The notes under the pieces are model-generated. The model saw nothing but the letters and a program-made list of their open reading frames with translations, searched no databases and was not told where the DNA came from. Made by a program: the position numbers and the translations under genes. From Nitrososphaerales archaeon (lineage in GTDB: Archaea > Thermoproteota > Nitrososphaeria > Conexivisphaerales > UBA164): a DNA stretch of 35,614 nucleotides. The stretch spans positions 1-35,614 of the forward strand of contig JAGDXJ010000012.1 of assembly GCA_023256355.1 (NCBI GenBank), given 5' to 3'. Within the stretch, counting starts at the first letter, position 1. Each line of letters opens with the position of its first letter. Shown here one piece after another: positions 1 through 35,614 of this stretch.

Positions 1-9
1 ATCCCATAA

Positions 10-40
10 CTACCCCCGGATAGTTACTATCCCCGGGTAG
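10..40. repeat. Imperfect inverted repeat, possible terminator or insertion-sequence hairpin
   Basis: Two 14-base arms (10-23 and 27-40) with a TTA loop pair at 12 of 14 positions; the only mismatches are two opposed C-C pairs in the middle. It lies 17 bases before the left end of mini-element A. It could terminate a transcript from a gene outside the window, or be the end of another mobile element. It is not found at the other element copies, so it is probably not part of that family. Confidence 0.5.
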
Positions 41-57
41 CTTAAATGTTTTATTAA

Positions 58-324
58 TATTTAACTTTTTGAGTCAAAGAGGGCGAAATTCCCCTTCCTC
101 AAGCTTTTAGCCCCCTTATAGAAATGTTTTTTAAAACCTTAAGCACACGATCTTTACAGGTTGATGAATAACCCTGAAAAGAATGCAAGGATCAGGGAGA
201 AAACATCAGGAAGCGAAAACTTGCTGAAATTTGACAAAAGCAAGATGGCAAAACAGTAGGCTAACGTAAGAGCAAGCGCGGCGATGAACCGGGAAGCCCT
301 GACCTTGCGGTCAGGGTAGTTCAC
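58..324 (+). mobile_element. Mini IS200/IS605-like element, copy A (no transposase)
   Basis: This is one of four related segments in the window (A, B, C, D). It starts at a shared left end (ATTTAACTTT, then a G-rich and a C-rich stretch that can pair). It ends at a shared right end, GGTCAGGGTAGTTCAC, after which the copies stop matching. Just before the right end is a perfect 8-bp hairpin, CCCTGACC-TTGC-GGTCAGGG (297-316). Read on the plus strand, the last codons give MNREALTLRSG-stop, which resembles the tail of IS1341/IS605 TnpB proteins. No tnpA or full tnpB is present, so this looks like an internally deleted, non-autonomous copy. In known IS605 elements the right-end hairpin is the 3' end of the TnpB guide RNA (omega RNA). 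Whether this copy is transcribed is unknown. Confidence 0.6.
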
Positions 325-535
325 CGTAAAGAACCATCTTTGATCACACAAGGGTTGTTTCCATTTGTGTTTTCTTATATCATTTTGCTCGAAAACTTAA
401 GCTTATACATTCTTCTCGTCCAGGAGTTCAGCCTGTGCTGGCTTTTTTCTGATCATTTTTTGTTCGATATCATCAAAAATCTCTTCAAAAACGCTAAGCT
501 TATGAAGGGTTATATAAGTTTATACAAAAAATAAA

Positions 536-1171
536 TTAGCGCGTTTCTAATTCTTTTTTCATTTTTTCCATGAGCTCTTCAAAATTAATACTGTGAGTTT
601 TGAGCTTCGTAAATAACCATCTTCTGAACGCTTTAAAGAGTTCTGGTTTATCTCTCATGGTTTTAGTAAACTTGTTTAATAAATTCCTGTAATCATTTAT
701 TAAAAATGGTAAATAAATATCCCCTGCAGCAGATGTTCCGTAAAAGACCGCTATCATAGCCGCCATTCCAAACAGGCCGTTAAATTTTTCTCTAAATTCG
801 TTGATCCAGTTTTCGAATACTTCCTGATCCAGTTCATCCAGCTCGTCCAATTTCTGAATAATATCGCTGCTCATTTCTCTGCTTTTATCTATAATGGCAA
901 ATATCTGCTGTGTTCTTTTTGAAAGGTAAATTGGCTTTAACTTGCCGGATCGCCAATTCTGCTTTTTCTCAAGGTAGCCAAGCCTGAGAAGCTTTTCAAC
1001 CCTAACGGCTACTGTGCTGCGAGAAACTTCTGGCTGAAGCTTTTTCACTAAAGCGTTAAACCCCAGACCGTTTATTCCTGCTTCCTTTAACACGATCATG
1101 ATCTTCCTGTCTTTCTCATCTAACGATTCATCTGGAAATTCAAGTATTTTACTTACGTCGATTTCGCTCAT
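536..1171 (-). CDS. Winged-helix transcriptional regulator with a C-terminal helical domain
   Basis: A 211-aa protein. Residues ~15-95 form a winged helix-turn-helix of the MarR/PadR kind: a helix-rich start, a recognition helix around residues 48-62 (SRSTVAVRVEKLLRLGYLEK) and a basic wing with GKLKP. Residues 95-211 are a separate helical domain of unknown family, rich in Lys and Glu, with one hydrophobic stretch near residue 135 (FGMAAMIAVFYG) that may bind a ligand or dimerise. The ATG at 1171 fits a leaderless start, with a TATA-like AAATTTATAAAG about 20-25 bases upstream. It is transcribed divergently from cydAB, which makes it a candidate regulator of the bd oxidase, but that is inference from position. 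Confidence 0.75.
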   Translation of the reverse strand: MSEIDVSKILEFPDESLDEKDRKIMIVLKEAGINGLGFNALVKKLQPEVSRSTVAVRVEKLLRLGYLEKKQNWRSGKLKPIYLSKRTQQIFAIIDKSREMSSDIIQKLDELDELDQEVFENWINEFREKFNGLFGMAAMIAVFYGTSAAGDIYLPFLINDYRNLLNKFTKTMRDKPELFKAFRRWLFTKLKTHSINFEELMEKMKKELETR

Positions 1172-1449
1172 AAGTTTACTTTATAAATTTTATTAATTTA
1201 AGTGTTGTGGTCATACTGCTATATCACTATACCGCTTCTTAGACATATTAAAAGTCATGCACTGCATCTTCCCCTCCTTATGCGGCAGTTCAAATCCGTT
1301 TAGCGCACGGTATTGTGCTGTAAAATTATAACCGCATCCATTAATCGACGTAACAGTCATTATATGTTTAGGAGTACTTGAATAAACTGGTATATATCAT
1401 AAAAAATTCGTGAAAAAGGCTTTAATAAAAATGTAATGCAAAAGGTAAC
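1172..1449. promoter_or_regulatory. Divergent promoter region between the HTH regulator and cydAB
   Basis: A 278-base gap carries promoters for both directions. For cydA, CTTTAATAAAAATG near 1418-1431 lies about 27 bases before ATG 1450, so the transcript is probably leaderless. For the regulator, AAATTTATAAAG lies near 1183-1195. I see no clear operator palindrome between them. A T-loop-like string near 1286-1298 was checked and is not part of a tRNA. Confidence 0.55.
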
Positions 1450-2826
1450 ATGTACAGCGCAGTGCTGTTTGATCGCATAACGATGGGGTTTTCGCTTGCA
1501 GTGCACATCTTTCTTGTATCGTTCGGTATTTCCCTGCCAATAGTGATAGGTGCTGCTGAATTTATAGGGATCAGATACAGGGACAGATACTATGCGGTTT
1601 TAGCCCGCAGACTGACAACTGCCCTTCTGGTGTTTTTTGCAATAGGCACGGCATCAGGGACTGTTGTCGCTCTTGAGCTCCTGCTGCTGTGGCCAAAATT
1701 TATGGCCTTAGTCGGAGCAGTAGACATACTGCCCCTTTATATAGAGGTGTTTGCGTTTTTCACCGAAGCTATATTTCTTTCAACCTATGCGTATTCCTGG
1801 AGTAAAATAAAGAACGGTTATTACCATTTTCTGCTTATAATTCCGGTCATTCTTGGCTCTGTAGGCTCCGGAATCCTGATAACTCTGTTAAATTCATTTA
1901 TGAACACACCGGCAGGCTTTAACATTTCTGAATACCTGCAATCTGGCATAATAACCGGCGTAAACCCGATTGCGGCCCTTTTCTCACCATCTGCATTTTA
2001 CGAAGACCCGCACGCAGTTGGAGGAACTGTGCTTGCAGGCCTGATGATGGTCATGGGCTATTTCTTTTACAGACAGCACAGGTCTGCTGGCGAATCAGGA
2101 ATCTATTACAGAAAGGCGGCAAAGCTGCTGCTTGCCATAAGTTCTGTGTTTGCAGCCTTTGTAATATACACGGGGATCTACAGCATAGAAATGCTGTATT
2201 ATGTTCAGCCGGAAAAGTTCGCAGCTTTTGAAGGTAACCTTGTTCCAACGGCTCACGCCCCGGAGAGGCTTTTCGGGTTTTTCGTTAACGGTAAATGGAT
2301 CGACTACATAGCAATACCAAATTTGCAGAGCATCCTCGCGACTGGATCGTCCAGCGGCATTGTGCCCGGGTTGAGCCAGTTCCCTGCGTACACCTGGCCT
2401 CCGCTCATCGTACACGATATGTTTGACGCCATGGTTCTTCTGGGTTTCCTTGTGGGAATTTATATTCTGGTTACCGACGTTCTGCTCATCCTCGGGAGGT
2501 ACAGACATATCATGCCTTCAGTTATCAGAAGGATATCCAGTATAGACGTGTGGAACAGCAGGTTGCTGATGTGGCTTGCTGTTCTGTTTTCTGTACTTAC
2601 ATTTATTCTTATGGAGCTGGGGTGGATAATGGAAGAGCTCGGACGACAGCCGTGGATAATTTATGGCGTCATGCTTGTATCACAGGCAGGTAACACTTCT
2701 CAATCAATATTTCCCATAATGATTGCCATAATAGCTTTTTACATTGTAATAGTTCCCTTTACGTTCATTTACCTCAGAAACCATTTCAGGTCAAGGCCTG
2801 TGGAGGATGAGATAAAGAATGATTAA
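1450..2826 (+). CDS. cydA: Cytochrome bd quinol oxidase subunit I (CydA)
   Basis: A 458-aa polytopic protein and the quinol-oxidising, heme-bearing subunit of the bd-type terminal oxidase, which reduces O2 to water in the membrane. Visible hallmarks: H19 in the first helix (MGFSLAVHIF), the high-spin heme ligand; E99 and E106 in the helix LYIEVFAFFTEAIF, matching the conserved heme-d-side glutamates; H188 (DPHAVGG), the expected low-spin heme b558 ligand; and the signature GRQPW at 398-402 preceded by GWIMEEL. The Q-loop is short, as in many archaeal and Gram-positive enzymes. The start is a leaderless ATG. It overlaps cydB by 8 bases, so the two are co-transcribed and probably translationally coupled. 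Confidence 0.95.
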   Translation: MYSAVLFDRITMGFSLAVHIFLVSFGISLPIVIGAAEFIGIRYRDRYYAVLARRLTTALLVFFAIGTASGTVVALELLLLWPKFMALVGAVDILPLYIEVFAFFTEAIFLSTYAYSWSKIKNGYYHFLLIIPVILGSVGSGILITLLNSFMNTPAGFNISEYLQSGIITGVNPIAALFSPSAFYEDPHAVGGTVLAGLMMVMGYFFYRQHRSAGESGIYYRKAAKLLLAISSVFAAFVIYTGIYSIEMLYYVQPEKFAAFEGNLVPTAHAPERLFGFFVNGKWIDYIAIPNLQSILATGSSSGIVPGLSQFPAYTWPPLIVHDMFDAMVLLGFLVGIYILVTDVLLILGRYRHIMPSVIRRISSIDVWNSRLLMWLAVLFSVLTFILMELGWIMEELGRQPWIIYGVMLVSQAGNTSQSIFPIMIAIIAFYIVIVPFTFIYLRNHFRSRPVEDEIKND

Positions 2827-3751
2827 TGTGCAGTACATGATAAACTATACTGTGCTGGCAGCGTTTCTGACCCTTTTCATTGCTGAGGTTGGTTCTTCAT
2901 TCGTATTTCTGATAAACAGGAAATACTACCCAAAGATAAAGGAATTTATCACACCGCTATGGGGACCCATAGGGACGTTTGCCATATTCTACGCAGTAAA
3001 TACTGAAGCAACATATCCGTCTGCGCTATCGCTTGTTGGAACGATGTACATAGCTCTCGGAATGACCGCTGGACTGTTCTTCATTCTGAGAAATGCCTTT
3101 ATAATGTACAGTGAAGCGCATTCAGATGAAAGGATGGACCTGATTTATAGAAAGCTGTACGTAGTCATGACAGTGGTTGTGGCATTTCTGGTTGTTACAA
3201 TATTCAGTTCGGCTGTTTCAGGAATAGGCGTTAATGTTTCGCAGGCTTCTGTAAATGCTCTGATAGCAATGCTCAATCCGTTCAACGTGGCTTATTTCAT
3301 ATCTATCTCGCTGATAGCGCTTTCAGTATCATACGTGCAGTTTAATGTAAAGGAAGGGGGTAGAATGGTGCCGCTGGTTTCAACTGCATTAGCGTATATA
3401 ATAATAATAGCGGTTTCAGAAAAATACCTGCCATACTTCGCTTCAGCGCTTGCTACAAACTACTGTGTACTTATAATATCGCTGATAATTGCTGCTGCCG
3501 GGTTTGTCGCATACTTTTTGGGGAAATCAATCTCAAAATACATAATGGGGGTCTGGCTCTTTATCTCGATTGACATGTTCGGAGTAATCCAGTACCCCCA
3601 TCTTTTTGGTACGGCTGCAGAATACACCCAGTTTCTCAATAACTCAGTAATGGCGCTGTACGCCTCATACGTAACTGCTATAGGGGGTTCGCTCGTTGCG
3701 TTTTACCTTGCCATATTTTTATACATTAACTATGTGAAGAAAATTTCCTGA
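2819..3751 (+). CDS. cydB: Cytochrome bd quinol oxidase subunit II (CydB, divergent)
   Basis: A 310-aa protein with about eight hydrophobic helices, directly downstream of and overlapping cydA. CydB binds no heme in the classical enzyme; it forms a pseudo-symmetric partner to CydA and stabilises the active site. The sequence is weakly conserved, as expected for CydB, but length, topology and coupling to cydA support the call. Near the N-terminus, AEVGSSFVFLINRK and PLWGPIGTF match the general position of the CydB start region (helix 1 and the first loop). Its 3' end overlaps the convergent gene at 3726-4367 by 26 bases. No small CydX-like ORF follows. Confidence 0.85.
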   Translation: MINVQYMINYTVLAAFLTLFIAEVGSSFVFLINRKYYPKIKEFITPLWGPIGTFAIFYAVNTEATYPSALSLVGTMYIALGMTAGLFFILRNAFIMYSEAHSDERMDLIYRKLYVVMTVVVAFLVVTIFSSAVSGIGVNVSQASVNALIAMLNPFNVAYFISISLIALSVSYVQFNVKEGGRMVPLVSTALAYIIIIAVSEKYLPYFASALATNYCVLIISLIIAAAGFVAYFLGKSISKYIMGVWLFISIDMFGVIQYPHLFGTAAEYTQFLNNSVMALYASYVTAIGGSLVAFYLAIFLYINYVKKIS

Positions 3752-4367
3752 AATCAAAAAATCCAAGCCATAGAAACAGCACGCCGAAGAACTCCGCATA
3801 ATAAAGAAACGCTGGAAATTGCGCGATGTAAAGCGTTCCAGCCACGCTTACTATCAGAGTCCCGGCTATTATTGACAGCATTTTGTAGCTGTGTTTTTTA
3901 CGGTAAGAGATTGCGGCTACTGCTATCAGTATAGCTGCCGCAGGAAACGTTACGATTGACGACGTTACGACCACGGACACTGGGAGTGATCCGTAAACAA
4001 CGAAGTTCGTTATTATGTTGCCTATATCTGAATAGACAAGGGACAGCACAAGGGACAAGGTCGATACAACAGAATACGCGTAGTAAGCAACTATTAGAAC
4101 CCTTTTTCCAGTGAGATTTATAGATCCCATTGCAAGAAGTTCTACCACCAAGGCCACAACCAGCAGATACAGCTTTATCAGGAACTGGCTGTAGATTCCG
4201 TATGCGAAAATAACCTCCAGGAACACGCCAAGCGCAAACATCCACATGCCAGAACTCCAGAACCTGGTGCTTATGGATCGACCGTTAACTGTCAGATAAA
4301 AGGCAAGCACTGCGCTTAGTGCAAATATAACTATAGTTGACAGTTCTACGATTTCTTTTTCCAGCAC
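3726..4367 (-). CDS. Seven-helix membrane protein related to the CbsB-like gene at 11677-12669
   Basis: A 213-aa protein with about seven transmembrane segments and no soluble domain. Its C-terminal third (LSIIAGTLIVS...LYIAQF...LGFFDF) lines up by eye with the C-terminus of the 330-aa protein in the cytochrome b operon (LSVAAGATMIF...LYVQLS...LGLADQ), so the two look like distant paralogues. The start is GTG at 4367, with GTTATAAAAC about 25 bases upstream (leaderless). It converges on cydB with a 26-base overlap. Function is unknown; a role as a membrane partner of respiratory enzymes is inference from the paralogue and its place beside cydAB. Confidence 0.7.
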   Translation of the reverse strand: MLEKEIVELSTIVIFALSAVLAFYLTVNGRSISTRFWSSGMWMFALGVFLEVIFAYGIYSQFLIKLYLLVVALVVELLAMGSINLTGKRVLIVAYYAYSVVSTLSLVLSLVYSDIGNIITNFVVYGSLPVSVVVTSSIVTFPAAAILIAVAAISYRKKHSYKMLSIIAGTLIVSVAGTLYIAQFPAFLYYAEFFGVLFLWLGFFDFRKFSSHS

Positions 4368-4704
4368 AAGAGTAAAAATGCGCTATCTGTTTTATAACTT
4401 GCTGATAAATTTTCTGCGCTTGTATTCATGTTTTAAATCTTAAGACCAGCACACAAAATGTTGAAGAACCTACTCTCTGCCCTAAGGTTACCAAGGTCTC
4501 GGTGGTTACTCTAATTGTAGCTACTCCGTACAGCTATAACCTGGGCTTGATCTCGTGGCTTTATATGACTGTTCAACGTCATGATCTGTTCAAGCTGTTT
4601 TACGAGCTTGTGATTTCCAGCTATGTTGATTTTTATCAGTGATGACATAGCTCATTATTTTGAAATAAAATATTTAAACCGATATATCAAATGCAGTAAA
4701 GTGC
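4368..4704. other. Intergenic region with a degenerate reading frame; promoter for the MFS gene
   Basis: No intact gene. On the minus strand between about 4440 and 4625 a frame with one internal stop reads, in part, NHKLVKQLEQIMTLNSHIK, then after the stop NHRDLGNLRAESRFF. The composition looks like old coding sequence and it may be a decayed insertion-sequence gene, but I cannot assign a family. At 4665-4678 AAAATATTTAAACC is a TATA-like box for the gene starting at 4705. Confidence 0.4.
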
Positions 4705-5895
4705 ATGTCTCAGGAAACCAGAAACATAGCTCTCCTTTTTATTTCCAGGTCCTTGAGAAGCCTGACCGCCGGCTTTGTAGCCATAGCTATAAGCCTCTAT
4801 TTTTATGACGTGCTCAAGCTTTCCCTCATACTAGTAGGCGTTCTGTTCACGATAGGCTCTTTTGCAACTCCGCTGATATCCCTGCTTGTAGGAGTCCTCG
4901 GTGACAGATACGGACGCAAGATAGTCCTGCTTATAGACCTTCTCACGCTACCGGCAGCCCTTCTCATAGTGCTCTTTACAGAGAACTTTTACGCGCTTGC
5001 TTTTGCGAGCGCGATAGGCGGCTTTGGCGTTGCCGGTGGTTTAGTCGGTGGCGGCGTTGGCGCTTCAGTTGGTCCAGTCGTTACTACGATGCTCGCTGAG
5101 AATACAAACGATCAGAACAGGACCTTTATCTACTCTCTTAACAGCGTGCTCTCAACGTTTGCTGGAGCTGCAGGAGCTCTGCTTGTTTCTTTTATAAGCT
5201 TTATATCGCTTTTCTGGATCGGCGTATTGCTTTCACTGCTTTCAGCTGTGGTCATAATTCCTGTACGTGAAAAGTACAAAAGCTCAAGAAAACAGGCAAA
5301 AAACGTGGACAGGAAAGTTTCTGAAAACGACAGGAAGTTCATAAAGGCTTTTGCCATAACCGGTTTGCTCAACGGTCTTTCCATGGGCCTAGTCACTCCT
5401 TATTACCCCATAATATTTCATGCATTCTTTCATATGAGTACTGCGCAGGTTGGTTATCTGATGAGCGCCGGAGGGGTCCTTTCGGGAGTTGCGGACATAT
5501 TTACGCCTTCTCTTACCAGCAGGATGGGTTTCCTCAGGCTGATAACAAGGACCAGGGTGATTTCAGCAACTATGATGCTGCTGATACCTTTTTCTCCAGC
5601 AGCTTACATAGCTGGGCTGCTCTACCTTGTAATGACGCCGCTGAGGGCCATTTCGCTTCCAGCTCAGACTGCGCTCCAGATGACCCTGATAAGCGAGAGC
5701 AGGAGAGCAACGTCCAGCGGTCTCAACCAGGCTGCAAGGCTTCTTGCTTCTGCCATAGCAACGTATTCCGGAGGCACGCTGATGGCGCTCGGCCCTCTGG
5801 CGCTTCCTTTTGTGCTAGCTGCCGGTTTCACGTACTTTAACACTGGTGTTTATTACTATTACTTTTCAGGTATACCTGAGGCTAACAAAGCTTAG
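4705..5895 (+). CDS. Major facilitator superfamily transporter
   Basis: A 396-aa protein with about 12 hydrophobic helices in two halves. The MFS loop 2-3 signature is clear at residues 63-72 (GVLGDRYGRK). The central loop (about residues 190-213) is short and basic. A long Gly-rich stretch at residues 104-124 (GGFGVAGGLVGGGVGASVGP) fills helix 4-5. The substrate cannot be told; the general pattern is that of drug or metabolite exporters. The ATG at 4705 sits about 30 bases after a TATA-like box, so the gene is probably leaderless and single. Confidence 0.85.
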   Translation: MSQETRNIALLFISRSLRSLTAGFVAIAISLYFYDVLKLSLILVGVLFTIGSFATPLISLLVGVLGDRYGRKIVLLIDLLTLPAALLIVLFTENFYALAFASAIGGFGVAGGLVGGGVGASVGPVVTTMLAENTNDQNRTFIYSLNSVLSTFAGAAGALLVSFISFISLFWIGVLLSLLSAVVIIPVREKYKSSRKQAKNVDRKVSENDRKFIKAFAITGLLNGLSMGLVTPYYPIIFHAFFHMSTAQVGYLMSAGGVLSGVADIFTPSLTSRMGFLRLITRTRVISATMMLLIPFSPAAYIAGLLYLVMTPLRAISLPAQTALQMTLISESRRATSSGLNQAARLLASAIATYSGGTLMALGPLALPFVLAAGFTYFNTGVYYYYFSGIPEANKA

Positions 5896-6201
5896 GATAA
5901 AATGGATTGGTGTCAGTCGCCCAACCCTGCATCTGATGCTTCTAATCAAGCAGGACTCATGATCACAAAACTTTAGCCGTTCGGGACAGCGTTTCGCACG
6001 GATAGCTATTCTAAAAAAATTCGACATGGTTTTTAAAGCACGGATTAACGCAAAAAATGGAAATTGCTGGTTTTCGATCTGCGAAAATCATCATAAATGT
6101 TCCAAAAATTTAAAAATCCAGTAATATTTCTTATATTAGAAATTTTTTCTATTAATAGATTTTACAGCAAAATTTATATCTGAACGCGTCAGATCACACT
6201 T
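5896..6201. other. Intergenic region, possible fragment of a decayed mobile element
   Basis: No gene seen. Around 5940-6005 short matches to the interior of mini-element D occur in the same order (CATGATCA, then GACAGCGTTTC, then TATTCTAA), suggesting an older, more decayed relative. The right half is AT-rich and ends with the promoter of the next gene: AAATTTATATC at 6171-6181, about 25 bases before ATG 6202. Confidence 0.35.
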
Positions 6202-7026
6202 ATGATCACGCTGATCCAGTATGTGCTGGCCGTTATCTCCGGGATACTTGTAGGTTTCTCGCTAGGGCTGATTGGCGGAGGAGGCTCAATACTCGCTGTG
6301 CCCCTCTTCTTGTACTTTGTAGGCCTTGACACATTGCCCAATGCAGCACACATAGCCATAGGCACAACCGCGCTTGCAGTCGGTGTAAACGCTTACATAA
6401 ACTCATACATGCACATGCGGAAGAAAAACGTGGCTGTCAAAGCAGGCGGATTATTTGCCGGAATAGGAGTTATAGGCTCTTTGCTTGGAGCATATCTAGG
6501 CCACATAACTCCAGGGACTTCATTATTAACTTACTTCGCTATAGCGATGATAGTCCTTGGCGTGTACATGACTGTTAGAAAAGAGCCGTCAAAGACAGGC
6601 ACTCTGGATGAATCTGAAAGGATTAGTGAGGCTCAGAAGAAGTGTCCGAAACTTACAAAATCTACTGCCGCAAAGGTTTCTGGTTTCGGGTTTCTTGTTG
6701 GCCTTCTCAGCGGTTACTTCGGGATTGGGGGAGGCTTTTTGATCGTGCCAAGCCTTATGTTCTCAACAGGTCTGTGCATAACGAGGGCTGTGGGTACAAG
6801 CCTGCTCAGCGTAGGAACGTTCGGGGTGGCGAGCGGGCTTGAATACGCTGCATACGGCGAAAGCCTGCTTTCAATAGCTTTGCTCTACGTAATAGGGGGC
6901 GTCGGGGGAGGCTATGCTGGTACTTCATTTGCGGTTAAGGTTCCAAAGAAGACGCTCAGGATTGCATATGGCATAATAATTGTGCTGGTTGGGATATATA
7001 TGCTCTTCAGGGTTGGTGCCATCTGA
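6202..7026 (+). CDS. TauE/SafE family (DUF81) transporter
   Basis: A 274-aa protein with about eight helices in two repeated halves. Each half has the family's Gly-rich start motif: GGGGS at residues 25-29 followed by LAVPLF, and GIGGG at 174-178 followed by FLIVPSL. A hydrophilic loop (about 126-155) joins the halves. Characterised members export sulfite, sulfoacetate or other small organosulfur anions across the cytoplasmic membrane; the substrate here is not known. In an acidophile, sulfite or sulfur-compound export would be plausible. Leaderless promoter; monocistronic. Confidence 0.85.
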   Translation: MITLIQYVLAVISGILVGFSLGLIGGGGSILAVPLFLYFVGLDTLPNAAHIAIGTTALAVGVNAYINSYMHMRKKNVAVKAGGLFAGIGVIGSLLGAYLGHITPGTSLLTYFAIAMIVLGVYMTVRKEPSKTGTLDESERISEAQKKCPKLTKSTAAKVSGFGFLVGLLSGYFGIGGGFLIVPSLMFSTGLCITRAVGTSLLSVGTFGVASGLEYAAYGESLLSIALLYVIGGVGGGYAGTSFAVKVPKKTLRIAYGIIIVLVGIYMLFRVGAI

Positions 7027-7150
7027 ACAGCATCAATAAGATGCTGAACATTTCGCGTTGTCCTTTTTAGCTTGAAGTTTATCAATCAGGCCGATATTAT
7101 TTTTATAAAACGCGCAATATATATACGCTGAAAGCCTAAATATTATTTAA

Positions 7151-7387
7151 ATGCCAGGATATCTGGTACCTTTTTTTATAATAATCGCCATGATGGCCGC
7201 ATTTTCGTTATTAGTCTACGGTATACTGGGTTTCTTTTATGCAAAAGCCCCCAGAAAGCTTAAAATTGAGGCTTCAGCGATTCTGGGTTTTATATGCTTT
7301 GTTATAATCTTCTCGCATGCACTTTATGCTGTACTTATAGCTCTTCTGATTTTAGCAATGGTATTAAAAAGCGCTCGCGTTTGGTGA
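7151..7387 (+). CDS. Small membrane protein of unknown function
   Basis: A 78-aa protein with two to three hydrophobic helices (residues 5-30, 40-55, 57-72), separated by a basic loop with KAPRKLK. I do not recognise the family. Support for a real gene: a strong TATA-like box (GCAATATATATACG, 7113-7126) about 25-30 bases before ATG 7151, a sequence that avoids stop codons over its full length, and room between neighbours. Confidence 0.55.
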   Translation: MPGYLVPFFIIIAMMAAFSLLVYGILGFFYAKAPRKLKIEASAILGFICFVIIFSHALYAVLIALLILAMVLKSARVW

Positions 7388-7457
7388 CAAAGCACTGAAC
7401 TGTTAGCAATAGCTCCTCTAGCCATAAATGACGATTCTGTTTCTTTTATTATCTCTT

Positions 7458-7907
7458 TTATAATGACATATTATCTTTTTCAGGCGGCTGTTTTTCTTTT
7501 AAATTTTCCGCTATCGCAAAATAGACCTCTTCAAAAACTTCCATGAACCTAACCAGATTTGAGTACAGCAAAGAAACATCAAGCTCATCCGCTTTTTGTG
7601 CAAGCTCAAGCAACTCAGCCAGATCATCAGCGGTTGAGCCTTTTATGACCCTGGCTGAAGCAAGCATCACAGGTAACTCATCGACGCTTGTTGTTCTTCC
7701 CAGCAGCTTTACTCCTTCTTCAACTATTATTGCAACGAGCCCCTTTATACCTTCTATAGCTTTCTTTCTGAGAGGCTCGTTTTTTATGAATTCATCAGGG
7801 TTTAACTTAACGGCGGCTTCAACCCATGAATAGAATTCCCAGAAATCAGACAAATTAACAGATTTACTACGCCACGATATATTTGTTTTTCTTTTTAACC
7901 CTGTCAT
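7458..7907 (-). CDS. Small helical protein of unknown function
   Basis: About 149 aa, all-helical in appearance, rich in Leu, Glu and Val, with no membrane segment. Its middle (VEEGVKLLGRTTSVDELPVM and DDLAELLELAQKADEL) looks like amphipathic helices that could self-associate. I do not recognise the family. The start could be ATG 7907 or, two codons earlier, GTG 7913; the TATA-like TAATATAATTTT near 7928-7940 favours a leaderless start at about 7907-7910. Confidence 0.6.
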   Translation of the reverse strand: MTGLKRKTNISWRSKSVNLSDFWEFYSWVEAAVKLNPDEFIKNEPLRKKAIEGIKGLVAIIVEEGVKLLGRTTSVDELPVMLASARVIKGSTADDLAELLELAQKADELDVSLLYSNLVRFMEVFEEVYFAIAENLKEKQPPEKDNMSL

Positions 7908-8038
7908 TTTCACTGTTATATGAAAAAATTATATTAGAGTAAATATGTGCAAATATTGAAAGATGATCTTATGTACATAAAGCATTTTGATTAAAAATTA
8001 AAAAATGCTATCCAAAAATGTGCAGAATTTTTGTCTTT

Positions 8039-8575
8039 TCAGACGATGGTTATTGTAGCCGATCTTACCTTAGAGTTGATCGCTTCAATAAAATAGTGTC
8101 TGTGAGACCTTACCTGGATCTCTGCAAAAACCTTTGAGCCTTTATCTGCAAAACTCTCGGGTTGAACTGAAAACGTTTCCCTTAATGAAAAAAGGAAGGT
8201 TTTTGCTTCTTCAAAATCCATAAAGAACTCAGACTCAAGGTTTTCATCAATCCCGAGCACCCAGATGTTCGTTCTGTATCTTTCGAGTATGGTTGGATCC
8301 CTTGTCCAGTACAGGACCCACTTTTTAGAAAGCTCTTTTTCAGCAATTTTTTTGTTGAAGAGTATTCCTTTTTCATAAATTGAAACTCTGTACTTCAGTT
8401 TTATCCTCCTGTCCATGTTTCTGTAAGCTTCTTTAATATTTTCGAGCGTAATGCCATCTAAAAAATTCTGGGGAAAAGAAAATTCCACGGTAAAATTGAG
8501 CTTCTCAGCAGATTCTTTCCTGGCCTGAATAACCCTTATAAAGGGTTCCTTGCTGTATTCTGCCTGCGCATTCAA
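8039..8575 (-). CDS. Protein of unknown function, overlapping and downstream of tes
   Basis: A 178-aa soluble-looking protein, mixed alpha/beta, rich in Lys, Glu, Phe and Arg, without cysteines or membrane segments. I do not recognise the family. Its start codon overlaps the stop of the tetraether-synthase gene (ATGA, 8572-8575), so the two are almost certainly translated from one mRNA. That coupling makes it a candidate accessory factor for Tes (substrate delivery, electron supply or membrane docking), but nothing in the sequence itself shows this. Confidence 0.7.
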   Translation of the reverse strand: MNAQAEYSKEPFIRVIQARKESAEKLNFTVEFSFPQNFLDGITLENIKEAYRNMDRRIKLKYRVSIYEKGILFNKKIAEKELSKKWVLYWTRDPTILERYRTNIWVLGIDENLESEFFMDFEEAKTFLFSLRETFSVQPESFADKGSKVFAEIQVRSHRHYFIEAINSKVRSATITIV

Positions 8576-10284
8576 CCGTTTACACCGCTCAGCATTTCGT
8601 TTACCAGACAGCTTGCCCCTGTTCCCTGTTTAATGGCTTCCTTCCTGAGCTGGCCCCTGTAAAGCCTGTCTTCAAGCTTTTCGTTGTGCTGCTTTTCCCA
8701 CTGCTCAACTGGCATTCCGTATTTCTTCTGTATCCTGTCCCTGTACCACTCAGGTATAACGTTAAAGCTGCAGAAAGGTATGATCCTCAGATCAGGAGTG
8801 AGGTAATGTATGTCGCACCTCTGTAACCTTTCTTCGTCATGGTTGTACTTGTCCATAAAGTGCATCATGCCAAGGAACAGGCTGTTCATCTGGAATTTGC
8901 CCACCGAAGAATAATCGTGCTTGAACAGGACTTCAAAAAGGAGCCTGGCAAGGTCCAGCCCTTCTGGCTGGTTCTTTTCGTCTACAAAGCCCTTTAGCTT
9001 CAGCGCAACCTTCGCCAGTTCCACGTATTTATTAGAACCGCTTTCTATCTCTTCTGATACGTCATCGAGGTATTCGAGCAGGCCCTTTATATCAACAAAC
9101 CTGGTTATCGGGACCAGCCTGTCATTTTCTCTATCAAGATAAACGTATGTGCCCGCGCCACAGGCAAAGTGTATCGATAGCTCGTACTGCTTCCTGTTTG
9201 TAATAGCCTCTATAAAGTGAGTTACAGGCGAGCAGCTCGGTACAGGGAACCAGTCTGAGCTTGCTATTTCGCCTTCTGACTGTTCTTCTATCTTCTTTAT
9301 AACATCCGGGATCGTGATCCTGTACTTCTCCCTTTCTTTTTTGCTCATCCTGCCCGTAAGCGATACTGGCTGAAAGTTAACGGCCCTGACAACGTCTATG
9401 TTTTGCTTTGCAAACCTGATTATATCATAAACCTCGTGGTCGTTAACGCTCTTTATGACTGTGGGTACCAGGACAACTCCAAGGTTGGCCTTCCTGCACG
9501 CTTCGATTGCATACGGAGCTTCCCAGTGGTTCTTTGGGTTTGTCTTTGGAGTCACACCGTCAAAGCTCATGTAAAGGTTGCTCACTCCAGCCTCTTTGTA
9601 GACCCTGGCAAGCTCTGGATGGAGCGCTATGTTTATCCCGTTCGTGTTCAGCTGCACGTGGTCTATTCCTTCCTGTTTTATCATCCTTATTATTTCCGGA
9701 AGGTCGTCCCTCAGCGTTGGTTCTCCGCCAGTTATCTGAACCGAGTTTCCCGGCACGGGCCTTTCTGCCCTGAGCGTCCTTACCATGGCCCTGATCTGTT
9801 CGAGCGTGGGTTCATAAACGTAAGCCCCTTCAAGTCCTTTCTTTACATAAAAGAAGCAGTACCAGCACGTAAGGTCACAGCGGTTTGTAACTATTATGTT
9901 AGCCAGCCCCGTATGGCTCAGGTGGTTTGTACATAGCCCGCAGTTTGCAGGGCACTGACACCTGTCCATCTTAACGTTTGGAGCTTCCTGCCCCTTACCG
10001 TCGTCCCAGTATGCGCTGAACCTCCTGTACATCCCGTAATCGCCGAAGTAAAGCTCTTCAGTTTCTCCGTGCACAGGGCACGTTTTGCGCATGTAGACCT
10101 TTCCTTCTCTCTCAAATATTTCAGCGCTTATTATCCTGTTGCACTCAGGGCATATGCTCTGCGTGCTCTTGATTGGATTGTCGCTGAACCTTTCTGTCGG
10201 TTCTTCCTCTTCGCCCTTCACCAACGGTATAAAAATTAACGATTTTTTCTTTTCTCCTTCATTGACATTAGATACCACTGTCAT
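8572..10284 (-). CDS. tes: Radical-SAM tetraether synthase (Tes) homologue
   Basis: About 570 aa. It belongs to the MJ0619/Tes family, which joins two archaeol phytanyl chains by C-C coupling to make macrocyclic diethers and GDGT tetraethers. Visible features, counting from ATG 10284: CPEC at 44-48 and a Cys at 69 (KTCPVHG), an N-terminal metal-site region; a second cluster of cysteines at 109, 111, 115 and 118; the radical-SAM triad C136-C140-C143 (CDLTCWYC) that binds the 4Fe-4S cluster; and GGEP at 186-189 for SAM binding. More cysteines follow in the C-terminal half. I moved the start from the longest frame (TTG, 10326) to ATG 10284, because TTATATATATAAC at 10305-10317 looks like the TATA box and places the transcript start at about 10284. 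The gene heads a two-gene unit with the overlapping 178-aa gene. Confidence 0.85.
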   Translation of the reverse strand: MTVVSNVNEGEKKKSLIFIPLVKGEEEEPTERFSDNPIKSTQSICPECNRIISAEIFEREGKVYMRKTCPVHGETEELYFGDYGMYRRFSAYWDDGKGQEAPNVKMDRCQCPANCGLCTNHLSHTGLANIIVTNRCDLTCWYCFFYVKKGLEGAYVYEPTLEQIRAMVRTLRAERPVPGNSVQITGGEPTLRDDLPEIIRMIKQEGIDHVQLNTNGINIALHPELARVYKEAGVSNLYMSFDGVTPKTNPKNHWEAPYAIEACRKANLGVVLVPTVIKSVNDHEVYDIIRFAKQNIDVVRAVNFQPVSLTGRMSKKEREKYRITIPDVIKKIEEQSEGEIASSDWFPVPSCSPVTHFIEAITNRKQYELSIHFACGAGTYVYLDRENDRLVPITRFVDIKGLLEYLDDVSEEIESGSNKYVELAKVALKLKGFVDEKNQPEGLDLARLLFEVLFKHDYSSVGKFQMNSLFLGMMHFMDKYNHDEERLQRCDIHYLTPDLRIIPFCSFNVIPEWYRDRIQKKYGMPVEQWEKQHNEKLEDRLYRGQLRKEAIKQGTGASCLVNEMLSGVNG

Positions 10285-10304
10285 TACAAAACCATCAACC
10301 GAGG

Positions 10305-10317
10305 TTATATATATAAT
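10305..10317 (-). promoter_or_regulatory. TATA-like box of the tes unit
   Basis: A run of alternating T and A on the minus strand, centred about 27 bases before ATG 10284. It lies inside the longest possible reading frame, which is why the shorter start is preferred. Confidence 0.6.
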
Positions 10318-10537
10318 TTTTAACAAAAATAACGAAAAATTGTACTATAACTCTGTTATATATTTAGAATTAATATTTGTTTTAAAAATAATGAATAAAA
10401 TTTCCTTTAGAATTGCTAAAATGAAAAAACGTCCATATTTTTTGCGATAAGAATACATAAAAGGGTTCGTTGTCAGCAAAAAATCAAACGAACTTCTTTG
10501 ATTTGGTTTAAAACTTTACAGAACATTTTTAAAAATA

Positions 10538-10831
10538 ATGCGAGCGAATAAAAAAGGAATAAGCGGCTTTGCGGTTGCCATGCTTGTAGTCGTTATCGTA
10601 GCTGTTGCTGCTGTTGGAGCTTATGTATATCTCAGAAACATGAGCGCAACGCCCGTCAAGAGCTCTTCTGGATCTTACAGCACGACCACCCAGCAATCTA
10701 CGTCCTCGGGAACGTCGGGATCGACGGGCTCATCAAGTTCAAGCACAGCTTCACAAACGAACAGCACCACAACCGGAAGCTCGGGTTCATCATCTGGTTC
10801 AAAAAGCTCGGGCTCTCTGTGGGGATCTTGA
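10538..10831 (+). CDS. Pilin-like membrane-anchored Ser/Thr-rich surface protein
   Basis: A 97-aa protein. The N-terminus is a short basic head (MRANKKG) followed by ISGFAVAMLVVVIVAVAAVG, the layout of archaeal class III (type IV pilin-like) signal peptides with possible cleavage after KKG. From residue 40 to the end the protein is almost only Ser, Thr, Gly, Gln and Lys, a low-complexity stalk likely to be O-glycosylated outside the cell. No folded head domain follows. It has its own AT-rich promoter (GTTTAAAAC near 10505-10513) and a leaderless ATG. It could equally be a simple membrane-anchored stalk whose N-terminal helix is not processed. Confidence 0.6.
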   Translation: MRANKKGISGFAVAMLVVVIVAVAAVGAYVYLRNMSATPVKSSSGSYSTTTQQSTSSGTSGSTGSSSSSTASQTNSTTTGSSGSSSGSKSSGSLWGS

Positions 10832-11173
10832 AAATTTTATATTTTTTTGTGCTTAACGCGTGAAAGGGGACTTCCTATAACTTTACATTATATTTATGCA
10901 ATATGTGGGCTATCCCAGCTTCGCGGTTGGAGCTTCCCGGTTCATCAGCACGCTTTGACATGAAGAATGCTTTGTGCTCCATCATGTCATTTGCATGATC
11001 ATCTGGCGTCTCGACAGCGTTTCACATACAGAACTGTGTTTTACAAATATTCTAATTTTGTCAAGCGCGTAAATTTATCTCGATCTGTAAGGGGTTATCT
11101 TCAACCTGTAAAAGATGACTTTCGCCACTTAATCTCTATAAGGTTAAATAGAAGTTTGTTAACAATCGAAAAC
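10832..11173. other. Intergenic region filled by mini-element D
   Basis: The 342 bases between the surface protein and the TPR gene are mostly element D (10905-11152). A longer reading frame starting at 10967 runs through the element into the TPR gene, but its first 69 codons are element sequence and have no family likeness. Confidence 0.5.
10905..11152 (-). mobile_element. Mini IS200/IS605-like element, copy D (diverged)
   Basis: The right end lies at 10905; read on the minus strand it gives MNREAPTAKLG-stop, the clearest TnpB-tail-like remnant among the copies. The left end lies near 11152 (GGTTAAATAG on the plus strand). Between them are CAACCTGTAAA and GACTTTCGCC, shared with copies A and B. 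The right-end hairpin is degraded here (GGGCTATCCCAGC replaces the GTGAACTACCCTGACC form). This makes D the oldest-looking of the four. Confidence 0.5.
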
Positions 11174-11743
11174 ATGACAGGAGAAGCCGGTTACAGGGCC
11201 CTCGAAAAAGGTGACCTGATAACAGCGTTTAACGAATTCAGCTCAGCAGAAAAGAGCGCCAGTGACGATCTGGAAAGATCAAGGATGATGATAAACAAGG
11301 GGGCGTTGCTGATCGCAATGGGGAAGTACAGGATGGCTGTAGAAGAGCTGATAAGGGCAAAGGCTACGCTTAAAGCTCTCTCTTCTGAATGTTCTGATAA
11401 GCTACTTTCTGTAGCATGCCTCAACCTTGCAAAGGCGATGCTGGCAACTGGCAGAGCGGAAAGCGCAGAGGCTGAACTCAGGTGCGCAGAAAAAATTTCA
11501 GGATCAGAAGATCCTCATGTAATGTACGTTAAAGCGCTAGTTTATTTTTACAGAAACGACGTTCAAGGGCTCAGCTCGATAGATATCGATAAAATGCCTG
11601 AACCTTACAACAAACTGGTAAAGGTGCTCGTTGCTGAGATCGAAGCGAAGAACGGTAGCAGCAGAGCTATGGCAAACTATGAAGACGCGCTCAGGGAAGC
11701 CGTCCCAAGCTCCAGGTTACGGGAGGCCTTTGGGCTCGTCTGA
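11174..11743 (+). CDS. TPR-repeat protein
   Basis: 189 aa from ATG 11174. Helix pairs of the tetratricopeptide type follow one another: residues ~5-30 (GYRALEKGDLITAFNEF), ~38-65 (INKGALLIAMGKYRMAVEEL) and ~80-108 (ACLNLAKAMLATGRAESAEAEL), then a weaker pair. Such repeats form protein-protein docking surfaces in the cytoplasm; the partner is unknown. The start was chosen because the repeats begin there and a TATA-like stretch (CTATAAGGTTAAATAG, 11136-11151) lies about 25-30 bases upstream, inside the left end of element D. The 3' end overlaps the convergent membrane-protein gene by 67 bases. Confidence 0.7.
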   Translation: MTGEAGYRALEKGDLITAFNEFSSAEKSASDDLERSRMMINKGALLIAMGKYRMAVEELIRAKATLKALSSECSDKLLSVACLNLAKAMLATGRAESAEAELRCAEKISGSEDPHVMYVKALVYFYRNDVQGLSSIDIDKMPEPYNKLVKVLVAEIEAKNGSSRAMANYEDALREAVPSSRLREAFGLV

Positions 11744-12669
11744 TCTGCCAGTCCCAAATAAATCAACAGCGCTCCTGAAAAAGACAGCTGCACATAAAGC
11801 ATGTTATAGGGCAGATAAACGCTCGTAAAGATCATCGTGGCTCCTGCTGCCACAGAGAGCGTTGAAAGGGACCTTCTTTTGACGGAAACTAAAAAAGAGT
11901 AAACGTCAAGAAAGATCATCAGGGAAAAAAGAGGGAAGAACCATGGAAGCGGCGTTGGGGCCCCAAGGGAAGTCTGAAGCACCATGTTGATTATCTTCTG
12001 AACAAGAATGTTTGAATACGTGAAAAAAACGATAAACGCTGTCAGAAAAGCGGTAATCGCAAAAGAAACATAGAATGACCATTTTTGTTTAAACTTGATG
12101 ACTGTGTACACGGAAAGAGCTGCAAACGATGCTGCAAAGGCGTAGATCGATGCGGGTATCAGAACTATTGGCGGAATGCTGAACGTAATCCTTGACAAAA
12201 AAGACCATACATAAAAAGAAGATGCCAGAAAACCTGAAACGGCCAGCGCTGCTACAGCAACGTTTCTGTAACCTGTAGCAGTAATCGTAAGCAGCACCTC
12301 CGGCAACAGCAGAACCACGACGTTGAAAAGGAGCCACAGAGTATTTCCGTAAAGCTGAATTGCAGTAGCAGGAGAGAAAAGCAGAATTGTATCTACAAGC
12401 ACCGCCATCAGGAAGATAAGGGATACAAACCTTACGGGTGCTGATGAAACGTACAGCGCAGTGTATATAAGAAATACAGTGGTTAAAAGCACCAGAACAG
12501 GGGTGTACCTTACCACAAGGTTTATCACGCTCTGTGTTAAAGCTGAAATGTTTAAACCGAACATCGTGGGCTCTAACCTTATGAACAACTGGAGGAATAC
12601 AAGCTGTATAAAATAAGTAACCAGGACGGCAAGCCTAACGACGCCCTGGACAGTTGCGTTCTTTATCAT
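11677..12669 (-). CDS. cbsB: CbsB-like polytopic membrane protein of the cytochrome b operon
   Basis: A 330-aa protein with about nine to ten hydrophobic helices and almost no loops. It is the last gene of the CbsA-Rieske-cytochrome b operon, overlapping the 69-aa gene by 4 bases (ATGA). In Sulfolobus the cbsAB-soxL2-soxN locus contains one similar-sized hydrophobic subunit, CbsB, next to CbsA. Size, hydrophobicity and operon support the same role here, though the order differs and sequence identity cannot be judged by eye. Its C-terminus resembles the 213-aa protein beside cydAB. I see no conserved His pair that would argue for heme binding. Confidence 0.55.
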   Translation of the reverse strand: MIKNATVQGVVRLAVLVTYFIQLVFLQLFIRLEPTMFGLNISALTQSVINLVVRYTPVLVLLTTVFLIYTALYVSSAPVRFVSLIFLMAVLVDTILLFSPATAIQLYGNTLWLLFNVVVLLLPEVLLTITATGYRNVAVAALAVSGFLASSFYVWSFLSRITFSIPPIVLIPASIYAFAASFAALSVYTVIKFKQKWSFYVSFAITAFLTAFIVFFTYSNILVQKIINMVLQTSLGAPTPLPWFFPLFSLMIFLDVYSFLVSVKRRSLSTLSVAAGATMIFTSVYLPYNMLYVQLSFSGALLIYLGLADQTSPKASRNLELGTASLSASS

Positions 12670-12875
12670 GCTTCAGAACTGCCCGATAACCTGTAAAAAG
12701 CTATCATTATTCCGAACGATATAAGGAGCAACCCAATGAATACGCCGCTCAGAAGCCTGGCCAAAGGATCGTTATTTATAATAAGCTGGGATGATAGGTA
12801 TATTCCTGCGATGCTCAGCAGCTCGCCCAAAAGCGTCATGAACAGGCCCACGAGCAAGAGCTGTACTCTTTTCAT
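12666..12875 (-). CDS. Small two-helix membrane protein in the cytochrome b operon
   Basis: A 69-aa protein with two hydrophobic helices (residues ~6-28 and ~40-60) and a short loop (SSQLIINNDPLARLL). It overlaps the genes on both sides by 4 bases, so it is firmly part of the operon. It is likely an accessory subunit of the complex. The Sulfolobus locus has a small extra gene (odsN) after soxN; position suggests an analogy but not homology. Confidence 0.7.
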   Translation of the reverse strand: MKRVQLLLVGLFMTLLGELLSIAGIYLSSQLIINNDPLARLLSGVFIGLLLISFGIMIAFYRLSGSSEA

Positions 12876-14215
12876 TTTCTCAGCCTCTCTATTTTAGATA
12901 TCGATGTCATGGCAGCGTATATAAAACCGGCTATGAGCAAAACGGATATCAGGTATCCCTTTTCAAAGAGCAGAAGAGAAGCTGATGCCCCGATTACAGA
13001 TGTTACAAGAACTGCCATGGCGATCGAAGGATGGGCTTTGCCAGAAGCTGCCGATGAGCGGTGTCTCCTTAAAGCGGCATACGCCGCAAGGGCTTCAATA
13101 AGCGCTATTCCGCCTATGTAGATCACGGCCTGATAGAAAGGTATGGTTTGACCCGGGGTAAGGTAAGCCCAGACTGTAAGAAACATGATAGAGGTAACAA
13201 CTATCATTCCAAGCGTAAAGATCAGAGGCCTTTCAGATGGGCTTCTTCCTTCCTTCATGTCTATTAAAGGCACCAGGAAAAGTATCAGGAACAGAAGCCC
13301 CACGAGGATTAGAGCATAAACTATGTTGGGACCACCGAATATTGATAGCTTCAGTATCTGGTATATCCATAAAAAGTACCAGTCCGGTTCAGGAGTTACC
13401 GACATTGCTGCCTGTACTGAGTACTCAGGCGGCAGGGTTGCAGGAAAAACAGAAGAAATTATCAGAAGACCGCCGATGTAGAACATGGCAAGCATCAGTA
13501 TGTAAAGTATTCCGCCAGGCATCCATGAGGTTTTTTTAACTTCTTCATTCTCAGAGTGCCCTAAAGGTGGAGCTATTCCGTGCACTTCAAAAGTGTACAG
13601 TTTGAGAAAAAGAACCAGCGCAAGCAACAGCGGCAAAAGTATAACGTGCAGCGCGAAGAACCTGGTAAGCTCTGCGGCGTCAGTTCCGTTTCCTACAAGG
13701 AATGATTTAACGGGCCCTGTGAGCCATAAAGGAAAGTAGTTCAGCATCCCTATACCTACATCAGTTGCAGATTTCGATATTACTGTCCACGGAAGAAGGT
13801 AACCCGTAAACCCAAACCCCAAAGTAATCAACCCGAGTATAACTCCATAGAACCACATCGCCTCTCTTGGCTTTTTATATGCTCCAACAAAAAAGTGCCT
13901 GAACATGTGCAGAAAAGTAATCAGTATTATCGCGTAAGCATCGTAAAGATGAAACGTTAAAAGAAGGTTGCCGTATGGCAGTGAAGAAACTATATAGTGC
14001 GTTGATGCCCACGCCTGATCCGGCGTAGGTACGTAATAAAGCAAAAGAAGAAAACCGGTTAACCCCTGCATGATGAATCCTGTGACAAGGATTGCCCCTG
14101 TCCAGTAGTCTGGCCTGAAAGAAAAATTGGGTATTGGCCTCAGAATCCTGTCCACAGCTTTTGTCCCGAACCTTTCTTCTATCCACTTCTGAATCCTTTC
14201 GATTGCGCTGTCCAT
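12872..14215 (-). CDS. soxN: Cytochrome b of a bc1-analogous complex (SoxN-like)
   Basis: A 447-aa membrane protein. Residues 1-220 match the heme-binding four-helix part of cytochrome b: H89 and H103 in helix II (spacing 14), GYLLPWTVISKSATDVG in the Qo region at ~138-153, and H190 in helix IV. The partner position 15 residues after H190 is K205, not His (see findings). The Qo motif PDWY at 277-280 stands in place of PEWY. The C-terminal part adds about four more helices. It passes electrons from quinol to the Rieske protein and CbsA and recycles one to quinone. It starts by TGATG overlap with the Rieske stop, so translation is coupled. Confidence 0.85.
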   Translation of the reverse strand: MDSAIERIQKWIEERFGTKAVDRILRPIPNFSFRPDYWTGAILVTGFIMQGLTGFLLLLYYVPTPDQAWASTHYIVSSLPYGNLLLTFHLYDAYAIILITFLHMFRHFFVGAYKKPREAMWFYGVILGLITLGFGFTGYLLPWTVISKSATDVGIGMLNYFPLWLTGPVKSFLVGNGTDAAELTRFFALHVILLPLLLALVLFLKLYTFEVHGIAPPLGHSENEEVKKTSWMPGGILYILMLAMFYIGGLLIISSVFPATLPPEYSVQAAMSVTPEPDWYFLWIYQILKLSIFGGPNIVYALILVGLLFLILFLVPLIDMKEGRSPSERPLIFTLGMIVVTSIMFLTVWAYLTPGQTIPFYQAVIYIGGIALIEALAAYAALRRHRSSAASGKAHPSIAMAVLVTSVIGASASLLLFEKGYLISVLLIAGFIYAAMTSISKIERLRK

Positions 14216-14796
14216 CAGACTACGCTTCCCCCTTGCAGATCATAAGAAACATCTGAAGAACACGAAGGTCCGTGCGAATAGATCGTTGGCGGTTCCATGC
14301 CAACAGCGTAAATATCTCCTGTTGAGCTGTCGAGCTCGAGTATCACGCGCGGTACCGGACATGGCGCTGGACCTCCTACCACCTTGGCGTCCTCAAGAAA
14401 ATTGTAAAGGCTCCCGTGACAAGGACAGTGTCCTCCCGGAACATCAGGCCCTCCGTAGGGGGCAAGAGAAGTCCTGAAGTGGTATATGCAGCCGTAATGC
14501 TCGCAAATAGCGCTGAAAGCTACTACGTTTTTCTGCGGCCCTATACCATACTCTGCCGGCTGCGAAAGCATTACAAGAAAGTTTGGTTCGTTTGAAAGCG
14601 GGTAGTTAAATATGACCGGCTGGTTTACTTCCAGCTGAGATATGTTTGCTACCTTCACCTTTGGAAACGTTGTTACTACTTCCCCGCTTACTGTAGCGTA
14701 ATCAAGGATGGGCTTTGCCAGTCCTCCAACAACTATAAGGGCCCCAAGCGCGATCATGCCCTTTAAAAAGTTCCTCTTTTCTTCATCAACGCTCAT
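14215..14796 (-). CDS. soxL2: Rieske iron-sulfur protein (SoxL2-like)
   Basis: A 193-aa protein. The N-terminal anchor (residues ~12-35) follows EKRNFLKG, a Tat-like start with a KR pair. The 2Fe-2S domain is complete: C98, H100 and C103 (CEHYGC) and C124, C126 and H127 (CPCHGS). The ligands are C98, H100, C124 and H127; C103 and C126 form the usual disulfide. GGPAPCPVPR (141-150) follows as the Pro loop. It takes one electron from quinol at cytochrome b and hands it to the outside acceptor, here probably the CbsA-like protein. ATGA overlap with the upstream gene. Confidence 0.92.
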   Translation of the reverse strand: MSVDEEKRNFLKGMIALGALIVVGGLAKPILDYATVSGEVVTTFPKVKVANISQLEVNQPVIFNYPLSNEPNFLVMLSQPAEYGIGPQKNVVAFSAICEHYGCIYHFRTSLAPYGGPDVPGGHCPCHGSLYNFLEDAKVVGGPAPCPVPRVILELDSSTGDIYAVGMEPPTIYSHGPSCSSDVSYDLQGGSVV

Positions 14797-15980
14797 TTTG
14801 TGACCACCGGCTCAGGTTTGCGAGAAACAGCAAAATACGTTATTGCTGCCCCCGCGATGACAACGACTAAAAACGCAAGATCGATGTAAAGCACTCCGTT
14901 AACTGCAGAGAATGATGGAGGAGGTGAATTCGATATATCCACTGTTATAAAAGTAGAAATCGATTTTATGAACGCGTTTTCCCCATAATAACCCTGCCAT
15001 ACAGCAAAAGCAACGTCATACGTTGAGTTTGGCTGAAGGTCAACCTCATAATTTCCAGCTCCTGCCGGCGTTCCCATCTGTCTTACCATTTCAACAACCC
15101 AAGTGTGAGTTGTATTGTACGCGTTGGCCTGAACAACATACGGGTTGGTCTGGTTTGTAGCCACATCGTTGTAAAACAGACCTGTTCCCAGGCCGACTTC
15201 ATAAAGGTTTGAAGCGTTGGTGTAAAGGTTTAGAGCAAAGCCGTAAGGAGGAGCCCTGTAATTTACTCCGGTAAACGTAACGTTGTTACTCCACCATCTG
15301 TAATAATCTGAAAGCGGCCTCAACGGATACCCAACCCCTATATGGAACGGTTGAGTTGTGTTCCATGTAGCTCCCATCATAAAATCCCATATATCAGCTG
15401 CCCCGCCTGCCTGCAGCGCCCCACCGTTGGGCTTTCCAACGACCATGCAGTCGTTAGGCGTTCCGCTCTGGCCACCGAGGTACCACATGATTGCTACCCT
15501 GTCCTGTGAATAGTACGTTGAATTGACGTAGTATGACTTTACAACTGTTTCCTCAAGGCTTCTGGGAGGAGCAGGCACGTACTGTCCCGAGCTCTGGTTA
15601 TACCAAAGGGGCGGGTAACCAGGTGGACCACCACCGAGTGAGAACACGCTGGACATCATGTGGCTTGGTACGGTGGCATTCCATGAAAGGAGCACAAACA
15701 GATCAGTCCCGTTGTTAGCCATTTTAACCAGTATGTATGATGTATGACCACCATTTGGAACGTTCGCTGAAAGCGGGACTTCTGTCCATGGTATGGAAGC
15801 CCAGAAACCCTCACTTCCAGGGGATGCAAGGTTAGCATTGCCTTTAACCCTGTAAGCAACAATCCCTGCATTTGTAAGGGTCTGAGCGTGATTGAGCATT
15901 ACGTTACCTGAAGACAATACAATCAGAGCTATGACAAACATAGAAGAAACTAAGGCCAAACGGCCGGAGAGCTTAAACAT
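14793..15980 (-). CDS. cbsA: CbsA-like glycosylated heme protein with ethylbenzene-dehydrogenase-type domain
   Basis: A 395-aa protein. It has an N-terminal signal peptide (residues ~8-32), a large outside domain, and a single C-terminal helix (~365-388) with a basic tail, so it is anchored facing outward. The domain has the pattern of ethylbenzene-dehydrogenase-type heme-binding proteins (early FWASIPWTEVPL, later ADIWDFMMGATWN). Ten N-x-S/T sequons are visible, fitting the heavy glycosylation known for Sulfolobus CbsA (cytochrome b558/566). It probably carries one b heme and accepts electrons from the Rieske protein. It is first in the operon, with a TATA-like ATATATAAATTATT about 30 bases before ATG 15980. 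Confidence 0.75.
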   Translation of the reverse strand: MFKLSGRLALVSSMFVIALIVLSSGNVMLNHAQTLTNAGIVAYRVKGNANLASPGSEGFWASIPWTEVPLSANVPNGGHTSYILVKMANNGTDLFVLLSWNATVPSHMMSSVFSLGGGPPGYPPLWYNQSSGQYVPAPPRSLEETVVKSYYVNSTYYSQDRVAIMWYLGGQSGTPNDCMVVGKPNGGALQAGGAADIWDFMMGATWNTTQPFHIGVGYPLRPLSDYYRWWSNNVTFTGVNYRAPPYGFALNLYTNASNLYEVGLGTGLFYNDVATNQTNPYVVQANAYNTTHTWVVEMVRQMGTPAGAGNYEVDLQPNSTYDVAFAVWQGYYGENAFIKSISTFITVDISNSPPPSFSAVNGVLYIDLAFLVVVIAGAAITYFAVSRKPEPVVTK

Positions 15981-16264
15981 GCGATTTTAAATCGAAAAAT
16001 AATTTATATATATTTATGTTTACATTTGTTAAGTTTCTGACGTTAATTTCCGCGCTAAAGACGATTAGTAAATTTTAGAATCATTATAATATAACGATTT
16101 ACTGCGTTTAAACGCGTTTTATAAGAACGAATTTTGCGGTACACTTAACATTTGTAAATATTTGATCTAAAAAAATGCTTACGAACGCAAAAAACAATTA
16201 ACGTAAAGCTTTAAAAAAATTTTTAGACGTAAACTTTAAAATTTGTAAATAACAGTGTTATAAC
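15981..16264. promoter_or_regulatory. Divergent AT-rich promoter region, cbsA operon and ferredoxin-NADP reductase
   Basis: A 284-base, strongly AT-rich gap between divergent genes. TATA-like boxes lie near 16002-16015 (for cbsA) and 16233-16243 (CTTTAAAATTTG, for the reductase). The string TTTGTAAAT occurs twice (near 16151 and 16241), with a related TTTGTTAAG near 16025. These could be regulator sites or simple AT bias. Confidence 0.5.
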
Positions 16265-17263
16265 ATGGAAAAAGAAACCGTTTATGACGTTATCGTAGCT
16301 GGCGGTGGACCCGTTGGTATATGGGCCGCTTATTATTCAGCTTTCAGAGGCCTTAACACAATACTGCTGGAATCTTCAGAAAGCCTTGGAGGACAGGCAG
16401 TATACCTTTACCCAGAAAAGGTCATAACTGACATCCCAGGTATACCTGCAGTTACGGGCAGGGATCTGGTGGACAGGCTGATTCAACAGATGAATTCAGT
16501 AGATGTCAAATCAGTGCTTAACGCGAAGGTCCTTTCTATCACTAAAGAAAACGATATAAGAAGGGTTTTGACGTCCAGGGGCGATTACGCCGGCAGGTAC
16601 GTGATCCTTACGCCAGGCCTTGGAAACTTCGTGCCGAACAGGCTAGGCCTTCCTGATGTCGATGCTTATGAAGGTAAAGGCGTGTATTATTTCGTTAAAA
16701 GCAAAGAAGACTTCAGGGGAAAAGACGTCGTAATAGTTGGAGGAGGGGATTCAGCCGTTGACTGGGCGCTTGAGCTCTCCTCTGTAGCAAAAACTGTTTA
16801 CCTTGTTCACAGGAGAAACGAATTCCGGGCGGCACAGTCCAATCTGAAAAAACTTGAAGAGCTAGGCGTTAAGTTCGTTGTGCCTTACGTTGTAAAAAGC
16901 GTAGCCGGCAACGAATCTCTTGAGAGGGTTTTTCTCAGCAGGGTCGATGACGGCTCTACACTCGAAATAGAAGCCCAGTCTATGCTTATGATGCTCGGGT
17001 ACAAGCTTGACCTAGGATCTGCTAAGAGCTGGGGAGTTGATGTGAACCCGGACGGAATACTGATAGATTCTAACTGTATGACTTCAGACCCGAAAATCTA
17101 CGCCGCAGGCGACATAGCGGCCCCTCGTGAAGGAATAAAGCAAAAGCTTCTGGTAATCGGTTTTGCGCAGGCAACAACTGCAATCAACAACATCAGCAAG
17201 AACCTGCATCCTTACGAGCCAACCTTTGTACACAGCACAAACATAAAAAGCGGTAGCCGCTGA
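16265..17263 (+). CDS. Ferredoxin--NADP(+) reductase, thioredoxin-reductase-like type
   Basis: A 332-aa soluble flavoprotein. FAD site GGGPVG at 13-18, with ESSESLGGQ following (35-44); NAD(P) site GGGDSA at 159-164; HRRNEFRA near 187 with two arginines that suit NADP; and a second FAD motif AAGDIA near 280-285. The CxxC redox pair of true thioredoxin reductases is absent, which is the usual mark of the ferredoxin-NADP reductases of this fold. It balances reduced ferredoxin and NADPH in the cytoplasm; a link to radical-SAM enzymes through ferredoxin is possible but unproven. Leaderless ATG. Its stop lies 2 bases from the stop of the convergent gene. Confidence 0.85.
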   Translation: MEKETVYDVIVAGGGPVGIWAAYYSAFRGLNTILLESSESLGGQAVYLYPEKVITDIPGIPAVTGRDLVDRLIQQMNSVDVKSVLNAKVLSITKENDIRRVLTSRGDYAGRYVILTPGLGNFVPNRLGLPDVDAYEGKGVYYFVKSKEDFRGKDVVIVGGGDSAVDWALELSSVAKTVYLVHRRNEFRAAQSNLKKLEELGVKFVVPYVVKSVAGNESLERVFLSRVDDGSTLEIEAQSMLMMLGYKLDLGSAKSWGVDVNPDGILIDSNCMTSDPKIYAAGDIAAPREGIKQKLLVIGFAQATTAINNISKNLHPYEPTFVHSTNIKSGSR

Positions 17264-17265
17264 TC

Positions 17266-18093
17266 TTATCTGTTACGCTGTTCAGATTGCAAAGCGTTCT
17301 TAACTATCCAAGGCATGGCTTCGTTTATAAAACCGGGCCCGTGATGGGCCAGAAAATCATAAGGCCCAGGAGTTATCATGACTTCTGCCCTGAGCGCGTT
17401 CCAGCCTCGCAAACGCAAAATTTTTATGACATCTTCCCTGCTTGTTTTTGAGAACATTTTTGGTTCATAAATTATGAAATCCGGGTCTTCCTCAACAACT
17501 CTTTTAAAATCTGGAACCTCCCATTCAACAAAATCTTTTCCAAAAATGTTTTTCAAACCAAGCATTTCAACCCCATCAGTTATATAACTTAAAGCGCCAA
17601 AAGTTACAGGACCTCCAAGATCTATTTCCACGTAAACTTTACCATTTAAAGAATCTGAAAGTTCTGAAACCTTTTGAACGAGACCTTTAGAAATGATCCT
17701 GGCTTTTTCAAATTCGCCCGTAACGTCTCCGACCTTAACAACCATGTCAATTATTGAAGCTACTGAAACAGGAAGCTCAATCACGTATGTAGGGTACAGC
17801 TCAGATATTTTCAGAGCGAGGTCTCTCTGGTAGCCGGTTGTTGCAAAAACTATTTGCGGATCAACTTCTTTTAGTTTTTTAAGGCTAACCCTGTTGTATC
17901 CTGCAACTACTGTTTTATTTAGAGCTTCAGGCGGGTGTACGTCATAAGCTGTCACACCGGCTATTCTGTCACCCAGCCCGAGCAGATAAAGGGTTTCAGT
18001 GATAGCGGGACTGAGGCTTACTATTCTGTCTATTTTTTCAGGGACTTTTATTTCTCTGCTACTTACCTCACAGTATATCTTTCTAAAACCCAC
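17266..18093 (-). CDS. BtuF/FepB-type ligand-binding protein without signal peptide
   Basis: 275 aa of the class III periplasmic-binding fold: RIVSLSPAITETLYLLGLGD at residues 23-42 is the family hallmark, and IIYEPKMF and WNALRAE mark the second lobe. Relatives bind cobalamin, heme or ferric siderophores for an ABC importer. Unusually, no signal peptide or lipobox is visible, and no ABC permease or ATPase is nearby. The protein may work in the cytoplasm. GTG 18093 is a good leaderless start, with TTTTATAAAAG about 25 bases before it; no hydrophobic stretch lies upstream in frame. Confidence 0.75.
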   Translation of the reverse strand: MGFRKIYCEVSSREIKVPEKIDRIVSLSPAITETLYLLGLGDRIAGVTAYDVHPPEALNKTVVAGYNRVSLKKLKEVDPQIVFATTGYQRDLALKISELYPTYVIELPVSVASIIDMVVKVGDVTGEFEKARIISKGLVQKVSELSDSLNGKVYVEIDLGGPVTFGALSYITDGVEMLGLKNIFGKDFVEWEVPDFKRVVEEDPDFIIYEPKMFSKTSREDVIKILRLRGWNALRAEVMITPGPYDFLAHHGPGFINEAMPWIVKNALQSEQRNR

Positions 18094-18143
18094 CTGCTTT
18101 ACATCCCGGATCTTTTATAAAACCTTTAATGAATTATAACGTC

Positions 18144-18291
18144 GTGAACTACCCTGACCTTGCGTTCTTTTCAGAGTTAGCATCAGCCTGTAAAGATCAT
18201 GTTCTGAAGCCTTTAAAAAACATTTCTAAGGGGGCTATCTACAGCTTAAGAGGACTTTCGCCCCCCTTAACCCCCGCAAAGTTAAATAATC
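18144..18291 (-). mobile_element. Mini IS200/IS605-like element, copy B (shortest clean copy)
   Basis: 148 bases from right end (18144, GTGAACTACCCTGACC on the plus strand) to left end (18291). It matches copy A closely outside one internal deletion that removes part of the right-end hairpin and the preceding ~110 bases. Shared strings include TTCTTTTCAG, CCTGTAAAGATC and TTTAAAAAACATTTCTA. The left-end stem TAAGGGGG (18227-18234) with CCCCCTTA (18262-18269) is perfect, 8 bp. The left end abuts the stop codon of the UbiA-like gene. Confidence 0.6.
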
Positions 18292-18973
18292 ATTTTAGCA
18301 GAAAGAAAAGGAATATGGGCATGACGTAAGATATTGCGAGCATTATCTTTATTACCCTCTCTGGCCTTTCCACAAGATCCTTTAGGCTTATTGGTTCCTC
18401 TTTTCCATCTTTCAGCACTATCTTCTCAGGTTCGCTTGACATCCTTCTCCACTTTTTTATGAACCTGCTGGGGGTTATCTCAAGCATAACTATCAGAAAA
18501 CAGATTACAGCAAGCAAAAACGATACCAAAGTTAGATATCCGGTTGCAGCTATGTATCCTGCGAGCGCAGGAAGAGCGCCCACAGCTATCCCCACCGTTA
18601 TATCATTATGAAGATAAATGGTCGCCGGATGGTTGTATGTTATAAGGAAAAACACCTCAAGAATCCCTACAGCTAAAAGGTAAGGATTCCATTTAAGCAG
18701 CACCAAAGCGTAAAGCCCCAAGATAACGCTGATTATCAGTGCTGCATAACCGACTATCTTTATATCCGAGATTTCTTTGTTTGTAAAACGTCTCGAATAA
18801 GCTTCGTTTATAAAGTGCGATGCTATGCCGTGCCCAGAGAAATAAGCCAATATAAGGGAAATATCGACCATAACGTGGAACCTTCCGCCTATTATGATTC
18901 CATCCAAAACGTAAGATATGCTGAGAAGCGTAAAAGGAAAATAAAGAAGGTCCAAATATAAGTTATGTCCCAT
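18290..18973 (-). CDS. UbiA-like polytopic membrane protein lacking the catalytic Asp motifs
   Basis: 227 aa from ATG 18973, with seven to eight helices. The order and character of the helices resemble the UbiA prenyltransferase family (a polar first loop, GHGIASHFINEAYSRR, then YNHPATIYLHNDITVGIAVG and PALAGYIAATG). However, the N-D-x-x-D and D-x-x-x-D metal-binding motifs needed for prenyl transfer are not seen. It may be a relative with a different chemistry or a binding role in lipid or quinone metabolism. ATG 18973 is preferred to TTG 18991, because GTTTTTTAAACAAG (18998-19011) is then about 27 bases upstream. Confidence 0.6.
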   Translation of the reverse strand: MGHNLYLDLLYFPFTLLSISYVLDGIIIGGRFHVMVDISLILAYFSGHGIASHFINEAYSRRFTNKEISDIKIVGYAALIISVILGLYALVLLKWNPYLLAVGILEVFFLITYNHPATIYLHNDITVGIAVGALPALAGYIAATGYLTLVSFLLAVICFLIVMLEITPSRFIKKWRRMSSEPEKIVLKDGKEEPISLKDLVERPERVIKIMLAISYVMPIFLFFLLK

Positions 18974-19344
18974 GAACCAAAACTCTTTCAATGCTTGTTT
19001 AAAAAACAGCCTTGATATTTTAAAATTATGTTTATATTTTTATCATTTGAAACGGGCTTTCGTTAGTTACTCTAACCTGGCACACACAATCCTTAATGGC
19101 GAAGCTTTCAGAACATGTAATTCAGATCAAGAGAGCTTACATGCGTTAAGATGCTAAATGTTCCTTTAGAATGGCCGATAAACAAATTCAGTACGATGCA
19201 AACAAGGAGATAAATTTACGGATTGCAGCTAAAAGATTGTACCTGTTAACAGATCGTGCTATACCACTTATAGCTTTAACCCATCATAAATTCTTCAAAA
19301 TTTTGAATTAGAGCATATATATTTGGGGTACAACCTGTTTAAAA
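18974..19344. other. Intergenic region with divergent promoters and one very short frame
   Basis: No clear gene. Promoters lie at both edges (TTTTTTAAACAAG on the minus strand; CATATATATTT at 19314-19324 for the gene at 19345). A 46-codon frame at 19171-19311 (begins MADKQIQYDANKEINLRIAA) has an amphipathic look but no family likeness and no promoter; I would not call it a gene without expression or conservation data. Confidence 0.45.
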
Positions 19345-20577
19345 ATGAAACAGTTCAAAGGTTTAAAAAGCGAAAACATGTACCTGGCTCTAGTTATAGG
19401 GCTGGGTTCTTTTTCAGATGGTTTTGCCCTGCTCCTGCAGAGCGGAGCTTTGCTCTCTCTGGTACCGTATTTTAGGCTAAGTTCCCTGTTCACAGGTCTG
19501 GTGGTTTCAGCTCCTTTTATAGGCTCTGTGATTGGAGCCATAATTTTTGGTTGGCTTGCTGATAAAATAGGCAGAAGGGCCATAGTGCTTAACGTGCTTT
19601 TATTTTTTGTTCTATCATCAATCCTGAGCGCCGTTTCGCTTAACATACAGATGCTACTGCTGAGCAGGTTTTTAGTGGGAATCGGCATAGGAGGCGACAT
19701 ACCCGCGAGCGGATCGCTCATAGCTGAAAAATCGCAACCATCAGAACGCGGTGCGCTGCTATCAACTCAGACGCTTTTATGGGCTGTTGGAGCGGCCATG
19801 GCCACCGTCGTCGCTTTGCCGCTCCTGAACCTTGGCCTAGAAGCGTGGAGACCATTGCTCGGATTGGCCGCCATTCCACCTGTTTTAACTCTTTTGCTGA
19901 GAAGAAGAATAAAGGAAAGCTTCAGATGGGTAAAAAGCAGAACAAAGGATAACACGCTGAACAGGTTAACGCGCAGGGCCATTTACGTGACGGCAACACT
20001 TTCTATCGGATTGTTTATCTGGACCATGATTCTGGCAGTTTTCGCAAGCTATTTGCCTTCTTTGCTCATCAGGATATACGGCATGCCACGTTCTGAATCG
20101 CTTATTATAGGAACAGCTCAGTGGATCATGTACATTTTAGGCTGTGTGCTGGCTTTCAAGCTGGTTGACGTTATTGGCAGGAAGCGGCTCATAGTAATCG
20201 GAACAGCTGTTGCGATAGCAGCGACAGTTATCGTATACATGTCGGGGACCAGTGTCATTTCCGTTATTACTGCAGGCGTTCTTACAATCTGGGGAGCTGG
20301 TGGTGCCGCCTATACAGGGATATCGATTTACTCTTTTGAAATACCTCCAACGCTGTACAGAGGGTTGCTCAGCGGCGCAGTTTTTGGATCTGGAAGGCTC
20401 GGAGGATACGCAGGGACGCTTATTTTCCCCACTCTCATAGGGGTTATGGGCATTGTGAAAACGTTTGGACTGATGGGGCTTGTCATGCTCATAGTTGCAG
20501 TAGCATTCGGAACCTTTAACCAGAAAACCGAAAGGATTGATCTTGAAATGATAGAATCTTCAATGGTTAAAGACTAA
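19345..20577 (+). CDS. Major facilitator superfamily transporter, metabolite:H+ symporter-like
   Basis: A 410-aa protein with 12 helices. MFS signature GWLADKIGRR at residues 69-78, and a second copy in the C-terminal half near 272-280 (VDVIGRKRL). SRFLVGIGIGGDIPASGSLI in helix 4 is the pattern of the sugar-porter / aromatic-acid / SV2-like branch. It probably imports an organic substrate with protons, which suits an acidic habitat; the substrate is unknown. The ATG is leaderless, about 25 bases after CATATATATTT. Confidence 0.85.
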   Translation: MKQFKGLKSENMYLALVIGLGSFSDGFALLLQSGALLSLVPYFRLSSLFTGLVVSAPFIGSVIGAIIFGWLADKIGRRAIVLNVLLFFVLSSILSAVSLNIQMLLLSRFLVGIGIGGDIPASGSLIAEKSQPSERGALLSTQTLLWAVGAAMATVVALPLLNLGLEAWRPLLGLAAIPPVLTLLLRRRIKESFRWVKSRTKDNTLNRLTRRAIYVTATLSIGLFIWTMILAVFASYLPSLLIRIYGMPRSESLIIGTAQWIMYILGCVLAFKLVDVIGRKRLIVIGTAVAIAATVIVYMSGTSVISVITAGVLTIWGAGGAAYTGISIYSFEIPPTLYRGLLSGAVFGSGRLGGYAGTLIFPTLIGVMGIVKTFGLMGLVMLIVAVAFGTFNQKTERIDLEMIESSMVKD

Positions 20578-20637
20578 AACAGTTTTTATCATGAGCTCGA
20601 GCGTTTTGATGCAGTTCAGCTTCCTAACGTGTTGTGG

Positions 20638-20760
20638 GTGAACTACCCTGACCTTGCTATCAGGGCTTCCGGTTCATAGCCGTACTTTGACATGTGGATG
20701 CTGTTCATTAATCGCTAAATGGGACTTTTGCCCCCTTAACCCACGAAAAGTTAAAAAACA
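20638..20760 (-). mobile_element. Mini IS200/IS605-like element, copy C
   Basis: About 123 bases. The right end at 20638 (GTGAACTACCCTGACCTTGC on the plus strand) is identical to copy B for 16 bases. On the minus strand the tail reads MNREALIARSG-stop if one missing base is restored. The left end GTTAAAAAAC lies near 20750-20759 and the left-end G-run/C-run pair is partly kept (GGGAC...GCCCCCTTAACCCAC). It lies between the stop codons of two convergent genes, a neutral site for insertion. Confidence 0.55.
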
Positions 20761-20795
20761 ATTTTTATAAAAAGCGTTAAAGCTAATGCTCAGCG

Positions 20796-21203
20796 TCAGA
20801 GCGCTGAAATTCCAAGGACGTTATCCAGAGATATTATCCCGGGTCCTGTAACCAGCAGGGTTATGGCAAGCAAAAGATAAAGCATATCGATCTCATAGCT
20901 TGGTTTGTCAAGAGACACATAAGACGCTTTCATCTTCGTCTTTTTCATTATAATGTTCGCTATCATAAAAACAGCCACGAACAGTGAAGCCAGCCTTGTC
21001 AGAAAACCCGCTATAATGGCCACCCCTCCTGCAACTTCGACGAGCATTGCAAGGAAAGCTGTCCATGCTGGAATCCCCATGCTCTGCATCCACTGACCTG
21101 AGCTCCTGGCTCGATCCTTAAGCTTCGGGTATCCATGTATCACGAGAGTGATTCCAAGTATTAACCTGTATACGAACAACCACAGCGAATACGCGATGCT
21201 CAT
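20796..21203 (-). CDS. DoxX family membrane protein
   Basis: A 135-aa protein with four hydrophobic helices. The first helix region carries the DoxX pattern LGITLVIHGYPKLKD, then MGIPAWTAFLAMLVEVAGGVAIIAGFLTRLAS. DoxX-family members include a small subunit of the thiosulfate:quinone oxidoreductase of Acidianus and many proteins of unknown redox role. No DoxA or DoxD partner is nearby. The promoter carries a striking operator-like palindrome (separate entry), so the gene is probably tightly regulated. Confidence 0.85.
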   Translation of the reverse strand: MSIAYSLWLFVYRLILGITLVIHGYPKLKDRARSSGQWMQSMGIPAWTAFLAMLVEVAGGVAIIAGFLTRLASLFVAVFMIANIIMKKTKMKASYVSLDKPSYEIDMLYLLLAITLLVTGPGIISLDNVLGISAL

Positions 21204-21520
21204 GATGAGCTTTATACTAAGTATATTATTTAAACTTGATGGATTTTTTATACTTAGTCTGAATTTTTTGTTTAATCAAAAAGGTCTTTTTATCCTGCAA
21301 GAACGTTCAGCCTTTTGCTGATTTTTTATGTATGATTTTAAGCATGCTATAGAATTGCCTTGTAAAGTTTCGAGAAAAAATTTGAACCGTCTGGCATGAT
21401 TTTATAACAATCTGTCTACTGTTCTGGATTTTTTCGGCAAAAAGTTTTATGTATTATTAAAACCGTGATTGCCAAAAAGTATCCAAACGGTTATACGCTC
21501 TATAACGCTGTTATAGATAA
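21204..21520. promoter_or_regulatory. Divergent regulatory region with operator-like palindrome for doxX
   Basis: 317 bases without a gene. For the minus-strand doxX gene, TTTAAATAATATA (21223-21235) is the TATA-like box. A perfect 13-base palindrome, TATACTAAGTATA (21213-21225), sits on the predicted transcription start, and a second near-copy, TATACTTAGT (21249-21258), lies upstream of the box. Two sites flanking the box are the usual layout of an archaeal repressor operator. On the other side, GTTATACGC / CTCTATAACGC near 21490-21508 serve the gene starting at 21521. Confidence 0.6.
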
Positions 21521-21865
21521 ATGAAAATAGCTGTTACCTACGACAGGTACCACAGGTTAAAACCTCTTGATGAAGCGGAGCTGATAGGGCTTTACGACGA
21601 TTCGAGAGGGGTTGTAGAAGAAGTCCAGAACCCTGGGTACATGAAGAGCAAAGAGTTTGCCATGTTCTACATACTTAAGATGAAGCCGGACGCCATAGCA
21701 GTAAGAGATGGATTCCTGTGCCCAGGCTCATACGCGATGTCAAAGGGGAAACTGAAGTACATACTTACAGATAAAGAAAGCGTTGAACAGTTTATAGACA
21801 ACGTTGAAGAGGCAAATCCGATGGAAGACCTTGACGAACGGGTCTACTCTGAAGACGAGTTCTGA
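21521..21865 (+). CDS. NifX/DiNase FeMo-cofactor-like domain protein
   Basis: A 114-aa protein. MKIAVTYD at the start, LKPLDEAELIGLYD, then VEEVQNPG at residues ~32-39 and KPDAIAVRDGFLCPGS at ~55-70 follow the layout of the dinitrogenase iron-molybdenum cofactor family (RNase H-like fold). These small proteins carry Fe-S or Mo cofactors in diazotrophs but are common in archaea without nitrogenase, where their role is mostly unknown. One Cys (C67) is in the expected ligand loop. The C-terminus is very acidic. Leaderless ATG. It overlaps the next gene by up to 62 bases. Confidence 0.55.
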   Translation: MKIAVTYDRYHRLKPLDEAELIGLYDDSRGVVEEVQNPGYMKSKEFAMFYILKMKPDAIAVRDGFLCPGSYAMSKGKLKYILTDKESVEQFIDNVEEANPMEDLDERVYSEDEF

Positions 21866-22184
21866 CCGGGAAAAGCTGAGCGCCCTGGCTTTTGAGCTGT
21901 CCCGCCTTCTGCAGCTTGATTATGATGATATTTTTTATTATTTCAGGCTTCTAAACGGTGAAGAACTCCCTTTCTCTGAAAGTGCAGAAAAAGAGGGGCT
22001 CATAATAAGAGGAATGAATGAAAGGCCTGTACCGCTGCATCCGAGGATGGCTTTATCAAACATCTACAGAATTTCTGCTGCTAAAAACCCCAGTATAAAG
22101 AAGAAAAGAGCCAGAATAGATGCCATAATAGCTGTTTTGATTCCTGTTTATGAACAGAACTTTGTTAAACCAGATAAAAAGTAA
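21804..22184 (+). CDS. Small protein of unknown function
   Basis: Up to 126 aa. I do not recognise the family. The body from about residue 22 (REKLSALAFELSRLLQLDYD) is helical, followed by HPRMALSNIYRISA and a basic helix with KKKRARID, which could touch nucleic acid. The start is uncertain: the frame begins with TTG 21804 inside the upstream gene, another TTG lies at 21831, and no ATG precedes the conserved-looking part, so the first ~20 residues may not be translated. It converges on the next gene with a 20-base overlap. Confidence 0.5.
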   Translation: MKRQIRWKTLTNGSTLKTSSDREKLSALAFELSRLLQLDYDDIFYYFRLLNGEELPFSESAEKEGLIIRGMNERPVPLHPRMALSNIYRISAAKNPSIKKKRARIDAIIAVLIPVYEQNFVKPDKK

Positions 22185-23160
22185 TCGCGGAGTACTCTGC
22201 GTAAAGCATCAGTATCCCGGACAATACAAAAAACAGAGCTGCTGCTTTACCCTTTCTCAGCCTCCATACTGATAAAAATGAAACAAAAAGCGCAGGGTAA
22301 AGCAGCATGATCGAGATCCCTGAAGCTATATAATAGAACTTCCAGACAGCAGTTGAACCTATCAACATAGCCAGGAGCATACATGAAAAAATTATCATAT
22401 CTGACATTTTTTTCTGCAGTTTGAACCTGTACAGGTCCCTGATCGCTCTGTATTCAGCAAGTATCAGCGAGAAATAACCTATCGATGAAGCCTCCACTAT
22501 CAGATCAGGAGGAATGTAGAACCCTCCTGCAAGCAGGGCAGCTGAAGCAACTGCGAGGGCTACAAACATGAGCCTTGAGCTCTTTCTTTCCCCGTTCCAG
22601 TAAGGAACCAGGGTTATGCATATGAGAAGCAGGCTTGAGTTAAGCACGTTTACGAACAGATCCTGTACAGGCTGTTGGACAAACCCAATATGTATCTTCC
22701 ATCCAAAAGGGATGATCAGAAGAATCTGAAAAAACGCCAGCACGATAAAAGCAAAAGGAGACAGGTTGAGAAAAGTCAAGGCTGAAGCTGCAGCAAATAT
22801 AAAAAAGGAGACCAGAATTCCTTGGTAAAGCCCCATATGCAAAACGTAAAACGGAATAAAAAAGCTTGTATAGACAACATAAAGGGAATAGCTCAGCGTC
22901 CACATCAACAGCTGAATCCTGCCAGCAGTTCTGTTAAATAAGCTGGAAACTGTAAACAGTCCACCTGCATCCCAGCTTATGTTTATTGCGTAGTAAACCA
23001 TCATGAAAACTGGAATTATAGCCATGATGGTTAAAAGCGATATTAAAGGGCTTTCCCTCAACACCGCAAGGGGTAAAGGCGATACCGTAGAAAGCATGTA
23101 GGAAAAAGTTACTATATAACCTGAAACCTTTCCTTTAGGCCTGAACAAATTCTCCTTCAA
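22165..23160 (-). CDS. Polytopic membrane protein of unknown function
   Basis: A 331-aa protein with nine to ten helices. The start (YMLSTVSPLPLAVLRESPL) and the general helix lengths recall amino acid/polyamine permeases, but the family signatures are not clear. It overlaps the 85-aa gene by 26 bases and is the last gene of a three-gene unit (23838 to 22165). Starts are non-ATG: TTG 23160, or TTG 23148 just after a GGAG that could serve as ribosome-binding site. Confidence 0.65.
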   Translation of the reverse strand: MKENLFRPKGKVSGYIVTFSYMLSTVSPLPLAVLRESPLISLLTIMAIIPVFMMVYYAINISWDAGGLFTVSSLFNRTAGRIQLLMWTLSYSLYVVYTSFFIPFYVLHMGLYQGILVSFFIFAAASALTFLNLSPFAFIVLAFFQILLIIPFGWKIHIGFVQQPVQDLFVNVLNSSLLLICITLVPYWNGERKSSRLMFVALAVASAALLAGGFYIPPDLIVEASSIGYFSLILAEYRAIRDLYRFKLQKKMSDMIIFSCMLLAMLIGSTAVWKFYYIASGISIMLLYPALFVSFLSVWRLRKGKAAALFFVLSGILMLYAEYSAITFYLV

Positions 23161-23392
23161 CGATCAGCTTCTGTATTTCGTCCTCGATTTTATTCGCATC
23201 GTAACCCCTTTTGCTGAGCCATTTTCTTGCCTGTGGCGAAAGTCGCACAGAGACGTTCTGACCTCCTATGTTGCCAAAAAGTATGCATCTGAAACTGTAC
23301 TTCTTATTATCGACCATGACGTTGCCTTTTAGATATCCAGCCATGTCTTCCATCTCAACGCTTTTTATTACAACTTTTAACATGTTTTTCAT
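23135..23392 (-). CDS. Small protein of unknown function
   Basis: 85 aa, mixed strands then helix. The N-terminal half (VVIKSVEMEDMAGYLKG) looks beta-rich; the C-terminal half (SPQARKWLSKRGYDANKIEDEI) is helical and acidic. It shares ATGA overlap with the gene before it and runs 26 bases into the gene after it, so it belongs to the same mRNA. I do not recognise the family. Confidence 0.55.
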   Translation of the reverse strand: MKNMLKVVIKSVEMEDMAGYLKGNVMVDNKKYSFRCILFGNIGGQNVSVRLSPQARKWLSKRGYDANKIEDEIQKLIVEGEFVQA

Positions 23393-23838
23393 CTCACTAC
23401 AAGGCTCGAATTTTTGCTTTTTTCAATGAATAAGAACGCGTGCTCATGACCATTCTCACATTTTACATTCCCTTCATCATCTATAAAGAGTCTTTCGTCC
23501 CCGTAGACTTCACAGCGGTGCAGGTATTCTTTACCTGCGGGCAAAACGCTCCATTCTAACTTATTCTGACTTCTGCAGACAAGTATTCCCCATTTTTTTA
23601 AATCGTCCATAACTCCTGTTCCAACATTCTCCGGGAGCTTCGGTTCGCCTACGAGCCGGGCATCTGCATGGACTTTGTTACACTTTCTGCACCTCCATAT
23701 ATCGACAACTCCGTTTACCTCACCGTCCAGTATTACGTTGACCGCCCCTTCATAAAATATTTCATGTTCACAATTCAATATAAAATTCCAGAGAGCACAG
23801 CGTTTTTTTGCCTTTCTATATTTTTTTAAAAAATCCAA
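23389..23838 (-). CDS. Cysteine-containing protein of unknown function, possible zinc site
   Basis: Up to 149 aa. WRCRKCNK in the middle gives a CxxC pair; a further Cys/His set, HRCEVYG and CENGHEHAF, lies near the C-terminus. Together these could form one zinc-ribbon-like site. I cannot name the family. The start is a TTG (23838); the next in-frame TTG, 20 codons later, is an alternative if the A/T-rich stretch at 23815-23830 is the TATA box. First gene of the unit with the 85-aa and 331-aa genes. Confidence 0.55.
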   Translation of the reverse strand: MDFLKKYRKAKKRCALWNFILNCEHEIFYEGAVNVILDGEVNGVVDIWRCRKCNKVHADARLVGEPKLPENVGTGVMDDLKKWGILVCRSQNKLEWSVLPAGKEYLHRCEVYGDERLFIDDEGNVKCENGHEHAFLFIEKSKNSSLVVR

Positions 23839-23919
23839 AAGGCTTATGCCGATGAATTTATTTCAAAAGAATACTTTTAACAAAAGGTTTATTTTCATAT
23901 TTTTTTATAAATTTAAAAA

Positions 23920-24237
23920 GTGAGCTATAGAGAAAGAGCGTTAGATCGAGACATAATAGAAAAGTTTAACAGAATCTCTAGACCGTGGACTTTTCAAATT
24001 GTGTTGCTCCTGGACAAAGAAAGACCTCTAAGGTTTAACGAAATAAAAAAGAAACTGAACGGCATATGCTCAAGGTCTTTAAGTGAAAGGCTTGATGAAA
24101 TGGAGAGAGACGGTATAATTAAAAGAAAAGTAACAAACGACTCGCCTCCACGGGTAGAATACTTTTTGACGGATAAAGGGGAGGAACTGAAAGAAATAGC
24201 TACAAAGCTCCTTTTATGGCAGAATAAGTGGAAGTAA
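23920..24237 (+). CDS. HxlR family transcriptional regulator
   Basis: A 105-aa winged-helix protein. RPWTFQIVLLLDKERPLRFNEIKKKL is the HxlR opening (the classic pattern is W-x-IL-x-x-L...RF-x-EL), followed by the recognition helix SRSLSERLDEMERDGIIKR and the wing PPRVEYFLTDKGEEL. It lacks the N-terminal Cys that redox-sensing members use. HxlR proteins bind palindromic operators as dimers. The start is GTG at 23920. It lies divergent from the three-gene unit at 23838-22165, the most likely target. Confidence 0.8.
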   Translation: MSYRERALDRDIIEKFNRISRPWTFQIVLLLDKERPLRFNEIKKKLNGICSRSLSERLDEMERDGIIKRKVTNDSPPRVEYFLTDKGEELKEIATKLLLWQNKWK

Positions 24238-24509
24238 GATCTCAGAACTGTGACTTGAGTTACCTTTTCGTCGCTATTCCTTTTTCTTGCAGAGCTCGTT
24301 TTTCTGACTTTAGAATTCTTTCCAAGATTTGGCATCAGCTAAAAACTATTCTGAAGTTTTTAAATTTAAAAATAGAATAATTTATACACTTTAAACGTAC
24401 GAATGTATATATTAACCGGTTTTAATGGCGATTTTTTTAAAAAAATTAGACCGTTTTAAATAACATTTTCAAATAATAAATAAATACAGAATTTTAAAAA
24501 CAACACTAA

Positions 24510-25001
24510 ATGGACGATGAGGAGGCAAAGATAATCGACAAGCTTTTAAAGGAAATTTTCAACAAAAGTTCGGCCCAGGCTGAAAAGACGTCTTCCAGTT
24601 TTAAGAAGCCTGGGGTTTATCAATGCATTGAAGGTAGATGGACATTTGTTTCAGGCACTCAGAACTGGCAGCCCGCTGAAGATGGGCTTTATTTTATCTT
24701 TAATGACGATCCAGAGTCCTATTACTTAGGTGGGCCTATCGGAGAACCGTTTTTTAAAATAGCGGAAAACCTTAGCGGTTCAATTAAGGCGATCATAAAA
24801 ACTTTTTCAGGCAATAAAGCTCCTTACCTAACTTTTATTTGTATAAAAAACGCGGAAGAAGTATTTTCAAAAACGTATGAAGCCCTTCCGTATTTAGTCG
24901 ATGTAGCCACTATGGTTGCCCATTTTGCCGTTAATTGCCCGGCTGTGAGGAAAAAAGATATTGAAAAAATTTATGAAGTATGCCCATGCGCAAAACAGTG
25001 A
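24510..25001 (+). CDS. Protein of unknown function
   Basis: A 163-aa soluble-looking protein. Residues 1-20 form an acidic helix; residues 35-90 are beta-rich with many aromatics (VYQCIEGRWTFVSGTQNW, YFIFNDDPESYYLGG); the C-terminus is helical and ends with three cysteines (AVNCPAV, EVCPCAK) that could bind a metal or form a disulfide. I do not recognise it. The ATG fits a leaderless start with AATAAATAAATAC 25-30 bases upstream. Confidence 0.6.
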   Translation: MDDEEAKIIDKLLKEIFNKSSAQAEKTSSSFKKPGVYQCIEGRWTFVSGTQNWQPAEDGLYFIFNDDPESYYLGGPIGEPFFKIAENLSGSIKAIIKTFSGNKAPYLTFICIKNAEEVFSKTYEALPYLVDVATMVAHFAVNCPAVRKKDIEKIYEVCPCAKQ

Positions 25002-25161
25002 AATACATTACTAACTTTCTAAAGAAAGATCAGTAATAATATATTATTTAAGATAATTGATGCAAAGGCTTTTAATCAGTTGGCCCCATTCAACAGCTGA
25101 AGGCAAAAGGTTAACAAAAATTGGTAATATTTTATATAATAAATTTTGGATATTATTAAAT

Positions 25162-25449
25162 ATGGTAAAGATGACCGAAAATGATATAAAAAAAGCCCTG
25201 GGTTCAATGAAAGAATGGTCATACAAAGATAATGAAATCTACAAGGAATATGTTTTTAATAACTTTTTGCAGTCCGTAAAGTTCGTTAACATCATAGCGC
25301 CTGTTGCCGAGTCGGTTAAACACCATCCGGATATATTTATTTCATATAATAAAGTAAGAGTAGCTTTAACGACGCACGATGAGGGAGGAGTTACAGAAAA
25401 GGACATCGATCTTGCAAAAAAGATAGAAAGCCTTTCTTCCCTAGTTTAG
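25162..25449 (+). CDS. Pterin-4a-carbinolamine dehydratase (PCD/DCoH)
   Basis: 95 aa from ATG 25162. Catalytic signature HHPDIF at residues 54-59, then Y62, V65, and TTHDEGGVTEKDI at 70-82, the whole active site of the family. It dehydrates 4a-hydroxytetrahydrobiopterin in aromatic amino acid hydroxylase systems; in archaea it may act in pterin or molybdopterin recycling. The start at 25162, rather than the longer frame from TTG 25057, fits the TATA-like TTTTATATAATAA at 25130-25142. Confidence 0.9.
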   Translation: MVKMTENDIKKALGSMKEWSYKDNEIYKEYVFNNFLQSVKFVNIIAPVAESVKHHPDIFISYNKVRVALTTHDEGGVTEKDIDLAKKIESLSSLV

Positions 25450-25669
25450 AGCTTGAACTTTTAATACAACCAATTTTTACGCGCAAAACACAGAGATGTT
25501 TAAGGCCTCGCGGCTTATAAAATGGCTCATGAGGTTGAAGATTACCCCGCACACTATTTCATTCTAAAACCGAATTCCTGTAAAAAACGTCTAAAAAAGA
25601 CCATAAAAAGCGACCGTGGTTTAACATAAAACGTCAGTTTTTTTAAAAAATTTCCCGTCAAAGATTTTT

Positions 25670-25852
25670 ATGAAAAAAGAAAAAACAAGTTCAATGATTA
25701 TTTTATGTAAAAAAGAGCGCTATGATGGGCTCGATCACAAACAGCCTGAAAAATCTTTTGTTACTGTATCATTCCTGACTTTGTACGAACTGAAACTCAT
25801 GACCTGCAGCTTTTCAAAAAGAAGCTTACCCGTAACCAAATTTCTGAGGTGA
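25670..25852 (+). CDS. Possible short leader ORF upstream of grs
   Basis: A 60-codon frame, basic, with no family likeness. Its ATG sits about 26 bases after a TATA-like TTTTTTAAAAAATTT, the spacing seen at real leaderless starts in this window. Its stop codon (25850-25852) falls inside the ribosome-binding site of the grs gene. It may be translated to couple or regulate grs, or it may be a chance frame in a transcribed leader. Confidence 0.35.
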   Translation: MKKEKTSSMIILCKKERYDGLDHKQPEKSFVTVSFLTLYELKLMTCSFSKRSLPVTKFLR

Positions 25853-25853
25853 T
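25846..25853 (+). promoter_or_regulatory. Shine-Dalgarno site of grs
   Basis: GAGGTGAT, three bases before ATG 25857, matches the archaeal 16S rRNA tail over eight bases. Unlike most lone genes in this window, grs therefore seems to be translated from a leadered mRNA. Confidence 0.65.
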
Positions 25854-25856
25854 GAG

Positions 25857-27530
25857 ATGGCCAAATATGTTCTGATTTCTGATCTTACTTTACTTTATAA
25901 CTACAGAAACTTTCCGTTACTTGATTTTCTACCCTGTGCTCCCTCAGGTTCGATACCTGGCTTTCTCTATTCTTTTTTAAAGGGAAGTGAGTCTCCACCC
26001 ATGGAAAACGGCGAGGCTATGTTCAGCCCGTATTCGGTCAGAAAGATAGAAGCTTCTCTGCTTAAGAGAAACAGGAGAGAAGAAGTTGCTGTGCCACATT
26101 TTGACTACATAGACAGATTTATAGGTGAAGATACCGAGGTCATAGGCATTTCTACCATGGATCCGCTTGGCTTTGGACCGTTAACCATGTCTTTCGCTGC
26201 GCTGCTCGGGAAAAATGATGAAGCCTGGGTTAAAAAAGAGTGGGAGTTCCTTTTAAAAAAGATAAACGCTGTAAAAGGGAGATCAAAGCTTGTAGTTGGA
26301 GGCCCTGGAGTATGGGAGTTTACCGTGATGCCGGAAGAGCTTGACAGGTTTGACGTAGATTACGCCGTACAGGGTGAAATCGACGACCTGGCCCCCGAAC
26401 TTTTTGAGCAGATATCGGAGGGTAGCATAGACAGGAACCTGTTTTTTAACGGCTACGTTTCTTATGATGAGAGCTTCAGGAGGTTCAGCAAACCTGATGA
26501 AAGGTTCATTTCACGCAGGATTGGCACCAGGATGTACCCGACTCTTGACGAAATACCTGAAATTGTCAGGCCATCTATGAAAGGGCTCACAGAAGTTATG
26601 AGGGGCTGTGGCATTGGCTGCGATTTTTGCGAGGTAACGCTCAGGCCCCTCAGGTATTATAGCGTTGAAAAAATAAAAAGGGAAATAGAGGTAAACGCAA
26701 AAGCAGGGTTGCAGTCAGCCTGGTTACATTCAGATGAAATATTCGCTTACATGCACGGTCCCAGGTTCGAACCAAACTTTGAAGCGATTACAGAACTTTT
26801 TAAAGGGGTCATGTCGGTAAAGAATATTTCCCATACAAATCCAACCCACGGGAGGATATCTATACCGGCTGGTTATCCTGACCTCATAAAGAAGGTTTCA
26901 GAAATTATAAAAGCTGGGCCGGATAACTGGATAGGCATACAGGTTGGTCTTGAAACAGGCAGCGAAAGGCTTGCCAAGCTTCACATGCCGAACAAAACGT
27001 TGCCCCTCAGGGTAGGTCCTGACGGCAGCTGGCAGGAGATAGTCTGGATGGGCGTTTACAACTTAAACAGGTATTACTGGAGACCAGCTTTTACCGTTCA
27101 GGTTGGACAGATGGAGGAAACAGACGAAGATAACTGGGAAACTGTAGCTCTTATAAACAGGCTGAGCAACTCTGAGGTTGATGGCAGACCCTTTGAATTT
27201 ACGGTAACCCCTATGCAGAACGTGCCGCTCGGGCTGATAAAGAACAGGGAGCTAAAATCTTTGAAGCTGACAAAATCCCAGCTTGCGGTCTATTATGCAT
27301 CCTACAGACACCTTGCAAAAATGGCTGCGCGCGACGCTTATTCTGAGGGCGCGGGTAACCCCCTGTCAAGGCTTGGCGCTTCATTGCTTATACATATGGG
27401 TGGCTGGTTTATGATGAAGTTTATCGAAGATATATGCAAAAAGAACGGAATTGATGTTGAAAAGGTGAAGAATTACGGGCTGGGAAACACAATGACAATT
27501 ACATCCAGAGTTCGGCTTGCACAAACCTAA
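25857..27530 (+). CDS. Radical-SAM GDGT ring synthase (Grs) homologue
   Basis: 557 aa. Residues 1-240 hold a Rossmann-like, B12-binding-type domain (VIGISTMDPLG near 95-105; KLVVGGPGVWEF near 144-155; YAVQGEID near 169-176). Residues 245-480 hold the radical-SAM core with the triad C251-C255-C258 (CGIGCDFCEVTLRPLRYYS). The string after the triad and the domain order match the archaeal GrsA/GrsB enzymes that put cyclopentane rings into GDGT tetraethers, and the C-terminal part (TPMQNVPLG, GGWFMMKF) continues that family pattern. The rings tighten the membrane against acid and heat. With Tes in the same window, both the coupling and ring-forming steps are present. GrsA versus GrsB cannot be told by eye. 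Confidence 0.8.
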   Translation: MAKYVLISDLTLLYNYRNFPLLDFLPCAPSGSIPGFLYSFLKGSESPPMENGEAMFSPYSVRKIEASLLKRNRREEVAVPHFDYIDRFIGEDTEVIGISTMDPLGFGPLTMSFAALLGKNDEAWVKKEWEFLLKKINAVKGRSKLVVGGPGVWEFTVMPEELDRFDVDYAVQGEIDDLAPELFEQISEGSIDRNLFFNGYVSYDESFRRFSKPDERFISRRIGTRMYPTLDEIPEIVRPSMKGLTEVMRGCGIGCDFCEVTLRPLRYYSVEKIKREIEVNAKAGLQSAWLHSDEIFAYMHGPRFEPNFEAITELFKGVMSVKNISHTNPTHGRISIPAGYPDLIKKVSEIIKAGPDNWIGIQVGLETGSERLAKLHMPNKTLPLRVGPDGSWQEIVWMGVYNLNRYYWRPAFTVQVGQMEETDEDNWETVALINRLSNSEVDGRPFEFTVTPMQNVPLGLIKNRELKSLKLTKSQLAVYYASYRHLAKMAARDAYSEGAGNPLSRLGASLLIHMGGWFMMKFIEDICKKNGIDVEKVKNYGLGNTMTITSRVRLAQT

Positions 27531-27543
27531 AAAACAAAAAATA

Positions 27544-28998
27544 TCATGACTTTAAATGTACCATCAGGAAACCTGCATCTTCGGATCGCGGGCAGCCTTT
27601 TTTGCATCTGATCATGTACCTTATCCCTATTATCCCTCCTGCTGCCATGAGCGCAACGCCAAAACCCGCAAGTATCAGTAACGGAGCCGAAAGAAATACG
27701 AGGGAATACAGCTCTCCAGCAACAAAAGATATGATTTCCCCGGAGATGAACAGGTAACCTGTGAGCGCTCTTTCTTTCCCGCTGATACCGTATATTTCAA
27801 AAGTTACGATCGCAGTTACAAGCGCTGGTAAAAGGAAAAATCCAAAGTCCTGATGAAACCTTGTATAAGCAAAATCAAAAGCGGCCCCGGGAGCACCTGG
27901 AAGAGCACCCGCTGCTCCAAAGAACGTCTCATGAAATTCTATCCAGTATCCCGTAACGGGTATTGTAAGGTAAATTAAAATCCATCCAGTTATCAGGCTT
28001 ATAAAAAGCGGGTCCCTGAGCATGCCCTTTCCCCCTGCATGCCAGATAAGCGCTATCATGATAAGAAGGGCACCCCATCCTATGATCCCGGTTATTGCGT
28101 CGTCCATTGCAAGCCCGTTTATGTCGCTGGGACCGGAAGAAAAAAGAGTAGGTATTGAATAGTTTCCAACGCCAGAAATTATGTAGATCACAGCGGCAGC
28201 AAGCATGGCTCCTGCCATGATCGTAATTCCTGCATAAGTGAGGTATCTGACGCCTTTTGAAGCGTTCAAAAGACCGTAAACAAAGGCAACTATCACTACT
28301 ATTCCAGCCATTATTACGGGGAGCATGAGATGCGAATGAGACGTCACTACATCTTCAGTCCACGTTATTACAGCTGTTGTATTGTAGTAGCCAAGGACAG
28401 GATACATTGTCTGGTTTATGTAATTGCCCACAAAAGAAGGCCATGGACCGAACCATGTAATCCATCCAGCTATGTGACCCATAAAAGCTGAGATAAGGGT
28501 AAGGAAAACAGCAAACGCCATGAACGAGTTAACTGCCTTCAAAGATTTTGAGCTGACCTGAAATGCCTTCACCGCAAACGCCGCTATCAGAGCCAAAGCT
28601 ATTTCATCCCCCACAAGAAAAGCAACTATCTGAGACCACAGCGGTATTCCGAAGAGAAACCTGTCATAGACATCGAATATTCCAGCTACGCCGGCAAGAG
28701 GTATAGCTATGATCCCTCCTATAAAAACAGAATCCCTTATCAGAAGGCCGGGAAAGCCTTTCATCTGATACAGATCAAAGACAGAACACATAAGGGCCGC
28801 TAACGCCACTATTAACGGAACGAATATTGCCCCGTGCCAGTAAAGCACAAGGCGCCAGAATACATCAGGAGTGTACGCGTTGTTATAAGCTGGATTGAGA
28901 AACGGCGTTAAATAGTTCAGCACGGGAAATATCGCTATCAGTCCAAGCCCCCAGCTAAAAGACCATATCATTATAAATTTACACGTTGGGACTCTCAT
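27544..28998 (-). CDS. Histidine-rich polytopic membrane protein, possible heme protein
   Basis: A 484-aa protein with 12-13 helices. Histidines lie in or next to helices at 55 (YWHGAIF), 175 (MGHIAGW), 221 and 223 (SHSHLMLP), 320 (IWHAGG), 356 (EFHETFFG) and 382 (RFHQDFGFF). That spread, with many Trp and Gly around them, recalls subunit I of heme-copper oxidases and NorB, but the order of ligands does not match either in full. It could be a distant, unassigned member of the heme-copper group or another heme-bearing membrane enzyme. Leaderless ATG with TTATATACAATC 25-30 bases upstream. Confidence 0.6.
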   Translation of the reverse strand: MRVPTCKFIMIWSFSWGLGLIAIFPVLNYLTPFLNPAYNNAYTPDVFWRLVLYWHGAIFVPLIVALAALMCSVFDLYQMKGFPGLLIRDSVFIGGIIAIPLAGVAGIFDVYDRFLFGIPLWSQIVAFLVGDEIALALIAAFAVKAFQVSSKSLKAVNSFMAFAVFLTLISAFMGHIAGWITWFGPWPSFVGNYINQTMYPVLGYYNTTAVITWTEDVVTSHSHLMLPVIMAGIVVIVAFVYGLLNASKGVRYLTYAGITIMAGAMLAAAVIYIISGVGNYSIPTLFSSGPSDINGLAMDDAITGIIGWGALLIMIALIWHAGGKGMLRDPLFISLITGWILIYLTIPVTGYWIEFHETFFGAAGALPGAPGAAFDFAYTRFHQDFGFFLLPALVTAIVTFEIYGISGKERALTGYLFISGEIISFVAGELYSLVFLSAPLLILAGFGVALMAAGGIIGIRYMIRCKKGCPRSEDAGFLMVHLKS

Positions 28999-29211
28999 AA
29001 GATATATTTATCAACGATTGTATATAACGTCGTGTATGTAAATGTACATATTTTCACACAAAATGGTTAATCATTAACAAACAAAAAATGTCTGCGCTTG
29101 TTAATCGACATTTACTGACGGTGCAAGTTTTCATCTCATTACAGTTTTAATGCCCAATTCCTTTTTACGCACAGGCGAACCTTTTTATTATACGTCCAAA
29201 ACAACAACGTT

Positions 29212-29826
29212 ATGACCAAATATTGCCCCAAATGTGGAGCTCAGAACCCTGATGATGCAGTCTACTGCATAAAATGTGGCTATAAATTTCCCTTAGAAGC
29301 CTCTGAACAGCCTGCAAATGATCAACAAAAAACTGCAGAAAGCGCACAAAACGTAACAAACCAGCAGGCAGCTCAACCTTCAACAACAAGCCAAACATAC
29401 TACTGCCAGGAATGCGGGCAACCGGTTCCTCATGGATACATATATTGCCCTGTGTGCGGATCATTTAAAATTGCGCCCTATCCTCCTTCTTACATACCAC
29501 GACCTGCTGGCGTTACCGTGCTCGGAATAATACAGATAATATTTTCAGCCATCTCTCTCTGGGTTGGCATGACTTTCCTCGGTATGACGTTAGCTCCTGC
29601 CGGAGGAGTTTTTGCTATCGTCGGTATAGCTTTTGTCGTTGCAGGAGCTTTATCGCTGATTTTTGCGGTAGCTTTCCTCACAGGCAAAAACTGGGGCAGA
29701 ATTCTTATGATGATAGGCGCCATAATAGAGCTGATCGATTTCCCGCTGGGCACAGTAATGGGGATACTGATACTCTGGTACCTTACGAGGCCCAGGGTAA
29801 AAGCTTATTTTAAACAACCAAAATAA
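29212..29826 (+). CDS. Double zinc-ribbon membrane protein
   Basis: 204 aa. Two zinc ribbons: YCPKCG...VYCIKCG (residues ~4-23) and YYCQECG...IYCPVCG (~62-82), joined by a Gln/Ala-rich linker. Then three to four hydrophobic helices (~97-195) and a basic tail. The ribbons face the cytoplasm; proteins of this build are common in archaea and their role is unknown (sensing, regulation or docking). Leaderless ATG with TTTTTATTATACG about 25 bases before it. Confidence 0.75.
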
Positions 29827-29897
29827 AAATATATTAATGCTGAACATCTTACAGACAAGCTGTTTTGTAATGAAATTCTGCGTTTCAGCTTTAGATT

Positions 29898-32111
29898 TTA
29901 TGGCCTGAGAAACGACCATAGAGTTACAGTGACGCTGTTCATGGACATCGCAAGGGCCGCAAACTGGGGAGCAAGGTAGATTGCCGGGTAAAGAACTCCT
30001 GCCGCTAGCGGTATAAAAAACGAGTTGTACCCGAAAGCCCAGATCAGGTTTTCCTTTATCCTCTTCTCGAGCTTTTTTGCCCCTTCCCAGAGCACCTTTA
30101 GGGCCGTTGGGGCAAATATGATAACGTCTCCTGCCTGTTTGCTTATTTCAGATCCTGTGTTCATCGCAACTCCTACAAACGCCGTCCTTAACGCCAGCGC
30201 ATCGTTGACTCCGTCCCCCACGAACATGACATTCTCGAAAGATTTTACGAGCTCAGCCTTTTTTTCCGGCGTCAGCCCTTTGTAGACTCGTACGCCAAGC
30301 TCCTTTCCAACCTGATCTGCAAAATCGCTTGAATCGCCTGTCGCTATTATTACTTGATACCTTTTTTTAAGATCTGCTATAACCTCCTTAACGCCTTCCC
30401 TTATCTCATCCCTGACCCTGAATGAAACCACCGGCTTAAAGTCCACACAGCCTATTATGTCCCCCTCAGGAACATCTTCACAGTTGCTGGCTATGAATTC
30501 CCTTTTTCCTACTATAACTGTATGGCCTTCCACCGTGCCCATGACCCCTTCTCCCGGGAATTCGTTGAAGTCCTTTACTTCAAGCCTTTTTTTGCCAAGC
30601 TTTGAAATTGCTCGGGCAACAGGATGGGAGCTCAGAGATTCAAGCGCAGCGACCAGTTCAAGACCGTTCTCATCGTAAGCTTTAACGGGTTCAACCTTAA
30701 CATCGCCGGTTGTTATGGTCCCGGTTTTATCAAAGATTATAGTTTTAACCTCCTTGAGCTTTTCCAGCGCTGATCCGTGCCTTACTATAACCCCTCTTTT
30801 GGAGAGCTCCCTGATTTCGGCCAGCACGGCGAGGGGCGTTGCAAGCCCGAGCGCGCACGGACAGGCAGCAGCAAGCACGGCTATAGCAAAAAGGAGCGCA
30901 AGGCTTGCGGGAACGAAAAAGTGCCATACAAAAAAAGTTACAGCTGCTATGATCATTATTACAGGCGTAAAGTAAGCAGCTGCCCTGTCTACTGCCCTCT
31001 TCAGCCCAATAGAAGTTGTGCTGGCATCGTTGATGGCTTTTACCAGCTGGCTTACGTAAGACCTCTCTCCAGCCCTTGTGGTGTATACTTTAAGGTATCC
31101 GTTTGTTAAAGTCGTTCCCGATATAACCGCGTCCCCCTTACTTTTCTTTACAGGAAGCGTTTCCCCGGTTAAAATGGATTCGTTAACTTCACCTGAACCA
31201 TCTTCGACCACTCCGTCCACGGGTATGACCTCCCCTGATTTTACCGTTATTATGTCTCCAACGCTGACCTGATCTGAATCAACTATCTTTCCGCTTTCCA
31301 GCCTTGCCGTATATTTTGGTGCATGAACGTAAGATATTCTGTACCTAAGGTATGAATCTATGGTCTTTCCTACCAGCACAAAGGTTATCAGAAGGCTTGC
31401 CGCATCAAAGAAAACTTCTCCGCCGCGAATTAAGTTAAACACGCTGTAAGCCCATGCGGTTCCGGCAGAAAGCGCCACAAGAGTATCCATATCAGCTGTC
31501 CTGTTTTTCAGAGCCCTGTAAGCTCCCGAAAAGTACCTTCTGCCCGAGTATACAATTACCGGAACTGAAAAAATAAAAGCCAAAAAATTCATGTATCTGT
31601 ACTGAAAATAAAGCACAAACGAAGTAAAGATGGCCCCTGCAACCAGAGAATAAATCATAGAGTTTAACTCGCGTTTTACAAAAGATGTCTCCCCTTTTTT
31701 CTTATCGTCAACCTCTACAGGACTGTAATCCCTGAGCTTTTCAACCACTAATTTCTGGTCAGCTGTGGCCGGGTTTATTTTGAGGTTCAGAACGCTGGTT
31801 GACGGGTTAAAATCTGCTGAAACTATACCCGGGATGTCTGAAAGGATCTCCATAATCCTTCTCGAGTTTTCGGGGTTTGCCTTGAGGACCAGCTTCAAAT
31901 CTTTTGTTTCAACGTCATACCCGGCCCTTTTTACAGCTTCCACTATGCTGTTAAGCCTGTAAGAACCCTTTATTTCTGCAAAACCCGTTGCAAGGTTGAC
32001 AGATACCGCTTTAACGCCTTCAACTTTACCTATAGCCTTTGATACGGTGTTCACGCAGGTGGCACAGTGCATCCCAACAATCTTCAGCTTTTCTTCTTTT
32101 TCAGAGCTCAA
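29898..32111 (-). CDS. copA: Copper-exporting P-type ATPase (CopA)
   Basis: A 737-aa P1B ATPase that pumps Cu(I) out of the cytoplasm. The N-terminal metal-binding domain has GMHCATC at 13-19. A second ferredoxin-like domain (~71-135) lacks any CxxC. Eight helices carry CPC at 417-419 in the ion path. Phosphorylation site D461 in DKTGT; actuator TGE at 315-317; the P1B SHP loop near 495-497; and the hinge GDGVND near residue 645. The start is TTG 32111, overlapping the stop of copM (TTGA), so translation is coupled to copM. Confidence 0.95.
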   Translation of the reverse strand: MSSEKEEKLKIVGMHCATCVNTVSKAIGKVEGVKAVSVNLATGFAEIKGSYRLNSIVEAVKRAGYDVETKDLKLVLKANPENSRRIMEILSDIPGIVSADFNPSTSVLNLKINPATADQKLVVEKLRDYSPVEVDDKKKGETSFVKRELNSMIYSLVAGAIFTSFVLYFQYRYMNFLAFIFSVPVIVYSGRRYFSGAYRALKNRTADMDTLVALSAGTAWAYSVFNLIRGGEVFFDAASLLITFVLVGKTIDSYLRYRISYVHAPKYTARLESGKIVDSDQVSVGDIITVKSGEVIPVDGVVEDGSGEVNESILTGETLPVKKSKGDAVISGTTLTNGYLKVYTTRAGERSYVSQLVKAINDASTTSIGLKRAVDRAAAYFTPVIMIIAAVTFFVWHFFVPASLALLFAIAVLAAACPCALGLATPLAVLAEIRELSKRGVIVRHGSALEKLKEVKTIIFDKTGTITTGDVKVEPVKAYDENGLELVAALESLSSHPVARAISKLGKKRLEVKDFNEFPGEGVMGTVEGHTVIVGKREFIASNCEDVPEGDIIGCVDFKPVVSFRVRDEIREGVKEVIADLKKRYQVIIATGDSSDFADQVGKELGVRVYKGLTPEKKAELVKSFENVMFVGDGVNDALALRTAFVGVAMNTGSEISKQAGDVIIFAPTALKVLWEGAKKLEKRIKENLIWAFGYNSFFIPLAAGVLYPAIYLAPQFAALAMSMNSVTVTLWSFLRP

Positions 32112-32272
32112 GAAGGCATCCCCCGTGGGCCCGACTTAAGGTAGCCCTCAGGGTCCTTCTGGAACTCTTCCTTACATTTGCTTGAACAGAAATAGTAGAT
32201 CCTGCCTTTGTACAGAACCTTATGTTCTGTGTCCTTCACGCGCATACCACACACCGGGTCTATGTTTTCCAT
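32108..32272 (-). CDS. copM: Small YHS/TRASH-type copper-binding protein (CopM-like)
   Basis: 54 aa, too short for the usual length cut-off. It reads MENIDPVCGMRVKDTEH, then YKGRIYYFCSSKCKEEFQ and DPEGYL. The pattern C8-G-M, Y26-x-F-C29-S-x-x-C33-x-x-x-F is the YHS/TRASH metal-binding fold. In Sulfolobus the copTMA locus has a TRASH-domain protein of this size, CopM, before copA, thought to bind or carry Cu(I). The ATG at 32272 has CGATATTAC 25-30 bases upstream. Its stop overlaps the copA start. Confidence 0.85.
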   Translation of the reverse strand: MENIDPVCGMRVKDTEHKVLYKGRIYYFCSSKCKEEFQKDPEGYLKSGPRGMPS

Positions 32273-32346
32273 GATTAACAGTTTAAAAGCAGAGCGTAAT
32301 ATCGATTTTTCTTAACATTTGTTAGGTAATTTTACAGGTACGCATT

Positions 32347-32360
32347 TAACCTTAAGGTTA
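32347..32360. promoter_or_regulatory. Perfect palindrome in the copT promoter, probable CopT operator
   Basis: TAACCTTAAGGTTA is a perfect 14-base inverted repeat ending 11 bases before the copT ATG and overlapping the TATA-like ATTTAACC. An imperfect inverted repeat, CTTAACATTTGTTAGG (32311-32326), lies between it and the copM promoter. Both are placed to let one dimeric regulator control the divergent pair. Confidence 0.6.
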
Positions 32361-32371
32361 GAAGTAAATTT

Positions 32372-32959
32372 ATGGAGCTGGATGACGTTGACGTTGAGAT
32401 AATAAACTCTCTTATTGAAGACGGTTGCCTGTCTCTCAGGGATCTTGCAAAGGTTACGGGCCTTTCCCCTCCTTCTTTAAACGCAAGGCTGAAAAGGCTT
32501 AAGGATTCAGGGATAATAAAGGGGAGCACAGTTTTGATAGACAGGAACAGGATGAAGAGCGGAGTTTCGGCTTTTTTATTTATCAGGTGTGACCCTTCAA
32601 GCCTCAAAAAGGTTGAAGAGAGCCTTTCCGCTTTAGAAGACGTAACTGAAATCTACAGGCTTACTGGCTTTTACAACCTTCTAGTTAAATCCGAGGTAGA
32701 AGACGTAAACGCTCTTGACAGGCTTAACGAGGAGATAGGTAAAAACGAGGGCATCATTGAGGTTAACACACACCTTATAAGCGAATACGTTAAGGAAAAG
32801 CACAAAAAATTCAAAAGGATCAGGGCGGACTTAAAGTGCGAATACTGCGGAAACATCATCAGCGGAAAGCCTTATCTGCTTGAATACAGAGGGGTGACAA
32901 GGTTTTTCTGCTGTCCCACCTGTTTGAGGGAGTTCAAGAAAAAGTATGGCGTTGCATGA
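32372..32959 (+). CDS. copT: Copper-responsive Lrp-like regulator with TRASH domain (CopT/CopR)
   Basis: 195 aa in three parts: an AsnC/Lrp-type helix-turn-helix (residues 1-50, LSLRDLAKVTGLSPPSLNARLKRL in pieces), a RAM-like alpha/beta dimer domain (~60-140), and a C-terminal TRASH domain with C156, C159 (CEYC), C180, C181 and C184 (CCPTC). This build defines the archaeal copper sensor CopT/CopR, which binds Cu(I) through TRASH and controls the export genes. It is divergent from copM-copA with a shared regulatory region holding a perfect palindrome. Confidence 0.9.
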   Translation: MELDDVDVEIINSLIEDGCLSLRDLAKVTGLSPPSLNARLKRLKDSGIIKGSTVLIDRNRMKSGVSAFLFIRCDPSSLKKVEESLSALEDVTEIYRLTGFYNLLVKSEVEDVNALDRLNEEIGKNEGIIEVNTHLISEYVKEKHKKFKRIRADLKCEYCGNIISGKPYLLEYRGVTRFFCCPTCLREFKKKYGVA

Positions 32960-33021
32960 CTAACATCTGTAAACCGCTATAATAAAATCTGCCTGCGCTA
33001 AATAAATCGCGTGAGAAAATA

Positions 33022-33417
33022 ATGTACGAATATAAAACCGCTTTGACGCTGTCTTTGATAGGTGTTGCTTTTCAGGCCTTTGCCTGGATTTTTTTGATGC
33101 TTTTTCGCGGGTTCTGGTTCGCAAGAGCATACGCCTATCCTGGTTCTTATATGGGAATGATGTACTTTTCTGCTTACGGTTTCAGCTGGTTCCCGTTTTA
33201 TACATTCCTTGGCTTTATCGTGGTGGCCCTTGGAATAACCGGGATCTGGCTCCTGAGCAGCGGTGAAAAAGACAAGGCCACCGTGGGTTCCGTGCTTATC
33301 ATAGCTGGCTCTGTCATGGCCTTTCCAACGATGTTCGGTTTTATGGTGGGTTCACTGTTAATGCTTATAGGCGGAATCATGGGTTTAACCCTGGAACCTG
33401 AGGTGAACAGGGCATGA
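33022..33417 (+). CDS. Four-helix membrane protein, first gene of the cupredoxin unit
   Basis: 131 aa with four hydrophobic helices (residues ~9-28, ~52-72, ~88-105, ~107-122). An aromatic, Met- and Tyr-rich loop (RGFWFARAYAYPGSYMGMM) faces outward between helices 1 and 2. I do not recognise the family. It overlaps the cupredoxin gene by 4 bases (ATGA), so the two act together; it might anchor the cupredoxin or help its metal loading. Confidence 0.7.
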   Translation: MYEYKTALTLSLIGVAFQAFAWIFLMLFRGFWFARAYAYPGSYMGMMYFSAYGFSWFPFYTFLGFIVVALGITGIWLLSSGEKDKATVGSVLIIAGSVMAFPTMFGFMVGSLLMLIGGIMGLTLEPEVNRA

Positions 33418-34085
33418 AAGGTCCTGCTGTAATTGCACTGGTTCTCATTGTCGTAATCGGGACAGCCTTTCTTGCTTATCCTCTTATGCTTTATTTTTAT
33501 GGGCCAGTATATAATCAGAGACCTTACCAGGGTTACAGCATGATGACCTATTACGGAAAAACGGTCCCGGTTAACGAGGCCATGATGGAAGCTTTATCTG
33601 TTCCCTCATACGTTAAGGTGATTCCGGCCAACGATACAGCAGTAATAAACTCAACTTATGTAAAGCTGACAGTCTATGCCATGATGGGGAGCATGGCTGA
33701 AAAAATAACCGGACAAAAGATGCCGGCTTATGCACACGGTGATGTTTTTGTCATTTACGGTCTGATAAACCCCACTCTGGTGTTTAACACAGCAGGCAGA
33801 CCGGTTACGCTGATCATTACGCTGATCAATCTAGATGATGATATGTACCACAACTTTGTATTAACTGTTCAGCCCCCGCCGTACAGCTATATGGTTGGAC
33901 CGGGCATGATGTCCTTTTCAGGAGGTTTTATGGAAATGATGCCCTATCTGCCTCCTGCAAGCAATGGCAACGCGTATACCTATTCATATTCGGTTCAGCT
34001 TCAGGGGCAAAACACTTTCTGGTACATATGCACCTATCCCGGGCATGCAGAAAACGGTATGTACGGAGAGATCGTTATAACGTGA
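33414..34085 (+). CDS. Membrane-anchored, methionine-rich cupredoxin (blue copper protein)
   Basis: 223 aa. Helix 6-28 anchors the protein in the membrane; the rest lies outside the cell. The C-terminal cupredoxin domain shows the type 1 copper ligands: H146 (MYHNFVLT), C206 and H211 (CTYPGH), and M216, with spacing C-x4-H-x4-M as in sulfocyanin and rusticyanin-like proteins. Met clusters are unusual (MMEA, MMGSM, GMMSF, MEMM). It could carry electrons to a terminal oxidase. Its place next to the copper cluster and its Met content also allow a role in holding Cu outside the cell. Coupled by ATGA to the gene before it. Confidence 0.85.
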   Translation: MKGPAVIALVLIVVIGTAFLAYPLMLYFYGPVYNQRPYQGYSMMTYYGKTVPVNEAMMEALSVPSYVKVIPANDTAVINSTYVKLTVYAMMGSMAEKITGQKMPAYAHGDVFVIYGLINPTLVFNTAGRPVTLIITLINLDDDMYHNFVLTVQPPPYSYMVGPGMMSFSGGFMEMMPYLPPASNGNAYTYSYSVQLQGQNTFWYICTYPGHAENGMYGEIVIT

Positions 34086-34296
34086 ACTTAAAAATTCTGT
34101 AAGGCGTTATCAGCTTGCGAAATGTGACCTGTGCTAACTTTTCATAAAAATTGAAAAAATATTGCAGAAGTTCAGCTCTTGAATCCAAAGCTTTTAAATC
34201 GGGCAGAAAATTTTCCGGAGCTGTTACTAAATTTTAAATTCGCGCTGAACAAAACTTCATAACAACCTTAATATCTGTATGTGCAAACATAATACC

Positions 34297-34743
34297 ATGC
34301 TAAAGATAGGTACTGAAGCTCCGGATTTTGAACTGAAAAATCAGGATGGAAAAGCGGTAAGGCTGAGCCAGTACAAGGGAAAAGTGGTGGTTCTTTACTT
34401 TTATCCAAAGGATGAAACCCCCGGGTGCACAACAGAAGCCTGCGAGTTCAGAGATTCTATGGACGACCTGAAAAAGTACGGCATAACAGTGCTCGGGGTA
34501 AGTTCTGACAGCGTTGAATCTCATAAAAAGTTTCATGAAAAAAGAAGGCTTAACTTTGACATACTTTCAGACGAGAAGAAAGAAGTAATCAAAAAATACG
34601 AAGCCGATGGACTGCTTTTTACGAAGAGGATTACTTATATAATCGATAAAGAGCAGAGGATAGCCCATGTTTTTGAAAAAGTCAACCCTAACGGACATTC
34701 AAGGGAGGTTCTTGAAAAAGTCAAGCAGCTTGGCCTTATCTGA
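34297..34743 (+). CDS. bcp: Peroxiredoxin, Bcp/PrxQ type
   Basis: 148 aa from ATG 34297, thioredoxin fold. PKDETPGCTTEAC holds the peroxidatic C44 and resolving C49 in the C-x4-C spacing of atypical 2-Cys Bcp/PrxQ enzymes. It reduces peroxides at the expense of thioredoxin-like donors. The start at 34297 is preferred to ATG 34279, because family members begin with M-x-x-x-G-x-x-APDF and a TATA-like CTTAATATC lies about 25 bases before it. Confidence 0.92.
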   Translation: MLKIGTEAPDFELKNQDGKAVRLSQYKGKVVVLYFYPKDETPGCTTEACEFRDSMDDLKKYGITVLGVSSDSVESHKKFHEKRRLNFDILSDEKKEVIKKYEADGLLFTKRITYIIDKEQRIAHVFEKVNPNGHSREVLEKVKQLGLI

Positions 34744-34777
34744 GCTCCTTAAAAATTGTTTTTAAAATGCTTAAAAG

Positions 34778-35194
34778 CTATTCGCCAAAAAGCCTGGTGT
34801 ACTCTTCGTACATGCATCTGTCCTGAACCACTGTAATGCCCGCGCCTTCTGCCTTTTTTGCGGCTTCATCGTTGGATATGCCTTTCTGCATCCAGATCAC
34901 TCTGACGTCGCCCCTTTTAATGGCCTGTTCTGCTATTGCGGGCACTTCTTCTGAAGGTCTAAAAATCTGAACTATTTCGACCTTATGCGGAACTGAAAGG
35001 AGATCAGGATAGCTTTTAAGTCCCAAAATTTCATTTGTCGTTGGATTAACTGGAAAAACTGTATAACCTTTTTCGATTAAAAACTTAGGAACTATGTGAG
35101 CCCATTTTCCTGGATCCTTTGAAAAACCTACCGTGGCTATGTTTTTGTAACTTTTAAAAATGCCTATCAAAAGTTTATCAGAGAGTTCAACCAT
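34778..35194 (-). CDS. CoA-binding domain protein (YccU type)
   Basis: A 138-aa single Rossmann domain: ATVGFSKDPGKWAH near the start (nucleotide loop), VFPVNPTTNEILG, then VEIVQIFRPSEEVP and VIWMQKGISND, the standard order of the small CoA-binding proteins. It binds CoA in characterised relatives; the cellular role is unclear. It converges on the peroxiredoxin gene with a 34-base gap. ATG 35194 follows an A/T-rich stretch. Confidence 0.9.
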   Translation of the reverse strand: MVELSDKLLIGIFKSYKNIATVGFSKDPGKWAHIVPKFLIEKGYTVFPVNPTTNEILGLKSYPDLLSVPHKVEIVQIFRPSEEVPAIAEQAIKRGDVRVIWMQKGISNDEAAKKAEGAGITVVQDRCMYEEYTRLFGE

Positions 35195-35614
35195 AAAAAA
35201 ATTTAGATAGCTGAATAATTATTGTTTTTTGGTAAATTTTTTTCATCAGCAAAAGGCCACCATGCTATATTATAATTATGATTGCTGATTTTATTTTTTG
35301 AAATTTCCATAAAATAAGGCAAATACTGTACAAACAGGAAATCGATTTTGATTTTATGCCATTTTATAACGCTTAACATTTTGTTTATGCTGGAAATTAT
35401 TTAATTTCTGAAAAATTTATTAGTTCTCTACAGATGTCTCTCGTACCTCAGTTTAACAAAACTGGTGACCTTTTGATTCCTGCAACCTTGTATTGATGAA
35501 ACCAGGGTTACATCATTAACCCTTGCTGTACAAAAAACGCGAAAAGAAAATCGTAAACTGGGTAAGCTCTTTCATGTGCTTACCCCTTTTTGCACCCCCG
35601 TTAAAAAAGGGGTA
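35195..35614. other. Right edge without a gene; three hairpins at the end
   Basis: 420 bases without a supported gene. The first 250 are AT-rich. At the end three inverted repeats follow one another: AGGGTTA/TAACCCT (35504-35523), GGGTAAGC/GCTTACCC (35560-35585) and TACCCCTTTTT/AAAAAGGGGTA (35581-35614). The last two share five bases and cannot form at once. The window ends inside or right after this structure. Confidence 0.5.

Follow-up and report, generated by a model that had tools for sequence, protein, structure and literature searches.

An uncharacterized membrane protein family of acidophilic archaea with a predicted heme-copper oxidase-like fold and conserved histidines in a different layout

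We analyzed a stretch of DNA of 35,614 nucleotides from a Nitrososphaerales archaeon (contig JAGDXJ010000012.1), referred to here as the window. On its minus strand, positions 28998 to 27544 form an open reading frame whose product has 484 amino acids and, in an AlphaFold model, 12 transmembrane (TM) helices. The protein carries histidines at positions 55, 175, 221, 223, 320, 356, 382 and 481, which is not an unusual count for its length. An earlier note, made from the sequence alone, had listed the first seven of these positions exactly, without giving the strand of the gene, and had estimated 12-13 helices, in line with the model. In that model, H55 lies in TM2, H175 in TM5, H221 and H223 in TM6, H320 at the end of TM8, H356 in TM9 and H382 in TM10. 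All of the following features are on the minus strand. According to the secondary structure of the model, TM2 comprises residues 48-73 (28780-28857) and includes the codon for H55 (28836-28834). TM6 comprises residues 207-240 (28279-28380) and holds an invariant SHSHxM motif, with H221 encoded at 28338-28336 and H223 at 28332-28330. TM10 comprises residues 372-402 (27793-27885), with the H382 codon at 27855-27853. The codon for H175 is at 28474-28476.

Several genes in the window relate to respiration or copper. Cytochrome bd genes (1450-3751, plus strand) include a subunit II that scores only 20.6 bits against a Pfam cut-off of 35.6 and so is strongly diverged. Genes for cytochrome b, a Rieske protein and a heme-binding-type protein with an EB_dh domain follow each other at 12872-15980 (minus strand) and correspond to a bc-type complex whose third subunit is unusual. 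A copper-transporting P-type ATPase is encoded at 29898-32111 (minus strand; NCBIfam TIGR01511, 472 bits). Divergent from it is a gene for an Lrp/AsnC regulator with a TRASH domain (32372-32959, plus strand), and the two are likely a copper-response pair. A membrane-anchored cupredoxin resembling rusticyanin or sulfocyanin is encoded at 33414-34085 (plus strand; TIGR03095, 99.9 bits, below the curated cut-off of 146.7). Two genes encode proteins related to radical SAM enzymes. One, on the plus strand at 25857-27530, encodes a B12-binding/radical-SAM-like protein; its end and the stop of the 484-residue protein's gene, which is on the opposite strand, are 13 bases apart. The other, at 8572-10326 (minus strand), has an HMPTM-type N-terminal zinc ribbon (PF23545 and PF04055) and presumably resembles tetraether-lipid synthase.

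Searches of Pfam, NCBIfam and PDB sequences with single proteins and with the family alignment gave nothing useful, and a Pfam scan of 11 family members at E-values up to 10 returned no matches, including to PF00115 (COX1) and PF05940 (NnrS). The family alignment consists of the window protein and 17 homologues, whose identity to the window protein ranges from 74% down to 24%. H55, H221 and H223 are invariant among the 18 members, and H382 is kept in 17, with Gln in the remaining one (L035). H175 is specific to certain clades (12 members have it and 6 do not), and H320 and H356 vary. Thus, of the seven histidines emphasized previously, only H55, H221, H223 and H382 retain their significance, and these four answer the concern that the histidines might not be conserved at all. 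The alignment has 28 columns in which 17 or all 18 of the sequences agree, and four of the eight histidines fall among them (hypergeometric P = 5e-4); by this measure of the sequences, it is the conservation of the four, not the number of histidines, that exceeds chance. The homologue L101 contains just four histidines in total, all of them equivalents of these four.

Other positions are also fixed, namely Y272, D375 and an NGxAxDD motif, and E354 is kept in 17 of 18 members. In the window protein, the motif reads NGLAMDD (residues 294-300; 28099-28119, minus strand) and is located at the outer end of TM8; N294, G295, A297, D299 and D300 are invariant. Conserved arginines that could serve heme propionates are almost lacking on the outer side in the 18 members. 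In every member, inner loops contain 10-18 Lys and Arg residues, versus 0-3 in outer loops. Because of this positive-inside charge, we place TM2, TM6 and TM10 as running from outside to inside; the membrane's outer third then holds all four of the conserved histidines.

Homologues are present in the window's own order, elsewhere in its class and in two further groups of the phylum, as well as in a MAG labeled Sulfolobaceae (L003) and on a MAG contig labeled Actinomycetes (L004). The best reading is a stand-alone, patchily distributed family of acidophilic archaea and one actinobacterial MAG. The copy nearest to the window protein (L099, 6479-7927; 74% identical) is closer than those of same-order relatives and belongs to a genome (G405) that we take to resemble Vulcanisaeta moutnovskia. 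Since this copy is the nearest, and four same-genus genomes lack the gene, horizontal transfer among acidophiles is likely. A short remnant of 84 amino acids with SHSY in place of SHSH (L102, 6080-6334), in a complete genome presumably resembling Caldisphaera, is probably a decayed copy.

The family is found in genomes both with and without a canonical oxidase. The COX1 profile PF00115 is unmatched in the window's own genome, although the gene is present there. Member genomes without a COX1 match are G000, G005-G008, G010, G012, G199 and G405, and most of them have a cytochrome bd gene. We take G012 to resemble Conexivisphaera calidus, a strict anaerobe. Other members occur in genomes with a typical COX1 (G011, G014, G105, G138, G174 and G218) or beside a COX1-family protein of qNOR length (G564 and G529, the latter presumably resembling Acidilobus saccharovorans). 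A published survey described cydAB in UBA164, coxAB in DTJL01 and an anaerobic Conexivisphaeraceae (PMC10833072), and these families resemble f1, f2 and f3 of our genome set. For Conexivisphaeraceae, that survey reported neither coxAB nor cydAB (PMC10833072), although G012 yields a CydA match of 183.9 bits and a heme O synthase match of 228 bits.

Clustering of neighboring genes across loci revealed no common operon partner and no neighbor common to most loci. A motif scan of the neighborhoods found no c-type heme motif, and no cupredoxin except at L002. The L002 copy is also flanked by a copper ATPase paralogue, and its nearby cupredoxin is 40% identical to that of the window. It is possible that the copper ATPase is linked to the family gene and that the window cupredoxin is an electron carrier. 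In the genus g2 (G005, G008 and G010) the family gene adjoins that for heme O synthase (CtaB), and in G014 the two are one gene apart. However, almost all genomes examined have CtaB, whether or not they carry the family gene, and its presence is therefore not diagnostic. We regard these heme- and copper-gene links as suggestive only.

AlphaFold modeling of the window protein with 11 aligned members gave a pLDDT of 76.7 and a pTM of 0.82. A model of homologue L010, which is 31% identical to the window protein, reached a pTM of 0.83, although the two models are not fully independent, because their alignments have members in common. Both predicted structures show the 12-helix pseudo-threefold arrangement of heme-copper oxidases (HCOs). 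When they were compared with the PDB by using Foldseek, HCO subunit I ranked first for each (cbb3, ba3, bo3 and qNOR). The top 20 matches of the window model were all HCO or qNOR chains, with probabilities of 0.98-1.00 and TM-scores up to 0.57 (cbb3); the best non-HCO match listed was a GPCR (probability 0.51, TM-score 0.24), and transporters reached at most 0.30. For the L010 model, HCO and qNOR matches had probabilities of 0.89-1.00 and TM-scores up to 0.57, and no other listed match exceeded 0.30. E-values are modest (1.5e-3 at best), with rmsd values of 7-9 Å. As far as the models can be trusted, the likeness to HCOs is remote, yet repeated and specific, and the family very probably has an HCO-like fold. 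The suggestion of a COX1- or NorB-like fold, made originally from the distribution of histidines, was thus a good lead.

The histidine layout is a different matter. In HCOs, the heme ligands, together with one copper ligand, are found on TM2, TM6 and TM10 at a matching outer depth. To our knowledge, neither the core histidines nor the helices that bear them differ among catalytic HCO subunits. Among 38 archaeal HCO and NOR control sequences, the TM2 histidine is present in 38, that of TM6 in 36, the HH after TM7 in 38, and the two histidines of the TM10 HxH in 38 and 35. The layout of our 18-member family is instead one histidine on TM2, HxH on TM6 and one histidine on TM10. H55 corresponds to the low-spin heme ligand on TM2 in all 18 members, an equivalence by helix number only. 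TM10 has the single H382 in place of HxH. Of the CuB/FeB triad, a TM6 histidine is present, but no member has a histidine at the end of TM7, so the HH signature is absent. The FeB ligands of cNOR and qNOR (three His and a Glu) are also not found. The protein was therefore not classified as an oxidase or NO reductase, and its sequence indicates something other than a known type of O2 or NO reductase. The earlier note had recognized the departure from the precise ligand pattern of HCOs, which the absence of both HH and the TM10 HxH bears out; its idea of a diverged oxidase, taken in the functional sense, is not supported by these ligands.

Comparison with individual systems leads to a similar picture. 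The best structural match, cbb3 CcoN (PDB 3mk7 and 6xkw; TM-score 0.57, probability 1.00), shares the TM2 histidine, but differs from the family in its HH after TM7 and TM10 HxH, with only 13-14% identity, and no genes like CcoO or CcoP were seen beside the family gene. The enzyme qNOR (PDB 8zgp and 8bgw; TM-score 0.50-0.53) is likewise a single-subunit protein of the HCO fold, and its TM10 motif HAHLA(M/F)P resembles the SHSHLMLP of the family. However, the family motif is on TM6, and the family lacks both the FeB site and the N-terminal cytochrome-c-like domain of qNOR. NnrS is a heme- and copper-containing 12-TM protein. It can be likened to the family by description only, on the basis of size, helix number and proposed metal content, and no NnrS Pfam match was obtained with the 11 members scanned.

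Profile comparisons raise the question of whether the cofactor helices are shifted in register. When the family was aligned with HCO profiles by using hhalign, a single weak local match was found, in which TM4-7 of the family pair with TM8-11 of HCOs and SHSH falls on the TM10 HxH. This match recurred in most resampled subsets with scores of 24-43 (mean ~34), versus 23-37 (mean ~29) and scattered positions for reversed controls. Sequence similarity to HCOs is marginal by this measure. The match would fit, marginally, a cofactor set moved by four helices in the pseudo-threefold ring. We also cut the family at each loop, rejoined the parts and compared the results with HCO profiles; no full-length permuted match appeared. 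Circular permutation of the HCO fold in this family is thus no more than a possibility.

On balance we lean slightly toward a heme protein of one subunit that shares the 12-helix pseudo-threefold fold with HCO subunit I and represents a branch outside the curated families. The protein probably binds heme, and the chance that it binds two hemes is about even. The heme-protein reading draws support from the first rank of HCO subunit I for both models, from the positive-inside charge of all 18 members, from conserved histidines on TM2, TM6 and TM10 at the outer depth of HCO heme ligands, from the repeated placement of SHSH on the HCO TM10 HxH, and from the proximity of heme O synthase genes in g2 and G014 and of a copper ATPase and cupredoxin to two copies. 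It is weakened by the near-universal presence of CtaB, by the Gln that replaces H382 in L035, by the near lack of conserved outer arginines, and by the modest Foldseek statistics and marginal sequence similarity.

The pseudo-threefold geometry suggests that TM6 would take the part played by TM10 in oxidases, and HCO geometry suggests that the HxH on this central helix would face two adjacent pores. H223 and H382 might then clamp one low-spin bis-His heme. H221 could hold a second heme, whose far side would point toward H55 and be either bis-His coordinated or an open or noncanonical metal site. A normal heme-CuB or heme-FeB reaction center is impossible, since the whole set of three CuB histidines is lacking. 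Electrons would arrive at the outer face, with quinol or a small carrier (for instance, a cupredoxin) as the most likely donor, and would then be relayed or be used for reduction of a small gas (NO or O2) at the H221 heme. The protein could assist bd oxidase, or anaerobic respiration, in an accessory role. Assignment of any one catalytic role is doubtful at best. The phrase "unrecognized membrane oxidoreductase", used when the gene was noticed, is plausible. A more ambitious proposal, which we consider tentative, is a separate HCO-fold enzyme class with two bis-His hemes, or with one heme and a non-His metal site. TM6, not TM10, would be its cofactor helix, the redox site having been rotated by one third of the ring through circular permutation or independent recruitment, and its hosts would be anaerobic and microaerophilic acidophiles.

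The family is unlikely to be a catalytically true, strongly diverged NO or O2 reductase within the HCO superfamily, with residues such as Asp, Glu or Tyr near H55 in place of the CuB/FeB histidines. Such an enzyme would account for the HCO fold of both models, for an H55 that still faces a putative high-spin heme, and for a stand-alone single-subunit gene, as with qNOR; D299, D300, E354 and D375 are conserved acidic residues on the outer side. However, the HH fixed in all controls has no counterpart, and no acidic residue near H55 is conserved family-wide (some clades have lost D112, D131 and E132). Reduction of O2 as the main role is further made unlikely by the member in the genome resembling C. 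calidus.

Less likely again is a noncatalytic protein for heme sensing, storage or transfer on an oxidase scaffold, for example in handling heme O. The gene arrangements in g2 and G014 and the lack of an electron-transfer partner gene common to the loci suit such a role, but most copies are away from heme genes and a sensor or signaling domain is absent. Least likely is a heme-free ordinary transporter or ion channel, the outcome that the earlier note set against its own lead, with histidines that bind a metal ion or protons and a spurious HCO-like model: the family has no sequence homology to known families and its conserved acidic residues could bind metal, but both models favor HCOs, with MFS, MATE and GltPh matches at TM-scores of ~0.1-0.2 and probabilities below 0.35, and Pfam yields no match.

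With a single-subunit heme protein as the preferred reading, these sequences and models indicate a real, uncharacterized family that combines an HCO-like predicted fold with a different conserved histidine layout. The open-access literature that we searched contains no report of an HCO-fold protein without CuB, of a permuted HCO or of this protein. Inference of oxygen use in early-branching Nitrososphaeria has relied solely on coxAB and cydAB genes (PMC10833072), and the family marks an unannotated, probably redox-active protein in these organisms. If the HCO-like fold with another histidine layout is true, also in genomes without a canonical oxidase, then the scaffold would be older or more adaptable than the oxidase function, and the family would provide a test of how the heme-copper site arose.
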